Assembly (NCBI RefSeq): GCF_013376045.1
Contig: NZ_JABMJG010000002.1
Coordinates: 186,001 to 250,000, forward strand
Source: Variovorax sp. SG517
Lineage (GTDB): Bacteria; Pseudomonadota; Gammaproteobacteria; Burkholderiales; Burkholderiaceae_C
Direction: 5' to 3'
DNA length: 64,000 nucleotides
The notes under the pieces: generated by a model
The model's database searches: none
What the model saw: only the letters and a program-made list of their open reading frames with translations
What the model was told of the DNA's origin: nothing
Translations under genes and position numbers: made by a program
Shown here: piece after piece, positions 1 to 64,000 of the stretch
How positions within the stretch are numbered: the stretch's first letter is position 1
How the letters are laid out: each line of letters starts with the position of its first letter

Positions 1-1299
1 GCGTCGGGCACGCTGATGACCGACGAGATGGCTGCGATCGGCGACTCCGCCGATGAGGCCTACCAGCGATCGAAGAGCGCGATGAACGGCCTGAAGCTGG
101 CCTTCGGCGTGCAGATGCTGCCGGTCTTCGAGCAGTTCTCGAACATCATGGAAGCGCGGATGAAGGCGAACCGCAGCGCGATGATGCCGGGCGTGAAGGC
201 CTTGGCCGATGTGCTGAGCCAGAACCTCAAGCCCTTCATGGACGACATGGACCGGATGGCCGACAAGACCAGCGGTCTCTTCAAGATCCTCAACAGGGTG
301 GCCGGCCTGGTCGGCTGGGACAACCTGGTCTTCGGCGGCCTGATCGCGATCGCATCGCCCTTCATCCTGAGCGCCGGTGGCATTGCGCTCGCGCTGGGCC
401 GCATGACCATCAGCGCGGTCACGGCGGCGGGGAGTTTTGCCGCCATGAACTTCGCGCCGGCGCTGCGCAGCCTGGTGCTGTTCCAGATCGGGCTGCGTTC
501 GTTCGGCCTGTCGGCCGCCGCCTCGTGGGCGCTGGCCCTGGCGCCGGTCACGCTGGTGGTTGCCGCGGTCGGCGCTGTGGCTGCGCTGGGGTACCTGATC
601 TATCAGAAGTGGGACGGCATCAAGGCCTTCTTCGTTGGCGTGTGGGATGGCTTCATGCGCGGGATTGCGCCCGTGGCCGACGCGCTCGCGCCGCTCTCGG
701 GAATCGCCTCGGTCGTGGGTTCCGCTTTCAGCGTGATGGGCAGCCTGATCGGCGGTGCCATCGACTGGGTGATGCAGCTGTTTGCACCGGTCGACAAGAC
801 GAAGGAAAGCTTCGCGGCATGGGGCCTGGCGGGGCAGAGCGCCGGTGACATGATCGCGACCACCTTCAAGATGCTGCTTACGCCGATCACCGCGGTGATC
901 GATGCAGTGAAGCTGTTCGGCTCGGTGATGGACTGGGCGATGGGCAAGGAGTTCAAATTCGACTCGTCGACGGCGAAGCTGTTCCAGGAACAACAGGCCC
1001 AGACAGCCGAAGTCCAGCGGCTGCAGACCGTTCTGCCCGTGCAAACCGCGGCGGCGGCCTCGGCTGCAATCGACGCTTCTCCTGGCCCGGCAGGGGCATC
1101 GAGCTCGAGTTCGAGCTCGATCTCCCGATTCGGGGCCGGCGCGCCGTCGATCAGCATTCCGACTCCGAAAGTCGACGTGAGCGGACGCTTGGATGTCCGC
1201 GTGACGGCCGAAGGAAAGCCGGAGATCACGCGCGTGGAATCCCGCAACCCCAACTTCAACATCGACGCCCGCTCGGGCGGCATGTTCTCGACGCCATGA
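1..1299 (+). CDS. Phage tail tape measure protein, C-terminal part (5' end outside window)
   Basis: The reading frame is open from the first base, so the 5' end lies upstream of the window. The visible part has alternating amphipathic helices and long hydrophobic stretches near residues 105-150 and 170-200, a Ser-rich linker near residues 360-370 and no recognisable enzyme motif. That pattern is typical of tape measure proteins, which set tail length and are ejected with DNA. Its place just before the gpN-like gene, with a 4-base overlap, matches the tail gene order of Mu-like myophages. Identification rests on composition and synteny; the N-terminal part needed for a firm family call is missing. 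Confidence 0.75.
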   Translation, partial: ASGTLMTDEMAAIGDSADEAYQRSKSAMNGLKLAFGVQMLPVFEQFSNIMEARMKANRSAMMPGVKALADVLSQNLKPFMDDMDRMADKTSGLFKILNRVAGLVGWDNLVFGGLIAIASPFILSAGGIALALGRMTISAVTAAGSFAAMNFAPALRSLVLFQIGLRSFGLSAAASWALALAPVTLVVAAVGAVAALGYLIYQKWDGIKAFFVGVWDGFMRGIAPVADALAPLSGIASVVGSAFSVMGSLIGGAIDWVMQLFAPVDKTKESFAAWGLAGQSAGDMIATTFKMLLTPITAVIDAVKLFGSVMDWAMGKEFKFDSSTAKLFQEQQAQTAEVQRLQTVLPVQTAAAASAAIDASPGPAGASSSSSSSISRFGAGAPSISIPTPKVDVSGRLDVRVTAEGKPEITRVESRNPNFNIDARSGGMFSTP

Positions 1300-2549
1300 C
1301 CACGAACAGCTGGCGGCAGCTCCTGCGTCCGGCCTCGTGGCGGGGCGTTCCTTTTGAGGTGGTGGGCGACGAGGTGGAGTTCGGCCGCAACGTGGCCATC
1401 CATGAGTTTGTCCAGCGCGACAAACCGCAGGTCGAGGATCTGGGCCGCAAGACCCGCAAATTCCGCATCGATGGCTGGATCTGCGCCGGCGCGCAGAACG
1501 GTTTTAACCCGTGGCCCCAGCGCGATGCTCTGGTCGCCGCGGTTGAGCAGGGCGGTGTGGGCACGCTGGTGCACCCGTTCTACGGCACCCTGCGTGGCCA
1601 CATCACCACGATGGGCGTCAAGCAGACCAGCAGTGAGCTGGGCGGCTTCATCTCGCTGTCGATGGACTTCGTCGAGGCCGGCGAGGTCGAGTTCCGGGCC
1701 GACGTGGTCGACGACACCGGAGGGACCGTCCTGGCCGCGGCCGATGACAGCTACGAGGCGCTGGCCGATGAATTTTCGATGGCCTTCAGCGTCGAGGACC
1801 TGCCCGGCTTCGTGTTGGCCGATGCCGTTGACATGGTCGATCAGTTCCTGGGCGTCCTCGCCCAGTGGCGCCGTCCGGAAAGCCTAGCGGCGCAGGTTGC
1901 CGAACTCAACCTGGCGTCGATCGGCATCTACTCGCAACCGCTGGCGCTCGCGCAACAGGTGATGACGATCATGCGCGACGTCGCGCAGCCGCAAGCCTTC
2001 CACGAGTTCCTTCGTCCCCAGACGCCGAACATCCCGACGAGAGGGCGCGCAGCCCAGCGGACGAACAGCGTGGCGTTCACGCACCTCGTGCAGTCGGCCA
2101 GCCTGATCAGAGCGGCCGAGCTCAGCGTGGATTTCGCGAGCTCGAGCAATCGCTTCGCGGCCGACAGCACGGTCCTCCGCAGCACGCCGAAGCTCATCAC
2201 CTACAACGAGATGCAGGCGCAGCGCTCCGCGATCACGCAGGCTTTCACCGCCGAGCTGCTGGATCTGTCCGGGCTGCAGATGTTCCCCAACACACAGCAG
2301 CTGCTCGTGGCGCTGCGCACGGCGGCGGTGCAGCACATGACGTCGACCGGGGAGCACCTGGCGCGAACCTTCGTCACCACGTGCTGCGACGGCACGGGGT
2401 GGAATGGCTTCATGCCCACGCTGGTGCTTGCCTATCGCCACTACGGGGTTCTTTCGGACGACGTGATCAACGAGCGCAACGAGATCCCAAATCCGCTCTT
2501 CGTGCCGCCGCGCGCCGCGATCGAGCTCCTACACGAGGTGACCGAATGA
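1296..2549 (+). CDS. Phage DNA circularisation / Mu gpN-like tail protein
   Basis: This 417-residue protein opens with the conserved start of the DNA-circularisation N-terminal family: WRQLLRPASWRGVPF, then an F-V-Q-R-D-K-P-x-V-E-D-L-G-R segment and a G-T-L-V-H-P-F-Y-G motif near residues 88-97. Mu gpN, a baseplate or tail-tip component, belongs to this family. The start overlaps the tape measure stop by 4 bases and the stop overlaps the next start (ATGA), so the tail genes are translationally coupled. The C-terminal half is helical and not diagnostic. Confidence 0.88.
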   Translation: MTTNSWRQLLRPASWRGVPFEVVGDEVEFGRNVAIHEFVQRDKPQVEDLGRKTRKFRIDGWICAGAQNGFNPWPQRDALVAAVEQGGVGTLVHPFYGTLRGHITTMGVKQTSSELGGFISLSMDFVEAGEVEFRADVVDDTGGTVLAAADDSYEALADEFSMAFSVEDLPGFVLADAVDMVDQFLGVLAQWRRPESLAAQVAELNLASIGIYSQPLALAQQVMTIMRDVAQPQAFHEFLRPQTPNIPTRGRAAQRTNSVAFTHLVQSASLIRAAELSVDFASSSNRFAADSTVLRSTPKLITYNEMQAQRSAITQAFTAELLDLSGLQMFPNTQQLLVALRTAAVQHMTSTGEHLARTFVTTCCDGTGWNGFMPTLVLAYRHYGVLSDDVINERNEIPNPLFVPPRAAIELLHEVTE

Positions 2550-3787
2550 TCTCCGAGAGGCTCAGTCCGATCGACGCGAACAACCGCGTGAGCCTGGAGG
2601 TGAACGGCGTGAGGTACGAGGGCTGGAAGGGCATACGCATCTCGCAAGGGATCGAGCAGCTCGCCGGCACGTTCTCTCTCGACGTCACGCAGAAGTGGCC
2701 CGACCAGGCTGTGGATTTTCCGATCGAGCCCGGCGAGGCCTGCACGCTCAAGATCGGTGAGGACGTGATGATCACGGGCTACATCGACGTCGTCTCGGAG
2801 GTCGAAGGCGTCGAGGACCACACCATTCGCGTGGAAGGGCGGGACCGCACCGGCGACCTGGTCGACTGCAGCGCGCCCACCACCGAGTGGACGGGCCTGA
2901 CGTTCGAGTACATAGCGTCGGAGCTGATCAAGCCCTACGGCATCGAGCTCTTGACGCAGGTCGAGACCTCTGCCGGCGGCTATGTGGCGAAGAAGCCGGG
3001 AAAGCACAAGGCTCCTGCCGCGAAGGCGGGCAAGGGCGGCGGCAGGCTGCCCAGGAAGGCCGGCAACAGCGGCGAGACGGTGCACAGGCTGCTGGAGAAG
3101 CTCGCCAAGATTCAGGGCGTCCTGCTGGTCAGTGACCGTAAGGGCGGCCTGGTGGTGACGCGTGCAGGCCTCAACGGACGGACCACCGACAAGCTCGAGC
3201 TGGGGCGTAACCTGAAATCGCCCATCAACTACGAGCGCAGCTTCGCCAACCTGTTTTCGGAGATCACCGTCAAGGGACAGGCGCACGGTGCCACGAGCGC
3301 GGGCGTGCCCGTGCTGAGCGGGGCGGCATCGGTCAAGCCTGTGGCCACCGTCAAGCGCAGCGGGGCCTCAGCGGCCGGCGCGGTGACGGTCGGCAACAAG
3401 TCGATCCAGCGGTATCGCCCGCTCGTCATCAACGCGGAGGACCAGGCCGACGCGAAACGCTGTCGAGATCGCGCCGAGTGGGAGGCGGGTACTCGCGAAG
3501 CCCGCAGTCGCAAATTCGTGGTCCAGGTCCAGGGCTGGCGTCAGAGCGACGGAAGCATCTGGGAGATCAACACGCTCACGAACCTGCTGAAGCATCGCAG
3601 GGTAGGGGAGAACGAGGACATGCTGATCAGCAACATCGAATACACGCTGGATCTCAGTGGCGGCACGGTCTGCATCATGACGCTCTACAGCCCCGAGGCC
3701 TTCGACGTGCTCAAGGAGATCCCGAAGGTTGAAGCCGGTGCGGGTGCCGGCTCTCGGCAGCTCAGCGGCGTGAGCAGGGGACGCTGA
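2546..3787 (+). CDS. Mu gpP-like baseplate hub protein
   Basis: The 413-residue protein starts at the ATG inside the ATGA overlap with the previous gene; the open frame continues upstream, but that part is antisense-like and belongs to no gene. The N-terminus (VSLEVNGVRYEGWKGIRISQ) and a central E-G-R-D-R-T-G-D-L-V-D-C-S motif are typical of Mu-like gpP (gp44-type) hub proteins, which form the centre of the contractile-tail baseplate. A Lys/Gly/Ala-rich insert lies near residues 150-170. The stop overlaps the next ATG by one base. Confidence 0.88.
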   Translation: MISERLSPIDANNRVSLEVNGVRYEGWKGIRISQGIEQLAGTFSLDVTQKWPDQAVDFPIEPGEACTLKIGEDVMITGYIDVVSEVEGVEDHTIRVEGRDRTGDLVDCSAPTTEWTGLTFEYIASELIKPYGIELLTQVETSAGGYVAKKPGKHKAPAAKAGKGGGRLPRKAGNSGETVHRLLEKLAKIQGVLLVSDRKGGLVVTRAGLNGRTTDKLELGRNLKSPINYERSFANLFSEITVKGQAHGATSAGVPVLSGAASVKPVATVKRSGASAAGAVTVGNKSIQRYRPLVINAEDQADAKRCRDRAEWEAGTREARSRKFVVQVQGWRQSDGSIWEINTLTNLLKHRRVGENEDMLISNIEYTLDLSGGTVCIMTLYSPEAFDVLKEIPKVEAGAGAGSRQLSGVSRGR

Positions 3788-4530
3788 TGTCGGTCGATCG
3801 CATCTTTGGCCTGGTGCGGCGCGTGATGCGCCTGACCACCGACACTGCCACACCGAGCGTACAGGTTCAGATGGAAAGCGCTGCCGACGACCTGCACAAC
3901 GACGTGGAGGTGCTGGAAACCTATGGCTTCACGGCGCATCCGCCGGAATCGGTACCGGAAGGCCTCGCCGTCTTCCCGAATGGCGAAAGCGACCATGGCA
4001 TCGTCATCGGCTGGTTCGACAAGGCGCATCGTCCCGCCGGCTTGAAGGCTGGTGAAACCCAGCAATACAGCGTGCACGGGCAGAACCAGCTCTTCGACGA
4101 GGACGGCCAGATCACGCTCGAGGCGACGCAGCACGGGCAGCGGCTGTTCTTCAACAAGGATGGCGAGGTCGAGATCCGCGCGCAGCAGGGCCAGACGGTG
4201 CTGCTCGACAAGACGGGCCAGGTGGTGATCACCGACAAGGCCGGCAGCACTTTCCGGATGCTTGCGAACGGGGACATGGACGTGACGCCGGCATCCACCC
4301 AGTTCCGGGTGAATGGCTACCTGACCGCCTCGTACGGCGGCAGCAGCATCGGCATGAACCCGAACGGGGACATCGTCATGCATCCTGCCAGCGGGGTGGT
4401 GCAGGTGATCGGCAACGCCAAGGCCACGGAGGACGTGATCGCCGACAGCGATGGCACTGCGATCAGCTCTTTGCACCATCGGCACCCCGGCGGCAGCATC
4501 GGGGCCGGCACATCACTGGAGCCGATCTGA
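3787..4530 (+). CDS. Phage baseplate assembly protein V / Mu Gp45-like spike protein
   Basis: The 247-residue product has the Gp45 layout: an N-terminal OB-like part (residues 1-100) with a G-E-S-D-H-G-I-V-I-G-W-F-D segment, then a beta-rich repeat region where short strands alternate with G/D/K turns (about residues 105-215), as in the triple-stranded beta-helix that forms the membrane-piercing spike. A late H-x-H (LHHRHP) motif may be the metal-binding tip, although it is followed by about 17 more residues. One-base overlaps join it to the genes on both sides (TGATG). Confidence 0.88.
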   Translation: MSVDRIFGLVRRVMRLTTDTATPSVQVQMESAADDLHNDVEVLETYGFTAHPPESVPEGLAVFPNGESDHGIVIGWFDKAHRPAGLKAGETQQYSVHGQNQLFDEDGQITLEATQHGQRLFFNKDGEVEIRAQQGQTVLLDKTGQVVITDKAGSTFRMLANGDMDVTPASTQFRVNGYLTASYGGSSIGMNPNGDIVMHPASGVVQVIGNAKATEDVIADSDGTAISSLHHRHPGGSIGAGTSLEPI

Positions 4531-5027
4531 TGGACGTCGAGCTCTTCTACGGATGCGGCCCCGATGCCTGTGCAGACGTGCGCACGGCGTGCGGCGACCT
4601 GGTCGCGATCAACGAACTGTCGACCTCGATCCTCATCAGCCTGTTCACCGACCGCCGCGCGAACGAGGACGACGTGCTGCCGGACGGCAGCGACCCCCGC
4701 GGCTGGTGGTGCGACGCGATGGATGGCACGCGCATCGGCTCACGGCTCTGGCTCCTCGAGCGAGCTCGCAATCTGCCAGAGGTGCTGCGCCTGGCCGAGG
4801 AGTACGCGCTCGAGGCGCTGGCCTGGCTGATCGAAGACCGCGTGGCGCGCAAGGTGACGGCGACGGCGGTCGTGGTCGGCGGATGCCACAACGTGCTCAT
4901 GCTGACCGTGCAGATCTTCAAGCCTGACGGTCGAAGCCTGCGGTGGAAGTTCCGCTACGCGTGGGACCTGAGGGCCGTGCAGGACTGGGAAGCACTGGAT
5001 TGCGCCAGTGCGCTGGCGATGGCCTGA
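4530..5027 (+). CDS. Mu Gp46-like baseplate protein
   Basis: This 165-residue protein matches the GP46 family in length and in its central motif: T-D-R-R-A-N-E-D-D-V-L-P-D-G followed by a R-G-W-W-C-D segment and a G-S-R-L-W-L-L-E-R motif (residues 42-80). The family corresponds to the gp25/W-type wedge part of contractile-tail baseplates. It sits in the expected Gp45-Gp46-Gp47-Gp48 order. The start overlaps the preceding stop by one base. Confidence 0.88.
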   Translation: MDVELFYGCGPDACADVRTACGDLVAINELSTSILISLFTDRRANEDDVLPDGSDPRGWWCDAMDGTRIGSRLWLLERARNLPEVLRLAEEYALEALAWLIEDRVARKVTATAVVVGGCHNVLMLTVQIFKPDGRSLRWKFRYAWDLRAVQDWEALDCASALAMA

Positions 5028-5055
5028 CATACAACGAACTTCGAACAGGGTACCC

Positions 5056-6123
5056 ATGGCATTCAACCGACCAACGCTCGGCCAGCTGATCAGCACGGCC
5101 GAGGCCGAGATCAACGCGCTTATCCAGAACGCCGATGCGCGCCTGCGCTTCTCGATGCTCAACGTGTTCGCGCGCGTATGGGCAGCTCTGACCGACGGTC
5201 TCTACAGCGCGCTGGTGTTCCTCAGTCGCCAGCTATTCGTGATGACGGCAACGCGGCGCTTCCTGGAACTGATCGCCGAGAGCTACGGGATCTATCGCCT
5301 GCCGGCAAAAGCTGCGCAGGGGAGCATCGCTTTTCAGGGCGTGCCCAACAGCCCGATCGTCGCGGGCACCATCTTCCAGCGCACGGATGGCGTGCAGTAT
5401 CAGGTGACGGGCGGCGGCTTTATCTCGGGGGCGGGGTACCTCGAGCTGCCGGCTGTCGCACTCACAGCGGGGACGTTGGGCAATGCGCCGGCATTGGTGC
5501 AGCTCCAGTCCACGAGCCCTGTGGCAGGCCTCCAGAGCGCGGTTGTGGCGAGCGGTGCCATTGCTGGCGGGGCTGACGAAGAGACAGACGATGGACTCCG
5601 CGTGCGTACTCTGAAGCGAATTCGCAATCCTCCAGGGGCCGGCACGGTGGCCGACTGGGAGCGTTGGGCAGGGGAGCTCAGCACGGCGGTGACGCGTGTA
5701 TGGGTCGTGCCGACGGTCTACGGTAACGGTACGGTGGCCGTGGTCTTCGCGCAGGACAACGACGGGATCGTGCCGCCGCCAGCAGTGGTGCAGCAGATGC
5801 GCGATCACCTTGCGCAGTTCACGCCAGAGGGCACGGCTCTCTACGTCTACCCGCCCACGCTGAAGCCCGTACCTTTCACGATCCACGAGATCCCGAACAG
5901 TGACCCGGCTGTACGGCAGAACATCTCCGACGAGCTCCAGGACCTGCTCTACCGTGAGGCCGGGCCCGGTAGCACCATCCCGCTGACACACATTTCGGAA
6001 GCGATCAGCGGCGCGCAGGGCGAGTACGACCATTCAATGTCGGTGCCGAGCGGACCGCTGGTGTTCAGTGCCTTCGCGCCGCTCTTCGAGGTGGGCGTAT
6101 TGGGCGCCATCACCTGGAACTGA
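5056..6123 (+). CDS. Mu Gp47-like baseplate assembly protein J
   Basis: The 355-residue product is a Baseplate_J family wedge protein. The start at MAFNRPTL is preferred over an in-frame upstream codon at 5008, because the latter overlaps the Gp46 gene by 20 bases and adds a non-family sequence; a weak purine-rich stretch (ACAGGG) precedes the chosen ATG. Typical features are an early helical region ending in F-L-E-L-I-A-E-S-Y-G, a central beta domain with G-A-D-E-E-T-D-D-G-L-R-V-R near residue 190, and a G-A-G-T-V-A-D-W motif. Gp48 follows after 2 bases. Confidence 0.9.
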   Translation: MAFNRPTLGQLISTAEAEINALIQNADARLRFSMLNVFARVWAALTDGLYSALVFLSRQLFVMTATRRFLELIAESYGIYRLPAKAAQGSIAFQGVPNSPIVAGTIFQRTDGVQYQVTGGGFISGAGYLELPAVALTAGTLGNAPALVQLQSTSPVAGLQSAVVASGAIAGGADEETDDGLRVRTLKRIRNPPGAGTVADWERWAGELSTAVTRVWVVPTVYGNGTVAVVFAQDNDGIVPPPAVVQQMRDHLAQFTPEGTALYVYPPTLKPVPFTIHEIPNSDPAVRQNISDELQDLLYREAGPGSTIPLTHISEAISGAQGEYDHSMSVPSGPLVFSAFAPLFEVGVLGAITWN

Positions 6124-6125
6124 CC

Positions 6126-6938
6126 GTGGACGCAGTCAACACGTCATGCGCGGCCGAGCCGGCGCCCCTTTGCGAGGTGCAGTCCGTTGCGGCGGAGGCG
6201 CCGCTGTGCGGCCATACGCCCGAGCAGTTCGCGGAGGTCGCGCTCGCGCTCGAGCCGCGAGGTGCGGCCTGGTGCAAGCTCTACACCACCACGAAAGCCG
6301 CGCTCTACCGTGCGTTCGGGAGGTTGCTGGCGGACTTCGAGCAGCGGCTTTGCGACCTGTTCACGGAATCGCTAGCGTGCAATTCGGTGGAGCTGCTGGC
6401 CGAGTGGGAGCTGGAGTACGGCTTGCCTGGTGAGTGCGCGGCAGGGGCCTATCCGACAGATCTGCCGGGCCGCCAGGCGCAGGTTTGTGCTGCGCGCCGC
6501 AGCACAGGCATCAGCACTCGAGAGCAGCTGCAGGCGCTCCTGCGGATCGCGCTTGACTGCCCGCTGCTGACGCTCGAGCATATCTTCGTGCATAGCTGGA
6601 TGAACAGCACCATGGGCCAGCCGCTCACGGTCTACGGCGGGATCTGCGTGGGCGGCATCGGCCCGGCAGATCTGCCGACGATGGTTCACAACGTCGTGGG
6701 CGGGTGGGGCGTGATCAGCGACGGGGCCGGCTCCAGTGTTGGCCAGCCGCTGACGCTTAACGATCCCGACTTTGTACAGCCTCCGATGTGCCCGGTGATC
6801 TACCACAGCACGATGGGCGGCTGGACCGGCGGTGTCGGTGTGCCATTGATGGTGGCCGACCCCATCAAGTGGGGCCTGCTCGTGTGCCTGATGAAGAAGC
6901 ATTTGCCGGCGCACGTCGCCTGGACGGTCTGCGCCTGA
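6126..6938 (+). CDS. Mu Gp48-like (DUF2313) tail protein
   Basis: The 270-residue protein begins at a GTG two bases after the Gp47 stop. The first 130 residues follow the Gp48/YmfQ family: an L-E-P-R-G-A-A-W-C segment, a helical part with L-L-A-D-F-E-Q-R-L, and an E-W-E-L-E-Y-G-L-P-G motif that is the family signature. The rest is less conserved and Cys/Gly-rich. Family members are tail-tip or baseplate wedge proteins. It closes the baseplate block and is followed directly by a strong terminator. Confidence 0.88.
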   Translation: MDAVNTSCAAEPAPLCEVQSVAAEAPLCGHTPEQFAEVALALEPRGAAWCKLYTTTKAALYRAFGRLLADFEQRLCDLFTESLACNSVELLAEWELEYGLPGECAAGAYPTDLPGRQAQVCAARRSTGISTREQLQALLRIALDCPLLTLEHIFVHSWMNSTMGQPLTVYGGICVGGIGPADLPTMVHNVVGGWGVISDGAGSSVGQPLTLNDPDFVQPPMCPVIYHSTMGGWTGGVGVPLMVADPIKWGLLVCLMKKHLPAHVAWTVCA

Positions 6939-6958
6939 CCCTCTAACCCATCCCCCTC

Positions 6959-6986
6959 AAGGACTGCCTCGGCAGTCCTTTTTTTT
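6959..6986 (+). terminator. Rho-independent terminator after the baseplate genes
   Basis: A perfect stem (AAGGACTGCC / GGCAGTCCTT) with a two-base TC between the arms, so the inner pairs open to form the loop, runs straight into a stretch of eight T residues. It lies 20 bases after the Gp48 stop and separates the baseplate genes from the tail-fibre gene, whose ribosome binding site (GAAAGGA) follows immediately. Confidence 0.85.
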
Positions 6987-7001
6987 GCCTGAAAGGAAAC
7001 C

Positions 7002-8234
7002 ATGGACCTGATCACCTACATCCCGGGAATCGCGAATTCCGGGCTCTTCACGCCGGGGCCGAACACGCCCTCGCCGTGGAACGTACCAATCATTGGCGCG
7101 GTCGACGGCATCAGCCCGGCAACGGCAACCCGCAACATGGCGGAGATCTACAACCGCTTGCTGTTCGCACATGCTGCGCTGGTGGAGGCTGCTGGCCTGG
7201 CCATCGACCACGACGACTGGGCCCAGCTCGTGCACGCGTTCCGCAGCAACGGGCTGGTGTATGCGGCAGGCGCGGGGACGGCGAATGCGCAGACGGTCGC
7301 GTATACGCCCGCGCTCAAGGCATTGGTCGACGGCATGGTCCTTTGGTACAAGGCGGCCGTGGCCAATACGGGGCCTGCCACGCTCAACGTGAACGGGCTG
7401 GGCGCCGTCCCCATCATGGGAGGAGCGCACGGCGCGCTACAAGGCGGCGAGATCGTCGCGAACGGTCGCTGCAGGCTGCTCTACAACGCGACGTTGGGCG
7501 CCTTCATCTTGCTCGAGTGCACGGGCGCGCCTCTGCAGGTGGGCCTGGCGACCCAGAGCCAGCATGCGATGCAATTGGGCCAAGCCACCGGGCGCTGGAT
7601 CAATCGCCAGATCATCACTGCGACTGGCCCCTACGCGCCGACGGCGGGCACGAACTATGGCGACGTCACGGTGATCGCTGGCGGGGGCGGGGGTGGCGGC
7701 TGCCAGGCGACCGGATCGGGGCAGATGGCCGCCGGCGCCGGCGGTGGCGGTGGTGGCTGGGCGCGTCGCCGTCTCACGATCGCCCAAATGACAGGTCAGA
7801 CGATGACGGTTGGCGGGGCCGGCACTGCTGGTGTGATCGGCTCGGGCGCGGGGGGGAATGGTGGTGCCTCCTCGTTCGGGGCGTTGGTTTCAGCCACCGG
7901 TGGGATAGGCGGCTCGTTCGGTGTGGCCGTCACTGCCAGCAACGTCACATTCGTTGGCGTTGGCGCGGCTGGTCTCGGCTCCAACGGCGACGTCAATGGC
8001 TTCGGCGGGAACGGCCGGTTCGCGACCTACTCGCCCGGCGGCGGCATCGGCGGAGACGGCGGGTTCTCTCTTCTGGGTGGGGGCGCCGCCTGGGCTTCGG
8101 GGACAAGTGGAGGCACTGGCGCCTCGGTGCGTGGCGCGGGCGGCGGCGGTGGCGTGGTGCAAGGCAGCAACGCCACGGGCGCACAGGGCGGGATCGGCGG
8201 TGCTGGTCTCATCATCATCGACGAGTTTGCATAA
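7002..8234 (+). CDS. Phage tail fibre protein with Gly-rich C-terminal domain
   Basis: The 410-residue protein follows a clear GAAAGGA ribosome binding site. Residues 1-60 resemble the conserved start of Burkholderiales phage fibre proteins (T-P-G-P-N-T-P-S-P-W-N-V-P-I-I-G-A-V-D-G). Residues about 225-410 are built from Gly-rich runs (GGGGGGG, AGAGGGGGGW and similar) and end in GLIIIDEFA, as in Gly-rich fibre tips of polyglycine-II type. The protein is expected at the virion tip and to bind the host surface. The assembly-protein gene follows after 13 bases. Confidence 0.85.
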   Translation: MDLITYIPGIANSGLFTPGPNTPSPWNVPIIGAVDGISPATATRNMAEIYNRLLFAHAALVEAAGLAIDHDDWAQLVHAFRSNGLVYAAGAGTANAQTVAYTPALKALVDGMVLWYKAAVANTGPATLNVNGLGAVPIMGGAHGALQGGEIVANGRCRLLYNATLGAFILLECTGAPLQVGLATQSQHAMQLGQATGRWINRQIITATGPYAPTAGTNYGDVTVIAGGGGGGGCQATGSGQMAAGAGGGGGGWARRRLTIAQMTGQTMTVGGAGTAGVIGSGAGGNGGASSFGALVSATGGIGGSFGVAVTASNVTFVGVGAAGLGSNGDVNGFGGNGRFATYSPGGGIGGDGGFSLLGGGAAWASGTSGGTGASVRGAGGGGGVVQGSNATGAQGGIGGAGLIIIDEFA

Positions 8235-8247
8235 GGACCGCAGGACC

Positions 8248-8823
8248 ATGAAATACGCTCTTTACTACACGACCACAGGACAGGTGGTTCAATGGCAGGA
8301 CGACGAGGTCTATGGCTATAACGAGCCGGAGGGAAATTTCGCGCGGATCGAGCTCAACGATCCGCTGCCGGTGGATTTCGACGTCAACGCCCAGCCTTCG
8401 GGCTACTGGGTCATAGATGGTGTATTGACTCAGACGGCGCCGCCCGCGCCACTCTCCGACGTTGCAATGCGGGCTGGCTGGGCCGTGACCGCGAAGCGAG
8501 CCGACTTGCTCGCGGAGGGTGTAGCCCTCGCGGGCGGGCGCCGGTTCCGTCCTACGGACGCGGACCTGGCCCGCCTCGCACCGATCGCACTCAACCACGC
8601 GGCTCTCGGGATCGCGGCCGTCGACGTGCTGCTCGATCAGCCGCCGGTCTGGTATGGCATCGCCGCGGTGGACCTCGCTGTTGCGTATTCGGCATTCATC
8701 GTGAAACGCGAGGCGTGCTACTCGAATGAGAGACTTCATCTCGAGGCCATAGCCGCGTTGCTCGCGGCCGAGGATCGCGCCGGACTGGAGGAATACGACG
8801 CGACCACTGGCTGGCCGACCTGA
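8248..8823 (+). CDS. Tail fibre assembly protein
   Basis: The 191-residue protein is taken from the ATG at 8248 (MKYALYYTTTGQVVQWQDDE), preceded by AGGACC. The frame is open further upstream, but that part overlaps the fibre gene. The N-terminal half is beta-rich, with a G-Y-W-V-I-D-G-V segment often seen in these chaperones; the C-terminal half is helical and contains RRFRPTDADLARL (DUF4376-like). The assignment rests mainly on position directly after the fibre gene and on this two-part layout. It ends just before a terminator. Confidence 0.7.
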   Translation: MKYALYYTTTGQVVQWQDDEVYGYNEPEGNFARIELNDPLPVDFDVNAQPSGYWVIDGVLTQTAPPAPLSDVAMRAGWAVTAKRADLLAEGVALAGGRRFRPTDADLARLAPIALNHAALGIAAVDVLLDQPPVWYGIAAVDLAVAYSAFIVKREACYSNERLHLEAIAALLAAEDRAGLEEYDATTGWPT

Positions 8824-8844
8824 GCTCGTTCTGCCTTCACAACC

Positions 8845-8866
8845 AACCCGCTTCGGCGGGTTTTTC
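8845..8866 (+). terminator. Rho-independent terminator after fibre assembly gene
   Basis: AACCCGC and GCGGGTT flank a TTCG tetraloop and are followed by TTTCTTTT. It lies 22 bases after the assembly-gene stop and ends the host-recognition genes before the lysis cassette. Confidence 0.85.
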
Positions 8867-8885
8867 TTTTGCCTGAAAGGCCGGC

Positions 8886-9305
8886 ATGAACTCTCAACCT
8901 TCCGTAACCGATGCAGTCGGTTTCGGCGTTTTTCTCGCTGGTCTGGTGTACGCGCCCAACGTCGCCGAAGTAGTGGGGCCATACATCGTGATCGTGCTGG
9001 CATCGATCATCGGCGCGTCATTCGCACTGAAGCGACGCGAGAAGACAGCGCGCCTCGCGGCGCTCTGGTACTTCTTGCGCGTGGCTGGATTGGCGGTGCT
9101 TATCACAGTGAGCCTGGCAGGCATCGGCAGCAGCTACTACAGCTCGCTGACCGAGCGCGTGCTGATCACACCCGTGGCGCTGGTCATCGGCGCGATTGGC
9201 GACGACTGGCCCAAGCTGTTGCGCGCCATTGTTCGATTCATCTTCCGTGCGGTCGACCTGGCCCGCGGCAATCCACCCAAGGACAACAAGGAAGAAACGC
9301 CATGA
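8886..9305 (+). CDS. Small phage membrane protein, holin candidate
   Basis: This 139-residue protein has an AAAGG ribosome binding site and three or four hydrophobic segments (about residues 10-28, 32-46, 61-80 and 91-103), with a basic C-terminal tail that ends in PPKDNKEETP. It is the first gene of the lysis cassette, upstream of endolysin and spanins, where holins usually lie. I do not recognise a specific holin family, so the function rests on topology and position. Its last 4 bases overlap the next gene. Confidence 0.6.
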   Translation: MNSQPSVTDAVGFGVFLAGLVYAPNVAEVVGPYIVIVLASIIGASFALKRREKTARLAALWYFLRVAGLAVLITVSLAGIGSSYYSSLTERVLITPVALVIGAIGDDWPKLLRAIVRFIFRAVDLARGNPPKDNKEETP

Positions 9306-9706
9306 ATTGGGACCAGCAACGCGTGCTTGCGGTGGCCCTCTGGCCAGCCTGCGCCGCAATCTTCTTCATCGCCTCGTGTCGCCTTAACGCCATGCCGAGA
9401 AACACCCGTTGGGCTGTCGTCGTGGAGTACGCCATCTGGGCGGGGATCGGTTTCACGGTGCCGTTTTTGCCCCTGGTTGGCGAGTGGCCCGGCCCGGGGA
9501 TGGTGTTGCTTACATACGGTCTCGTTCTGGTGCTGCTCTGCAGTGCCCGGGCTTGGGCCGGAGACATCGCGCCGGACGAAGCGACGGATGCGTCTCCGCT
9601 GCAGGCGCTGACTTGGCGTCAAGCAATAGAACTCAGGTGGATGCGCCTGCGCGCGCGGCTTGAGGTGCTATGGCAGCGCGCGCAATTCTGGAAGGTCCAA
9701 TCATGA
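9302..9706 (+). CDS. Small phage membrane protein, second holin or antiholin candidate
   Basis: The 134-residue product starts in an ATGA overlap with the previous gene and has three likely membrane spans (about residues 8-26, 37-58 and 66-86), then a soluble basic helix (residues 100-134) with many Arg and Trp. It overlaps the endolysin start by 4 bases. Adjacent pairs of small membrane proteins before an endolysin are often holin/antiholin pairs. Which of the two would form the lesion cannot be decided from sequence. Confidence 0.55.
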   Translation: MNWDQQRVLAVALWPACAAIFFIASCRLNAMPRNTRWAVVVEYAIWAGIGFTVPFLPLVGEWPGPGMVLLTYGLVLVLLCSARAWAGDIAPDEATDASPLQALTWRQAIELRWMRLRARLEVLWQRAQFWKVQS

Positions 9707-10284
9707 ACTCGGTCACTCTCTCGCTCTGCACCGGCGCGCAGCTCAGCCGCGCCCAGCTGTTTGCCGACTTCCTGTCGGCCGGCATGGCGTTCTACATGAT
9801 CGATACGCCGCAGAGGCAGGCGATGTTCCTGGCCAACGTGGGCCACGAGTCCAGCCGGCTGCAGTACACGACCGAGCTGTGGGGGCCGACGGCAGCCCAG
9901 AAGGGCTACGAGGGCCGGAAGGATCTCGGCAACACCCAGCCTGGAGACGGATCTCGATTTCGTGGCCACGGCCTGATCCAGATCACCGGCAGGGCCAACC
10001 ATGCAGCCGCACGCGATCGCCTGCGCGCACGCTTCCCGGATGTGCCCGACTTCGTCGAGCACCCCGAGCAACTGGCCGATCCGCGGTGGGCTGCGCTCTC
10101 GGCCTGCGACTACTGGGACATGCGCCGGCTCAACACCTGGGCTGACGCCGGCAGCTTCGACAACGTCTGCGACATCATCAACCGCGGCAAGGCTACGCCG
10201 GCCGTGGGCGATTCGAACGGCTGGGCGGACCGCCTGGCGCTCTATAAAGGCGCCCGCTCTGCTCTAGGGCTTGAGCCGCTATGA
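9703..10284 (+). CDS. Phage endolysin, glycoside hydrolase family 19
   Basis: The 193-residue lysin is taken from the ATG at 9703, which has a GAAGG site and overlaps the preceding stop by 4 bases. The N-terminal GH19 motif is present (N-V-G-H-E-S-S-R-L, with Glu49 as the likely catalytic acid), followed by F-R-G-H-G-L-I-Q-I-T-G-R-A-N-H, the substrate-cleft motif of chitinase-like endolysins that cut the glycan chain. Length is normal for single-domain GH19 lysins. There is no signal peptide or anchor segment, so export through a holin is expected. Confidence 0.93.
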   Translation: MNSVTLSLCTGAQLSRAQLFADFLSAGMAFYMIDTPQRQAMFLANVGHESSRLQYTTELWGPTAAQKGYEGRKDLGNTQPGDGSRFRGHGLIQITGRANHAAARDRLRARFPDVPDFVEHPEQLADPRWAALSACDYWDMRRLNTWADAGSFDNVCDIINRGKATPAVGDSNGWADRLALYKGARSALGLEPL

Positions 10285-10829
10285 CTGTGCTCACCGACCT
10301 CAAAGCGCTCCTGATCTACATCTTGAGCGCTTTCGTGCTGGTGTTGGGCTTGGCAACGTGGCATTACCGCGCGCTGGCCAGGACCTCCAGCTTGGCGCTG
10401 CAGGTCCAGAACGCAGCCGTGGTGGCCACGAATGCCGCCGCACAGCAGCTGCTCGAGCAGCGCACGAAGGAACGCGACGCCAAGCAGGCCGAGCTCAACA
10501 AACGCGCCGAGGCGCAGGAGAAGACTGATGAAAAAGCTGTTACCCAGATCTCTGCTGACGATCAGCGCCAGCGCAGCGCTCCTGTGGTTGTCCGGGTGCT
10601 CGACTGCACCCGCGATGCCGGGCGCAGTGGTGGAGGCGCCGCAGGTCCAACTGCCGCCCGTGCCGACCCTGGTACAGCAGACACCGGCGCGGCCAGTGGG
10701 GTACTTCCGGCAGCTGGTGCTCGACGCCTTGCAGACGCCCTGACTGAGATCGAGAAGACGAGCGCAGCGTATAGCTCGTGCCGAGCAGACGCCTACAGCG
10801 TCCGCGGGCAGGCGCCTCCTGCCGAATGA
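10281..10829 (+). CDS. Rz-like inner-membrane spanin (i-spanin)
   Basis: The 182-residue product has one N-terminal membrane span (about residues 8-27), then a long Ala/Gln/Glu-rich coiled coil (about residues 40-95) and a low-complexity Ala/Gly region ending in a short helix. This is the architecture of Rz-type spanins, which join inner and outer membranes at the last step of lysis. It overlaps the endolysin by 4 bases. The low-complexity part coincides with the nested Rz1 frame, so its sequence is probably constrained by the second frame. Identity by architecture and position. Confidence 0.85.
   Translation: MTVLTDLKALLIYILSAFVLVLGLATWHYRALARTSSLALQVQNAAVVATNAAAQQLLEQRTKERDAKQAELNKRAEAQEKTDEKAVTQISADDQRQRSAPVVVRVLDCTRDAGRSGGGAAGPTAARADPGTADTGAASGVLPAAGARRLADALTEIEKTSAAYSSCRADAYSVRGQAPPAE
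10528..10743 (+). CDS. Rz1-like outer-membrane spanin lipoprotein, nested inside Rz
   Basis: A 71-residue frame lies wholly inside the Rz gene in another reading frame. The chosen ATG follows AGGAG with 7 bases between and gives a basic start (MKKLLPR), a hydrophobic stretch and a lipobox L-S-G-C with Cys24 as the lipidated residue. The mature protein of about 48 residues is Pro-rich (PAMPG, LPPVPT). These are the defining traits of Rz1. A longer frame from 10432 lacks a signal at its start and is rejected. Confidence 0.88.
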   Translation: MKKLLPRSLLTISASAALLWLSGCSTAPAMPGAVVEAPQVQLPPVPTLVQQTPARPVGYFRQLVLDALQTP

Positions 10830-10844
10830 AATTTCCAACGTGAT

Positions 10845-10874
10845 CCCCCGCTCTGGCTTAGCCTGGAGCGGGGG
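10845..10874. terminator. Stem-loop between convergent spanin and acyltransferase genes
   Basis: CCCCCGCTC and GAGCGGGGG pair around a loop that itself contains GGC-TTA-GCC. The stem lies 15 bases after the Rz stop and 17 bases from the acyltransferase stop on the other strand. T-runs on either side are weak, so it may be a bidirectional transcription barrier rather than a canonical terminator. Confidence 0.6.
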
Positions 10875-10891
10875 TGGTTCTGCGTTTGAGG

Positions 10892-11995
10892 TCAGGCGTT
10901 CAGCGCGGCCTGCCGGGGGCGAGTAAGCCTCATGATCGTCTGCGACACCTTGCGGCCTACCACGATGCCAAGGCGTTCGACAGGGTAAAACAGCACCGCC
11001 GAGAGCATGATCAACACCATGCTGGAGAGAAAAAGGATCAGCAAACTGAGTGCAGATATGCCGTGCCCGCTGTACAGGGCCATGAATCCCCACGCCGTGA
11101 AGCTGCACATCACTGGAATCTGCACCAGGTAGATCGAGAAAGACAGACGTCCCACCCATTGCGACAACGGGGTGGAGAGCGCTCGTCGGGCACGCTGGCT
11201 GAGCATGACGCCGAAGATGAGCGCGAGGCTGGCGAACGAGAGCGTCAGCGGCTCGTTGTCTTCCCAGCGCCAGGCTGCCAGCATCAAGCCGCAGGCGATC
11301 ATCAGGCCGGATAGAAGCCGGCGCTTCTCGGAGACTTCGAACTGGTGGAAGTGCCGGCTGTGGCGGAAGTCAGCAAGGGCGCAGCCGAGAGCAAGTGCGA
11401 AGATCGAAGAATCGAGCCACCAGGTCATGCCGAGCAGGGCCGCGTGGCCCACGAGCCGCGCGGCGCGCGAGGTGCCTACGACCAGCAGAACTGCGAACAC
11501 CGCGATCGATCCTTGCATTTCGACCGGCATCGTCCACAGCGACGAGTTGTACGAGGTCATTGCGTTCGGGTCCACGTAGACGCGATACAGCGAGAAATTG
11601 AGCACGTCAGCGACGCTGGGGTCGAATTGATAGAACGCGGACCACCAGAACCAGCTGCCTGCAGCGTAACCGGCGTGACCATTGAGCATCCAGCCCGCCA
11701 CCATCATCGCTGCCGCGATCGCCGAGATCACCAGGATCGGGATGGTCAGTCGAAAGTAGCGGCGCAAGGCGAGGTCTACAACTACGGCGCGTTCGCCGGT
11801 CCTGAAGAAGCCAGCGCTGAGCACATAGCCAGAGAGAACAAAGAAAACGAACACGGCGAAGGTGCCGTCAGCGAAGAAAGGAATTCCCGGGAGGTAGTTC
11901 CGCCAACCGGGAAAAATGGTGATGTGCAAAAGGTGATGCAGCACCACGGCAATAGCGGCCCAGCCGCGCAGGCCGTCCAAATATGGTTCGCGCAT
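10892..11995 (-). CDS. Membrane acyltransferase (acyltransferase 3 / OafA-like), likely lysogenic conversion gene
   Basis: The 367-residue protein has about ten membrane spans and the family start Y-L-D-G-L-R-G-W-A-A-I-A-V-V-L-H-H, in which the His pair is the catalytic motif of acyltransferase-3 enzymes that acetylate sugars of O-antigen, exopolysaccharide or peptidoglycan. An F-V-L-S-G-Y-V-L segment (about residues 52-59) is also typical. It lies between lysis genes and integrase, a usual place for phage cargo. With the small membrane protein 12 bases upstream it may alter the host surface. The acyl acceptor cannot be read from sequence. Confidence 0.85.
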   Translation of the reverse strand: MREPYLDGLRGWAAIAVVLHHLLHITIFPGWRNYLPGIPFFADGTFAVFVFFVLSGYVLSAGFFRTGERAVVVDLALRRYFRLTIPILVISAIAAAMMVAGWMLNGHAGYAAGSWFWWSAFYQFDPSVADVLNFSLYRVYVDPNAMTSYNSSLWTMPVEMQGSIAVFAVLLVVGTSRAARLVGHAALLGMTWWLDSSIFALALGCALADFRHSRHFHQFEVSEKRRLLSGLMIACGLMLAAWRWEDNEPLTLSFASLALIFGVMLSQRARRALSTPLSQWVGRLSFSIYLVQIPVMCSFTAWGFMALYSGHGISALSLLILFLSSMVLIMLSAVLFYPVERLGIVVGRKVSQTIMRLTRPRQAALNA

Positions 11996-12007
11996 CCGAG
12001 GATCAGC

Positions 12008-12274
12008 TCAGGAGTTGAGCGAGCTTGAGCTCGCATCGGCTGGTTTCGATGGGAGTGCCGCCACAAACTTTTCGATGGCGAAAGCGCACAGCGCGCAGAG
12101 TCCCAGCGCTGGCAGTGCGATGTACATGCCAATGTCGAACGGTAGGAAGTATCCGCCGGTCGCCAGCACTGCCAGCCAGAAAACGCCGTTGATTGCGCTG
12201 AGCCAAAAGAGCAGCGCGTCTTGGCGAAGAGTTAGCCCGTTCTGCGGCTTGTAAGGCGGAGGGCGCTTGAACAT
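12008..12274 (-). CDS. Small two-span membrane protein, unknown
   Basis: The 88-residue protein (from MFKRPPPYKP; an ATG ten codons upstream at 12304 is also possible) has two hydrophobic segments, about residues 20-42 and 46-68, and a Ser/Ala-rich polar tail ending in SSSSLNS. Neither start has a strong ribosome binding site. It stands 12 bases upstream of the acyltransferase on the same strand, so the two are probably co-transcribed and may act together. I recognise no family. Confidence 0.6.
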   Translation of the reverse strand: MFKRPPPYKPQNGLTLRQDALLFWLSAINGVFWLAVLATGGYFLPFDIGMYIALPALGLCALCAFAIEKFVAALPSKPADASSSSLNS

Positions 12275-12384
12275 GGGAGAAACCTTGTCATTGTTGTGAC
12301 GCATTGTAGAACTGCGACTCTCAATGTGGCCTGTGAGTCGTTGGTACTCATTGCGACGGTTTCACTCCTAGCGAGCACGCTCGC

Positions 12385-13125
12385 CTAGAACAGGTCGAGT
12401 TGGGGCGGCGGTGGCGTCGGAGTGCCCTGTGCGGCGCGCTTCGGCCCGCGCTCGCCTGCCGGCCGTTCCTTTTTTGGTCGTGGTGCAAGCGGCGCGGGAT
12501 ACGTGTCGAGCTGACCCATCCATTGCTGGAAGAACCGCGGCGCCTCGTGCACGGGACACGTCAACCAGTCGTCGTAGTCTTCGGGGTCAAGGATCACGAC
12601 CATTCGCTTTTCGTCGCCCGGCCGGTGAAATCGCGACATCACCGGGTGGCCATCGGCGTTGATGGTGATCATCGCGAAGCTGAACATCTCATCGTTGGTT
12701 TCCGGGTTCGTCCACTTCTCCCAGATGCCGGCGAGGCCCATGGGCACCTCGCCGGGCTGCTGGATGCGGTAGCGCACTGCGGGCCCCTCGTCCGTCTCGT
12801 AGAAGGGCTCAAAGATCGCCTCGGCAGGGATGATGCAGCGCTGCCCCATGCGCCAGGCGCTGCGATAGCTGGGTTTCGTGGCGATGGTTTCCGACTTCGC
12901 GTTGTAGGTCTTCTTTCCGTAAACCAACTCCTTTGCGAAGCCTGGCAGCAAGCCGAACGCGCCGTCGTCGACGCGGCGATTGCCAGAGCCGTCTTCGGCA
13001 AGCCTGATGAACGGGGCCATGCCAGTGGGCCAAGTGACGACCGGCCGCTCATCGTCCTCACGGATGACGCCGAAGAAGGACAGGAGCCTGTCACGGCGCG
13101 TCACGGCTTCGTAGTTGCTGCACAT
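12385..13125 (-). CDS. SRAP family protein (HMCES/YedK-like abasic-site DNA-protein crosslinker) with C-terminal clamp-binding motif
   Basis: The 246-residue protein has the SRAP features: Cys2 exposed after Met removal (MCSNY), which crosslinks abasic sites in single-stranded DNA; N-A-K-S-E-T at 75-80; P-A-E-A-I-F-E with Glu106 as likely catalytic residue; and R-F-H-R-P with His167 before a R-M-V-V-I-L strand. A Pro/Lys/Arg-rich tail of about 40 residues ends in PPPPQLDLF, a match to the bacterial sliding-clamp (DnaN) binding consensus QLxLF. It follows the unknown gene at 13151-13678 by 25 bases, downstream of a LexA box, in line with SOS control. Confidence 0.93.
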   Translation of the reverse strand: MCSNYEAVTRRDRLLSFFGVIREDDERPVVTWPTGMAPFIRLAEDGSGNRRVDDGAFGLLPGFAKELVYGKKTYNAKSETIATKPSYRSAWRMGQRCIIPAEAIFEPFYETDEGPAVRYRIQQPGEVPMGLAGIWEKWTNPETNDEMFSFAMITINADGHPVMSRFHRPGDEKRMVVILDPEDYDDWLTCPVHEAPRFFQQWMGQLDTYPAPLAPRPKKERPAGERGPKRAAQGTPTPPPPQLDLF

Positions 13126-13150
13126 CGCTCGGCTCCATCGATCATGAGGC

Positions 13151-13678
13151 TCAAAAGTACCCCGGGCTGCGACCCGAGGCCGTTTCAGGGTTATGGGGCA
13201 CTCGCCGATCCGCCCGCTTCGTCATCGTCTCGCCAATCTTTCTCGCCGCCAGCGATTCCTCGAGCTCGCGTTCGCGCGCCAAGCGCCGCGCCTCGGCCGG
13301 GTTGCCGAAGCGGTCCTCGTCGTCGTCAAAGCCGCCTCGAGGGATCGCAATCGGGCGGCAGAACCACGTCTGAGGGTAGTCGTCCGACTTGATGCGCTTC
13401 ATGCCGATCCCGCGCGTGATGACCTCCATGCCCGAGATCAGGATGCCGCCCTTGATCCTGCGCAGCCTGGCGCGATCGAGGGGAGGGATCACGTACGTCT
13501 CCCCGTCCGGCTGCAGGAGCGATGCCAGAAAGATGCTCCGGCCTGGCCTAGGGTCGAAGATGCGTTCCATGTAGGTCAGGTCGCCCACGCGACGGGTGTG
13601 CTTCACCGCCTCCACGTTCGGGAGCTTCTCACCCTCGTATCGGGTGCGGAAGACTTCGTAGAAGACGGGAATTGACAC
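13151..13678 (-). CDS. Unknown protein, first gene of the leftward SOS-type unit
   Basis: The 175-residue product begins at a GTG that touches the LexA box. An in-frame GTG 21 codons later with GAGGGTGAG upstream could be the true start, which would leave room for a normal leader. The protein is soluble, basic and rich in Arg, with F-D-P-R-P-G-R-S and C-R-P-I-A-I-P-R-G-G-F segments and a charged C-terminal helix (residues about 125-155). I do not recognise a domain. Coupling to the SRAP gene suggests a role in DNA damage response or in prophage induction; this is inference. Confidence 0.65.
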   Translation of the reverse strand: MSIPVFYEVFRTRYEGEKLPNVEAVKHTRRVGDLTYMERIFDPRPGRSIFLASLLQPDGETYVIPPLDRARLRRIKGGILISGMEVITRGIGMKRIKSDDYPQTWFCRPIAIPRGGFDDDEDRFGNPAEARRLARERELEESLAARKIGETMTKRADRRVPHNPETASGRSPGYF

Positions 13679-13699
13679 TGTTTAAATATACAGTAGTAT
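13672..13699 (+). promoter_or_regulatory. Candidate sigma-70 promoter for the rightward SOS gene
   Basis: TTGACA at 13672-13677 is a consensus -35 box, and TAGTAT at 13694-13699 is an acceptable -10 box 16 bases further. The LexA box fills the spacer. Transcription would start near 13706, almost at the ATG of the 66-residue gene, so the mRNA would be nearly leaderless unless the internal ATG at 13734 is used. Confidence 0.6.
13678..13693. promoter_or_regulatory. LexA (SOS) box in a divergent intergenic region
   Basis: CTGTTTAAATATACAG has the CTG-N10-CAG form of the gamma/beta-proteobacterial LexA operator with an AT-only centre, close to the consensus CTGTATATATATACAG. It lies in the 28-base gap between two divergent genes, so one LexA dimer could repress both directions. 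Confidence 0.85.
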
Positions 13700-13706
13700 C
13701 CAGTGC

Positions 13707-13907
13707 ATGGACAGCGACGAGATCCCGACAGACATGTGGATCTACTACTGCGCCAAGCGGCTCAAGCAGCACTGGCGCACGGTCGATCCTGCGCAGCTCG
13801 ACGAGCTGGCTACTGACCTGGCTGGTGATGTGAACCTCCGCGCGATGTCGCCGATCGCGGCTGCTGCGCTCTTCCTTGAGCCGGTGTTGCGGCCTGACGA
13901 GGCTTAA
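13707..13907 (+). CDS. Short unknown protein under LexA-box promoter
   Basis: The 66-residue acidic protein (MDSDEIPTDMWIYYCAKRLKQHW) is predicted helical, with no membrane span and one Cys. The ATG at 13707 lies just behind the presumed transcription start; an in-frame ATG at 13734 with GACGAG upstream is an alternative. It is the only rightward gene directly behind the LexA box. I recognise no family. Small SOS-controlled prophage proteins are often regulators or checkpoint factors, but nothing in the sequence supports a specific role. Confidence 0.6.
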   Translation: MDSDEIPTDMWIYYCAKRLKQHWRTVDPAQLDELATDLAGDVNLRAMSPIAAAALFLEPVLRPDEA

Positions 13908-13988
13908 TCGTGGATCCGCGGCCACCGTTTTGGCTGCCCCTGTACAGTCGGCGCCTTCGCAACAAGCCGGCAGGCAAAAGGACTGATC

Positions 13989-14507
13989 GTGCCCGTAGAG
14001 CCCCACTGGACAGCCTATTTGACTCCTGTGATCCAGTTCTTCGCTGCGGCCGCAGCGGTCTTCGTAGCGTACAAGTTCGGCAAGATCCAGGCAGGCATAG
14101 CGAAACAGCAGGCCGACACGGCCATCTTGGCGGCGAAGACGGCGCGTAATAAGCTCAAGTTCGAGTTGTTCGAGCGGCGTCTTGTTATGTACGACCGTGT
14201 CTATGCATACATCGACACTGTGATCGGTCAAGGGAAAATAGTCGCTGAATCCGACAGCGAGTTTTTGACTTCTGTGCGCGCGATGGGCTGGATCACTGAT
14301 AGATCAGTGGTCGACTATGTTCATAAAGAGCTCCGAGACAAGATGATCGCGCTCTCGATGTTGACCACCGAGATTGAGAACATGCCTGTCCCAAACCAAG
14401 CACGTGCGGAGCTCGGCATCAAAAAGTCTGTTTTGCAGGCGACTCTCTACCAGGAGCACGACGCGCTTGCACGCGTCTTCGAGCCGTTTCTTAAGCTCGA
14501 GCATTAG
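13989..14507 (+). CDS. Membrane-anchored coiled-coil protein, unknown
   Basis: The 172-residue protein starts at a GTG preceded by AAAAGGA. It has one N-terminal membrane span (about residues 11-27) followed by a Gln/Ala/Lys coiled coil (about 30-60), then a helical cytoplasmic domain. Base composition is lower in GC than the flanking genes, as is common for prophage cargo. Single-span proteins with such a domain at the integrase end of a prophage are often superinfection-exclusion or defence genes, but I do not recognise this one and make no functional claim. Confidence 0.7.
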   Translation: MPVEPHWTAYLTPVIQFFAAAAAVFVAYKFGKIQAGIAKQQADTAILAAKTARNKLKFELFERRLVMYDRVYAYIDTVIGQGKIVAESDSEFLTSVRAMGWITDRSVVDYVHKELRDKMIALSMLTTEIENMPVPNQARAELGIKKSVLQATLYQEHDALARVFEPFLKLEH

Positions 14508-14535
14508 CCGGGTCGCGGGGCAGTCAGTTGATGTG

Positions 14536-16143
14536 CTAGGAGCTCTCGGCGTCTTCTGCCGCGACGAGCTCACCCGGGCCCTCGATGCGCAGCCAGCGTG
14601 CGGTGCCGCCTTTGGCGTGGAGGATCACGTCGATGCCCGGCTTTGCCGAAGCGTCCGGCTGCATGCCCTTGTGATAGATCACAATGCGCTCGAACGTATC
14701 GGCCACGAGCTGGCGGGCCCGCATTCGCGCTTCGTAGTCGAGAGCTTCCACCCCGTCGACCAGGACCTTCCAGCGTTCGTCTGCGCCGGTTAGATCTGCG
14801 CGCGCCGCTTCCGCGAGTGCGCGCTCGGCGGCTTTGACCTGGTCGCGTGCTGTGTCCCTTTCGAGCTCGAGTTCGCGGGCTCGCCTGATGAACGTGGCGG
14901 GCGCTGCGTCCTCGCTTTCGAGCAGCGCCTCGGTGATGCGCTCGAGCTTGACCTCGATGTCCCGTAGCTGCGCGTTTGCCGCAGCAAGCTCAACGCGGGG
15001 CAGGGCGGCCCGATCGCCGGCATAGAGGGCCTGCAGGTTCACCATGTCGGAGCAGTAGCGCATCAGCGCTCGCTCGATCGGTGCGGCAGAGCATGAGCCT
15101 CTCACCAGGCACCCAGTGCCGCTGTTGACCTTGACGCACTGGAGGCGCCGGTGGCCGTCGGCCAGGCTGCCATCGGCGCGCCGCTTGTTGGCCATGGTTT
15201 GGCTCTTGAGGGGCGAGCCGCAGTAGCCGCACAGGGCGACGCCGAAGCCGGTCAGGAGTGACGGGATCTCGCCCTTGACATGCCGCCTGCTTCGCAGGCC
15301 GACGAGCTCCTGCAGGTCCGTCCATGCGTCTGCATCGATGACTGCAGGGTAGTAGTTCTCGAGGACGAAGGTCTCCGGCTCGAGAACCAGGTGCTTCTCG
15401 CCCTTCAAGGCTGGGTTGGCCAGCAGCCGTACCAGGTGCCCGGAGGAGGGCGGTGCGGCACTGCTGGAGAGGCCAGCCGCGTGCAGGGCCTTCGCGATGT
15501 GGCCAGTGCCCAGGCCTCGGCGGAACATGTCGACGGCCGCGCGCACGGCCTCGGCGCGCTCAGGGATCAGCTGCCACTTGCCGCCGACCACGTGGAGCCA
15601 GCCAGGCGTCTTCCCGTAGCGGATGAGTCCGCGGTACGTGCCGTCAATCCACCCGACGCACTGGCGGCGAATCGCGTCGCGCACACGCTTGCTCTTCGTG
15701 TCCGATTCTTCATGAGCCCGGATCATCACCAGCACGCTGTAGACCAGGTCCATCGGGTTCGCCTTGAGGCGATCGCGGCTATAGACCTTGCCGTCGCTGG
15801 CCGTGACGACCGAGATCCCCGCGGAGATGATGGCTGTGAGCTGGGCTTGGGCTTGAATGGGCTCAGCGCGGGAGAGTCGATCAAGGCCCTCGACAACGAG
15901 GAACGAGCCGGCAGGGACCTGGCCATCTTCTACGGCCTTCAGGAACACGCCGAGGGCGCCTTTCTTCACGTGACGCTGATGGAAGGCCGAGAGGCCTTCG
16001 TCGCGCATCGAGAGAGTCTCGTCCAGCTGAAGGGAGTGCTCTTTCGCCCATGCTGCAGCGTAGGCGCCCTGACGTTCGGAGCTTGCGCCGCCGGCTTGGC
16101 GAGCGTCGCTGAAGCGCATGTAGCTGTAAACCTTGGCCGTCAT
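14536..16143 (-). CDS. Large serine recombinase (phage integrase)
   Basis: The 535-residue protein has a resolvase N-terminal domain with Y-M-R-F-S (Arg10, catalytic Ser12), an E-G-L-D-R-L-S-R motif near residues 84-91, a recombinase domain (about 165-290), and a zinc-ribbon region (about 310-350) with C-G-Y-C-G, then L-Q-C and further Cys residues, followed by a long coiled coil and C-terminal domain. This is the full layout of large serine integrases, which recombine short attP/attB sites without long homology. It lies at the end of the prophage and reads inward. Confidence 0.95.
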   Translation of the reverse strand: MTAKVYSYMRFSDARQAGGASSERQGAYAAAWAKEHSLQLDETLSMRDEGLSAFHQRHVKKGALGVFLKAVEDGQVPAGSFLVVEGLDRLSRAEPIQAQAQLTAIISAGISVVTASDGKVYSRDRLKANPMDLVYSVLVMIRAHEESDTKSKRVRDAIRRQCVGWIDGTYRGLIRYGKTPGWLHVVGGKWQLIPERAEAVRAAVDMFRRGLGTGHIAKALHAAGLSSSAAPPSSGHLVRLLANPALKGEKHLVLEPETFVLENYYPAVIDADAWTDLQELVGLRSRRHVKGEIPSLLTGFGVALCGYCGSPLKSQTMANKRRADGSLADGHRRLQCVKVNSGTGCLVRGSCSAAPIERALMRYCSDMVNLQALYAGDRAALPRVELAAANAQLRDIEVKLERITEALLESEDAAPATFIRRARELELERDTARDQVKAAERALAEAARADLTGADERWKVLVDGVEALDYEARMRARQLVADTFERIVIYHKGMQPDASAKPGIDVILHAKGGTARWLRIEGPGELVAAEDAESS

Positions 16144-16536
16144 GCGGCGCAGTTTACTTTCCGTGCGTGAGGTTTACCTCAATCAGGTTCAAAGGGACTT
16201 TCTCAGCGAAGTCGGCAAACCGACTTGGCACCCCTAGCGAGCAGCAATTTTACGCTTTCTATGTCCAGAGCCCGGTGGCAAGAGCTTTTTCGCTCAAGCG
16301 CCTATTCGGAGAGATGTGTTTTTTTGGGTGCTGCGATGCAGCAGTGCGTTCCGAATACGGCCGCGAGAGCACGCGCTTGGCGTTTAGCGGATGCTTCACC
16401 CATTGACAGGAAAGTACGCGTTTTTTGAGGTCCATCGTGCAGAATACGCGGCATCAACGATGGGCCGCACGATCGCTTCGGCGTATTTGGAGTCACCGTC
16501 GACAAGAATTTTCACAATGAATGCGAGGGGTGTGTA
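16144..16536. other. Non-coding stretch at prophage/host boundary; attachment site expected here
   Basis: No convincing gene lies in these 393 bases; short open frames at 16167-16406 and 16225-16428 lack ribosome binding sites and recognisable sequence. A 7-base inverted repeat (AAGTCGG-CAAA-CCGACTT) stands at 16209-16226. GC content is lower than in the flanks. Serine integrases usually recombine next to their own gene, so the right attachment site probably lies here. I cannot define the core, since the other end of the prophage is outside the window. Confidence 0.5.
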
Positions 16537-17868
16537 ATGGGAGAACCTATCTGGAGGGGGAGCCTGGCGTTGCTGGCAGCTGCGTTGGTCTCTTGTGGGG
16601 GAGGCGGAGGAGGAGGTTCTGCGGGGTTGCCGAGTGGCTCGTCACCATCGTCGCCGTCGATCAGCGCTCTCGCTACGACTCAGGGCGCAAACTCGAAGGC
16701 GGACTCGGAGTCAGAAGGACTGGAGATCGCCCTATCGGACTCCCAGGGCGGGATCGCCGCTCTGCAAGCGCGAGGCGCAGACGTCGCCGCAGTTTTCGAA
16801 CAGGCGATGCGTGGCGGTGACGCTCGGCCCTACGCAACGCTGGACACCAGTGCCTTTGGTATTCCCAGAACCATGGTGTATGACGCCGTTCATGGCGACA
16901 TCTACGCCTCGTATCCCAGCACTTTTTGGGCAGCCGGACTGAGTGCCATCGTCCGGTTTCGCTCTAATGGCGTCTCCTGGTCGAGTTCTTCGCTTTCCAT
17001 TCCCGGCTTGCGTGACATCGCATTGGCACCGGATTCGAGCGTTCTCGCCGCAACGGATGCCAGCAATCACGTTCATCTGATCGATCTGGCGGCTTTCAGT
17101 GTGAAGAGCACCCACTTGTCCACCTTTGGCGTGGGGGACGAAGGTAACGTCACGGAAGGGAGCCTCGCCATTACCAAAGACGGCAAGCTATGGATGCCCA
17201 CGGGAGGTACGACATGGCATGGCCTGGGATTCTTCGACCTGAATACGCTCAAGTTCGGAGAAGCCCTACCCAGCTGCTGCTACAGCGGGCCGTACTTGGC
17301 AGTGTCTCGCGATGGCGTGCGGCTGATGGTGGCACCGTCGGCCGCCATCACGCCCACACCAGCCATGCTCTACATGGATGCGGAAGATGGAGTCTTCCGG
17401 ACAAATCCGATAGGGCTGACATTCTTCTATTACCTGACGAGCGTGAGCGACAACGGAAACCGCTTCCTCATGGGGGGAAACGCGGTCTATGATAGGGCAT
17501 TCGGAACGGTGGGCAGGGTGCCTCAGCCCGTGACCGGCGTCAGGGCTGCACAGTTGTCCGCAGACGGACGCCGCGCGTACATACTGGAATATGCCGTTGA
17601 ACCCGGCTCCTCGGCGTTGCCGCTCGTTCGAGCCCTCGATACCAGCATGAAGGCTGGTACGCAACTGACGTTGCCTGAGATCGGAAGCTTCACCTTGCCC
17701 GAGGTGCCGGGTTGTCAGACCGCCAACTATCCCGACTACGAGTGCTATCGCCCTCGAATGCGTGTGACTCCAGACGGCAAGAACTTGCTGATCCTTGGCA
17801 GCAAGAAGCTGGTCGTGGTGCCTATTCCCCTCGCACTGCGTTCGTTAAGACTGCCCCCTGCAACGTGA
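16537..17868 (+). CDS. Gly-rich-linker lipoprotein with beta-propeller-like body, unknown
   Basis: The 443-residue protein follows a GAGGGG site. Its signal peptide ends in the lipobox L-V-S-C, and the mature protein begins with Cys and seven Gly, then a Ser/Pro/Gly linker to about residue 50. The body is beta-rich with repeated S-x-D-G / T-x-D-G-K turns (S-R-D-G-V, S-A-D-G-R, T-P-D-G-K) about 50-90 residues apart, resembling a YncE-like propeller. It should be anchored in the outer membrane, facing the periplasm or outside. It is the first gene beyond the integrase; function is unknown. Confidence 0.75.
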   Translation: MGEPIWRGSLALLAAALVSCGGGGGGGSAGLPSGSSPSSPSISALATTQGANSKADSESEGLEIALSDSQGGIAALQARGADVAAVFEQAMRGGDARPYATLDTSAFGIPRTMVYDAVHGDIYASYPSTFWAAGLSAIVRFRSNGVSWSSSSLSIPGLRDIALAPDSSVLAATDASNHVHLIDLAAFSVKSTHLSTFGVGDEGNVTEGSLAITKDGKLWMPTGGTTWHGLGFFDLNTLKFGEALPSCCYSGPYLAVSRDGVRLMVAPSAAITPTPAMLYMDAEDGVFRTNPIGLTFFYYLTSVSDNGNRFLMGGNAVYDRAFGTVGRVPQPVTGVRAAQLSADGRRAYILEYAVEPGSSALPLVRALDTSMKAGTQLTLPEIGSFTLPEVPGCQTANYPDYECYRPRMRVTPDGKNLLILGSKKLVVVPIPLALRSLRLPPAT

Positions 17869-18026
17869 TCGTTGCGGCCTTCGTTGTCGAAGGCAATTTT
17901 TGACAGCGAAAGTCGCGGTTGTCATTGGCCGTGAAGTCGTGATTGGCATTGCTGATGCGGTCGGCCGCAGCGGGCAAGAATCGCTGCCGTGACCGCGCAT
18001 TCGGCCGTGCTACGAGAATTTCAAAG

Positions 18027-19955
18027 ATGAAAGATGATCTCCGGCGTTCGGGTCGGATGGATATGCCGTCTGCGCCGCACAACCACACCCGCCTGCGGCG
18101 CTTCAGGGTCGACGTAGGCACCATCATCTGTGCCGTGGCGCTGGTGCAGTCGCTGCTGCTCGTGGCCTTCGGCTACTGGGCGGCCGAGAAGCTGGTGTCG
18201 AAGGTGGGCACCGCGGCGCACAAGATCAACCACGACAGGGTCGAGGACAACGTGCTCGCCTTCCTCGCCAAGACGGAAGGCGTCATCCGCTCCATCGCGG
18301 ATTCGCCCAGCGTCCATGTCTGCGGCGAAGACGGCGAGCAGACCGCCGAGATGCTCTGGACCATGCTGGAGCAGACCCCCGAGATCGACAGCATCAACGT
18401 GGCTACCGACCATGGCCACGTGCTGATGGCGGTGCGCTACCCGGTGCCGGCCATCCGCCAGGTGCTGCGCGGCCCGGATTTCAGCACCGAGACCTGGCAG
18501 TACAAGAGTTCGCCCGATCTCGACGGCGGCGACGCGAAGCAGCGTTTCGCGACGACGGCCATCTCGGCCTATCGCAGCGACTTCGATCCCGAGAAACGCA
18601 CCTGGTACCTGGAAGCCATGAAGGCAAAGGGGCCGGTGTGGACCCAGCCCTTCCTGATGAGCGACGCGCAGGAACTCGCCGTCGGCCATGCGCGGCCGTC
18701 CGCGCGCGTCGACGACGAGGGCCACAGACGCGGGCTCGTGGTCGACGGCAACGTGTCGCTCGCGCATCTGGCGAGGCTGGTGCGCGTCTCCGGTGCGACG
18801 GGCAGCGGGGAGAGCGCCTTGCTGAGTTCGGACCATCACGTGATCGCGCGCAGCGACCATCCCGACCCGGTGCGCGAGCTGGAGTCGCCCGACACCGGCG
18901 TGCTCGGCGCCATCCATTCGCACATGCTGGCCGCCGGCACCGCGGGCGGCGCCGATGACCTGGCCTTCTCCATCGAGCACGAGGGGCGCCGCTATCTCGT
19001 GCAGACCTCGCACCTTCCGCACACCCGCTGGCAACTCGTCAGCTGGGAGCCTGAAGAACAACTGCTCGGCGGCCTGCAGCGCTCGGTGCTGTGGTCGCTG
19101 CTGCTGACGGTGAGCTTTCTCGGGCTGGCGCTGTTCATTTCGCTGCGCTTGTCGAAGCTGGTGACCGGGCCCATCGAGAACCTCTCGCGCGTCGCACGCC
19201 GCATCGGGCGGCTGGAGCTGGACAACCTGCCCATCGAGCCCAGCCGGGTGCTGGAGATCCAGCACCTCAACCAGGCGCTGGACGAGTCGGCGCGCAGCCT
19301 CAAGGCCTTCAGCAAGTTCGTGCCGGTGGACATCATCCGGCAGCTCGTCGCCGAAGGGCACGCGCTGGGGCCCAGCGGGTCGCCGCGCCGCATCACCGCG
19401 ATGTTCACCGACGTCGAGGGCTTCACCAGCATCTCGGAGTCGATGCCGGCCGACGTGCTCGTGCGGCAGCTGACCGAGTACTTCAGCCTCGCCGCAGGCA
19501 TCTTCGCGCGGCATGGCGGCGTGATCGACAAGTTCATGGGCGACGGCATCATGGTGCTGTGGGGGGCGCCCACCGATCTGGAGGAAGCGGAGTACCGGGC
19601 CTGCCAGGCGGCGCTCGAACTGCACGCGCAGATGAATGCGCTGAACGACAAATGGCGCGGCGAAGGCCTGCCCGAGTTCCGCACGCGCGTCGGGATCCAC
19701 ACCGGCCATGTGATCGCGGGCGTGCTCGGGTCGAGCGACCGTCTCTCCTACACGGCTATCGGCGACGCGATCAACGCCGCGAGCCGCATCGAAAGCGTCA
19801 ACAAAGAACTGGGCACGCGCACGCTGATCTCGCAAGCCACCTTCGAGGGGCTGGGCGGACGGCTCGCCACGCGCCGCATCGAAGAACTTGCCGAGCTGCG
19901 CGGCCGGCAGACGCGCATGGTGCTGTACGAGCTGCTGGGGCCTACGCCGACCTGA
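18027..19955 (+). CDS. Membrane class III adenylate cyclase with extracytoplasmic Cache-type sensor
   Basis: From the ATG at 18027 the protein has 642 residues; an ATG at 18057 (GGGTCGG upstream) is an alternative. It has one membrane span (about 33-53), a large periplasmic domain with Cache features (D-P-E-K-R-T-W-Y near residue 193), a second span (about 355-375), a HAMP-like linker and a cyclase domain from about 455. Metal-binding Asp residues are present in M-F-T-D-V-E-G-F and F-M-G-D-G-I-M. The substrate pair is Lys (D-K-F-M-G-D-G) and Thr (Y-T-A-I-G-D-A-I-N), the class IIIb signature, so cAMP is the predicted product. Confidence 0.9.
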   Translation: MKDDLRRSGRMDMPSAPHNHTRLRRFRVDVGTIICAVALVQSLLLVAFGYWAAEKLVSKVGTAAHKINHDRVEDNVLAFLAKTEGVIRSIADSPSVHVCGEDGEQTAEMLWTMLEQTPEIDSINVATDHGHVLMAVRYPVPAIRQVLRGPDFSTETWQYKSSPDLDGGDAKQRFATTAISAYRSDFDPEKRTWYLEAMKAKGPVWTQPFLMSDAQELAVGHARPSARVDDEGHRRGLVVDGNVSLAHLARLVRVSGATGSGESALLSSDHHVIARSDHPDPVRELESPDTGVLGAIHSHMLAAGTAGGADDLAFSIEHEGRRYLVQTSHLPHTRWQLVSWEPEEQLLGGLQRSVLWSLLLTVSFLGLALFISLRLSKLVTGPIENLSRVARRIGRLELDNLPIEPSRVLEIQHLNQALDESARSLKAFSKFVPVDIIRQLVAEGHALGPSGSPRRITAMFTDVEGFTSISESMPADVLVRQLTEYFSLAAGIFARHGGVIDKFMGDGIMVLWGAPTDLEEAEYRACQAALELHAQMNALNDKWRGEGLPEFRTRVGIHTGHVIAGVLGSSDRLSYTAIGDAINAASRIESVNKELGTRTLISQATFEGLGGRLATRRIEELAELRGRQTRMVLYELLGPTPT

Positions 19956-20685
19956 GCCTGCGCGCGAAGGCCTCCAGCCCGTCGACGGTGATCTGGATGT
20001 GCCGCTCGAAACTGCTGTCCAGCGGCACCGTCGTGCCGTTGTCCCAGCGCAGGATGAAGGCCTTGTTGGCCAGTTGCGCGAGGTTGCGCGTGAGCACCGG
20101 GTGGTCGAGCGGTCGGATCGTGTGCACGCGCTCGCGCAGCTCCTCGGCCCAGGCCTGGGTGTTGTCGGCGGGCAGGGGCGAGAACTCCATCGTCAGGAAG
20201 CCCAGCATCGCGGCTACCACGCAGTTGTAGGCCTCCAGCAGCGGCTCGCCCTCGAATCCGGCCTCGGTCAGCGCGGCCAGGATGCCTTCGACCAGCTCCA
20301 TCGGCAGGCTGCCGTTCGACACCAGCTGCGCGCCCAGCAGTTGCGCCACGTTGGGGTGCCGCCGCACGGCGGCCCGGCAGCGGCGGAACAGCTCGGCGAT
20401 CCAGTCCTGCCATGCGAGCTTGCCGGGTGGCGGCAACACTTCGGCCATGACGAGGGCCGCAACTTCCGCCAGCAGTGCCTCGCGCGTGCTCACGTGCCAG
20501 TGCACCGTGGCCGGATACACGCCGAGCCGTGCCGCCACCTCGCGCATGCTGAACGCACCGAGGCCGAATTCATCGATCTGCGCCAGGGCTTCCTCGGCGA
20601 TGCGCTGCTTTGTCAGGCCGCCGCCGCCGGCGGGGCGGCCGGCCGTGCGGGGTTTCTGGGCCTTGGGGGGCGATTTCTTCGTCAT
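19942..20685 (-). CDS. TetR family transcriptional regulator
   Basis: The 247-residue protein, taken from MTKKSPPKAQ, has a TetR-type N-terminal HTH (residues about 22-68: R-I-A-E-E-A-L-A-Q-I, then M-R-E-V-A-A-R-L-G-V-Y-P-A-T-V-H-W-H-V). ATGs at 20697 and 20742 would add a Cys-containing tail unlike the family. The ligand domain is helical and cannot be matched to an effector. It is divergent from the beta-amino-acid aminotransferase gene, which it probably controls. Its 3' end overlaps the cyclase gene on the other strand by 14 bases. Confidence 0.88.
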   Translation of the reverse strand: MTKKSPPKAQKPRTAGRPAGGGGLTKQRIAEEALAQIDEFGLGAFSMREVAARLGVYPATVHWHVSTREALLAEVAALVMAEVLPPPGKLAWQDWIAELFRRCRAAVRRHPNVAQLLGAQLVSNGSLPMELVEGILAALTEAGFEGEPLLEAYNCVVAAMLGFLTMEFSPLPADNTQAWAEELRERVHTIRPLDHPVLTRNLAQLANKAFILRWDNGTTVPLDSSFERHIQITVDGLEAFARRLRSA

Positions 20686-20733
20686 GGTCGGGGCCATTGT
20701 GCTGCAGTCGGGTTGACTGTATAAACAAATTAA

Positions 20734-20750
20734 ATTGAGCATCGATCAAT
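20734..20750. promoter_or_regulatory. Candidate TetR operator between regulator and aminotransferase
   Basis: ATTGA and TCAAT stand 7 bases apart as an inverted repeat in the AT-rich gap between the divergent genes. A TTGACT box at 20713 lies close by. Size and position suit a TetR-family dimer, but the assignment is inference. Confidence 0.4.
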
Positions 20751-20797
20751 AAATCGCGCTGCGAGCGACGGGCGCGCAACCTTCGAAGGACATCGCC

Positions 20798-22105
20798 ATG
20801 GCCCATGCCGACATCGACCAAGCCCTTGCAGCCGCGCACCGCCGCTTCACCGAAGCCAACCCCGCCAGCCTGCGCCAGTTCGAGGAACAGGCGCGCTACA
20901 TGCCCGGCGCCAACAGCCGCTCCGTGCTGTTCTACGCACCGTTCCCGCTGACCATCGCCAGGGGCGAGGGCGCCGCGCTCTGGGACGCCGACGGCCATCG
21001 CTATGCCGACTTCATCGCCGAGTACACGGCCGGCGTCTACGGCCACTCGGCGCCCGAGATCCGCGAGGCCGTTGCCGAAGCGATGAAGGGCGGCATCAAC
21101 CTCACCGGCCACAACCTGCTCGAAGGCCGGCTCGCCAGGCTCATCTGCGAGCGCTTTCCGCAGATCGAGCAGCTGCGCTTCACCAACTCGGGCACCGAGG
21201 CGAACCTGATGGCGATCACCGCGGCACTGCACTTCACGGGCCGCCGCAAGATCGTCGTGTTCTCGGGCGGCTACCACGGCGGCGTGCTGGGCTTCGGCGC
21301 CAAGCCGCTGCCGACGACCGTGCCCTTCGACTTCCTGGTGCTGCCTTACAACGACGAGCAGACCGCGCGCGAGCAGATCGACAGGCACGGCCCCGAGATC
21401 GCCGCCGTCCTGCTGGAGCCGATGCAGGGCGCGAGCGGCTGCATTCCGGGCCGCCTGGAGTTCCTGCAGGCGCTGCGCGAATCGGCCACGCGCGTGGGCG
21501 CGCTGCTGATCTTCGACGAGGTGATGACTTCGCGCCTGGCGCCGCACGGGCTGGCGAACAAGCTGGCCATCCGCTCGGATCTGACCACGCTGGGCAAGTA
21601 CATCGGCGGCGGCATGTCCTTCGGCGCCTTCGGCGGCCGCGCCGACGTGATGGCGCTGTTCGATCCGCGCACCGGACCGCTGGCCCACTCGGGCACCTTC
21701 AACAACAACGTGCTGACGATGGCGGCCGGCCACGCGGGGCTCACGAAGCTCTTCACGCCGGAGGCGGCAGGGGCACTGGCTGATCGAGGCGATGCGATGC
21801 GCGTGCGGCTCAATGCGCTGTGCGCCGCCGAGGGCGTCGCGATGCAGTTCACGGGCATCGGCTCGCTGATGAACGCGCATTTCGTCGGTGGCGAGGTGCG
21901 CAGTACCGACGACCTTGCGCCCGTCGATGCCCGGCTGCGCCAACTGCTTTTCTTCCACCTGCTGAGCGAGGGCATCTACACCTCGCCGCGCGGCTTCGTC
22001 GTGCTGTCGCTGCCGTTGACCGATGCGGACGTCGACCGCTACGTGGCAGCCATCGGCAGCTTCATCGGCGAATACCGGGCGCTGCTGCCCGGTGCCGCGA
22101 ACTAG
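20798..22105 (+). CDS. Beta-phenylalanine (beta-amino acid) aminotransferase, PLP class III
   Basis: This 435-residue class III aminotransferase follows a GAAGGA site. It is very close to what I remember of the characterised Variovorax paradoxus enzyme that moves the amino group from (S)-beta-phenylalanine to 2-oxoglutarate or pyruvate. Key residues fall at the same numbers: Arg41 and Arg398 (carboxylate binding) and Lys267 in T-T-L-G-K-Y-I-G (Schiff base with PLP). I-F-D-E-V at 238-242 supplies the PLP-binding Asp. Annotation pipelines may call it glutamate-1-semialdehyde aminomutase, which the Arg41/Arg398 pair argues against. Divergent TetR gene suggests substrate control. Confidence 0.92.
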   Translation: MAHADIDQALAAAHRRFTEANPASLRQFEEQARYMPGANSRSVLFYAPFPLTIARGEGAALWDADGHRYADFIAEYTAGVYGHSAPEIREAVAEAMKGGINLTGHNLLEGRLARLICERFPQIEQLRFTNSGTEANLMAITAALHFTGRRKIVVFSGGYHGGVLGFGAKPLPTTVPFDFLVLPYNDEQTAREQIDRHGPEIAAVLLEPMQGASGCIPGRLEFLQALRESATRVGALLIFDEVMTSRLAPHGLANKLAIRSDLTTLGKYIGGGMSFGAFGGRADVMALFDPRTGPLAHSGTFNNNVLTMAAGHAGLTKLFTPEAAGALADRGDAMRVRLNALCAAEGVAMQFTGIGSLMNAHFVGGEVRSTDDLAPVDARLRQLLFFHLLSEGIYTSPRGFVVLSLPLTDADVDRYVAAIGSFIGEYRALLPGAAN

Positions 22106-23188
22106 CTAGCGGGAGCCGGCCACGCCCAGGAGCTCGTGCAGGCGGGTACTTGTGGTCGTGTACTGCAGCGGCACGGCCTTGCCCGGGAACACGATGGCCG
22201 TGGCGCCCCAGGCCGCCAGCGTAGCCTCGTGGAAGCCGCAGACGATGAGCTTCTTCTTGCCCGGATAGGTGTTGATGTCGCCCACCGCGAACACGCCGCG
22301 CTCGCGGGTTTCGTACTTCTCGGTGTCGACCGGCACCTGCTTGCGTTCCAGCTCCAGGCCCCAGTCGGCGATGGGGCCGAGGCGCGGCGAGATGCCGAGG
22401 CAGGCGACCAGTGCATCGAGCGGCAGGTCGACGGTGGTCGCGTCTGGCGTGGTGATCTGCAACTGCTTGCCGTCGAAGGCGCTGGGCTGGCCGACCTTGA
22501 AGGCCAGCTTGCCGGCGCCCACGAGGGCGCGCATGGCCGAGACGGTGGCTTCTTCGGCCTGGAAACCGTCGCGCCGGTGCACCAGCGTGACCTGCTTCGC
22601 AATCGCCGTGAGCGCGATGGCGGTCTCGAGCGCGATGTCGTCGCCGCCGTTGACCACCACCGTCTGCCCGGCGAAGCGATCCAGCGAATCGGGGTGATAG
22701 AAGAGCGAGGAGCCCTCGAACTGCGCAATGCCCTCGACGGCGATGCGCTTGGGCACGAAGGCGCCGACACCGGCCGCGATGAACACCGTCTTTGCAAGGA
22801 ACGCCTTGCCCGCCGAGGTGGTCAGCAGTAGCCGCCCATCAGCCTCGCGCGCCAGGGTGGAAACCTGCTCGCCGAAATGGAACTGCGGCTTGAACGGCGC
22901 CACCTGCTGCAGCAGCGACTGCGCCAGGTCGCGCCCGCTGGTCACGGGCGTACCGGGAATGTCGTAGATGGGCTTGTCGCCATACAGCGCCACGCACTGG
23001 CCGCCGGCGGCGGGCAGTGCATCGACGATGTGGCAGGAGATTTCGAGCAGGCCCAGCTGGAAGGCCTGGAACAGCCCCACGGGGCCGGCGCCGACGATCA
23101 GAGCGTCGGTCTCGATGGGAAGAGCGGCAGGAACGGCGGGCTGGTTCAGCGCACCAGCTCCCCGACCTTGTCCGTCTTGTCCTTCCAC
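22106..23188 (-). CDS. Ferredoxin--NADP reductase, thioredoxin-reductase-like FAD protein
   Basis: The protein (360 residues from a GTG at 23188) has an FAD-binding G-A-G-P-V-G-L (about residues 33-39), an A-G-G-Q-C segment, a second Rossmann motif around [10 protein letters not shown], and [10 protein letters not shown] near residue 300. It lacks the C-x-x-C of thioredoxin reductase, as in TrxR-like ferredoxin-NADP reductases. The G-G-D-D-I-A variant replaces the common G-G-G-D-S-A. The GTG start overlaps the ferredoxin gene by 43 bases and the first 25 residues look non-native, so the true start may be later. With the ferredoxin it would carry electrons from NADPH. Confidence 0.85.
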
Positions 23189-23475
23189 TCATCGGCGTCG
23201 GGCAGGGCGGGCTTGCGCTTGGTGATGCTCTTCCAGCCGTCGGCCTGGGCCAGCTCGGCGTTGATCTTGATGAAGGCGATCTGGTTGGCCGGCAGGTCTT
23301 CCTCGGCGTAGATCGCGTTGACCGGGCACTCGGGGATGCAGACTGCGCAGTCGATGCATTCGTCCGGGTCGATCACCAGCATGTTGGGACCTTCGCGGAA
23401 GCAGTCGACGGGGCAGACGTCCACGCAGTCGGTGTATTTGCAACGGATGCAGGCTTCGGAGACGACGTGGGTCAT
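23146..23475 (-). CDS. fdxA: 7Fe ferredoxin (FdxA type)
   Basis: The 109-residue protein starts [17 protein letters not shown] and has the two cluster motifs of seven-iron ferredoxins: C-x7-C with later C-P for the 3Fe-4S site ([11 protein letters not shown]) and [12 protein letters not shown] for the 4Fe-4S site. Length and the charged C-terminal extension fit FdxA. It lies 44 bases after cysN and overlaps the reductase gene, so it may serve as electron donor for the siroheme sulfite reductase upstream. That role is inferred from context. Confidence 0.93.
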
Positions 23476-23519
23476 TTGTTTTCTGGCGTCAGTGGTGAGG
23501 TCGGGGAAAACCCGGGATT

Positions 23520-24857
23520 TTAGGCCTTTGCGGCGGAGGGCTGCACGAGAACGGCAGCGGCGGTCCTGTGGGAGGCCGTATCGACCAGCACCAGCGAGCC
23601 CAGTGCACGCGATTGCGTGAAGGGCAGCACCGCCAGCGGCTGCTGCAGCGCGAGCACCACGTCGCCGATGGCGTTGGCCTCGATCTGCGTCGCGGCTTCC
23701 GATTCGAGCGTGGTGATGTTCACGCGATCGACGATGCGCGCCACCTTGGCCTTCACCCAGCGGTGGCCCTGCAGCGCCCAGTAGACGCGGCCCGCGACCA
23801 GCGGCTCGTCGTCGAGCCAGGCCACGGTGGCGGTGATCTCGCGCACCGGCTCGAAGGCGCCGGGCGCCAGCAGCCAGTCGCCGCGCGACACGTCGACCTC
23901 GCGGTCGAGCACGATGCCGGCGCTGTGGCCCGCATGCACCGCCTTCGGCTGGCGCGTGTGGCTCAGCACCTGGGCGACGGTGGCGGTCTGGTTGCTCGGC
24001 AGCACGGTCACGCGCTGGCCCGGCTCCACGTGGCCCGATGCGACGCGGCCCCAGAACACGCGGCGGCCCTGCGAGGTGTCGGCCGACGACGAGAACTTCT
24101 CGACCCACTGCACCGGGAAGGCGAAGGGCACGGCCTCGTCCTGTGCCGTCACCGGCAGGTCTTCCAGCAGCTCGAGCAGGCTGGGGCCTTCGTAGCCGAC
24201 CCAGTCGGCATGGCGCGTGGCCACGTTCCAGCCCTTGAGCGCGGAGATCGGCACGATGGCCGCCACCTTCACGCCGGCCGCTTCGGCGAAGGCGTTCAGC
24301 GCGGTCGAGATACGCTCGAAGGCCAGGCCGGCGTCGGCGATGGCATCGAGCTTGTTCACGGCGAACACGATCGACTGCACGCGCAGCAGGTGGCACAGCA
24401 GCGTGTGGCGGCGCGTCTGCGGCAGCAGCTCGCGCTTGACCACGGTGCCGTCCTCCACTTCGGCGGCCCAGGCCAGCTTGGTCGCGTCGACCAGCACCAC
24501 GGCGGCGTCGGCGGCCGAAGCGGCAGTGACCATGTTGCGCGTGTACTGCTCATGGCCCGGCGCGTCGCCGATGATGAACTTGCGCTTGGCCGTCGAGAAG
24601 TAGCGGTACGCCACGTCGATGGTGATGCCCTGTTCGCGCTCGGCCGAGAGACCGTCGGTCAGCAGGGCCAGGTCGGTCTCGCCGCCGCGCTGCACGCCGG
24701 CCAGCTGGTCCTGCAGCACGGTCTTGCTGTCGACCAGCAGGCGGCCGATCAGCGTGCTCTTGCCGTCGTCGACCGAGCCGCAGGTGATGAAGCGCAGGGC
24801 GGTGCCGGTGTCGCCGTGGACGTCGTTGTTCACAGGGGTAGCAGTCGTCGCGCTCAT
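23520..24857 (-). CDS. cysN: Sulfate adenylyltransferase subunit 1 (GTPase)
   Basis: The 445-residue GTPase subunit of ATP sulfurylase has a P-loop G-S-V-D-D-G-K-S-T, a D-A-P-G-H-E-Q-Y switch motif and N-K-L-D for guanine recognition, then two beta-barrel domains. It couples GTP hydrolysis to formation of APS from sulfate and ATP by CysD. No APS kinase domain is fused at the C-terminus, unlike CysNC. Start and cysD stop overlap by one base (TAATG), so the two subunits are coupled in translation. Confidence 0.96.
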
Positions 24858-25798
24858 TAGAAGTAACCGTCTTTCTTGCGTTTTTCCATGGATGCTTCAG
24901 ACGTCATGTCGTCCATGCGGGTGGCACCGCGCTCGCTAACGTCGACCGACAGCGTCTCGAGCACCACGTCGCTCGCATCGGCCGCCAGGCTTTCCACCGG
25001 GCAGGTGGTGGTGATGTCGCCCACGGTGCGGAAGCGCACGTCGCGCACCTGCACCGTCTCGCCGTCGCGCGCCGGGGTCAGTTCGGTCACGGGCACCAGC
25101 AGGCCGCGGCGCTCGACCACTTCGCGCTTGTGCGTGTAGTAGATCGAGGGCAGGCCGACTTCCTCGCGGGCGATGTACTGCCACACGTCGAGCTCGGTCC
25201 AGTTCGAGATGGGGAACACGCGGAAGTGCTCGCCCGGAGCGAGGCGGGTGTTGAACAGCGTCCACAGCTCGGGGCGCTGGTCCTTGGGCTGCCACTGGCC
25301 GAAGCTGTCGCGGTGCGAAAAGATGCGCTCCTTGGCGCGCGCCTTTTCCTCGTCGCGGCGGGCGCCGCCGATCAGCGCGTCGAAGCGGAATTCTTCAATG
25401 GCTTCCAGCAGCGTCACCGACTGGTGCGCATTGCGCGACTCGCCCGGGTGCGCCAGGCGCACGGTGCCGCGCTTCATCGAGTCTTCGACACTGCGCACGA
25501 TCAGCTCCGCGCCCAGTTCCTTCGCGCGGCGGTCGCGGTACTCCGTGACCTCGGGGAAGTTGTGGCCGGTGTCGATCATCAAGAGCGGATAGGGAATGCG
25601 GCCCACGCCGAAAGCCTTCTCCGCGCACTTCAGCAGCACCAGCGAATCCTTGCCGCCCGAAAACAGCAGGGTGGGGCGCTCGAAGGCGGCCGCCACTTCG
25701 CGCAGGATGAAGATGGTTTCTTCCTCCAGCGCATCGAGGTGCGTGTTGGACAGGTGTGCCGCCGGCAGCAGCAGTTCGGTTTCGGTTCGGGCGTTCAT
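24857..25798 (-). CDS. cysD: Sulfate adenylyltransferase subunit 2
   Basis: The 313-residue catalytic subunit of ATP sulfurylase has the PP-loop L-F-S-G-G-K-D-S-L-V-L (about residues 45-55) and the C-terminal signature S-E-R-G-A-T-R-M-D-D followed by E-K-R-K-K-D-G-Y-F, both conserved in CysD. It adenylates sulfate to APS. It lies 46 bases after cysH and overlaps cysN. Confidence 0.96.
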   Translation of the reverse strand: MNARTETELLLPAAHLSNTHLDALEEETIFILREVAAAFERPTLLFSGGKDSLVLLKCAEKAFGVGRIPYPLLMIDTGHNFPEVTEYRDRRAKELGAELIVRSVEDSMKRGTVRLAHPGESRNAHQSVTLLEAIEEFRFDALIGGARRDEEKARAKERIFSHRDSFGQWQPKDQRPELWTLFNTRLAPGEHFRVFPISNWTELDVWQYIAREEVGLPSIYYTHKREVVERRGLLVPVTELTPARDGETVQVRDVRFRTVGDITTTCPVESLAADASDVVLETLSVDVSERGATRMDDMTSEASMEKRKKDGYF

Positions 25799-25844
25799 CG
25801 GAGGATGGGGTGCTGGATGCGGGAGGTCGATGCGGTGCAGGCGC

Positions 25845-26465
25845 TCAGTGCGCGAGGTGCAGGCCGCACTCGCGGTTGTCTTCGCCCTTGGTCGGGTCGA
25901 CGTAGTCGAAGTTGTTGGGCAGGCCGTGCTTCACGCAGTACTCGTGCAGGTCCTTGGACGACCAGTGCAGCAGCGGCGCGACCTTGATCAGGCCGTCGGG
26001 GTTGATGCTGACCGGGTCCATCTGCGCGCGCACGGCCGTGTCGGTGGCGCGCAGCGCGGTGAACCACACCTTCGGTGCCGTCTCGCGCAGAGCGCGGGCA
26101 AAGGGCTCCAGCTTCACTTCTTCGGTGAAGGCGGCGTGGCGCGGGTCGTCGAGCGCGGGCGTCGGGCCTTCCACCGCCTCGCGATGGGCGCGCGAGCGGC
26201 GCGGCAGGTAGATGTGCAGGTCCAGGCCCAGCTGCTTCGTCACCTCGTCGGCGAAACGGTAGGTGGCCTCGGTGTTGTAGCCGTTGTCCATCCACACCAC
26301 CGGCACGTCGCGCTTCACGCGCGTGACCATGTGCAGGATCACCGCCTCGAAGGGCCTGAAGTTGGTGGTGACGATGGCCGGCTGGCCCAGGCCGAGTGCC
26401 CAGTCCACCAGGCCTTCCGAGTTGCGGCCCAGCTCGGCGTTGATGCGGTCGATGTCGATGCTCAT
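25845..26465 (-). CDS. cysH: Phosphoadenylyl-sulfate reductase-like protein, short and without Fe-S cysteines
   Basis: The chosen ATG at 26465 gives 206 residues (MSIDIDRINAELGRN); the frame is open upstream over the DUF934 gene, but that part is not family-like. It has the ATP-sulfurylase-like fold signatures T-T-N-F-R-P-F-E-A-V and W-M-D-N-G-Y-N-T-E and the catalytic E-C-G-L-H near the end. Only two Cys are present, so the CC...CxxC iron-sulfur motif of APS reductases is absent. By that rule it would use PAPS, yet no APS kinase gene lies here. It is shorter than typical CysH (about 230-245 residues). Confidence 0.85.
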   Translation of the reverse strand: MSIDIDRINAELGRNSEGLVDWALGLGQPAIVTTNFRPFEAVILHMVTRVKRDVPVVWMDNGYNTEATYRFADEVTKQLGLDLHIYLPRRSRAHREAVEGPTPALDDPRHAAFTEEVKLEPFARALRETAPKVWFTALRATDTAVRAQMDPVSINPDGLIKVAPLLHWSSKDLHEYCVKHGLPNNFDYVDPTKGEDNRECGLHLAH

Positions 26466-26475
26466 GTCGATGCCT

Positions 26476-26880
26476 TCACGCGCTCTCGGTCGCCGCCGCG
26501 AAGTGCGGAACGGTCTGCACCGCATCGCCCTGGTAGAAGGCGGCGAAGCGGTCGAACTGGCGCTGCGCGTCGGAGGCGTCCACGCCTTCCTTGAGCACCG
26601 CGCTCGAAAAACCGGTGCGCTCCATCTGCACGAGCTGGTCGATCAGCACGTCGCCCGTGGCACGGATGTCGCCGGTAAAGCCCAGGCGGCGGCGCAGCAG
26701 GAAGGCCTGGCTGTAGGCGCGGCCGTCGGTGAACTTCGGAAAGTGCAGGTCGATGCGCTCGATGTCGGCCAGGCACACCTCGATGGCGAGCGGGTCGGCG
26801 TCGTTGGGCAGCTGCAGCACCTTCGGGTCGCCGTCGTCGACGTGTTCTTCCGCCGAGAGAATGTTCAGGGTCTTCTTCAT
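26476..26880 (-). CDS. DUF934 protein of the sulfite reductase operon
   Basis: The 134-residue protein starts MKKTLNILSAEEH, overlaps the cysI stop by 4 bases and ends 10 bases before cysH. It carries the DUF934 core: I-D-L-H-F-P-K-F-T-D-G-R-A-Y-S-Q-A, then L-R-R-R-L-G-F-T-G-D-I-R-A-T-G and R-T-G-F-S-S. This family is regularly found between cysI and cysH in beta-proteobacteria and is thought to assist sulfite reductase; its chemistry is unknown. One helical domain, no signal or membrane span. Confidence 0.92.
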   Translation of the reverse strand: MKKTLNILSAEEHVDDGDPKVLQLPNDADPLAIEVCLADIERIDLHFPKFTDGRAYSQAFLLRRRLGFTGDIRATGDVLIDQLVQMERTGFSSAVLKEGVDASDAQRQFDRFAAFYQGDAVQTVPHFAAATESA

Positions 26881-28655
26881 GCTGCTTCCTCCACCTTGAA
26901 ACGCGCACCGTTGGCGGCGGCCTTGAACGGGTCGTGGCCGACGCGGCGCAGCGTGTCGATGAAGTTCTCGCCGTTCTCGCGGGTGTCGCGGTAGGTGTTG
27001 AGCACGGCCTCGATCACGCCGGGCACTTCTGCCGCCGAGAACGAGGGGCCGACCACCTTGCCGGCCTGCGGCGTGCCGCTGAGCGCGGAGCCGTCGGAGC
27101 CGCCGAGGGTGACCTGGTACCACTCCTTGCCGTCCTTGTCGACGCCCAGGATGCCGATGTGGCCGCTGTGGTGGTGGCCGCACGAGTTGATGCAGCCGCT
27201 GATGTGCAGGTCGATCTCGCCCAGGTCGTCGAGCTCGTCGAGGTCCTGGTAGCGCTCGGTGATGGCTTCTGCCACCGGAATGGAACGTGCGTTGGCCAGC
27301 GCGCAGAAGTCGCCGCCGGGGCAGGCGATCATGTCCGTCAGCAGGTGCACGTTGGCGCTGGCGAAGCCGGCGGCGCGGGCGGCGAGCCACAGCGCGTGCA
27401 GGTCTTCGGCATGCACCCAGGGCAGCACCACGTTCTGGTCGTGCGTCACGCGGGCTTCGCCGGCCGAGAAGCGGTCGGCCAGTTCGGCGATGGTGTCGAG
27501 CTGGTCGGCCGATGCATCGCCGGGCGCCTGCTTCAGGCGCTTGAACGACAGTGTCACGGCGCGCAGGGCCGGGTTCTTGTGCGGCGCCACGTTGCGCGCC
27601 AGCCAGCGTGCGAACTGCACGTCGTCGGCGGCGTGGTGGCGCAGCTCGGCGTCGGTCTTCTCGGCGCTCTGCAGCACGCGGGTGGCGAGCGCGGGCGGCA
27701 CGAAGGATGCGGCCACGCGGTCGTACTCTTCCTGCGTGATGGTGTGCGGCGCGCCGTCGTGCTCGAGGATCTGCTTGTACTCGGCCTCGACGTCGTCGAT
27801 GTAGCGCTGGCCCTCGGCCTTCACCAGGATCTTGATGCGCGCCTTGTAGATGTTGTCGCGCCGGCCGTAGCGGTTGTAGACGCGGATCACGGCCTCGAGG
27901 TAGTTCATGATCTGCTGCCACGGCAGGAACTCGCGCAGCACCGTGCCCACGATGGGCGTGCGGCCCATGCCGCCGCCCACCTGTACGCGGAAACCGATCT
28001 CTCCGGCTTCGTTCTTCACCACGTGCAGGCCCACGTCGTGCCAGCCGGTGGCGGCGCGGTCTTCGGAGGCGCCGGTGATGGCGATCTTGAACTTGCGCGG
28101 CAGGAACGCGAACTCGGGGTGCAGCGTGCTCCACTGGCGCATGATTTCCGCGAACGGGCGCGGATCGGCGACCTCGTCGACGGCGATGCCGGCGCGCTCG
28201 TCGCTCGTGATGTTGCGGATGCAGTTGCCGCTGGTCTGGATGCCATGCATGTCGACCGAGGCCAGCAGGTCCATCACGTCGGCCGACTTGGCCAGCGGAA
28301 TCCAGTTGTACTGGACGTTCTGGCGGGTCGTGAAGTGGGCGTAGTGGGTGGGCAGCTTCTGGCTGCCGAGCAGGCCTTGCGTCTCGATGGCCTTCTTGTA
28401 GACCTCCGCCTCGGGCTCGTCGTACTCGCGGGCGATGCGGGCCAGCACGCGCAGCTGGCGGCTCGACAGCTCGCCGTACGGCACGGCCACGCGCAGCATC
28501 GGCGCGTAGCGCTGCACATACCAGCCGTTTTGCAGGCGCAGGGGGCGGAACTCGTCTTCGGCGAGCTTGCCCTTCTGCCAGCGCTCGAGCTGGTCGCGGA
28601 ACTGGGCAGCTCGCTGATGGACGAACTGGCGGTCGAATTCTGTGTATTGGTACAT
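26877..28655 (-). CDS. cysI: Assimilatory sulfite reductase, siroheme [4Fe-4S] subunit
   Basis: The 592-residue protein is taken from the ATG at 28655 (MYQYTEFDRQFV), not from a frame start 19 codons upstream. It has two ferredoxin-like and two siroheme-binding halves, with Cys ligands in A-C-P-G-G-D-F-C and S-G-C-I-N-S-C-G. It reduces sulfite to sulfide with six electrons. No flavoprotein partner (cysJ) lies beside it, so a ferredoxin donor is likely, perhaps the FdxA/reductase pair at the operon end. It heads the operon cysI-DUF934-cysH-cysD-cysN. Confidence 0.95.
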   Translation of the reverse strand: MYQYTEFDRQFVHQRAAQFRDQLERWQKGKLAEDEFRPLRLQNGWYVQRYAPMLRVAVPYGELSSRQLRVLARIAREYDEPEAEVYKKAIETQGLLGSQKLPTHYAHFTTRQNVQYNWIPLAKSADVMDLLASVDMHGIQTSGNCIRNITSDERAGIAVDEVADPRPFAEIMRQWSTLHPEFAFLPRKFKIAITGASEDRAATGWHDVGLHVVKNEAGEIGFRVQVGGGMGRTPIVGTVLREFLPWQQIMNYLEAVIRVYNRYGRRDNIYKARIKILVKAEGQRYIDDVEAEYKQILEHDGAPHTITQEEYDRVAASFVPPALATRVLQSAEKTDAELRHHAADDVQFARWLARNVAPHKNPALRAVTLSFKRLKQAPGDASADQLDTIAELADRFSAGEARVTHDQNVVLPWVHAEDLHALWLAARAAGFASANVHLLTDMIACPGGDFCALANARSIPVAEAITERYQDLDELDDLGEIDLHISGCINSCGHHHSGHIGILGVDKDGKEWYQVTLGGSDGSALSGTPQAGKVVGPSFSAAEVPGVIEAVLNTYRDTRENGENFIDTLRRVGHDPFKAAANGARFKVEEAA

Positions 28656-28742
28656 CGTGCGTTTGTCTTGAAGGAAGTGCGGTGCCGCGCGTGTAGCGGG
28701 GTACCCCAGCAAGAAGGCGCGATTGTCCGAGCGCTCCTTATG

Positions 28743-28787
28743 GAACCAAACTATTTTTTGGTTCGCGCTTTATGCGGATAAGCTTAT
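28743..28787 (-). promoter_or_regulatory. cysI upstream regulatory region with inverted repeats
   Basis: An inverted repeat with perfect 8-base arms (GAACCAAA and TTTGGTTC, 6 bases apart) covers 28743-28764, and a 10-base palindrome ATAAGCTTAT covers 28778-28787. Both lie 88-132 bases upstream of the cysI start, in the range for a LysR-type activator such as CysB. Assignment to CysB is inference; no experimentally derived motif was compared. Confidence 0.5.
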
Positions 28788-28932
28788 TTGCCAGCATCCA
28801 TGCGGGTTTCCGGGCGGTTTGATGCTTATTCCGGATAAGGCCGGGCAGGGCGCCGGCGCGGTGCCCCGGGGTACGCCGGCACAGGGGGCGGCGGGATTTC
28901 TGGAGAGGGAGCCGGCCAGCCGGCCGCGCGCC

Positions 28933-29751
28933 TCAGCGCAGCATCGAGGACATCGCCGAGCAGCAGTTCAGCATGCGCACGGCCGCTTCCACCGTCGGTG
29001 CGGTGAAGCGCAGGGTGACGCCGTCGACGCGCTCGAAGCTCGGCCACTGGCAGAACAGGTCGGCCAGCGCGGAGGTCTGGGCGCGCAGCGTCACGGTCTG
29101 CGGGCCTTCGAAGACGAGCGGCCTGGCGTTGGCGCGCGCCGCCAATGCTTCTTCCACGCCAGCGCGGATCGCCCGGCGCGACTGCTCGGGCGAGAGCGAC
29201 ACGCCGCTGGTGCAGCCGGTGGCCTTCTTGGTCTCGACGAAGGTCGCGTGCGGGAAGAGCGGGCGGTTCTCGGCGATGAAGACGTCGTCGCCGCTGGCCA
29301 TCACCACCGGCACACCGTATTCGCCGGCCAGCGCGCCATAGAGGCCGGCCTCGCCCAGCTCCTCGCCGCCGAGCGAGATGCCCGCGAACGCGAAGCTGTT
29401 GATGGTGTGCGCGAGGATGCCGCGCCCCTGCGCGCGCGAGTGGTAGCCGACCATGCAGACGGCGTCCAGGCCTTCCTCCACGCCCGCCACCATGCTCAGG
29501 TAGCGCGGCTTGCCCTGGATCACGCGGGCGCGCGAGTCGAGCAGGTCGGCCGGCATGTTGCGAAAGCCCCCGTGCGAATCGTTCACCAGCACCTCGGTGG
29601 CGCCCGCGTCGAAGGCGCCGGCGATGGCTGCGTTGGCTTCGTGCGTCATCAGCAGCCGCGCGCGCTCGTACTCGGGGTTGCCCGCGCGCACCTGCTCGGA
29701 TTGAAAGACGCCGGCAACGCCTTCGATGTCGGTGGAGATCAGGACTTTCAT
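28933..29751 (-). CDS. D-aminopeptidase, M55 (DppA) family
   Basis: The 272-residue metallopeptidase has the M55 zinc ligands in D-I-E-G (Asp8, Glu10), N-D-S-H-G-G (near residue 60), G-Y-H-S-R-A (near 103) and G-E-E-L-G-E-A-G. Family members release N-terminal D-amino acids from short peptides in the cytoplasm. It is the last gene of the peptide-import operon, 18 bases after the P1 peptidase gene, so it probably trims imported D-amino-acid peptides, for instance from cell wall turnover. Confidence 0.92.
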   Translation of the reverse strand: MKVLISTDIEGVAGVFQSEQVRAGNPEYERARLLMTHEANAAIAGAFDAGATEVLVNDSHGGFRNMPADLLDSRARVIQGKPRYLSMVAGVEEGLDAVCMVGYHSRAQGRGILAHTINSFAFAGISLGGEELGEAGLYGALAGEYGVPVVMASGDDVFIAENRPLFPHATFVETKKATGCTSGVSLSPEQSRRAIRAGVEEALAARANARPLVFEGPQTVTLRAQTSALADLFCQWPSFERVDGVTLRFTAPTVEAAVRMLNCCSAMSSMLR

Positions 29752-29769
29752 TGGGCGGCTCGTTCGTGT

Positions 29770-30897
29770 TCAGGCGTGGGTTGAAAAGAGGGCGGAGGCG
29801 GGCAGCACGTCGGCCAGCGCCGCGCGGTGGTTGCCGTCGCGCCCGGTCACTGGCGTGGCGCGCCACAGGGCGTGGATGATCGCCTGCTCCGTGCTGTCGG
29901 CCGCGGCCTGGAAGAGGCCGTCGAGCAGCCCGTCGTGCAGCATCGCCACGGCGGGCATCGGCCGCTCGACGCTGTCGGGCACGGTGTAGGCGGTGGAAAA
30001 GGCCAGCACGATGTCGCCGCTGCCGTGCCCGAAGACCGAGCCCGTGCGGGCCAGCCCGGCACCGGCGCGCAGCGCGAGGCGGCGCAGCTGGCGTGCGTCG
30101 AGCGGCGCGTCGGTGGCCACCACGATGATGATCGAGCCCTTCTCGGCCTCGTTCACCGCCGGCAGGCTGCGCTCGGCCTGCTGCGCTGCGAGCCGTTCGC
30201 CCACCGCGTGACCGGCCAGCAGCAGCTGCGGCTGGCGCCCGTAGTTCGCCAGCACCAGTGCGCCCACTGTGTGCAGGCCGCCGGTGCCGACGTTCTTTTC
30301 GCCACCCAGGCCACCGCTGGTGCCGTCGTTGCGCGCCGACACCCGCCGCGAGGCGCTGCCGATGCCGCCCTTGAGCTGGAAGCTAGACATGCCGCGCCCC
30401 GCGCCGACCGAGCCCTGCTCGAAGTCGACGCCGGTGTCGGCCAGCGCATGCAGGTAGTCGGCCTCGCTCACGGCCATGCGCTGGATGTCGTTGAGAAAGC
30501 CGTCGTTGCACTCGAACACCAGCGGATTGACCGTCGGCAGGGTGCGCCCGCATTCGGGGTTGTCGGCCACGCAGCGGCGGATCTGCGCCGCAGCCACCGT
30601 GCCGACCGAGAAGGTGTTGGTCAGCGCGATGGGCGTCTCGAGCACGCCGAGTTCTTCCACCTGCAGCAGGCCCACGCTCTTGCCGAAGCCGTTGAGCACC
30701 ACGGCGGCGGCGGGCACCTTGTCGCGGAAGAGGTCGCCCGCGTGCGGACGAATGACGGTCACGCCCGTCTGCACGGGCCCGTCGGCCAGCGTGCGGTGGC
30801 CGACGGTGACGCCCGCGACGTCGGTGATGGCGTTGCGTTCGCCCTGGAGCAGATTGCCGATGAAGGGGAGGGAGGCCTGCTGCTTGCTGGAAGACAT
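29770..30897 (-). CDS. P1 family aminopeptidase (DmpA/BapA-like), self-processing
   Basis: The 375-residue Ntn-type hydrolase has the P1 core: G-V-T-V-G-H near residue 33, G-G-I-G-S-A-S, G-A-L-V-L-A-N-Y-G, and the maturation site E-K-G-S-I-I-I-V-V-A-T-D-A-P, where cleavage between Gly254 and Ser255 would expose Ser255 as nucleophile. H-G-S-G-D-I follows, as in DmpA. Members hydrolyse N-terminal L-amino acids from amides or beta-peptides (BapA), or D-amino-acid esters. Gap to the permease gene is 18 bases. Which class of substrate it prefers cannot be told from sequence. Confidence 0.92.
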   Translation of the reverse strand: MSSSKQQASLPFIGNLLQGERNAITDVAGVTVGHRTLADGPVQTGVTVIRPHAGDLFRDKVPAAAVVLNGFGKSVGLLQVEELGVLETPIALTNTFSVGTVAAAQIRRCVADNPECGRTLPTVNPLVFECNDGFLNDIQRMAVSEADYLHALADTGVDFEQGSVGAGRGMSSFQLKGGIGSASRRVSARNDGTSGGLGGEKNVGTGGLHTVGALVLANYGRQPQLLLAGHAVGERLAAQQAERSLPAVNEAEKGSIIIVVATDAPLDARQLRRLALRAGAGLARTGSVFGHGSGDIVLAFSTAYTVPDSVERPMPAVAMLHDGLLDGLFQAAADSTEQAIIHALWRATPVTGRDGNHRAALADVLPASALFSTHA

Positions 30898-30915
30898 GAA
30901 GAAAGAGAACCGGAT

Positions 30916-31848
30916 TTACTGGCGGTCGATCTTCGGATCGAGCGCGTCGCGCAGTGCATCGCCCAGCAGGTTGAAGGCGAGCACGGTGAAGAAGATGGCC
31001 AGGCTGGGGAACAGCGCCACATGCGGCGAGGTCACCATGTCGGCGCGGGCCTCGCTGAGCATCGCGCCCCATTCGGGCGTCGGCGGCTGAGCGCCCATGC
31101 CCAGGAACGAAAGGCTGGCGGCCGTGATGATCGACGTGCCCACGCGCATCGAGAAATACACCACGATCGACGAGATGGTGCCCGGCAGGATGTGCCGCAC
31201 GATGATGGTCCAGTCCGAAGCGCCGATGCTGCGCTCGGCCTCGATGTAGGTCTGCTGCTTGAGCACCAGCGTGTTGCCGCGCACCAGGCGCGCGAAGGCC
31301 GGCACGCTGAACACCGACACCGCCACCACCACGTTGGTCATGCTGCTGCCCAGGATGGCCACCACGCCCAGCGCCAGCAGGATGCCGGGGAAGGCGAAGA
31401 GCACGTCCGAGACGCGCATCACGATGCGGTCCCACCAGCCTTCGTAGTAGCCCGCCAGCAGGCCGAAGGCGGTGCCGATGATGCCGCCCAGCACCACCGA
31501 CAGGAAGCCCGCCATCAGCGAGATGCGCGCACCCGCCAGAATGCGGCTGAAGATGTCGCGGCCCAGCGGATCGACGCCGAACCAGTGCGCGGCCGAAGGG
31601 CCGGTGTTCAGCATGTCGTAGTCGAAGAAGTTCTCCGGATCGAAAGGCACGATCCACGGCGCGAACACCGCGACGAACACCAGCAGCAGCACGAAGAGCG
31701 CGGCGACGATGCCCACCGGCTGCTTCTTGAAGCGGCGCCAGCATTCGCCCCAGGGCGTGCGGACCTTGCCGGCGGTTTGAACGGCCGCCATGGCCGGCGC
31801 CGGAGATGGAATGGTTTCGGCAGGCACGCCGGAAGCTTGTTGCGTCAT
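30916..31848 (-). CDS. Peptide/glutathione-type ABC transporter permease (DppC/GsiD-like)
   Basis: From the ATG at 31848 (MTQQASGVP) the protein has 310 residues: a soluble N-terminal stretch, a first span (about 45-65), the periplasmic [15 protein letters not shown] motif of DppC-type permeases, and five further spans with the E-A-E-R-S-I-G-A-S coupling motif for the ATPase. It pairs with the permease whose gene ends 10 bases upstream to form the membrane channel of a family 5 peptide importer. Confidence 0.94.
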
Positions 31849-31858
31849 GGCTGCTTGC

Positions 31859-32779
31859 TCACTTGTATCGAATGGTCGGGTTGATGTAGCCGTACAGCAC
31901 ATCGACCACCAGGTTGATCAGGATGAATTCGAGCGAGAACAGCAGCACCAGCGTCTGGATGACGGGGTAGTCGCGCATCTGCACGGCGTCGACCAGCAGG
32001 CGGCCGAGGCCGGGCCAGTTGAATACCGCCTCCACGAGGATTGAGCCGCCCAGCAAAAAGCCGAACTGCAGCCCCATCATGGTGACCACCGGAATGAGCG
32101 CGTTGCGCAGGGTGTGCTTGAACACCACGCTCGACTCGCGCACGCCCTTGGCGCGTGCGGTGCGCACGAAGTCTTCCTGGATCACCTCGACGAAGGAGGC
32201 CCGCGTGAAGCGCGCCATCACGGCCGCCACGGCCGCGCCCAGGGTGATCGAGGGAAGGATGTAGTGCTTCCAGCTGCTGGCGCCCACCGTGGGCAGCCAG
32301 CCTAGCTGGACCGAGAAGATCTGCATCAGCAGCATGCCGAGTGCAAATGCGGGAAAAGAGATGCCCGACACCGCGAGCGTCATGCCCAGCCGGTCGGGCC
32401 ACCTGTTGCGGTAAACGGCCGAGACGATGCCGATGGCCATGCCGAAGATCACCGCCCACACCATGCTGGTGATGGTCAGCATCACCGTCGGGAAGAAGCG
32501 CTCGCCGATCTCGGTCGCCACCGGCCGCCGCGTGCGGATGGAGGTGCCGAAGTCGCCCTGCAGCATGTGGGAGAAGAAGCTCACGAACTGCTGCGGCAGC
32601 GGCTTGTCCAGCCCGAGCTCCGCGCGGACCATGGCCACGGTCTGCTCGTCGGCGTCCTGGCCGGCGGCGAGACGCGCCGGATCGCCGGGCAGCATGTGGA
32701 CGAACAGGAACACCAGCACCGCCACGATGAGCAGCGTGGGGATCAGGCCCAGCAGTCGTTTGAGAAAGTAATTCAGCAT
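31859..32779 (-). CDS. Peptide/glutathione-type ABC transporter permease (DppB/GsiC-like)
   Basis: The 306-residue protein starts [17 protein letters not shown] and has six spans, with an H-M-L-P-G-D-P-A-R segment after the first span and the [11 protein letters not shown] coupling loop typical of DppB-type permeases. It lies between the substrate-binding protein gene and the DppC-like gene in the usual gsiB-gsiC-gsiD order. An interspersed repeat fills the 125-base gap upstream of it. Confidence 0.94.
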
Positions 32780-32805
32780 GGCATCAGAAAACAGTCACCC
32801 TCATC

Positions 32806-32899
32806 AGGGGGACACCGCGGAACCGGCTTGGCCGGGCCGCTGGTGTCGCCCCCGGCGAGGGGGTTGGCGTAGCGACACGAAGTGCGCGCAGCCTGGGGG
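32806..32899 (-). repeat. Interspersed repeat, copy C (about 94 bp)
   Basis: On the minus strand this reads CCCCCAGGCTGCGCGCACTT, continues CGTGTCGCTACGCC, then has a CCCCCT...GGGGG stem and a second stem around GCCCGGCCAAGCCGG. It matches copy A at 60255-60349 over its whole length and copy B at 61857-61911 over the first part. All three lie between genes. Confidence 0.85.
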
Positions 32900-32904
32900 A
32901 GTAC

Positions 32905-34461
32905 TCAGTTCGACGTCGAGATCGCGTCGATGTTGATGTTGCCGTCAGGCATCACGAACACGCCCGACAGACGCTTGGCATGCGCCGACAGGTTCTGCTC
33001 GGTGATCATCGGCACGCGCGGCAGGTCCTTGCGGATCTCTTCCTGCGCGGTCTTGTACAGCGCTGCGCGTTCCTTCTCGTCCGTGGTCACCAGCGCCTTG
33101 GCCAGCGCGTTGTCGACCGCTTCGCTCTTGTAGAACGACATGTTGTTCAGCTTCGGAGCCCAGGCTTCCGAGGCGAACAGCGGGCGCAGGCCCCAGTCGG
33201 CTTCGCCGGTCGACGACGACCAGCCGGTGTAGTACATGCGGACCTTGGCCGTCTTCGGATCGGGCCATGCATCCACCTGCTCGGTACGCTGGCCCACTTC
33301 GAGCGCCTGCACCTGCAGCTTGATGCCGATCTGCGCGAGCTGCTGCTGCACGAACTGGATCGTCTTCTGCGAGGTCGTGTTGTTGTAGGCGCTCCACAGC
33401 ACCGACTCGAAGCCGTCCGGGTAACCGGCTTCCTTCATCAGCTCCTTGGCCTTCTTCAGGTCGTAGGGAATGGGCGCCATCTTCTCGGCGTACTTCACGC
33501 CCTGGGGCAGCACGCCCTGCGCGGGGAAGGCGTAGCCGCCGAAGGCGACCTTGGCCAGTGCTTCCTTGTTGATGGCGTAGCCGATGGCTTCGCGCACCTT
33601 CGGGTTGTCGTAGGGCTTCTGCAGCATGTTGAATGCCAGGAAGCGCGTGATGATCGACGGCGTTGCCACCACTTCGAGCTTCTCGCTCTTCTTCAGCAGC
33701 TCGGCCTGCTCATAGGGAATCGGGTAGGCGAAGTCGGCCTCGCCGGTCTGCAGCATCGCGGCGCGCGTGTTGTTCTCGAGCACCGGCTTCCACGAGACGT
33801 TGTCGACCTTCGGGTAGCCCTTCTTCCAGTAGCCGTCGAACTTCTTGGCCTTGACGGCTTCGGTCTGCTTCCACTCGACGAACTCGAAGGGGCCCGTGCC
33901 CACGGGGTGGAAGGCGATGTCCTTGTTGCCCCACTTCTTCAGCGCGGTGGGCGAGATCATGGCGGCCGACGCGTGGGCCAGCGAGTTGATGAAGGGGCCG
34001 AAGGGCTCCTTCAGCGTGATGCGCACGGTCGTCGGGTTCACGGCCTCGACCTTGCTCACGCGGTTGAACTGGTTGTAGCGCAGCAGCTTGTTGTCCTGGT
34101 TCAGCACGCGGTCGAGCGTGAACTTCACGGCGTCGGCGTTGAAGTCGGTGCCGTCGTGGAACTTCACGCCGGTGCGCAGCTTGATGGTGTAGACCAGGCC
34201 GTCCTTCGACACTTCGTAGCCCTCGGCCAGCACGTTCTGCACCTTCAGGTCCTTGTCGAACTGGAACAGGCCTTCATAGAAGGTCTTGGTCACGGCCGTG
34301 GTGATGGTGGTGTTGGTGTTGTACGGGTCCAGCGTTTCCGGCTGGTAGCCGATGGACAGCACCACGTCTTTCGCGGCCAGTGCCGTGCCCGAGGCGGCCA
34401 GCGCGGCCAGGCCCAGCAGTGCGGATGCCCATCGCAGGGAGGAAGAAGCTTGTTGCGTCAT
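32905..34461 (-). CDS. Family 5 extracellular substrate-binding protein, peptide/glutathione type (GsiB-like)
   Basis: The 518-residue protein has a signal peptide (cleavage near ALA-A at about residue 29) and the SBP family 5 features: Y-Q-P-E-T-L-D-P at the start, G-L-V-Y-T-I-K-L-R-T-G-V-K-F-H-D-G-T-D, and N-K-E-A-L-A-K. It would capture peptides in the periplasm for the two permeases. It is encoded between the ATPase and permease genes, 78 bases after the ATPase gene. The operon peptidases suggest unusual peptides as ligand. Confidence 0.94.
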   Translation of the reverse strand: MTQQASSSLRWASALLGLAALAASGTALAAKDVVLSIGYQPETLDPYNTNTTITTAVTKTFYEGLFQFDKDLKVQNVLAEGYEVSKDGLVYTIKLRTGVKFHDGTDFNADAVKFTLDRVLNQDNKLLRYNQFNRVSKVEAVNPTTVRITLKEPFGPFINSLAHASAAMISPTALKKWGNKDIAFHPVGTGPFEFVEWKQTEAVKAKKFDGYWKKGYPKVDNVSWKPVLENNTRAAMLQTGEADFAYPIPYEQAELLKKSEKLEVVATPSIITRFLAFNMLQKPYDNPKVREAIGYAINKEALAKVAFGGYAFPAQGVLPQGVKYAEKMAPIPYDLKKAKELMKEAGYPDGFESVLWSAYNNTTSQKTIQFVQQQLAQIGIKLQVQALEVGQRTEQVDAWPDPKTAKVRMYYTGWSSSTGEADWGLRPLFASEAWAPKLNNMSFYKSEAVDNALAKALVTTDEKERAALYKTAQEEIRKDLPRVPMITEQNLSAHAKRLSGVFVMPDGNINIDAISTSN

Positions 34462-34539
34462 GGAAGAACTCCAGTCGGTTCGAGGAAAAAGCAGGAGGGC
34501 CTGCGGGTTGAGAAAAATGAATGAAGAAAGGGGCGTGGA

Positions 34540-36417
<1,878 letters not shown>

Positions 36418-36447
36418 GGAAATGCGAGGAAAAAAGGGGCTGCTGCG

Positions 36448-37413
36448 TCAGGCGAAGATGGCCGTTTGGGGCGCTTCGTTGCCGCGCGCGTGGCCGCGGT
36501 ACATGCCTTCGCTGTTGAAGGCCAGGCTCAGGTTGCCGTGGCGGTCCACGGCGATCAGCCCGCCGGAGCCGCCGATGGCCGGCAGCGACTGCTGCACCAC
36601 GGCGTGCGTGGCGGCTTCGAGCGTCGCGCCGCCGTAGGCCATGCGCGCGCAGACGTCGTAGGCGGCGGCGACGCGGATGAACATCTCGCCGCTGCCGGTG
36701 CACGAGATGGCGGCCGTGCGGTCGTCGGCATAGGTGCCGGCGCCGATGAGCGGCGAATCGCCGATGCGGCCGACGCGCTTGTTGGTCATGCCGCCGGTGG
36801 AGGTGGCCGCGGCCAGGTGGCCGTGCATGTCGAGCGCGACCGCGCCGACGGTGCCGAACTTCTTGTCCTCGTCGAGCGGCGAGGCCGCGGTCATCGAGGC
36901 GCCTTCGTGGTCCGTCACCACGCGGCCCGTGCCGCGCACGCGGTAGAGCTGCTGACGCCGCGCCTCGGTGGAGAAGAACGAGGGCTCGACCATCTCCAGC
37001 CCGCGCTCTTGCGCGAACGCCTCGGCGCCGGCACCGGCCAGCAGCACGTGGGCGCCGTCTTCCAGCACGGCGCGCGCGGCGCGCACCGGGCGGCGGATGT
37101 GGCAGACGCCCGCGATCGCGCCGGCGGCGAGCGTGGCGCCGTCCATCACGGCGGCGTCGAGCTCATGGGTTTCGTCGTGCGTGAACACCGCGCCATGGCC
37201 GGCGTTGAAGAGCGGGCACTCCTCGAGCAGTTCCACTGCGAGGCAGGTGGCGTCGAGCGCGGATGCGCCCTTGAGCAGCATCGCCTGCGCGGCCGCGACG
37301 ATGTTCTTCAATGCCTCGTGATAGGCCTGCGCCTGTTCCGCGCTCGTCGTCGCGGCGCTGATGGTGCCGGCGCCGCCGTGGATGGCGATCACGGGCACGT
37401 GGGTCTGGGTCAT
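36448..37413 (-). CDS. iaaA: Isoaspartyl peptidase / L-asparaginase (type III, self-processing)
   Basis: The ATG at 37413 overlaps the regulator gene by 4 bases and gives 321 residues (MTQTHVPVIAIHGGAG). Family motifs are I-H-G-G-A-G, N-A-G-H-G-A-V, and the maturation site K-F-G-T-V-G-A-V-A, where cleavage before Thr exposes the nucleophile; G-N-L-S-L-A-F-N-S-E-G-M ends the protein. It cleaves beta-aspartyl peptides and some asparagine. In E. coli the homologue is the first gene of the gsi operon, and the same link is kept here. Confidence 0.94.
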   Translation of the reverse strand: MTQTHVPVIAIHGGAGTISAATTSAEQAQAYHEALKNIVAAAQAMLLKGASALDATCLAVELLEECPLFNAGHGAVFTHDETHELDAAVMDGATLAAGAIAGVCHIRRPVRAARAVLEDGAHVLLAGAGAEAFAQERGLEMVEPSFFSTEARRQQLYRVRGTGRVVTDHEGASMTAASPLDEDKKFGTVGAVALDMHGHLAAATSTGGMTNKRVGRIGDSPLIGAGTYADDRTAAISCTGSGEMFIRVAAAYDVCARMAYGGATLEAATHAVVQQSLPAIGGSGGLIAVDRHGNLSLAFNSEGMYRGHARGNEAPQTAIFA

Positions 37414-38399
37414 CGGGAAGCTTTCTTCTTTCTCTTGCCGGCGCCGGTCGCGGCGGAGGCATCTGTCGTTGTCTTGTCGTGCCCGGCGGCACCGGTGTCG
37501 AGGCCGCTGATGCGGGGCAGCCCGTTGGCGCCATGCAGCCACGGCCGCACCGCGTGCAGGATGCGGCCGGCCGAGTGCACCGGGTCGGGCGCGCGCAGCG
37601 ACACCGCGCTGGTCAGCGCTTCGATCAGCGCGAGCACGCTGGTCTCGCAGTTGGGGCGGTAGCTGGTCTCGGTCTGGCAGAAGAGCGCCACGTCGGCCAG
37701 CGGCGCCAGCGGCGAGCTGGGGCGGTCGGTGAGGGCGATCACGGCGCAGCCCTGGCTGCGCGCGATCTGCGCGAGCGAAATGGTGTCCGTCAGGTAGCGC
37801 GGAAAGGTCAGGCCGATGAACACGTCCTGCGGCCCCGCGTGCATCAGCGTGCGCGCCGCATGCGTGACGCCGCTCACGCTGGAGAGCATGCGCACGTCGC
37901 TGCAGCTGCCGTCCAGCCCGTGCTGCAGCAGCCCCGCGAGCCACGCGCTCGCGCCGAAGCCGCCGATGTACACCGAGCGCGCCTTGCCGATGCGCTCCAC
38001 CGCGGCCTCGCAGGCGGCGTAGTCCAGCGTCTGGCGCGTCGCGTCGATGTTGCGGCGGCTCTCGTCGAGCGCGGTGGCGAACACCTCGGCCACCGTGGTC
38101 GGCCGCTCCAGGTTGCCGCGCAGCCGCTCCACCGGCGCCACCAGCGGCTCGAAGCCGCGCACGAGCTCGGCGCGGAAGGTGGCGTAGCCGTCGAAATCGA
38201 GCGCCCGCGCGAAGCGGTTGGCCGTGGCCACCGACACGCCCACCACCGCAGCCAGCTCGTCGATGGGCAGCGTGGCCACCTGCAGCGGGTGCTCCAGCAC
38301 GTAGTCGGCCACCTGCCTATGCGATCGCGACAGCCGCGGCAGTGCCTGCGCAATGCGCTGGGCCACGGTTGTGCCTGGGGAGTCGAAAGTGGTGCTCAT
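37410..38399 (-). CDS. RpiR/MurR family regulator with SIS domain
   Basis: The 329-residue protein has an RpiR-type HTH (residues 1-78, with P-I-D-E-L-A-A-V-V-G-V-S-V-A-T-A-N-R-F-A-R-A-L) and a SIS sugar-phosphate fold (about 125-260). The C-terminal tail is Lys-rich (GKRKKKASR). It is first in the peptide operon and overlaps iaaA by 4 bases, so it likely controls the operon from which it is transcribed. Its ligand may be an amino sugar or sugar-linked peptide fragment, since SIS domains usually bind phosphosugars. Confidence 0.92.
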   Translation of the reverse strand: MSTTFDSPGTTVAQRIAQALPRLSRSHRQVADYVLEHPLQVATLPIDELAAVVGVSVATANRFARALDFDGYATFRAELVRGFEPLVAPVERLRGNLERPTTVAEVFATALDESRRNIDATRQTLDYAACEAAVERIGKARSVYIGGFGASAWLAGLLQHGLDGSCSDVRMLSSVSGVTHAARTLMHAGPQDVFIGLTFPRYLTDTISLAQIARSQGCAVIALTDRPSSPLAPLADVALFCQTETSYRPNCETSVLALIEALTSAVSLRAPDPVHSAGRILHAVRPWLHGANGLPRISGLDTGAAGHDKTTTDASAATGAGKRKKKASR

Positions 38400-38436
38400 G
38401 GAGGGTGCAATGCGCCCGAAAGTGTGCGTTTTTTGA

Positions 38437-38476
38437 AAACCGGTTTACAAATATAAGTCAGAGAAGAAAATTTTCT
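38437..38476 (-). promoter_or_regulatory. Two palindromes upstream of the RpiR-peptide operon
   Basis: AAACCGGTTT (38437-38446) and AGAAAATTTTCT (38465-38476) are perfect palindromes centred 29 bases apart (about three helical turns), 38-77 bases upstream of the regulator start. Two AT-rich sites on one face of the helix would suit a dimeric RpiR-family repressor. Assignment is inference. Confidence 0.5.
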
Positions 38477-38673
38477 GTCATTTTTGATCACGATCGCAAG
38501 TAGCGGGCCAGGGGTGAAGGGGATTCGAGAGGTGTAGAGGCGCGCCGTTTCCCTCGTGGAGGGAACGCCCGGGCCGATGGTGGCCTGGTCTCTAGGTATT
38601 TCCCCTGATGTCGCTGATTTGCGCCGGCCGGGCGGCCGACTCGTCAAAATCCTCGGCAAATGAGGGATCCGCA

Positions 38674-39216
38674 ATGAATGAGGGGAAGCAACTGGACCGG
38701 GGTTCGACGCTGGGCGGACGGATCCTCAAGGTCGACCATGCGGGCGAGCAAGGTGCGGTCAACATCTACAGGGCGCAGATCTTCGTGGCGCAATGGACTG
38801 CACCCTCGCTCGTATCGGAGTTGCGTGAGTTCAAGTCCCACGAGGAAAGACACCGGGCGCTGTTTGGGGCGGAGCTGCAGCGACGGGGAGTGCGCCGTTG
38901 CCGCAGCTATTGGTTGTGTGGCATCGGCGGATGGGTACTGGGTGTGCTCACCGGGCTGCTGGGTCGCCATGCCATTGCTGCGACCACAGTGGCTGTCGAG
39001 CGCGTGGTGCTGGGACATCTGAAGACGCAATTGCGCGAACTGACGGGCAAGGACGAAATGGCCGTCCATGTCATCTCGCAAATCGTCGAGGAGGAGCAGT
39101 TGCATCACGACCAGTCGGCGTCGCATGTGCGTGCGGGCCATGTGTGGACGAAGTTGCTGAGCCCGGTTGTTGCGGCCTCGACCGAGACGGTGATCTGGCT
39201 CGGAATGCGGCTTTGA
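38674..39216 (+). CDS. Coq7-like demethoxyubiquinone hydroxylase family protein
   Basis: From the ATG at 38674, preceded by GAGGGA, the protein has 180 residues. The diiron ligands of the family are visible: D-H-A-G-E-Q-G-A-V-N near residue 22, H-E-E-R-H at about 55, and E-E-E-Q-L-H-H-D at about 143. A hydrophobic segment (G-I-G-G-W-V-L-G-V-L-T-G-L-L-G) at about 75-92 fits membrane association. Family members hydroxylate demethoxyubiquinone in ubiquinone synthesis. Nothing nearby belongs to that pathway, so it may be a paralogue with another role. Confidence 0.85.
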   Translation: MNEGKQLDRGSTLGGRILKVDHAGEQGAVNIYRAQIFVAQWTAPSLVSELREFKSHEERHRALFGAELQRRGVRRCRSYWLCGIGGWVLGVLTGLLGRHAIAATTVAVERVVLGHLKTQLRELTGKDEMAVHVISQIVEEEQLHHDQSASHVRAGHVWTKLLSPVVAASTETVIWLGMRL

Positions 39217-39330
39217 GTTCGCTTCGATGAGTTCTTCGTCCGGGCGATAAACTGCGCCCCGCACGTCGAAAGCTCGGCGTGCTCGGGATTGGCGTCTCGA
39301 AGCATCTCTGCGTATCACCGGAGGCCATTC

Positions 39331-39633
39331 ATGGCTGCTTCTACTCGCTCGCGTACGCCACCCGCATCAACCCGCTTCGACGCTGCCGAAGCCCTCGCTC
39401 TTCAAGCCTGCGACGACACCGACAGTCTTCGCGAAGTGCTCTGCGCCTATACATGCCTTGAAAAGCTCATCGCGCCGCTGGAGGTGGGCGATACAGAACA
39501 ACTCGGTCCCACGCGCACCGAGCTCGGCTCTTTGGTGCGTCTGGTCAATGAGGAAATGAGCCGTCGCGTCGAAGCTGCCGACAGCGCGACCCGCGCGATG
39601 CGTGCGGCGTTGGCGAGGCCGGAGGCAGGCTGA
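39331..39633 (+). CDS. Unknown small helical protein
   Basis: The ATG at 39331 follows a CGGAGG site and yields 100 residues. After a Ser/Thr/Arg-rich start of about 20 residues it is helical, with an L-E-K-L-I-A-P-L segment and N-E-E-M-S-R-R-V-E-A-A near the end; no signal or membrane span. I recognise no family with confidence. It stands alone between the Coq7-like and VOC genes on the same strand, with over 60 bases on each side. Confidence 0.55.
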   Translation: MAASTRSRTPPASTRFDAAEALALQACDDTDSLREVLCAYTCLEKLIAPLEVGDTEQLGPTRTELGSLVRLVNEEMSRRVEAADSATRAMRAALARPEAG

Positions 39634-39700
39634 GCGCAAGGGCACTCCGGAGGGAGTCTCTGTAGACTCCGCCTCCCACCTCAACCGTCAAGAGCACTCC

Positions 39701-40129
39701 ATGGAGAAACGCGAACTGCATCGGGGCCGCCTGATCGACCACGTCGGGCTGGTCGTTCGGGATCTGGCTGCGAGCAAGGCCTTCTATTCGGCCGTCTTCG
39801 AGGCGCTGGAGATTCCCATGGGCGGCTCGGACGAGCGCAACTTCTGGGCGGACGAGCTGTTCGTCTCGACGCGCGACAGCGAGGAAGTGCAGGGCGAACT
39901 CACCGGACGCCATCACCTGGCGTTCCAGGCGAAGGACCGGGCCATGGTGGATGCCTTTCACAAGGCCGCGCTCGCGCATGGCGGGCGGGACAACGGCGCG
40001 CCTGGCGAGCGCTCATACCACCCCGGCTACTACGCGGCGTTCGTGCTGGACCCGGACGGCAACAACATCGAAGCCGTGTTCCACGGCGAGGCCGAGCGCA
40101 GCGCGGCTTCGGTGCGGATCAGGCGCTGA
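39701..40129 (+). CDS. VOC family (glyoxalase/bleomycin-resistance fold) protein
   Basis: The 142-residue protein from MEKRELHRGRL has one VOC module: D-H-V-G-L-V-V-R-D-L-A-A-S-K-A-F-Y near the start (first metal His), H-H-L-A-F-Q-A-K in the middle (second), and F-V-L-D-P-D-G-N-N-I-E-A-V-F-H at the end with the metal Glu. Members are lyases, dioxygenases or resistance proteins. The substrate is unknown and no neighbour gives a clue. Confidence 0.9.
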   Translation: MEKRELHRGRLIDHVGLVVRDLAASKAFYSAVFEALEIPMGGSDERNFWADELFVSTRDSEEVQGELTGRHHLAFQAKDRAMVDAFHKAALAHGGRDNGAPGERSYHPGYYAAFVLDPDGNNIEAVFHGEAERSAASVRIRR

Positions 40130-40161
40130 CCGGATTCATCGGCGACGGAGGCAGCAGCCTC

Positions 40162-40617
40162 TCAGCCTGCGACTTCCTTTTGCATGAACACGCTCAGCGG
40201 ATCGTCCGGGTACGTGCCGAACGGTCCGCGCCGCGCATAGCCCGCGCGCGCATAGAACGACAGCGCCTCCGGCTGGCTCACGCCCGTTTCGAGCCTGAAC
40301 ATCGCGCAGCCGCGCGCCTTCGCTTCGCCCTCGAGGAAACCCAGCACTCTCGCCGCGACGCCTTGCCCCCGGTTCTCGGGCCGCACGTACATGCGCTTGA
40401 GCTCGCCGAACTCCGGCTCCATCACGATCGCGCCGCAACCAACTGCCGCGCCTTCGCCGTCGCGTGCCACCGCAAACAGCACGTTCGCGGCGGACAGCGC
40501 CGCAATGTCGATGCCGTAGTGGCACTCGGGCGGATATAGCGGCTTCTGGTAGGCGTCGAGGTCGTCGATGAGCTGGATGACGTCGGGCTGCGCGGGGCTT
40601 TCGAGGGAGATTCGCAT
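40162..40617 (-). CDS. GNAT family N-acetyltransferase
   Basis: This 151-residue protein shows the GNAT acetyl-CoA motif R-P-E-N-R-G-Q-G-V-A-A-R-V-L (about residues 79-92), preceded by L-K-R-M-Y-V, and ends with F-Y-A-R-A-G-Y-A-R-R-G-P-F-G-T-Y. The Y-P-P-E-C-H-Y-G-I-D segment near residue 30 resembles a subgroup common in proteobacteria that acts on small molecules. The substrate is not known. It is convergent with the VOC gene. Confidence 0.9.
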   Translation of the reverse strand: MRISLESPAQPDVIQLIDDLDAYQKPLYPPECHYGIDIAALSAANVLFAVARDGEGAAVGCGAIVMEPEFGELKRMYVRPENRGQGVAARVLGFLEGEAKARGCAMFRLETGVSQPEALSFYARAGYARRGPFGTYPDDPLSVFMQKEVAG

Positions 40618-40665
40618 CGGGCGATGGTATCGAGCCGACAGGGCGGTGGATCGAGGGGCAGGTCG

Positions 40666-40689
40666 AAAGAAAACCCGCCGCAGCGGGTT
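40666..40689 (-). terminator. Rho-independent terminator after the amidase/secreted-protein pair
   Basis: Read on the minus strand, AACCCGC-TGCG-GCGGGTT is followed by TTCTTTC. It lies 13 bases after the stop of the secreted-protein gene and closes the two-gene unit. Confidence 0.75.
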
Positions 40690-40701
40690 GGGTGAACGCG
40701 G

Positions 40702-41250
40702 TCAGCGGCTGGCGCGCAGGGCTTTCAGCCGGCGCTCGGCTTCGCCGGGAGGAATCTTTCCCGCTGCCTCGAGCTTCCTGAGCCGCCGCTCGTCTGCTCG
40801 ATCCAGTGCGTCTTTCAGAAGCGCCATCTTGCGGCCCTTGCAGGGAGCGCATTCGTAGAAGCGTTCCGGGGCTTTGGTGGGCTCCAGCTTCGCGTCCGCC
40901 TCGAAGATGTTGATTCGTCCTGTGGGTTCGACGCCGATGACAATGATCTTTCCATTTTTGAATGTGACCGATGCACCGCCCGAGCAGCCCGTTCTTTCGG
41001 TGTACTCGCTGAAGTAGGAATTCCGGGAGACTCTTCGGATGTGCTGCAGCGCGTAACGCACGTCCTCCTCGGTCAGGATGACATCCGAGCAATCCAGGAA
41101 GTCCTTGTTTTCCCAGGCGGTTGCGCTGGAGGGCTCGACGATCTCGATCCTGCTTACGGAACTGACTGGATATCGTTTGTCGGCGGCTTGAACCGGGACA
41201 GCGCTCACTGCTGCGGCCAGTGCCGTCAAAAAGGTGCTGATTCTGATCAT
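40702..41250 (-). CDS. Secreted protein of unknown function coupled to the amidase (possible immunity protein)
   Basis: The 182-residue protein from MIRISTFLTALAAAV has a signal peptide with cleavage near VQA-A (residue 23). The mature part has four Cys (D-C-S-D, T-G-C-S-G, and Y-E-C-A-P-C) that could form two disulfides, and a charged C-terminal helix (L-D-R-A-D-E-R-R-L-R-K-L). The start lies in a 4-base ATGA overlap with the amidase stop. Periplasmic destination next to a signal-less amidase fits an immunity protein, though the family is unknown to me. GC content is below that of neighbours. Confidence 0.65.
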   Translation of the reverse strand: MIRISTFLTALAAAVSAVPVQAADKRYPVSSVSRIEIVEPSSATAWENKDFLDCSDVILTEEDVRYALQHIRRVSRNSYFSEYTERTGCSGGASVTFKNGKIIVIGVEPTGRINIFEADAKLEPTKAPERFYECAPCKGRKMALLKDALDRADERRLRKLEAAGKIPPGEAERRLKALRASR

Positions 41251-41918
41251 GGTGTTGGTACCGGCAGATTCCAATTGGCGCCTTGCGCCTCGGTGGGGTT
41301 CTTTCTGCTGACTTCAGGATGATGAAAGACCTCGCTTGATTCAACCTGTATCGAATCCTGGAGCACCCTGACAAGCCATGACAGAGACTGGTTCTGGGCG
41401 GCAGTCGGTGTTGGGAAAATTGCGGATTCCCCGCGTATCTCCTCAGGAGTCAGGTTCCTCTTCTTTTGTTGGAGGGTAGGTTTGAACCCCTCCGGCAGCC
41501 TGGCCCTGCCAACCATCTCGATCCCAATGGCCTCCATGTTGCCCGGATAACGATCACCGGGCACTTTCTGCATCTCGATCCGATGCATCGCCGCTGCTCC
41601 TCCCTTCTTCGGAAAATCGTCCGGCTTGCATGTCTTCATCACCAGACACCGCGCCTTCAACGGCCCCACATGATTCGTCCTCTGATAAATCGCAGCCGTC
41701 TGATAGATCGTCCCATCCTTGTCGATGAGAAAGTGCGCTCCATTCGCCTTGGGGTTCCTGTAGCTGTTCAGCGATGAATCCAGCGTATCGGCGTCGGTCT
41801 GGTGCACGACGATGCCGGTGATGGCGCCGACGCGTTTGCCTCGTTCGATCTGTGGACTGCGCGCACGCCGGACGCGCGCGTGACTGACCATTCCGTGGTT
41901 GTCGATTTCGACAAGCAT
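41247..41918 (-). CDS. N-acetylmuramoyl-L-alanine amidase-type protein without signal peptide
   Basis: The 223-residue protein has a strong AGGGAGGA site and the amidase_2/PGRP pattern: G-I-V-V-H-Q-T (first zinc His), H-F-L-I-D-K-D-G-T-I-Y-Q-T, T-N-H-V-G, I-G-I-E-M-V-G, and a late H-H-P-E-V-S-R-K-N-P-T-E-A-Q-G with His and Lys as in AmpD. It would cut the bond between MurNAc and the stem peptide. No signal peptide or anchor is present. The secreted-protein gene overlaps its stop. It may be a secreted effector, phage-derived lysin or cytoplasmic recycling enzyme. Confidence 0.8.
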   Translation of the reverse strand: MLVEIDNHGMVSHARVRRARSPQIERGKRVGAITGIVVHQTDADTLDSSLNSYRNPKANGAHFLIDKDGTIYQTAAIYQRTNHVGPLKARCLVMKTCKPDDFPKKGGAAAMHRIEMQKVPGDRYPGNMEAIGIEMVGRARLPEGFKPTLQQKKRNLTPEEIRGESAIFPTPTAAQNQSLSWLVRVLQDSIQVESSEVFHHPEVSRKNPTEAQGANWNLPVPTP

Positions 41919-42091
41919 GGGTTTTCCTCCCTGAAGAATTTGTTGGTTATCGACTCTCTACCGAGGCCGGGTCTCGCGCATCGAATGAGCACGCGGCCTC
42001 GACCTCGCGGCGCATGCTAAATGCTTAAAAAGTGAACTGCGTGATGACTTTGTCAACCACTTGTGGCCAGCCGTCCGGTGCGGCCGAATCG

Positions 42092-42385
42092 CCCGTGCCC
42101 GACGAACTGCTGTACCGCGTGGTGGATGCGCTGGAGAAGGTCGGTGCCGAAGTCGGCAAGACGGTGCCGCAGGTCGCGCTCAACTGGCTGCTGCAGTGCC
42201 CGACAGTGTCGAGCGTGGTGATCGGCGCGCGGGACGAGGCCCAGCTGCGCCAGAACCTCGGCGCGGTGGGCTGGAACCTCACGCCCGCGCAGGTCGCCGA
42301 ACTGGATGCGGCCAGCGCGACTACGCGGGCCTATCCCTATTGGCACCAGCAGGGCTTTCTCGAGCGAAATCCCAATCCGGTCTAG
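42092..42385 (+). pseudogene. C-terminal remnant of an aldo/keto reductase
   Basis: About 97 codons (P-V-P-D-E-L-L-Y-R-V-V-D-A-L to the stop) match the last third of an aldo/keto reductase: T-V-P-Q-V-A-L-N-W-L-L, V-V-I-G-A-R-D-E-A-Q-L-R-Q-N-L-G-A-V-G and an R-N-P-N-P-V end. The catalytic Tyr/Lys/Asp region (first 230 or so residues) is missing. Upstream sequence to 42032 stays open but is not family-like. The break lies beside the amidase unit, which suggests that its arrival removed the rest. Confidence 0.8.
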
Positions 42386-42441
42386 CAGGGAAGGGGCAAG
42401 ACGGACCGGCTGATTCGTTCCCTCGCCGGTCCTTCATCCGT

Positions 42442-43269
42442 TCAAGCCCGGCTTGAGGCTACGGGCTCGGGCGCGCTGGCCTTCGACGGGGCAGTCGCCG
42501 CAGGCATCGTGCCGTCGGCGGAGCCGGCTTCCAGCGAGCACCAGGCTGCCGAGGGCTTGCCTGCCTCCAGCGAGCACCATGCAGCCGCAGGCTTGGCCGC
42601 TTCCAGCGAGCACCATGCGGCGGAAGGCTTGCCTGCCTCCAGCGAGCACCATGCCGCCGCAGGCTTGGCTGCTTCCAGCGAACACCATGCGGCGGAAGGC
42701 TTGGCTGCTTCCAGGGAGCACCAAGCTGCCGTGGGTTTGACCGCTTCCGCCGAGCACCATGCGGCCGATGGCTTGCCGGCCTCGAGCGAGCACCAGGCGG
42801 CCGCAGGCTTGGCTGCCTCCAGCGAGCACCACGCGGCTGCATCGCCGGTCGCTTCGCGGCGAGCCGCGGATGCCGGCTCGCCGAATTCCTCTGCCGACAG
42901 ACGCTGCATTTCCTCGAACGCCGCCTGCAGCGCCTTGGCGTCGTCCTCGCCGCGCAGGCCGAGATACGGGAAGTGGTGCAGGAAGTAGCCGAAGGTGGCT
43001 TCGCAATCCGCCGCGTACTTGCGCGTGTCGAGGATGTGCATGTGCCAGAAGCGGTCTACGTCCTGTTCGGGGGCGAGCGTCAGCTCGGGGTGCCTGGCGT
43101 GCAGCATCAGGTAGCGCTTGTAGGCCACCTCCATCTGGTTCGCGTAGCCGGGCGACCAGCCGTAGCCGTCTTCCTTGCGGCAGGCCTTGAACTTGATCAT
43201 CGTGAGGTCGAGCGCCTCGATGGCGGCGATCGTCTGTTCCAGTGTCTTGCGCTGGGTGGGGTGAGTCAT
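42442..43269 (-). CDS. GRDP-like protein with nine 12-residue C-terminal repeats
   Basis: The 275-residue protein has an N-terminal domain (1-130) like the Gly-rich-domain-protein family: F-K-A-C-R-K-E-D-G-Y-G-W, D-V-D-R-F-W-H-M-H-I-L-D-T-R-K-Y, and C-E-A-T-F-G-Y-F-L-H-H-F-P-Y-L-G. Residues 145-252 are nine near-identical repeats of A-A-W-C-S-L-E-A-x-K-P-x, each with one Trp and one Cys. A short Ala/Pro/Ser tail follows. No signal peptide or membrane span is visible. Function of either part is unknown. Confidence 0.8.
   Translation of the reverse strand: MTHPTQRKTLEQTIAAIEALDLTMIKFKACRKEDGYGWSPGYANQMEVAYKRYLMLHARHPELTLAPEQDVDRFWHMHILDTRKYAADCEATFGYFLHHFPYLGLRGEDDAKALQAAFEEMQRLSAEEFGEPASAARREATGDAAAWCSLEAAKPAAAWCSLEAGKPSAAWCSAEAVKPTAAWCSLEAAKPSAAWCSLEAAKPAAAWCSLEAGKPSAAWCSLEAAKPAAAWCSLEAGKPSAAWCSLEAGSADGTMPAATAPSKASAPEPVASSRA
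42514..42837 (-). repeat. 36-bp tandem repeat, nine units, in frame
   Basis: Nine 36-base units code for A-A-W-C-S-L-E-A-x-K-P-x. Variation is mostly at two codons (Ala/Gly/Val before Lys-Pro and Ala/Ser/Thr after it); one unit has Ala for Leu and the last lacks Lys-Pro. High identity between units suggests recent expansion, so copy number may vary between strains. Confidence 0.9.
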
Positions 43270-43341
43270 GAAAGCTCCTGTGAGGTGGTGGGTAGGTCCG
43301 GGCGAGCGTGCCCGGTGACGATTGCGCCGACGGTCGGGCCG

Positions 43342-46300
43342 TCAGGCCACCACCGATGGAGCAAACTGGTTGCGCAGGTGACGCGCCATGAAATCGCGAG
43401 CCTCGTCCGCCGGCACGGGCTTGCACAGCCAGTAGCCCTGGGCCTCGTCGCATCCGTGGCTGCGCAGGTACTCGAGCTGGGCGGCGGTCTCGATGCCCTC
43501 GGCCACGACCTTCATCCGCAGGCCGTGGGAGAGGGTGATGATCCCGTCGATGAGCGCGCGTGCGTCCGCATCCTGCGAAAGGTCGTTGATGAACGAGCGG
43601 TCGATCTTGACCGTGGAGAGCGGGAAGTGCTTCAGGTAGGAGAGCGAGGAATAGCCCGTGCCGAAATCGTCGATGGCAAGGCCCACGCCCATGTCGCGGA
43701 TGGTGCGCAGCAGCTCCGCCGCATGCTCGGGGTTCGCCATCACCGCGCCTTCGGTGATCTCCAGCTCCAGCAGCGACGGGTCGAGGCCCGACGACTCCAG
43801 CACGGCCTTGATGTCGGCGATGAGCGTGCGGCTCTCGAACTGGCGCGGCGACAGGTTCACGCTGGTCACCACCGCCGGCAGGCCGAACTTCTGCCACGCG
43901 AGCGCATCGGCGCAGGCCTGTTCCAGCGCCCACTTGCCCATGGAAAGGATCAGGCCCAGCTCCTCGGCGATGGGGATGAACTGGACCGGCGGGATCATGC
44001 CCAGGCCCGGATGGTGCCAGCGCATCAGCGCCTCGACGCCGACGATGCGCTGGGTGTGCAGGTTCAGCTTCGGCTGGTAGTGCATTTCCAGCTCGCCGCG
44101 CTCCAGCGCATGGCGCAGCGCGCTCTCCAGCATCAGCTGCTCGGTGCTCTGCGCGTTCATCTTGGCCGCGTAGAAGCGGTAGGTGTTGCGGCCCTTCTTC
44201 TTGGCCTGGTACATCGCGGTGTCGGCGTTCTTCAGCAGCGTCTCGGCATCGCCTCCGTTCTCCGGATAGATGCTCACGCCCACGCTGGCGCTGACGTGCA
44301 GCTCGCGCGTGTTGATGAGGAACGGCTCGGCGCAGGTGGCCAGCACCTTTTCGGCCAGCTCCGCCGCGTCGTTGGCGCTGCACAGGTTCTCCAGCAGCAG
44401 CACGAACTCGTCGCCGCCGAAACGCGCCACGACTTCGGAATCGCGCAGCAGGGCCGCGAGGCGCTCGCCGCAGATCCTGATCATTTCGTCGCCCGCGCCG
44501 TGGCCCAGCGTATCGTTGATGTGCTTGAAGCGATCCAGGTCGACGAACAGCACCGCGAATTGCTTCTGGCTGCGGTTGCTGCGCTTGATGGCGCGGTCGA
44601 GCTCGCTTTGCAGCGCGGAGCGGTTGAGCAGCCCGGTCAGCTCGTCGTGGCTGGCCATGAAGCGAAGGCTGCGCTCGGCCTGCTTGCGCTGCCGGTACTG
44701 GGCGATCTGCAGCGCGATCACGCGCAGCGACTCGAGCGTCTCGGCGTCGGCGGCGTAGGGGCTGGAGCCGAAAAGCTCCAGCGCCGTGGTCGCGTCGGTG
44801 GCGACCATCGGCACGATCAGGCCCACGCCCAGGCCGGCTTCGCGGGCCATGGTGTCGCGGGCGAAATGGCTGGGCGCGGTCTGCGTGTCGATCCGCACGA
44901 CGCTGCCGATTCCCCAGGCGCGGCCCAGCGAGCCTTCGCCGGGCCGGTAGGCGAGCGACTGGCTGGCTTCGACGAACTGCCGCACCGCCGGATCGTTGTC
45001 GGCATGCCAGGCGACGGTGCAGCGGGCCAGGCCGTCGTCGCCTACGCTCCACAGCGCGCCGCAGTCCCAGCGCAGGTCGGTGCATATCGCCTCCAGCGCC
45101 AGCCCCATCACCGTCTCGGCCCTGCCGTCGCCGGCCAGCAGCCGGGCGATCTTGTATTCGAGCTTCTGGCGCAGCGCGTCCTTGCGCGGCCGCGTGGCGT
45201 CGCGCACGGTGCCGCGCACCACCATCCTGCCGTCTTCCTCGACCGATTGCGCGATGACGTGGAGCCAGCGCTCCGTGCCGTCGTGCAGGCACAGGCGGTG
45301 CTCGAACTCGTTGCGCTCCGAGGACTGCGAGGCCAGCGTGATCTGCCGGTGCACCGTGGCGCGCTCGGGCGCCGGAACACGCGAGAGCAGGGCCGCCAGG
45401 TCCGGCTGGACGGGGTCGGTGTCGAAGCCCAGGATGCGCCGGGCTTCCTCCGAGCATTCGAGGGCGCCGGTCTCGGGGTCGAGGGTCCAGCTGCCCAGGC
45501 TGGCCATCTGCTGGGCGTCTTTCCACTGGCGTTCGCTGGCGCGCAGGTGGCTGGTCATTTCCAGTGCCAGCACCTGGGCCCGGCTGCGCGAGGTGGTCAG
45601 CGAGAAGACGATGCCGGCCAGCAGCATGCTGGCGGCGAATCCACCGAAGACGATAAACCACGGGATGGCCTTGTCGAGCGGGCCGAAGACCTGGCTCTCG
45701 TCCTGGCTGACCTCCACGAGCCAGGAGTGGCCGCCCAGCTCGAAGCCCAGCATGCGCTGGAGGCTGTGCGCGGGCGCGGCCAGGGGCTTCGCCATGCCGG
45801 CGGTGTCGAACAACAGCTGCTGCTCGCTGTACGCGGTGGGCGCGACGAACCGGGTTTCGATGCGCGTGCCGATCGCCCCCTTGCCCGGCCCGGCATCGAC
45901 CAGGCGGAGGCGCAGCGTCTTCGCGGCGTCGGGGCTGACCATGTCGCGCAGCATTCCCGCGATGCTGAAGCCCGCGCCGACCGAACCCATGTAGGCACTG
46001 CGCCGCTGCTCGAGCGTGTCGAGCGGCTGGCCCGGCTGGTAGACCGGCAGCCGCATCGCCAGCCCGATGTCGGACTCGCGGCCCGGAATGCGGACCTTGC
46101 GGCCGGAGGTGACCAGCCCGCCGGTGTCGCGTCCCTGCTCGAGCGCGTCGCCCCGGTCGGGCATCGCGCCCAGGTCATTGCCGAGCAGCCTCTCGTTGCC
46201 GGCCTGCGGCTCGATGTAGATGAGCGGGTAGTAGATGTCCCGCTTGCCGGGCGGCTTGATGGCGAAGCCCGAGGCCACGCCGGCATCGCCGCGCACCTTT

Positions 46301-46650
46301 TCCTCGAAGGCCGCCCTGTCCTTGGCCGCGATGCTGGGCGCGTAGTTGACGGCCTGGAAGCCGGGGTAGGCGGTTTCCAGGTTCAGGCCCGCGACGTAGT
46401 CCCTGAAGTCGTTGCGCGTCACGCCCCCGGGGGTGTTGAAGCGCGCGCGCAGGCCGGTCAGCACGGCGATGTAGTCGTCGAAGCGGGCTTCCACCTTGCG
46501 CGCCAGGTCGAAGGCGGTGGCGTCGAAGCGGGCCTGGGCGCTGCGCCCGATCTCCTGGTGGGCGGACACGGCAAGGGCGATCGACAGCCCCGCGCCGGCC
46601 ATGAGAATGGCCAGCGGCAAGCGAATCCTGACCCAAACAGACAATGACAT
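43342..46650 (-). CDS. Cyclic-di-GMP signalling protein: CHASE-PAS-GAF-GGDEF-EAL
   Basis: The 1102-residue protein (start MSLSVWVRIRLPLA) has an N-terminal span, a periplasmic CHASE domain (about 45-310, with A-Y-P-G-F-Q-A-V-N-Y-A-P), a second span (about 325-350), PAS (about 375-500), GAF (about 505-660), GGDEF and EAL domains. The cyclase motif is intact (R-F-G-G-D-E-F), as is the phosphodiesterase motif (V-E-A-L-M-R-W, D-D-F-G-T-G-Y-S-S-L). It could make or break cyclic di-GMP; which activity dominates cannot be told from sequence. It stands alone, with no operon partner. Confidence 0.95.
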   Translation of the reverse strand: MSLSVWVRIRLPLAILMAGAGLSIALAVSAHQEIGRSAQARFDATAFDLARKVEARFDDYIAVLTGLRARFNTPGGVTRNDFRDYVAGLNLETAYPGFQAVNYAPSIAAKDRAAFEEKVRGDAGVASGFAIKPPGKRDIYYPLIYIEPQAGNERLLGNDLGAMPDRGDALEQGRDTGGLVTSGRKVRIPGRESDIGLAMRLPVYQPGQPLDTLEQRRSAYMGSVGAGFSIAGMLRDMVSPDAAKTLRLRLVDAGPGKGAIGTRIETRFVAPTAYSEQQLLFDTAGMAKPLAAPAHSLQRMLGFELGGHSWLVEVSQDESQVFGPLDKAIPWFIVFGGFAASMLLAGIVFSLTTSRSRAQVLALEMTSHLRASERQWKDAQQMASLGSWTLDPETGALECSEEARRILGFDTDPVQPDLAALLSRVPAPERATVHRQITLASQSSERNEFEHRLCLHDGTERWLHVIAQSVEEDGRMVVRGTVRDATRPRKDALRQKLEYKIARLLAGDGRAETVMGLALEAICTDLRWDCGALWSVGDDGLARCTVAWHADNDPAVRQFVEASQSLAYRPGEGSLGRAWGIGSVVRIDTQTAPSHFARDTMAREAGLGVGLIVPMVATDATTALELFGSSPYAADAETLESLRVIALQIAQYRQRKQAERSLRFMASHDELTGLLNRSALQSELDRAIKRSNRSQKQFAVLFVDLDRFKHINDTLGHGAGDEMIRICGERLAALLRDSEVVARFGGDEFVLLLENLCSANDAAELAEKVLATCAEPFLINTRELHVSASVGVSIYPENGGDAETLLKNADTAMYQAKKKGRNTYRFYAAKMNAQSTEQLMLESALRHALERGELEMHYQPKLNLHTQRIVGVEALMRWHHPGLGMIPPVQFIPIAEELGLILSMGKWALEQACADALAWQKFGLPAVVTSVNLSPRQFESRTLIADIKAVLESSGLDPSLLELEITEGAVMANPEHAAELLRTIRDMGVGLAIDDFGTGYSSLSYLKHFPLSTVKIDRSFINDLSQDADARALIDGIITLSHGLRMKVVAEGIETAAQLEYLRSHGCDEAQGYWLCKPVPADEARDFMARHLRNQFAPSVVA

Positions 46651-46949
46651 TGGATTTGATCCCGCCGCGGGCAAGGGCCGGTAGCTCCTGGTGCTGCGGT
46701 GCGGCACGGCAGAGAACGCGGCAGTTGCTTCGTTGGCGCAATATATATGGCTGGCGCGAGGCCGTCACGCAAATTGTTACAAGGATGACAGAGATTGACG
46801 GAGGGAATCGGCTTCTATTTCGAATAGTTAAGCATCAAGCCGGGCAAGGGGTACCCAGCGTCCAGAGGACGAATGCCCCGGAAAGGGGCATCGCGTGGCC
46901 GGCCCACCAACCCCGGGCATGTCCGGTATAGACAGGACCGGGCAGGGTG
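46651..46949. other. 299-base gap with a GC hairpin, no gene
   Basis: I see no supported gene. ATGCCCC-GGAAA-GGGGCAT at 46873-46891 forms a stem-loop without a T-run, possibly part of a terminator for the LysR gene on the minus strand. The left part, near AATATATATGG, is AT-rich and probably carries the promoter of the GGDEF-EAL gene. Confidence 0.4.
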
Positions 46950-47843
46950 CTATTCCGGCGTCAGCCCCAGCACCCAGCGCTTGAAATCCTCCAGCGCTCC
47001 CGAGGCCGGCCGGCCTTCTGGGTAGGCGAAGTAGTAGCCCTGGCGCACGTCCAGGTGCCGGTCGACCGGGATCACCAGCTCGCCGGTGCGCAGTTCGTGC
47101 TCGATCAGGATGCGCGGGGCCAGCCCCACGCCCATGCCGGCGGCCGTGGCCGCCACCACCATCGTGAACAGTTCGTAACGCGGCCCGCGCGAGGCGTGCA
47201 CCGTGTATTCCCAGCCCTGCTGGGCGTACCAGTCGCGCCACGCATGGGCGCGCGTGCTCAAGTGCACGTGGCGGCAGCGCTCGAAGCCCGCTTCGTCCCA
47301 GGGGCCGTGCGCGTCGCGGAAGGACGGGCTGCAGATGGGCACCATCTCGCCCTCGGAAAAGATCAGCCCGCCGCGCGTGTTCGGCCAGAACTGGTCGCCG
47401 AAGTAGATGGCCGCGTCGTAGGCGTTCTCCTGGAACGAAAAAGGCTGCGAGCGCGCCGAGAGGTTCACGGTGATGTTCGGGTGCAGCCGGCTGAATTCCG
47501 GCAGCCGCGGTATGAGCCACTGCGTGGCGAAGGTGGGCACCACGGCAAGCTCCAGCACGAAGCCCATCTCATGGCCGGCGCTGATCTCCAGCGTGTCGCG
47601 GCGGATCTGGTCGAGGTGGCGGCGGATTCGCGCCGCATATTCGCGGCCAACGTCGGTGAGCGTGAGCCGGCGCCGCACCCTTGAGAACAGCGGCACGCCC
47701 AGCCGCTGCTCGAGCATCGCCACCTGCCGGCCGACGGCGCTTTGCGTGAGCGCCAGTTCGCTCGCCGCACGGGTGAAACTGCCCAGCCGCGCCGAGGCCT
47801 CGAAGGCCTGCAGCGCGCCCAGGTTGGGAATGTCTTTTCTCAT
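46950..47843 (-). CDS. LysR family transcriptional regulator (GcvA-like)
   Basis: The 297-residue protein starts MRKDIPNLGALQAFEASARLG and has the LysR HTH (about residues 18-60: F-T-R-A-A-S-E-L-A-L-T-Q-S-A-V-G-R-Q-V) and a periplasmic-binding-type ligand domain. The P-N-L-G-A-L-Q-A-F-E-A-S-A-R start and the later V-A-A-T-A-A-G-M-G-V-G-L-A-P segment are typical of the GcvA-like subgroup. It is divergent from the FAD-oxidoreductase gene, 48 bases apart, and probably controls it. Confidence 0.92.
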   Translation of the reverse strand: MRKDIPNLGALQAFEASARLGSFTRAASELALTQSAVGRQVAMLEQRLGVPLFSRVRRRLTLTDVGREYAARIRRHLDQIRRDTLEISAGHEMGFVLELAVVPTFATQWLIPRLPEFSRLHPNITVNLSARSQPFSFQENAYDAAIYFGDQFWPNTRGGLIFSEGEMVPICSPSFRDAHGPWDEAGFERCRHVHLSTRAHAWRDWYAQQGWEYTVHASRGPRYELFTMVVAATAAGMGVGLAPRILIEHELRTGELVIPVDRHLDVRQGYYFAYPEGRPASGALEDFKRWVLGLTPE

Positions 47844-47891
47844 CGGCGCTATTCTGCGTGCGTGCGGTCGAGCAAAAAAGAAAGGCAAGTC

Positions 47892-49064
47892 ATGCGCCGT
47901 GTGGTGATCGTCGGCGGCGGGGCCATCGGCTCCGCCATCGCCTACTTCCTGACCCGCGATCCGGAAGGCGAGCGCTTCGAAGTCACGGTGATCGAGCGCG
48001 ACTTTTCGTACAGACAGGCCTCGTCCGCGCTGTCGGCGAGTTCGATCCGCCAGCAGTTCTCCACCGCCATCAACATCCGGATGTCGCTCTACGGCATCGA
48101 CTTCTTCCGCAATCTCGGCCAGACCCTGCGCGTGGGCGACGACGTGCCCAACATCGGCCTCGTCGAGCCGGGCTACCTGTACCTGGCCTCGCAGGCCGGT
48201 GTGGACGTGCTGCGCGAGAACCACGCGATGCAGAAAGCGCACGCGGTGGACGTGGCGCTGCTGGCGCCCGACGAGCTGAAGGCGCGCTTTCCATGGATAT
48301 CGACGGAAGGCGTCGAGCTGGCTTCGCTGGGCCTTTCGGGCGAGGGCTGGTATGACGGCTACAGCCTGCTGCAGGCCTTCCGCAGGAAAGCGGTGTCGCA
48401 AGGCGTGCGCTACGTGCAGGCGCATGCGACGGGGCTGCGCCGCCACGGACGCACCGTGACCGGCGTGCAGCTCGACAGTGGCGAGACGCTGGAGGCCGAC
48501 GTCGTCGTCAACGCCGCGGGCGCGTGGGCCGCGACGGTGGCGCGGTGGGCCGGCATCGAACTGCCGGTGCGCGGCCGGCGCCGCAGCGTATTCAGCTTCT
48601 CATGCCCCGAGACGCTGCCCGGATGCCCGCTGGTGATCGACACCTCCAGCATCTGGCTGCGCCCGGAAGGCCGCCAGTTCATCTGCGGCTTCGCACCGCC
48701 CGAAGACCAGGATGCCGACGACGCACCGCTGGAAGTCGAGTACGAAGCCTTCGACAGCCTCATCTGGCCCGCGCTGGCCGAGCGCGTGCCTGCCTTCGAA
48801 GCCATCCGCATGACCGGCGCCTGGGCCGGCTACTACGAGATGAACCTGTTCGACCACAACGCGATCCTCGGCCTGCATCCCGACTGCGACAACCTCTACT
48901 TCGCCAACGGCTTCTCGGGCCATGGCCTGCAGCAGTGCCCGGCGGCGGGGCGGGGCATCGCGGAGCTGATCCGCTTCGGCGAGTACCGCAGCCTCGACCT
49001 GTCGCCGGTGTCCTTCGCGCGGATTCTCGAGAACAGGCCGCTGCTCGAGAAGAACGTGATCTAG
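47892..49064 (+). CDS. FAD-dependent oxidoreductase, glycine/D-amino-acid oxidase (DadA) type
   Basis: The 390-residue protein from MRRVVIVGGG has the FAD-binding G-G-G-A-I-G-S-A (about residues 8-15), a V-V-N-A-A-G-A-W-A segment in the middle and an F-S-G-H-G-L-Q-Q-C-P-A-A-G-R motif near the end, all as in the DAO superfamily. The S-I-R-Q-Q-F-S stretch near residue 55 is seen in sarcosine or opine-dehydrogenase-like members. It should oxidise a secondary or D-amino acid. The divergent LysR gene suggests induction by its substrate. Confidence 0.9.
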   Translation: MRRVVIVGGGAIGSAIAYFLTRDPEGERFEVTVIERDFSYRQASSALSASSIRQQFSTAINIRMSLYGIDFFRNLGQTLRVGDDVPNIGLVEPGYLYLASQAGVDVLRENHAMQKAHAVDVALLAPDELKARFPWISTEGVELASLGLSGEGWYDGYSLLQAFRRKAVSQGVRYVQAHATGLRRHGRTVTGVQLDSGETLEADVVVNAAGAWAATVARWAGIELPVRGRRRSVFSFSCPETLPGCPLVIDTSSIWLRPEGRQFICGFAPPEDQDADDAPLEVEYEAFDSLIWPALAERVPAFEAIRMTGAWAGYYEMNLFDHNAILGLHPDCDNLYFANGFSGHGLQQCPAAGRGIAELIRFGEYRSLDLSPVSFARILENRPLLEKNVI

Positions 49065-49268
49065 GGCGCGCTTGGCGCTCTCGTAACCAGCGTTCCATTC
49101 AGTTTCCTTTCCGTCCCGACGGCGAGGAGGTTACTGCCCGCATGCTGCAGCTCGATAAAGACCCAGCCGGCCGCACAGGCTGTGCCGCCAAGTCGGCCAG
49201 CGATCAGGTTCGCGGTGTTAACGAGTGAGCGGCACGGGCGTACCATGCCCGCCAGAGAGGTGCCCCGC

Positions 49269-50276
49269 ATGACCGAACGAACACTGATCGACACCGCCCG
49301 CGCGCTCGTCGCGGACGACAAGGGCCTGCTCGCGATGGACGAGAGCAACGCCACCTGCAACAAGCGCTTCGCCGCGCTCGGCATACCGCAGACAGAAGCC
49401 GCGAGGCGCGACTGGCGCGAGCTGATCGTCACGGCGCCGGGGCTGGCCGACAGCATCTCGGGCGCGATCCTGTTCGACGAGACGATCCGGCAGAAGACCA
49501 ACGCAGGCCAGCCCTTCGCGAAGGCGCTGGCCGATGCCGGCATCATTCCTGGCATTAAGGTGGACACGGGCGCCAAGCCGCTGGCCGGCCATCCTGGCGA
49601 GACCGTCACCGAAGGACTCGACGGCTTGCGCGAGCGCCTTGCCGAATACGCCACGATGGGCGCGCGCTTCGCCAAGTGGCGCGGCGTGATCGCCATCGGC
49701 GACGGCCTGCCGAGCCGCGCCTGCATCCGCGTCAACGCACATGCGCTGGCGCGCTATGCCGCCCTGTGCCAGGAAGCCGGGCTGGTGCCCATCGTCGAGC
49801 CCGAGGTGCTGATGGACGGCGATCATTCGCTCGCCCGGTGTGCCGAGGTCACGGAGGAAGTGCTTCACCGCACCTTCGTCGAGCTGCGCGCGCAGGGCGT
49901 TCTGCTCGAAGGCATGCTGCTGAAGCCCAACATGGTGCTGCCGGGGCTGAAGGCCGCCGTGCAGGATTCCGTGGAGGCGGTGGCCGAGGCGACTGTGCGG
50001 TGCCTGCTGCGTACCGTGCCGGGCGTGGTGCCCGGCGTGGCCTTTCTCTCGGGCGGCCAGCCGGCGCAGCTGGCGTCGGCGCGGCTCAATGAAATGAATA
50101 GCCGCTACAGGTCGCGCCTGCCATGGGCGCTGACCTTCTCGTTCTCCCGAGCGGTGCAGCAGCCCGCGCTCGATGCGTGGAAGGGCGACGCGGCCAACGT
50201 GGCGGCTGCCCAGCAGGCGCTGGTCGAGCGCACCAGCGCCAATCGCGCCGCGCGACGCGGCGAATACAAGGAATAG
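49269..50276 (+). CDS. Class I fructose-bisphosphate aldolase
   Basis: The 335-residue protein is taken from MTERTLIDTA, behind AGAGAGG; an open frame 29 codons upstream is not family-like. Class I residues are visible: L-L-A-M-D-E-S-N-A-T, K-W-R-G-V-I (catalytic Lys), I-V-E-P-E-V-L, and L-L-K-P-N-M-V-L-P-G with the Schiff-base Lys, then F-L-S-G-G-Q. It splits fructose 1,6-bisphosphate without metal. Such eukaryote-like class I enzymes occur in a part of proteobacteria beside or instead of class II. Confidence 0.95.
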   Translation: MTERTLIDTARALVADDKGLLAMDESNATCNKRFAALGIPQTEAARRDWRELIVTAPGLADSISGAILFDETIRQKTNAGQPFAKALADAGIIPGIKVDTGAKPLAGHPGETVTEGLDGLRERLAEYATMGARFAKWRGVIAIGDGLPSRACIRVNAHALARYAALCQEAGLVPIVEPEVLMDGDHSLARCAEVTEEVLHRTFVELRAQGVLLEGMLLKPNMVLPGLKAAVQDSVEAVAEATVRCLLRTVPGVVPGVAFLSGGQPAQLASARLNEMNSRYRSRLPWALTFSFSRAVQQPALDAWKGDAANVAAAQQALVERTSANRAARRGEYKE

Positions 50277-50288
50277 CCAGGCGCCCGC

Positions 50289-50990
50289 TCAGCCCGACTT
50301 GGCCGCCTTCACCAGCGAAGGCGTCGCCTTGTAGCTTTCAGGAAAGAGCTTCTTCAGGTCGTCGATCTTCGGCATGTCGTTGATCGCGATGTAGGGCTGG
50401 CTCGGGTGCAGCGTCAGGTAGTCCTGGTGGTAGTCCTCGGCCGCGTAGAAGGGCTTCGACATCTCGACCGTGGTGGCCAGCGGCTTGCCGAAGGTCTTCG
50501 CCTGGTTGAGCTGCGCGATGTAGGCGTTGGCGATGCGGGCCTGCTCGGCGTTCTCGGCGAACACGGTGGAGCGGTATTGCGTGCCCGTGTCAGGGCCCTG
50601 GCGGTTGAGTTCGGTCGGGTCGTGCGCCACCGAGAAGTAGATCTGCAGCAGCTTGCCGTAGCTGACCTGCTGCGGGTCGTAGGTGATGCGCACCGATTCG
50701 GCATGGCCGGTGCGGCCCGAGCCGACGTCGTCGTAGCGCGCCGTCTTCGCCTCGCCGCCGGCATAGCCCGAGACGGCGTTGCTCACGCCCTTGACGCGCT
50801 GGAACACGCCCTGCACGCCCCAGAAGCAGCCGCCGGCGAACACGGCGGTTTCGGTCTTCGCGCCCGGTTGCACCGCCAGGTCGGCGGTGGGGGCGGGCAC
50901 GCGGCGTGCGGTTTCGGCGAACGACGGCACCGCGTGCCAGACCAGGGCGGCGGCAGCCAACGTGCCTGCGGTGAGTGCGAGGGATTTCAT
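50289..50990 (-). CDS. msrA: Peptide methionine sulfoxide reductase A, exported form
   Basis: The 233-residue protein follows an AAGGAA site. A signal peptide (residues 1-26, cleavage near SFA-E) precedes an MsrA domain with the catalytic G-G-C-F-W-G at about residue 55, G-Y-A-G-G, G-H-A-E-S-V and D-P-T-E-L-N-R-Q-G-P-D. It reduces the S-epimer of methionine sulfoxide, here in the periplasm. There is no second resolving Cys near the end, so an outside thiol donor is needed. It is convergent with the aldolase gene and 107 bases downstream of the MXKDX gene. Confidence 0.95.
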   Translation of the reverse strand: MKSLALTAGTLAAAALVWHAVPSFAETARRVPAPTADLAVQPGAKTETAVFAGGCFWGVQGVFQRVKGVSNAVSGYAGGEAKTARYDDVGSGRTGHAESVRITYDPQQVSYGKLLQIYFSVAHDPTELNRQGPDTGTQYRSTVFAENAEQARIANAYIAQLNQAKTFGKPLATTVEMSKPFYAAEDYHQDYLTLHPSQPYIAINDMPKIDDLKKLFPESYKATPSLVKAAKSG

Positions 50991-51097
50991 TGGGAATTCC
51001 TTGGGGAGCGGAGTTGCTGTGACCAGCGGATCGGCCGACGCGACATTGACGCCGAATCCTTCGGACGTCAATGGCGCCTGCGAGGTGCCTTGGGGGC

Positions 51098-51349
51098 TTA
51101 CTTCTTCATCTCGTCCTTGCCCATGGCGTCCTTCTTCATCGCGTCCTTGGACATGGAGTCCTTCGCCATCGAATCCTTCTTCATGCCGTCCTTCGACATG
51201 GAATCCTTGGCCATCGAGTCCTTCTTCATTGCGTCCTTGGACATCGAGTCCTTGGCCATGCCGTCCTTCGCCATTTCGTCGGCGGCAAAGGCCGAGGCGC
51301 CGGCGAAGGCCATGCAGGTGGCGAGCAGGGTTGCGGTGAGCTTGTTCAT
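51098..51349 (-). CDS. Pentapeptide MXKDX repeat protein, secreted
   Basis: The 83-residue protein (GGAAG site; start MNKLTATLLATC) has a signal peptide with cleavage near AFA-A (about residue 22). The mature part is about twelve five-residue units of the form M-x-K-D-x, one Met per unit, in 15-base DNA repeats. This matches the MXKDX repeat family, whose function is unknown. Met every fifth residue puts many oxidisable sulfurs in the periplasm, between genes for MsrA and an MsrP-like enzyme; this could make it a Met-based oxidant sink. Confidence 0.88.
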   Translation of the reverse strand: MNKLTATLLATCMAFAGASAFAADEMAKDGMAKDSMSKDAMKKDSMAKDSMSKDGMKKDSMAKDSMSKDAMKKDAMGKDEMKK

Positions 51350-51454
51350 CTGTAGTCTTCCTGAGTGAGTTGAGGTTTGGGTTTTCAATGTCGGCTCGGT
51401 CCCGTGGGAACTCCGCCTTTCGCTTTCTTCGGCAGTCGAGCGGCTGGCGGCCCC

Positions 51455-52246
51455 TCAGCTCCCTCCGAACCAGTTGTAGCCCTGGTCTTCCCAGTAGCCA
51501 CCGGAATAGGTGTTGGTGACGAACATCGCCTTGATGTGCTTCGGGTTCTTGTAGCCAAGCTTGGTCGGCATGCGCAGCTTCATCGGAAAGCCGTACTTGG
51601 GCGGCAGCGGCTGGCCGTCGTAGCTCAGCGCCAGGAGCGTCTGCGGGTGCAGCGCGGTGGGCATGTCGATGCTGGTGTAGTAGTCGTCCGCGCACTTGAA
51701 GCCGACGTACTTCGCCGTCAGGTCGGCGCCGATGTGGCGCAGGAAGTCGGCAAAGCGCACGCCGCCCCACCTGCCGATGGCGCTCCAGCCCTCCACGCAG
51801 ATGTGCCGCGTGATCTGCTCCTGCTGCGGCATCGCGCGCAGCTCGGCCAGCGTCCAGGCGTGCCTGTCGGCGACCATGCCGGTCACTTCCAGCTTGTAGG
51901 TGGCCTCGTCGACCTCACGCACCTCGTCTTCGCCGTAGTAGGCGTTGAAGGGGAAGGGGCGGGTGATCTCGGCCTCGGTGTAGGTGGGAGCGAGCTGCGT
52001 CGGGCTGAAGATCAGGCCCTGCACCTTGTCGTTGAAGCGCGAGATCTTCGTGAGCGCGGCTTCCACCTGCGCGTTGTCGCTGATGCTGCAGCCGGTGAGA
52101 AGCGACAGGCCGCCGAGGGTGAGAGAACGCCGCAGGAACACGCGGCGCGAGGGCTCGTCGAGCTTCTTAGAGATCAGCGTGCGGGCTTCGCGCAGCACGG
52201 CGTCGCCGTCGATGCCGCTCAGGGTGGGGGCTTTGAAGATTTTCAT
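51455..52246 (-). CDS. MsrP/sulfite-oxidase-type molybdopterin oxidoreductase
   Basis: The 263-residue protein from MKIFKAPTLSG has a Tat-like S-R-R-V-F-L-R-R-S motif at about 33-41 with a hydrophobic segment ending L-L-T-G-C, so it may be a Tat-exported lipoprotein. The molybdenum ligand Cys lies in R-H-I-C-V-E-G-W-S-A-I-G-R-W-G-G-V, and F-P-M-K-L-R-M-P-T-K-L-G-Y-K-x-P-K follows, typical of the sulfite oxidase fold. Close relatives reduce protein methionine sulfoxide (MsrP). The cytochrome b gene overlaps it by 4 bases. Confidence 0.88.
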   Translation of the reverse strand: MKIFKAPTLSGIDGDAVLREARTLISKKLDEPSRRVFLRRSLTLGGLSLLTGCSISDNAQVEAALTKISRFNDKVQGLIFSPTQLAPTYTEAEITRPFPFNAYYGEDEVREVDEATYKLEVTGMVADRHAWTLAELRAMPQQEQITRHICVEGWSAIGRWGGVRFADFLRHIGADLTAKYVGFKCADDYYTSIDMPTALHPQTLLALSYDGQPLPPKYGFPMKLRMPTKLGYKNPKHIKAMFVTNTYSGGYWEDQGYNWFGGS

Positions 52247-52887
52247 CGGGCTTCCGGCTTGCCGCCGCGGATCATGGTGAGGAGCGTGCGGGGCACCAGG
52301 GCCACCATCACGAGGTGCACGACGATGAAGGCGACGATCGCGGCCATGCCGAAGAAGTGCACACGGCGCGCCGACTCGTAGCCGCCCATCAGCTCGCGCA
52401 GCACCGGGAACTGCACCGACTTCCACAGCACCAGGCCCGAAAGCACGATCACGATCAGGTCGAGCATCACGAACAGGTAGGCCAGCTTCTGTACGCTGTT
52501 GTAGTGGCGCGGGTCGGCGTGCGAGAGCTTGCCCTTGAGCGCGGCCAGCGCGTCGTGCAGCACGCTGCGCGGCGTGAGCGGAAAGAACTTCGTGGCCAGC
52601 CTGCCGGTGGCGATGTTCATGAACAGGTAGAACAGGCCGTTGGCCACCAGCAGCCACATCGCCGCGAAGTGCCACTGCAGCGCGCCGCCGAGCCAGCCTC
52701 CGAGCGTGACCACGGTCGGGATGGTGAAAGGGAAGAAGGGCGCGGCGTCGTAGATGCGCCAGCCGCTGGTCACCAGGAGCACCACGGCCAGCGCATTGAG
52801 CCAGTGCGAGATGCGCATCCAAAGCGGGTGCACCGGGCCGGCCTTGGCCGGTGCGGCGGGAGGGGCGATGGCTGTCGTGCTGTTCAT
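52243..52887 (-). CDS. Membrane cytochrome b, partner of the molybdoenzyme
   Basis: The 214-residue protein from MNSTTAIAPP has four spans. His residues in the spans are candidates for heme ligands: R-I-S-H-W-L-N-A near residue 30, W-H-F-A-A-M-W near 75, and R-V-H-F-F-G-M and V-V-H-L-V-M near the end. This is the b561 / Ni-Fe-hydrogenase cytochrome b type. It overlaps the molybdoenzyme gene and should pass electrons from quinol to it, as MsrQ does for MsrP, although MsrQ itself is another family. Confidence 0.88.
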   Translation of the reverse strand: MNSTTAIAPPAAPAKAGPVHPLWMRISHWLNALAVVLLVTSGWRIYDAAPFFPFTIPTVVTLGGWLGGALQWHFAAMWLLVANGLFYLFMNIATGRLATKFFPLTPRSVLHDALAALKGKLSHADPRHYNSVQKLAYLFVMLDLIVIVLSGLVLWKSVQFPVLRELMGGYESARRVHFFGMAAIVAFIVVHLVMVALVPRTLLTMIRGGKPEAR

Positions 52888-52986
52888 GGGACGGATTGTT
52901 CGGCGCACCCCATGGCCGATTCATCACGCAAAGTTCAATTAATCGTGATAACTCCGCCGGTCGGATGGCGGGACAATGGCACCACC

Positions 52987-53712
52987 ATGGACACTGCCAA
53001 GCGCGTGCTGATCGTCGAGGACGACGCCCACATTGCCGAACTTCTGCGCATGCATCTGCGCGACGAGGGCTACGCCATCGAGCATGCCGCCGACGGCCAC
53101 GCCGGCCTTCGCGAGCTGGAGCGGGGCAACTGGGACGCGCTAGTGCTCGACCTCATGCTGCCCGGCATTGACGGCCTCGAAATCTGCCGCCGCGCCCGCG
53201 CCATGGCGCGCTACACGCCGATCATCATCATCAGCGCCCGTTCCAGCGAGGTGCACCGCATCCTCGGCCTTGAACTGGGCGCCGACGACTACCTGGCCAA
53301 GCCCTTCTCGGTGCTGGAGCTAGTGGCGCGCGTGAAGGCGCTGCTGCGGCGTACCGACGCGATGGCGCGCAACGCACGCATGGACTCCGGCAGCCTCACG
53401 CTGGGCAACCTCGACATCGAACCGCTGGCGCGCGAGGTGCGCGTTGACGGCAAGCCGGTCGAGCTCACGCCGCGCGAGTTCGACCTGCTGTACTTCTTCG
53501 CGCGCAACCCCGGCAAGGTGTTCTCTCGGCTCGACCTGCTCAACCAGGTCTGGGGCTATCAGCACGACGGCTACGAGCACACCGTCAACACGCACATCAA
53601 CCGGCTGCGCACCAAGGTGGAGGCCGATCCGGCGGAGCCGAAGCGCATCCTCACGGTGTGGGGGCGCGGCTACAAGCTGTCGGCCGGCGGCAGCGGGGAG
53701 GACATGGCGTGA
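52987..53712 (+). CDS. OmpR/PhoB-type response regulator
   Basis: The 241-residue protein has a receiver domain (E-D-D at 11-13, phospho-acceptor Asp55 in V-L-D-L-M-L-P-G, Lys in L-A-K-P-F-S) and a winged-helix domain (P-V-E-L-T-P-R-E-F-D-L-L and R-I-L-T-V-W-G-R-G-Y-K-L). It is divergent from the cytochrome b gene with 99 bases between, and its stop overlaps the kinase ATG by one base. It may control the redox-repair genes next door, as HprR does for msrPQ in E. coli. Confidence 0.95.
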   Translation: MDTAKRVLIVEDDAHIAELLRMHLRDEGYAIEHAADGHAGLRELERGNWDALVLDLMLPGIDGLEICRRARAMARYTPIIIISARSSEVHRILGLELGADDYLAKPFSVLELVARVKALLRRTDAMARNARMDSGSLTLGNLDIEPLAREVRVDGKPVELTPREFDLLYFFARNPGKVFSRLDLLNQVWGYQHDGYEHTVNTHINRLRTKVEADPAEPKRILTVWGRGYKLSAGGSGEDMA

Positions 53713-55199
53713 TGGCCTGGGCCACGCTGTCGCGGCGGCTCTCCGCCGTGTTCGCGGTGCTGCTGCTGGTGTGCAGTGGCGCCTCGGTGTGGCTGCAGAT
53801 GCGGTCCAGCGGCGTCCATGAGCAGGAGGTCATCCAGCGGCTGTCGCTCGGGCTCGCGGCGCATATCGCGGAGAACTCCGAGCTCATGAAGTCCGGCGGG
53901 CTCAACCAGGCGGGGGTGAAGGACCTGTTCGACAAGCTGATGGCCGTCAACCCGAGCGTGGAGGTCTACCTGCTGGCGCTGGACGGCAGCATCAAGGCGC
54001 AGGCCGCGCCGCCCGGGCAGCTGAGGCGCAACCGGGTCGAGCTGGAGCCGGTGCGCAAGCTGCTCTCGGGCGCACCGCTGCCGATTGCGGGCGACGATCC
54101 GCGCAGTCTCACCGCGTCCAAGGTGTTCAGCGCCGCGCCGCTGCGCATGGACGGGCGAGAGGTTGGCTATGTCTACGTGGTGCTGCAGGGCCAGGACCAT
54201 GACGCGCTGGTCGCCAGCGGGGCGACCGACACCGTGTTGCGCGCCACGCTGTGGTCGATGGGACTGGTGGCGCTGCTCGGGCTGCTGGCGGGCCTTGCGG
54301 CGTTCCGCCTCATCACCCGGCCGCTGCGCGAGCTGACCGCGGCGGTGAAAAGATTCGAGACCGAGGGCATCGACTCGCTCGAGGGCGAGGCGCCCACGCT
54401 GGAGCGGCTTTCGCGCGGCAACGACGAGATCGCCCAGCTGGGCCAAGCCTTCGCGCAGATGACGCGGCGCATCGCCGAGCAGTGGCGCGAACTCACGCTT
54501 CAGGACCAGCAGCGCCGCGAACTCTTCGCCAACATCTCGCACGACCTGCGCACGCCGCTCACCTCGCTGCACGGCTACCTGGAAACGCTGCTGCTGAAGG
54601 CCGGCACCCTCAGCGACGAGGAGCGGCGGCGCTACCTCGAGATCGCCCTGGGCCAGAGCCGCAAGGTGGGCCGGCTCGCGCAGGAGGTGTTCGAGCTGGC
54701 GCGGCTCGAATACGGCGTGGTCAAGCCCGAGAAAGAGAACTTCGCACTCGCCGACCTCGTGCAGGACGTGTTCCAGAAGTTCGAGCTGGCCGCGGAGGCG
54801 AGGCGCCAGCGACTGAAGCCCGACATCGCGCCGGGCCTGCCGGTGGTGTCGGCCGACCTCGGCATGATCGAGCGCGTGCTGACCAATCTGCTGGACAACG
54901 CCATCCGCCACACGCCCGAGGGCGGCGAGATCGTGGTGCAACTGCGCGCCGAGAACGGCGGGGTGGCCGTGCAGGTGAGCGACACCGGCCCCGGCATTCC
55001 AGGCGAACTGCAGAAAGCGCTGTTCATGCGCCCGGTGTTCATGAGCGGCTCGCGCACCGACAGCGCGAGCAGCGGCGGGCTGGGGCTCGTGATCGTCAAG
55101 CGCATTCTGCAGCTGCACGACAGCGACATCAGGCTGGTGCAGCAGGCGGACAGGGGCGCGGTGTTCCGCTTCCAGCTGGGCGGGGCGGCGGCGGGCTGA
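53712..55199 (+). CDS. Sensor histidine kinase
   Basis: The 495-residue kinase has two spans (about residues 10-28 and 175-197) around a periplasmic sensor of about 150 residues, a HAMP domain, a dimerisation domain with phospho-acceptor His277 in [10 protein letters not shown], and an ATPase domain ([27 protein letters not shown]). Its start overlaps the regulator stop (TGATG). The periplasmic part has no Cys pair to suggest thiol sensing; the signal is unknown. Confidence 0.95.
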
Positions 55200-55284
55200 G
55201 GGCTCTTCCCGGGGCTGGGCGCCCAAGGCGGTCGATGCTAAAAAAGCGGCGCGACCGACCCTCAGTACAAGGAGACAGCCCGCC

Positions 55285-56217
55285 ATGCCAGCCTTCGACA
55301 CCGTCCTCATCGACAAGGACCCGCAGCACCCGCGCATCGCACGCCTGGTGCTCAACCGGCCCGACAAGCTCAACGCCATCGGCGAGACCACCCCCGCCGA
55401 GATACGCCGCGCGGTCGAATGGGCCGAGGCCGACGACGAGGTGCACGTGATCGTGGTCGAAGGCGCGGGCCGTGCCTTCTGCGCCGGCTACGACCTCGGC
55501 GACTACGCCGAAGGCCATGGCCGCCAGGGCGACGAAGAGCAGGGCGACCATCCCTGCCGCCAGGAGAAGACCCCCTGGGACCCGATGCTCGACTACGCAG
55601 CCATGAAGCGCAACACCGACGACTTCATGGCCCTGTGGCGCAGCCGCAAGCCGACCATCGCCAAGGTGCACGGCTATGCGGTGGCCGGCGGCAGCGACAT
55701 CGCGCTGTGCTGCGACCTGCTGACCATGGCCGACGATGCCCGCATCGGCTACATGCCCACGCGCGTGTGGGGCTGCCCGACCACCGCGATGTGGACCTAC
55801 CGCCTCGGCGCCATGCGCGCCAAGCAGCTCATGTTCACCGGCGACACCATTCCCGGCACGCAGGCAGCCGAATGGGGCCTCGCGAATTTCTCGGTGCCGG
55901 CCGACCAGCTCGACGAGGCCACGACGAAGCTCGCGCTGCGCATCGCCGGCGTGCCGAGCTCGCATCTCATGATGCACAAGCTGGTCGTCAACCAGGTCTG
56001 GCATTCGATGGGGCTGGAGCAGAGCCAGATGTTCGCCACCGTGTTCGACGGCATCACGCGCCACAACCCGGAAGGCATGTGGTTCAGGCGGCAGGCCGAG
56101 GCGGAGGGTTTCAAGAGCGCGGTGCAGTGGCGCGACAGCGGCCGGCCGATTCCGGAAGGCGACGAGGCGAGGGCGCGCATCGCCGAGCTTGAAGCGAAGC
56201 TGGCTGCGCGCGGTTGA
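55285..56217 (+). CDS. Enoyl-CoA hydratase/isomerase (crotonase) family protein
   Basis: The 310-residue protein follows AAGGAG. The crotonase fold shows [15 protein letters not shown] (oxyanion loop) and [18 protein letters not shown] (second oxyanion site), and W-G-L-A-N-F-S-V-P. An insert of about 35 residues after the first motif (residues 78-108) is longer than in plain enoyl-CoA hydratases and is common in a large unassigned actinobacterial/proteobacterial subgroup. The substrate is unknown. Confidence 0.9.
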
Positions 56218-56235
56218 GCACCGCGGCCGCGGCGC

Positions 56236-57144
56236 TCAGCCCTCGCGGCGCGTGACGAGCACCGTGGCTTCCAGGCCCTCGTAGGCCTCGGGGTCGCCGA
56301 ACCAGCTGCCCGAAATGGGCGCTGCCAGCGAAGGGTCGCGCGCCACGCCCACGCGGATCAGCTGGCCGCTGCCCATCAGGTTGTTGGTGGGGTCGAAGGC
56401 GAGCCAGCCCACGCCCGGCAGGTAGGCCTGCAGCCAGGCGTGCGTGGTGCCGGCGCCGGTCATCGAACCCGGCTCGCCCTGGGCCTGCGCGGCGGCGTCG
56501 AGCGCCGCGTCATAGAGATAGCCCGAGACGAAGCGCGTCGCGATGCCCAGGCGGCGCGTGGCTTCCATCATCAGCAGCGCGTAGTCGCGGCAGCTGCCGC
56601 TGCCCAGCGCAAGCGTTTCGAGCGGCGTCTGCGTGCCTTCCTCGTCGCGGGCCTTGTACTCGAAGCTCTGGCCGATGTGCGCGTTCATGCGGGTGAGCAC
56701 CTCGCGCGTGCTGTTGGGCTTGTCGGTCTGCAGGAACTGGTGGGCCCAGCGGATCAGCGTGCCCTGCTCGTCGTCGTTGTGGTGCGGGCGCAGGTAGTGT
56801 TCCAGGTCGAGGCGTTCCTGCACCGAGTAGGCGAAGGGCAGGAACTCGGCGGACGGGTCGAGCGTGAACAGGTCGCGCTGCGAGGGCGGCACGTGCTCGA
56901 TGGTGAAGGAGCACACGATGCGCAGCTCGGTGGCTTCGCCCAGCGGCTGCACCAGCGCGACGGAGTTGGAATAAGGATCCTGGATGAGCCGCGTGTTCGC
57001 CTCCGGGCTCACCTGCAGGTCGGTGGCGAGCACGCGCAGGTCGTGGCTGTCGCGCGGGCGGAACATCACCCGGTGCAGCCCGAAGCTGACCGGCTTGCTG
57101 TAGCGGTAGACGGTGGTGTGCCTGATGTCGTACTGGATGGCCAT
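56236..57144 (-). CDS. Transglutaminase-like family protein with bacterial N-terminal domain
   Basis: The ATG at 57144 gives 302 residues (MAIQYDIRHTTVYRYSKPV); upstream in-frame ATGs add low-homology sequence. Residues 1-100 match the bacterial transglutaminase-like N-terminal domain. The catalytic Cys lies in G-S-G-S-C-R-D-Y-A-L-L, the His in T-T-H-A-W-L-Q-A-Y and the Asp in L-A-F-D-P-T-N-N. There is no signal peptide. Members are usually proteases or transglutaminases of unknown substrate. Convergent with the crotonase gene. Confidence 0.9.
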   Translation of the reverse strand: MAIQYDIRHTTVYRYSKPVSFGLHRVMFRPRDSHDLRVLATDLQVSPEANTRLIQDPYSNSVALVQPLGEATELRIVCSFTIEHVPPSQRDLFTLDPSAEFLPFAYSVQERLDLEHYLRPHHNDDEQGTLIRWAHQFLQTDKPNSTREVLTRMNAHIGQSFEYKARDEEGTQTPLETLALGSGSCRDYALLMMEATRRLGIATRFVSGYLYDAALDAAAQAQGEPGSMTGAGTTHAWLQAYLPGVGWLAFDPTNNLMGSGQLIRVGVARDPSLAAPISGSWFGDPEAYEGLEATVLVTRREG

Positions 57145-57268
57145 GCGCCGCATTCTCGTGCCTTCGCGCGGCAAAAAGAAAGGCGGAGAAAAGGTGGGGC
57201 GGCGCGTGCGCATGCCGCAGAATCGGCGCCCGCCCGGACCCTTCGTCATCAGGAGATCCTCACCCGCC

Positions 57269-57604
57269 ATGTACTCAGCGACCTTCATCTTTGCCCCCGG
57301 GCAGTTCGACGACGAGTTCCACCGCCTCGACCAGACCATCGCCGCCGCCGCGAAATCGCTGCCCGGCTACCTGGGCGAGGAAACATGGGAAAACCCCGGC
57401 AACGGCCTGGTGTCGAACGTCTACTACTGGGACTCGCTCGACAGCCTGCAGGCGCTGATCCGGCACCCCGTGCACCAGCAGGCCAAGGCAGCGCAGTCGA
57501 ACTGGCTCGACGGCTACAGGGTGGTGATTTCCGAAGTGCTGCGCACCTACGGCGACAGCCGCATCGACCACATGCTGGCGCCTTCCGGGCAGGGCGCCGG
57601 GTAG
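57269..57604 (+). CDS. Antibiotic-biosynthesis-monooxygenase (ABM) domain-like small protein
   Basis: The 111-residue protein from MYSATFIFAPG follows an AGGAG site. It has the dimeric alpha-beta barrel pattern: a first strand, a long helix (F-D-D-E-F-H-R-L-D-Q-T-I-A-A-A-A), then G-Y-L-G-E-E-T-W, V-Y-Y-W-D-S-L-D-S-L and H-P-V-H-Q-Q-A-K. This fits ABM-type proteins, including heme- or quinone-modifying enzymes. It lies 7 bases upstream of a TauE/SafE transporter gene, so the two may form a unit. Confidence 0.8.
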   Translation: MYSATFIFAPGQFDDEFHRLDQTIAAAAKSLPGYLGEETWENPGNGLVSNVYYWDSLDSLQALIRHPVHQQAKAAQSNWLDGYRVVISEVLRTYGDSRIDHMLAPSGQGAG

Positions 57605-57611
57605 GCAACCG

Positions 57612-58415
57612 ATGCCCGAAGCCCTCAGCCTCGTCCAGGTGCTCGGCGGGCTGGCTATCGGCGTCTTCTCGGGCGCCGTGGGCGGCCTGCTCGGCGTGAG
57701 CCCCGGCGGCGTACTGGTGCCCGCGCTGGCACTGATGCCCGGGCTGGGGCAGCATGAGGCGCAGGCCGTCTCGCTCGCGGCGCAACTGGTGCCGACCAGT
57801 CTCGCGGGCTTTCTGCGCTATCGGGTGTCGGGGCATGGTGCGTCGTGGCGCACGGTGGCCTGGATCTCGTTCGGCTTCCTGGCTGGAGCCTGGCTCGGCG
57901 CCCGAGGCGCCAGCCACGTGGCCGACGCGATGCTGCGCTGGATGTTCGTCGGCTATCTGCTGTTGCTGGCGACGCTCGTCGTGCTGAAGTCGCCCGCGAA
58001 GGCCGATGGCGGAGCAGGGCTGGTGCAGGAGCCCCGCCGTACGGCCGCGGCGCTGGCGTTTGTGGGTGTGGTGGCCGGGGCATCGTCGGGCCTGCTCGGT
58101 ATCGGCGGCGGGCTGGCCATCACCGCGCTGCTGACGGTGGCGCTTCGCTACTCGCAGCATCGCGCGCAGGCCGCGAGTCTCGCGGTGAATGCCTTGCCGC
58201 TCGCGCTGCCGGCGGTGTTCGTCTATGCGAGCGTGATCAACGGGCTGCCCTGGGTGTTGCTGGGGTGCGCGGTGCTGGGGCTGTGGATCGGCACCGCCGC
58301 GGGCGCGCGGCTCGCGACGCGGCTGGACGAGCGGGCGCTGCGCAAATACTTCTTCGTGCTGGTGATCTGCATGGCGCTGCTGATGGCCTGCCGCGCCTTG
58401 GGCGCCGCAGGCTGA
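57612..58415 (+). CDS. TauE/SafE family membrane transporter
   Basis: The 267-residue protein has eight spans and the two-fold internal repeat of the family; each half opens with a G-x-x-G-G-L-L-G motif (S-G-A-V-G-G-L-L-G-V-S-P-G-G near the start and S-S-G-L-L-G-I-G-G-G in the second half). Members export sulfite or move organic sulfur anions and other small acids. Sulfate and sulfonate genes lie 2.4 kb away, which makes a sulfur anion possible but not certain. Confidence 0.92.
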   Translation: MPEALSLVQVLGGLAIGVFSGAVGGLLGVSPGGVLVPALALMPGLGQHEAQAVSLAAQLVPTSLAGFLRYRVSGHGASWRTVAWISFGFLAGAWLGARGASHVADAMLRWMFVGYLLLLATLVVLKSPAKADGGAGLVQEPRRTAAALAFVGVVAGASSGLLGIGGGLAITALLTVALRYSQHRAQAASLAVNALPLALPAVFVYASVINGLPWVLLGCAVLGLWIGTAAGARLATRLDERALRKYFFVLVICMALLMACRALGAAG

Positions 58416-60248
58416 TCAGAGCCGCTGCGTGTCGAGTGCCTTGGCCAGCGTGGCCGGCAGGGGCAGCGGCTCGGCGTGCCATTGCGCGGCCAGCAACTCG
58501 GCGCACAGGGCCGCGAAGCTCAGGCCGCGCGAGCCCAGCGCGGTGCAGGCCCAGACGCCGGGCGCCTCGGCGCCGACAGGGCCGACCAGCGGGCGCCGGT
58601 CACCGGATGCGCATCGGATGCCGACCCAGGTGTGGCTATCTCCGTGCTCGAACACACCGGCCAGCGCCCTGGCGGCGTCTGGATGCAGGCGCGCGAGGCG
58701 CTCGCGGTTCTCGGCGCTGTCCGCCTCGGTGGGGGCCAGGTCGATGCTGTCGCGGTCGAAGGTGGCGCCGGCCAGCCACATCGGGGCTTCGCCGCGGTCG
58801 CCGGACACGTGGGCGACCAGATGGCCGTCGCCGTTGATGGGCGTGACGGGCAGGGGGACGTTCTCGGGCATCGGGCCCCAGGCGACTTGTCCGCGCACGG
58901 GCTGCAAAGGGAGCGCGGGCGCGAAGTGGCCCGATTCGAAGCCGGCGCAGACGACGACGCGATCTGCCTCGACAAGCAGTTCGCCGGCCGAATCGCGCAA
59001 CTGCCAACTGCCTTCGTCGCGCCGCTCCAGCCGTGCCACCCGGCAACCGCCACGGAATTCGATGCCCGGCCGACGCAGCCAGGCTGCGACCAGCCGCTGC
59101 GGCTTCACCCAGGCCGCGCGCGAATGCCAGATCGCGGGGGTGTCGGCCGGCAGGCCGGCTGCCGCCAGCTGATCGGCGCTGGCGGGCCACGATTCGTTCG
59201 GGCCTTGGTCGCTCCAGCCGGCGGGCACGCGGACATCGCCATCGGGTCGGCGCTCCAGCACGCCGGTGGCGCGCCAGTCGCGTCCTTCTTCCAGCAGCCG
59301 CGCGAGTTCGGTCCAGGTGGCACGGATGCCGGCGCGCGTGAGCCGGGAGAGCAGGGCGTCGTCCGGCGACACGTGCGGTGCCAGCATGCCCACCGGAAGC
59401 CCCGAGGCGCCGGAGGCGGGCCAGTCGGCCGCATCGAGCACCGTCACCTGCCAGCCGCGCCGGGCGAGGCTGGCGGCCACGGCGGCGCCCGCGAGGCCCG
59501 CGCCAACGATCGCGCAGCGGCCGGGTGTTTCGATGCGTTCGGGCGCGGGTTCGCGGCGGCGCACGGTCCAGGCGGGCGCAAAAGTGCCACGCAGGCAGTC
59601 GCGCTTCGGCGGCAGGCCCGGGCGTTTCTCGACGACGAAGCCCTGTTGGGCCAGCGCGTCGCGGATCGCCCGCGCGATGGTCCATGTGGCGATGCGCGTG
59701 CCCTGGCGCGCAAAGCGCGACGCGGCCTTGAGCGTGTCGGCCGACCACATGGCCGGGTTCTGCTGCGGGCTGAAGCCGTCGAGGAAGATGCTGTCGGCCT
59801 CGAAGCGCTGGGCGCGCAGCATGGGTTGCACGTCGCCCACGCACAGCGTGAGCAGCACCCGGCCCTCGTCGAAGGCCAGCCGGTGGAAGCCCGGAAGAAG
59901 GGCGTGCCACTGGGCGGCCAGTTCACGGGCAAGCGAAATCAGCTCGGGATAGGCCTCGGCGCCACGCAGGACGTCGCTGGCCGAGACAGGGTGCGCCTCG
60001 ATCGAGACGAAATGCAGCATGCGCGGCCGCGCCGGATCGGCGCGCCACGCCTGCCAGGTTGTCAGGAAATTGAGGCCGAGGCCGAATCCGGTTTCGAGAA
60101 TCCGCCATTGCGGCTGTCCGGCCCAGTCTTCGGGCAGGCCGCAGCCGCCCAGGAACACATGGCGGGATTGCGCCAGCGCCCCGGTTTCGGTGTGATAGAT
60201 GTCGTCGAAGCGCTCGCTCCGGGGAACGCCGTCGGCGCGCCAGGTCAC
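58416..60248 (-). CDS. mnmC: Bifunctional tRNA U34 modification enzyme MnmC
   Basis: The GTG at 60248 gives 610 residues (MTWRADGVPRSERFDDIYH); codons upstream belong to an interspersed repeat. The N-terminal methyltransferase half has W-R-I-L-E-T-G-F-G-L-G-L-N-F for SAM binding and D-G-F-S-P-Q-Q-N-P-A-M-W. The C-terminal half is an FAD oxidase (V-G-A-G-L-A-G-A-A-V-A). Together they convert cmnm5s2U34 to nm5 and then mnm5s2U in certain tRNAs. Length is slightly below the 660-670 of E. coli. It is independent of its neighbours. Confidence 0.93.
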   Translation of the reverse strand: MTWRADGVPRSERFDDIYHTETGALAQSRHVFLGGCGLPEDWAGQPQWRILETGFGLGLNFLTTWQAWRADPARPRMLHFVSIEAHPVSASDVLRGAEAYPELISLARELAAQWHALLPGFHRLAFDEGRVLLTLCVGDVQPMLRAQRFEADSIFLDGFSPQQNPAMWSADTLKAASRFARQGTRIATWTIARAIRDALAQQGFVVEKRPGLPPKRDCLRGTFAPAWTVRRREPAPERIETPGRCAIVGAGLAGAAVAASLARRGWQVTVLDAADWPASGASGLPVGMLAPHVSPDDALLSRLTRAGIRATWTELARLLEEGRDWRATGVLERRPDGDVRVPAGWSDQGPNESWPASADQLAAAGLPADTPAIWHSRAAWVKPQRLVAAWLRRPGIEFRGGCRVARLERRDEGSWQLRDSAGELLVEADRVVVCAGFESGHFAPALPLQPVRGQVAWGPMPENVPLPVTPINGDGHLVAHVSGDRGEAPMWLAGATFDRDSIDLAPTEADSAENRERLARLHPDAARALAGVFEHGDSHTWVGIRCASGDRRPLVGPVGAEAPGVWACTALGSRGLSFAALCAELLAAQWHAEPLPLPATLAKALDTQRL

Positions 60249-60254
60249 AGGCTC

Positions 60255-60349
60255 ACCCCCAGGCTTCGCGCACTTCGTGTCGCTTCGCCCACCCCCTTCG
60301 AGGGGGCAACACCTGCAGCCCGGCAAAGCCGGTTCTGCGGTGTTCCCCG
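60255..60349 (+). repeat. Interspersed repeat, copy A (about 95 bp)
   Basis: The copy begins CCCCCAGGCTTCGCGCACTT, continues CGTGTCGCTTCGCCC, and has two stems: CCCCCT...AGGGGG and GCCCGGCAAAGCCGG. It stands between yggX and mnmC and matches copy C at 32806-32899 in full length. Confidence 0.85.
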
Positions 60350-60383
60350 AAGAAGAGTCTGGAGGCAATCGCGCCAGCGAGGG

Positions 60384-60659
60384 TCAGGGAGCCGAAGGAG
60401 GAACGTAGCCTTGCGCCACGTCGGCGCCTTCGCCGAAGAAGTGCTTTTCCATCTGCCGCGCCAGGTACTGGCGGGCGCGCAGATCGGCCAGGTTCAGCCG
60501 GTTTTCATTGACGAGCATGGTCTGCTGCTTGAGCCAGGCGGCCCAGGCTTCCTTGCTGACGTTTTCCCACAGGCGCTTGCCCAGATCGCCGGGATAGGGC
60601 GGGAAGTCGAGACCTTCGGCCTCTTTGCCGAGCTTGATGCACTGGACCATGCGTGCCAT
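60384..60659 (-). CDS. yggX: Fe(2+)-trafficking / oxidative damage protection protein YggX
   Basis: The 91-residue protein has the full family pattern: [14 protein letters not shown] with the conserved Cys, [20 protein letters not shown], and N-E-N-R-L-N-L-A-D near the middle. It protects iron-sulfur clusters against oxidants. It stands alone, with a repeat copy on its downstream side. Confidence 0.95.
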
Positions 60660-60738
60660 TTCGATTGCCTTTTTTGTACGGGAAAGTGGGGAGACGGGGA
60701 AAAGCGGGGGGATGGCGCTTAGTTGATTTGGCTATTTA

Positions 60739-60770
60739 GAACTGAAAACTTGGTCGTTCCAGTTTCTATA
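60739..60770 (+). promoter_or_regulatory. Upstream region of sulfate-binding protein gene
   Basis: AACTG (60740-60744) and CAGTT (60760-60764) form an inverted repeat in an AT-rich stretch with TTGGTC and TATATG as weak -35/-10 boxes. The TTGGTC/TTGGTT element also occurs upstream of cysI. A LysR-type sulfur regulator (CysB-like) is a plausible binder; this is inference. Confidence 0.4.
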
Positions 60771-60824
60771 TGTCGTATTGAGAATACGCAGCTTCATCGA
60801 TATGCCTTTTCAGAGCAAAACACC

Positions 60825-61856
60825 ATGAGCCTTCGCCGCGACTTTATCAAGCTTTCCCTAGGTGCTGGCGTGGCCGGTGCCATGGCCCTTTCGGCATTGC
60901 CGGCGTTGGCCCAGGGTCCCGTGACGCTGCTGAACGTCTCCTACGACCCGACGCGCGAGCTCTACGTCGACTACAACCAGGCCTTCGCCAAGTACTGGAA
61001 GGCCAAGACCGGGCAGGACGTGACGATCAAGCAGTCGCACGGCGGCTCGGGCAAGCAGGCCCGCTCGATCATCGACGGCATCGACGCCGACGTGGCCACC
61101 CTAGCGCTGGGCGGCGACGTCGACGCGCTCGTCTCGCACGGCGGCCTGGTCAAGGCCGACTGGCAGAAGCGCCTGCCGCACAACTCCGCGCCCTACACCT
61201 CGACCATCGTGTTCCTGGTGAAGAAGGGCAACCCCAAGGGCCTGAAGGACTGGGACGACCTCATCAAGCCTGGCGTGCAGGTGATCACGCCCAACCCCAA
61301 GACCTCGGGCGGCGCCCGCTGGAACTACCTGGCCGCGTGGGAGTTCGCCAAGCGCAAGTACGGCGGCGACGCGAAGGCCAAGGAATACATCGGCAACCTG
61401 TTCAAGAACGTGCCCGTGCTCGACACCGGTGCGCGCGGCGCGACCATCACCTTCGTGCAGCGCGGCGTCGGCGACGTGCTGCTGGCCTGGGAGAACGAGG
61501 CCTTCCTGGCGCTGAAGGAATTCGGCCCCGAGAAGTTCGAGATCGTGGTGCCTTCCATCTCCATCCTGGCCGAGCCCAGCGTGGCGGTGGTCGACAAGGT
61601 CGTCGACAAGAAGGGCACGCGCGCCGTGGCCGAGGAGTACCTGAAGTACCTGTACTCCGACGAAGGCCAGGACATCGCCGGCCGCAACTTCTACCGCCCG
61701 ACCTCCGAGAAGGCCAAGGCCAAGTACGACAAGCAGTTCCCCAAGCTCACGCTGGTGACCATCGACCAGGCCTTCGGCGGCTGGGCGAAGGCCGACAAGG
61801 AGCACTTTGCCGACGGCGGCTCCTTCGACCAGATCTACGCTCCAAAGCAGAAGTAA
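60825..61856 (+). CDS. Sulfate ABC transporter substrate-binding protein
   Basis: The 343-residue protein from [13 protein letters not shown] has a Tat-like R-R-D-F-I-K followed by a hydrophobic segment with cleavage near ALA-Q (residue 28). The mature protein matches sulfate-binding proteins (Sbp/CysP): [12 protein letters not shown] near the start, [11 protein letters not shown] and G-L-x-A-D-V-type L-A-L-G-G-D-V-D. It delivers sulfate in the periplasm to a CysTWA importer, whose genes are not in this window. Repeat copy B follows its stop directly. Confidence 0.94.
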
Positions 61857-61911
61857 CCCCCCAGGCTGCGCGCACTTCGTGTCGCTTCGCCCACCCCCCT
61901 GCTGGGGGCGG
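61857..61911 (+). repeat. Interspersed repeat, copy B (about 55 bp, partial)
   Basis: The copy begins CCCCCAGGCTGCGCGCACTT, continues CGTGTCGCTTCGCCCA, and ends after the CCCCCCT...GGGGG stem; the second stem of copies A and C is replaced by unrelated GC-rich palindromic sequence. It follows the stop of the sulfate-binding protein gene by one base. Confidence 0.8.
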
Positions 61912-61985
61912 GCCGGCCGCTTCGGGCGGCCGTGCGCGGCGGCCCCTGCGAATTCGCGCTCTTTTTCATCGAACTAAGGTTTTCC

Positions 61986-62570
61986 GTGTCCGTTCTCCTG
62001 ATTGCCGGCAGCCCTACGGCCCCGTCCCGCTCCACCGCCTTGCTCGACGCGGTGGGCGAGCGGCTGGCCCAGCGCCATGCGCGGATCGAGCGGCTCGCCG
62101 TTCGCGAACTGCCGGCGCAGGCGCTGCTTCTGGCCGAGTGGAACCACCCGGCCATCGAACGGGCGATCGCGCAGGTGGCGGCTGCCCGCGTGATCGTGGT
62201 GGCCACGCCGGTCTACAAGGCGGCCTACAGCGGCCTGCTCAAGGTCTTCCTCGATCTGCTCTCGCAGAACGCGCTCAAGGGCAAGACGGTGCTGCCGCTG
62301 GCCACCGGCGGCAGCCCGCACCACATGCTCGCGCTCGACTACGCGCTGCGGCCCGTGCTGCAGTCGCTGTCGGCGCGCCACATCCTGCCGGGCGTGTACG
62401 CCAGCGAATCGCAGATCGCGCTGACGCCCGAGAACGCCTACCAGGTGCACGCCGACCTGGCCGAGCGACTCAACGAGGCCGTCGAAGTGCTGGCCACCGA
62501 AGGCCTGAAGCTGCCGGCGACCCACGGCTTCGAGCCCGTGCCGTTTTCCCGCGTGCGATGTAGCGTCTGA
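61986..62570 (+). CDS. ssuE: NADPH-dependent FMN reductase, SsuE type
   Basis: The chosen GTG at 61986, behind CTAAGG, gives 194 residues (MSVLLIAGSPTAPSRS). The flavodoxin-like fold shows G-S-P-T-A-P-S-R-S-T-A-L-L for phosphate binding and V-V-A-T-P-V-Y-K-A-A-Y-S-G-L-L-K, the SsuE signature. It supplies reduced FMN to the SsuD monooxygenase that frees sulfite from alkanesulfonates. Sulfonate-binding protein genes follow, and SsuD is expected beyond the window. Confidence 0.93.
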   Translation: MSVLLIAGSPTAPSRSTALLDAVGERLAQRHARIERLAVRELPAQALLLAEWNHPAIERAIAQVAAARVIVVATPVYKAAYSGLLKVFLDLLSQNALKGKTVLPLATGGSPHHMLALDYALRPVLQSLSARHILPGVYASESQIALTPENAYQVHADLAERLNEAVEVLATEGLKLPATHGFEPVPFSRVRCSV

Positions 62571-62694
62571 CGAGCGGGCTCGCCTTCGAGCCCGGCTCCC
62601 CGCCAGACCCATCACCGTCCCTTTTTTTGAAGCCGCATGTTTGCGGGGAGGGGACAGCTTTGCCTGAAGTTTTTGCAGACCAAGGAATCCACGC

Positions 62695-63720
62695 ATGAAC
62701 CCCGTCGCAACCGAAGACCCCGTGCTCGAAGTGCCGCCGCGCTCCTTCTGGCGCGGCCTGCGCGATCTGCTGATCAGCGCCATCGTGGTCAGTGCCATCG
62801 CGCTGATCGTCAGCTTCATCTCCGCCGCCTCGGCGCATGCCCAAGGCAAGGGCGAGCTTCGCATCGGCTACCAGAAGTCGGCCAGCCTCTTCGTGCTGCA
62901 GAAGGCACAGGGCACTCTGGAGAAGAAGCTCGCGCCGCTGGGCTTTGGCGTGAAGTGGGTCGAGTTTCCGGCCGGTCCGCAACTGCTCGAAGGGCTGAAC
63001 GTGGGCGCGGTCGATGTCGGCTATGTCGGCGAGGCGCCGCCCATCTTCGCGCAGGCCGCGGGCGCCAAGTTCGTCTACTTCGGCTACGACCCGGCTGCGC
63101 CGCGCGCCGAGGCCATCCTGGTCGCGAAGGATTCGCCCATCAAGTCCGTCGCGGACCTGAAGGGCAAGAAGGTCGTGCTCAACAAGGGCAGCAACGTGCA
63201 CTACCTGCTGGTGAAGCAGCTCGAGAAGAACGGCCTGAAGCTTTCCGACATCCAGCCCGTGTACCTCGCGCCCGCCGACGGCCGTGCCGCCTTCGAAAGC
63301 AGGAACGTCGATGCCTGGGTGATCTGGGATCCGTTCCAGGCCGCGGCAGAGAAAGCCACCGGCGCGCGCGTGCTGGCCGACGGCACGCCCGAGGTGGTCA
63401 ACAACTACCAGTACTACCTGGGCGAGCGTAGCTTCGTGAAGAACAACCCGAAGGTCATCGACGCGCTGTTCGCCGACTCGGTGGAGCAGGGCATCTGGCT
63501 CAAGAAGAACCTGCGCCAGGCGGCCGAGCTGATCGCTCCGCTGCAGGGGCTGCCGGTCGACGTGGTCGAGCTGGCGCTGCGCCGCTACGAGTTCAACGTG
63601 AAGCCGATCACCCCGGCCGTCGCGGCCGACCAGCAAAAGATCGCCGACACCTTCTACGCGCTGAAGCTCATTCCCAAGCCCATCAAGGTCGGCGACGCCG
63701 TGGTCACGGCGCAGCCCTGA
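62695..63720 (+). CDS. ssuA: Aliphatic sulfonate ABC transporter substrate-binding protein (first copy)
   Basis: The 341-residue protein has a longer N-terminus than usual: about 23 polar residues, then a hydrophobic segment (residues about 25-46) with likely cleavage near AHA-Q at 50. The mature protein has R-I-G-Y-Q-K-S-A-S-L-F, the L-L-E-G-L-N-V-G-A-V-D-V-G-Y-V-G-E-A-P-P-I-F-A-Q-A motif, and N-V-D-A-W-V-I-W-D-P-F, as in SsuA. It captures sulfonates in the periplasm. A second, similar gene follows after 33 bases. Confidence 0.93.
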   Translation: MNPVATEDPVLEVPPRSFWRGLRDLLISAIVVSAIALIVSFISAASAHAQGKGELRIGYQKSASLFVLQKAQGTLEKKLAPLGFGVKWVEFPAGPQLLEGLNVGAVDVGYVGEAPPIFAQAAGAKFVYFGYDPAAPRAEAILVAKDSPIKSVADLKGKKVVLNKGSNVHYLLVKQLEKNGLKLSDIQPVYLAPADGRAAFESRNVDAWVIWDPFQAAAEKATGARVLADGTPEVVNNYQYYLGERSFVKNNPKVIDALFADSVEQGIWLKKNLRQAAELIAPLQGLPVDVVELALRRYEFNVKPITPAVAADQQKIADTFYALKLIPKPIKVGDAVVTAQP

Positions 63721-63753
63721 GGCTTCCAACGAATCGGATCGTTCCGAACAACC

Positions 63754-64000
63754 ATGACACGCATCTCCATTCCCCGCCGACGCCTGATCCAGGGCGCGGC
63801 CGCCGCCATCGCGCTGCCTTCGTTCGGCGCATTGGCGCAGTCCCCCGCGCGCCAGTTCCGCATCGGCAACCAGAAGGGCTACCTCACGCTGCTCAAGGGC
63901 CGCGGCACGCTCGAGAGGCGCCTCGCGCCGCTGGGCGTGAGCGTGAAGTGGACCGAGTTCACCGCCGGCCCTGTGCAGCTCGAGGCGCTGAACGTCGGCT
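63754..64000 (+). CDS. Second SsuA-like substrate-binding protein (3' end outside window)
   Basis: The frame from the ATG at 63754 stays open to the window end (82 codons). It starts MTRISIPRRRLIQGAAAA, a Tat-like signal with cleavage near ALA-Q, then R-I-G-N-Q-K-G-Y-L-T-L-L-K-G-R-G-T-L-E and V-K-W-T-E-F-T-A-G-P-V-Q-L-E-A-L-N-V-G. This runs parallel to the first copy (R-I-G-Y-Q-K-S-A-S-L-F and V-K-W-V-E-F-P-A-G-P-Q-L-L-E-G-L-N-V-G), so the pair is a tandem duplication that has diverged, with a different signal peptide. Confidence 0.9.
   Translation, partial: MTRISIPRRRLIQGAAAAIALPSFGALAQSPARQFRIGNQKGYLTLLKGRGTLERRLAPLGVSVKWTEFTAGPVQLEALNVG

Follow-up and report, generated by a model that had tools for sequence, protein, structure and literature searches.

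Is the SRAP protein of this prophage tethered to the sliding clamp of its host by the last five residues of its own tail? The question arises in the first 16 kb of the 64-kb stretch of DNA that we analysed (the window), where a prophage gene encodes a protein of the HMCES and YedK family whose reading frame ends exactly in QLDLF. A sequence-only reading of the locus had claimed that these residues match the consensus for binding to the bacterial beta clamp, and the match is confirmed here.

RESULTS

The SRAP protein and its tail

The gene and its protein have the following features.

12385 to 13125, minus strand: SRAP (HMCES/YedK-like) gene, 246 amino acids (ORF call; Pfam PF02586, 110.4 bits; nearest folds)
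12547 to 13125, minus strand: SRAP domain, residues 1-193, with C2, N75, E106 and H167 kept (Pfam span; invariant alignment columns)
12403 to 12489, minus strand: Pro-rich linker, about residues 213-241 (AF2 confidence; variable length and sequence)
12388 to 12402, minus strand: C-terminal tip QLDLF, predicted beta-clamp-binding motif (translation; enrichment; published consensus)
13133 to 13136, minus strand: GGAG, candidate ribosome-binding site of the SRAP gene (read from the sequence)

The protein belongs to the SRAP superfamily by its PF02586 profile score, which compares with a curated cut-off of 27.1 bits, and it has the SRAP fold. An AF2 model (mean pLDDT 90.1; input, a 42-row alignment) has the Bordetella structure 1zn6 as its nearest Foldseek match (E 9.6e-24), followed by Bacteroides 2f20, human HMCES (6oov, 1.9e-14) and E. 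coli YedK (8d2m, 2.3e-11). The four active-site residues of the family are invariant in both alignments examined, and E106 and H167 probably correspond to Glu105 and His160, which PMC9436759 names in YedK. YedK is reported, in the accessible text of PMC8041192, to attach covalently to AP sites in single-stranded DNA; by analogy with YedK and HMCES, the window protein would crosslink abasic sites in such DNA. A search of the 7.4-Mb host genome found no second SRAP, and the prophage may therefore supply the host's SRAP function.

The C-terminus reads ...GTPTPPPPQLDLF, with P-T-P-P-P-P directly before QLDLF and a TAG stop codon at 12385-12387 on the minus strand. Because the Pfam domain spans residues 1-193 only, the tip lies outside it. 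In the AF2 model of the protein alone, residues 221-246 have a pLDDT of about 61 and secondary structure is absent past residue 210. The model thus agrees with the earlier proposal of a flexible Pro-rich tail, predicting disorder there, and would place the motif in an accessible, flexible region.

QLDLF fits both the original clamp consensus, QL[S/D]LF, and the revised form, Q-aliphatic-x-[L/M]-[F/L], in which the Gln is described as helpful and not required (PMC13254535, accessible text). In a review, QLDLF ranks first in strength among the pentapeptides that bind the bacterial beta clamp; the part available to us also reports a large loss of peptide affinity when the Gln is replaced by Glu, Ala or Gly and a reduced affinity with Gly at position 2 of the motif (PMC11139829). 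A PIP box (Qxx, aliphatic, xx, two aromatics) is not present at this C-terminus, as nothing extends beyond QLDLF.

Conservation among relatives and in the host genus

QLDLF is kept exactly by all three of the closest homologues (L003, L113 and L114, at 87-89% identity); absence of the motif from close homologues, which the sequence-only reading had named as the observation that would count against it, was not what we found. Among these three and the window protein, synonymous differences occur at four of the five tip codons, with zero amino acid changes, and the linkers of the three differ from that of the window protein. Judging from these codons, the tip is under selection. In a 16-row alignment of relatives, the linker varies in both length and sequence, and 10 of the 16 rows end in [EQ][LP]xLF; of the remaining six, L026, L030 and L031 have no tail. 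Between 65 and 78% identity many tips read xxLF and lack the Gln, and Gln-less tips such as TGDLF, GDNLF, VDDLF, KPELF and EPSLF are common in this clade and in the genus. The alignment of homologues that the sequence-only reading had suggested as a check thus shows the motif conserved in the nearest relatives, which keep QLDLF, and the Gln often missing in more distant ones. Taken together, the motif, its position at the end of a tail modelled as disordered and its conservation are what a beta-clamp tether would show, and binding to DnaN is predicted from them.

The host has one beta-clamp gene, which is intact and ends FKYVVMPMRI. A Y-family polymerase (PF00817), which we take to be of the Pol IV/DinB type, gave 45 matches, spread over 39 of the 41 genomes of the genus. 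Among the 30 such polymerase loci read in the genus (L500-L529), 29 end in LF, 28 with TASLF and one with TGSLF, and L503 ends LFESS; TGSLF also ends two SRAPs (L445 and L448). The TASLF tips have Thr where the clamp consensus has Gln, and Gln is therefore not the rule in these polymerases. The clamp motif of E. coli Pol IV lies in its C-terminal tail (PMC11139829, accessible part). Since the Y-family polymerase tips of the genus are themselves of the xxLF form, it is at least plausible, by analogy, that the Gln-less xxLF tips of its SRAPs serve as clamp tips.

Enrichment of the tip over chance

SRAP reading frames with a closing stop and at least 170 amino acids were kept (475 of 479 matches, 463 of them distinct), and the 463 were clustered by domain identity at 80%, 60% and 50% and compared with 300 shuffles; the window's own protein (L001, L002 and L112) is included in the counts, and the sample sets overlap partly. 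Ends of the form Q..L[FL] were found in 35 of 256 representatives at 80% identity (shuffle mean 0.12), in 13 of 113 at 60% (0.10) and in 8 of 67 at 50% (0.02), and no shuffle gave a count above 2. The narrower form Q..LF ends 29 of the 256 (shuffle mean 0.03). As a background we used the 1,819 non-overlapping other ORFs of the same loci, which are long ORFs and not curated genes: none ends in Q..LF and five end in Q..L[FL]. In the unfiltered list of 7,034 ORFs of at least 120 amino acids, overlapping ones included, eight non-SRAP frames end in Q..L[FL], one of them being Q..LF.

Gln is favoured at one position. Fifty representatives (80% identity) end in LF or MF; Gln occupies -5 in 29 of these, and any other position between -12 and -3 has it in 0 to 5 of the 50 (binomial p 9e-29, relatedness ignored). 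A [LM][FL] anchor lies at most two residues from the end in 73 of the 256 representatives, with Gln at motif position 1 in 39, Thr in 10, Asn in 5, Glu in 4 and other residues in 15. Most of the Q-tips (35 of 39) stand at the very C-terminal end, and the median tail after the WL of the domain is 54 residues in Q-tip proteins (n 39) versus 37 in those without any tip (n 172/179). By these counts the motif is conserved beyond chance, though in a minority of the SRAPs read. An origin of the tip by chance or composition was rejected on the shuffles, the background ORFs and the codons.

Spread of the tip across bacteria and phages

Spread was counted as Q..L[FL] at most four residues from the end, per set of distinct SRAPs, with matches to the stricter consensus Q-[LIVAM]-x-[LM]-[FL] given in brackets. 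Q-tips occur in 5 of 31 first relatives (2), in 15 of 80 SRAPs from genome contigs (3; best 80 matches), in 14 of 79 from viral contigs (5; from the best 80 matches) and in 6 of 59 from the same genus or order (0; 60 loci chosen among the matches listed, one of which gave no SRAP ORF). The phylum-wide sample comprises 130 SRAPs among at least 150 matches, with stop-containing frames, a number of partial ones, the window protein itself and lower-ranking rows set aside; it yielded 15 of 30 (1) and, in a further set, 15 of 100 (11). Many of the phylum-wide Q-tips are in genomes that lie outside the host's class and that we take to be alphaproteobacterial. Where they stand on single-contig genomes from other classes (L286, L292, L293, L297 and L333) or on rhizobial replicons, they read QGSLF, QMTLF, QMSLF or QLSLF, and many of the other-class tips are QGSLF. 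Plasmid-borne tips include QMSLF on pSymB of Sinorhizobium meliloti, where the SRAP gene adjoins a NUDIX hydrolase gene, QLSLF in Shinella and QGTLF in Methylobacterium. One Geobacter sequence (L487) is in two pieces.

A Q-tip was missing from all 13 phage-collection SRAPs read (stricter, 0; 49 records had a match, and the 13 include an unverified clone of faecal origin, L192), from all 78 distinct Stenotrophomonas-type viral SRAPs (stricter, 0; best 80 matches), from eight of the 11 SRAPs read on bacterial plasmids and from the aligned YedK structure chains. Because all of these SRAPs do without it, the tether is dispensable for SRAP function in general. A viral scan with L285, a QLDLF SRAP from an other-class genome, found no relative.

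The midpoint of a quick tree (LG+G4) of 113 domain sequences, in which 47 of 110 inner branches are weakly supported, divides the 15 Q-tip rows, with 4 on the side of 52 rows and 11 on the side of 61. At least 12 changes of tip state are required over the 113 rows, with gains and losses indistinguishable; against the 11 rows with Gln-less tips alone there are five changes, three of them forced by well-supported branches.

Three simple descriptions of the distribution were rejected. The tip is not specific to prophages, given the Q-tips at 15 of 30 and 15 of 100 phylum-wide loci, some on single-contig genomes (the prophage status of those loci aside), and on this distribution the phenomenon is one that extends beyond the prophage. 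Nor is the tip general in phage SRAPs, with none in the phage collection or among the Stenotrophomonas-type viruses, or in SRAPs as a family, since most of those read have no Q-tip and several relatives at 65-78% identity keep xxLF alone.

Other kinds of tail end were also seen. A few same-genus SRAPs (L453, L455 and L456) end in acidic sequences such as DEEEELPF and ADAEDLPF, which we take to resemble the tip of SSB, and some viral SRAPs (L160 and L158) end in PELPF or PELPL. Such SSB-like tips are possibly a second kind of hub-binding tail.

Prophage setting and a LexA-type box

The prophage in the first 16 kb of the window carries genes for a tape-measure-like protein, a Mu-type baseplate, a tail fibre, an endolysin, an Rz-like spanin, an O-acetyltransferase, the SRAP and a large serine integrase. 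IMG/VR holds the same provirus (L112), with an SRAP and six neighbours that are each 100% identical. The O-acetyltransferase gene (10892-11995) adjoins the SRAP gene and is a candidate serotype-conversion moron; among 16 viral loci and L003, which are short loci, it was matched in L112 alone. Three further features bear on the control of the SRAP gene or on its setting.

13151 to 13678, minus strand: orf175, directly upstream of the SRAP gene in the same apparent operon (ORF; 25-base gap to the SRAP gene)
13678 to 13693, minus strand: LexA-type box CTGTATATTTAAACAG (perfect CTGTN8ACAG; one base shared with the GTG start codon of orf175)
14536 to 16143, minus strand: large serine integrase of the prophage (Pfam Resolvase and Recombinase; phrog_95 integrase)

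The box, a perfect CTGTN8ACAG, which we take to be the LexA-box consensus, occurs once in the 64-kb window and stands in the promoter position of the apparent operon; sites with at most one mismatch are as frequent as expected (17 observed, 17.8 expected). The product of orf175 has no match in Pfam or PHROG. Relatives of it occur in 6 of 15 related viral loci (L112 aside; several loci are cut off) and in L003, and the arrangement of box and orf175 recurs in L003, L114, L116, L122, L123 and L124. The one-base overlap of the box with the GTG in seven loci, L112 included, hints at a leaderless SOS transcript. Among 450 distinct SRAPs with at least 300 upstream bases, a perfect box lies in the nearest 150 upstream bases of 34, at 50-99 bases in 26 of them, and each 50-base bin farther upstream holds 0-9 perfect boxes. 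In the host, a one-mismatch site precedes the domain match of the lexA locus by 68 bases, and the recA locus has two one-mismatch sites and no perfect one. A promoter and terminator scan gave two sites on the plus strand, one resembling a promoter and the other a terminator. Expression of orf175 and the SRAP gene is probably induced by damage. The only other exact copy of the box in the host genome (L496; G000:C2:27261) stands at the start of a 138-amino-acid ORF with weak similarity to orf175 (BLASTP 3e-6 in a comparison of just these two) and no SRAP beside it; a family of SOS-controlled orf175 proteins possibly exists.

DISCUSSION

The SRAP family, clamp motifs and the parallel with HMCES are already known, and what seems new here is a predicted clamp motif on a bacterial SRAP. 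We found no report of such a motif in the accessible open-licence literature searched, in keeping with the earlier remark that the arrangement is not known to have been described for a bacterial or prophage SRAP. HMCES has been suggested to ride forks on PCNA by a C-terminal PIP box, which the authors of PMC8053108, in the portion available, find closer to APIM. The window protein resembles human HMCES as described there in joining an SRAP domain to a C-terminal clamp motif proposed for travel with the fork; its motif, however, suits the beta clamp and not PCNA, and the two motifs are unrelated and would be equivalents in role, not necessarily homologues. It has the SRAP fold of E. coli YedK (PDB 6kcq, 6nua and 8d2m), but at about 20-22% identity in the structural alignment, and the YedK chains stop 0-6 residues past the domain and are tailless. 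A short QxxLF-type motif on a C-terminal tail is shared with Pol II, Pol IV and Pol III alpha (PMC11139829, accessible part), although these are polymerases and the window protein is a predicted DNA-protein crosslinker. The 2013 study PMC3765255 tied SRAPs of temperate phages to the SOS response, a setting like the present one; the searchable portion of its text does not treat SRAP tail tips, has neither "DnaN" nor "PCNA" and has "clamp" at most once. SRAP-like proteins have also been linked with UmuC-like polymerases (PMC12926913, in part).

We consider it quite likely, on the sequence evidence, that the prophage SRAP is a damage-induced crosslinker of abasic sites, tethered to the host DnaN by its predicted motif. 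DNA damage would relieve repression by LexA, and orf175 and the SRAP would be made. The flexible tail, of about 30 residues, would then dock QLDLF in the hydrophobic pocket of DnaN and concentrate the SRAP at forks and post-replicative gaps, where it would find abasic sites in single-stranded DNA. There Cys2 would crosslink the abasic site and shield it from cleavage and bypass. The tethered protein would act during the damage response, when the prophage may also be induced, and may benefit the phage or the lysogen. Several observations weigh against this reading: the common Gln-less tips of the 65-78% clade and the genus, given the loss of peptide affinity when Gln becomes Glu; the many other-class tips with Gly at position 2; the SRAP sets in which no Q-tip was found; the far smaller number of SRAPs that match the stricter consensus; and the TASLF ends of the same-genus polymerases.

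The same tip could instead be a weapon, whereby an SRAP made at high level during induction fills the pockets of DnaN and displaces host translesion polymerase or replicase, so favouring phage replication or blocking mutagenic bypass, with crosslinking secondary. The affinity ascribed to QLDLF (PMC11139829, in part) would suit this role, as would the burst of protein upon damage that LexA-type control would give. We nevertheless think it unlikely: similar tips occur on the five single-contig genomes of other classes named above and on pSymB (prophage status aside), and both the SRAP domain and the catalytic residues have been retained. It is rather improbable that the tip is some other C-terminal signal, either an SSB-like tip for proteins that bind SSB or a protease degron. 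The motif is indeed mostly at the very end, and some same-genus SRAPs do have SSB-like ends (DEEEELPF), but the latter form a separate class, with [LIV]P[FL] ending 8 of 463 distinct SRAPs versus 16 of 7,034 other ORFs. Neither an SSB tip nor a degron would explain why Gln is favoured at one position, and the motif persists with one or two trailing residues (QPGLFD, QGRLFN and QISLFSK). The modelled disorder of the tail and the variation of its tip at 65-78% identity might also be expected of a compositional accident in a drifting low-complexity tail; the shuffles, the background ORFs and the synonymous codon changes make this very improbable indeed.

Tethering to a clamp may not be confined to bacteria. 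The six haloarchaeal plasmid SRAPs whose tails were read (L483-L486, L491 and L492) all carry QxxLxxF near the end, the ends being EQSGLGEFSS (three), EQSDLGEFA, EQSGLDEFSSR and EQSGLDEFFRGFGDLNIV, and the PIP box of Haloferax is given as QxxLxxFx in the accessible text of PMC7776575. These six are related to one another and therefore count as one observation, not six. All 59 haloarchaeal rows among the 60 matches listed, some from duplicate plasmids, align to residue 226-228 of the 228-residue query, and a viral scan with the haloarchaeal SRAP found no relative. The SRAP genes of L484, L485 and L486 adjoin a gene for a Cdc6-type initiator. We put at about an even chance the proposal that SRAPs in all three domains have repeatedly gained a C-terminal hook for the clamp of their own cell: a beta-clamp motif in proteobacteria and their prophages, the QxxLxxF PIP box in haloarchaea and the PIP or APIM motif in HMCES.

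In summary, a clamp hook on this protein would answer how bacterial SRAPs reach abasic sites, namely by recruitment to forks and gaps, and the SRAP crosslink would then compete with the translesion polymerases under coordination by the clamp. Through such a hook the prophage gene, with its LexA-type box, would also gain a concrete, if predicted, partner in the host, and the hook suggests that the link between human HMCES and PCNA is one case of a wider pattern. If the proposal for the three domains is true, clamp tethering would be a general and convergently gained upgrade of abasic-site crosslinkers.
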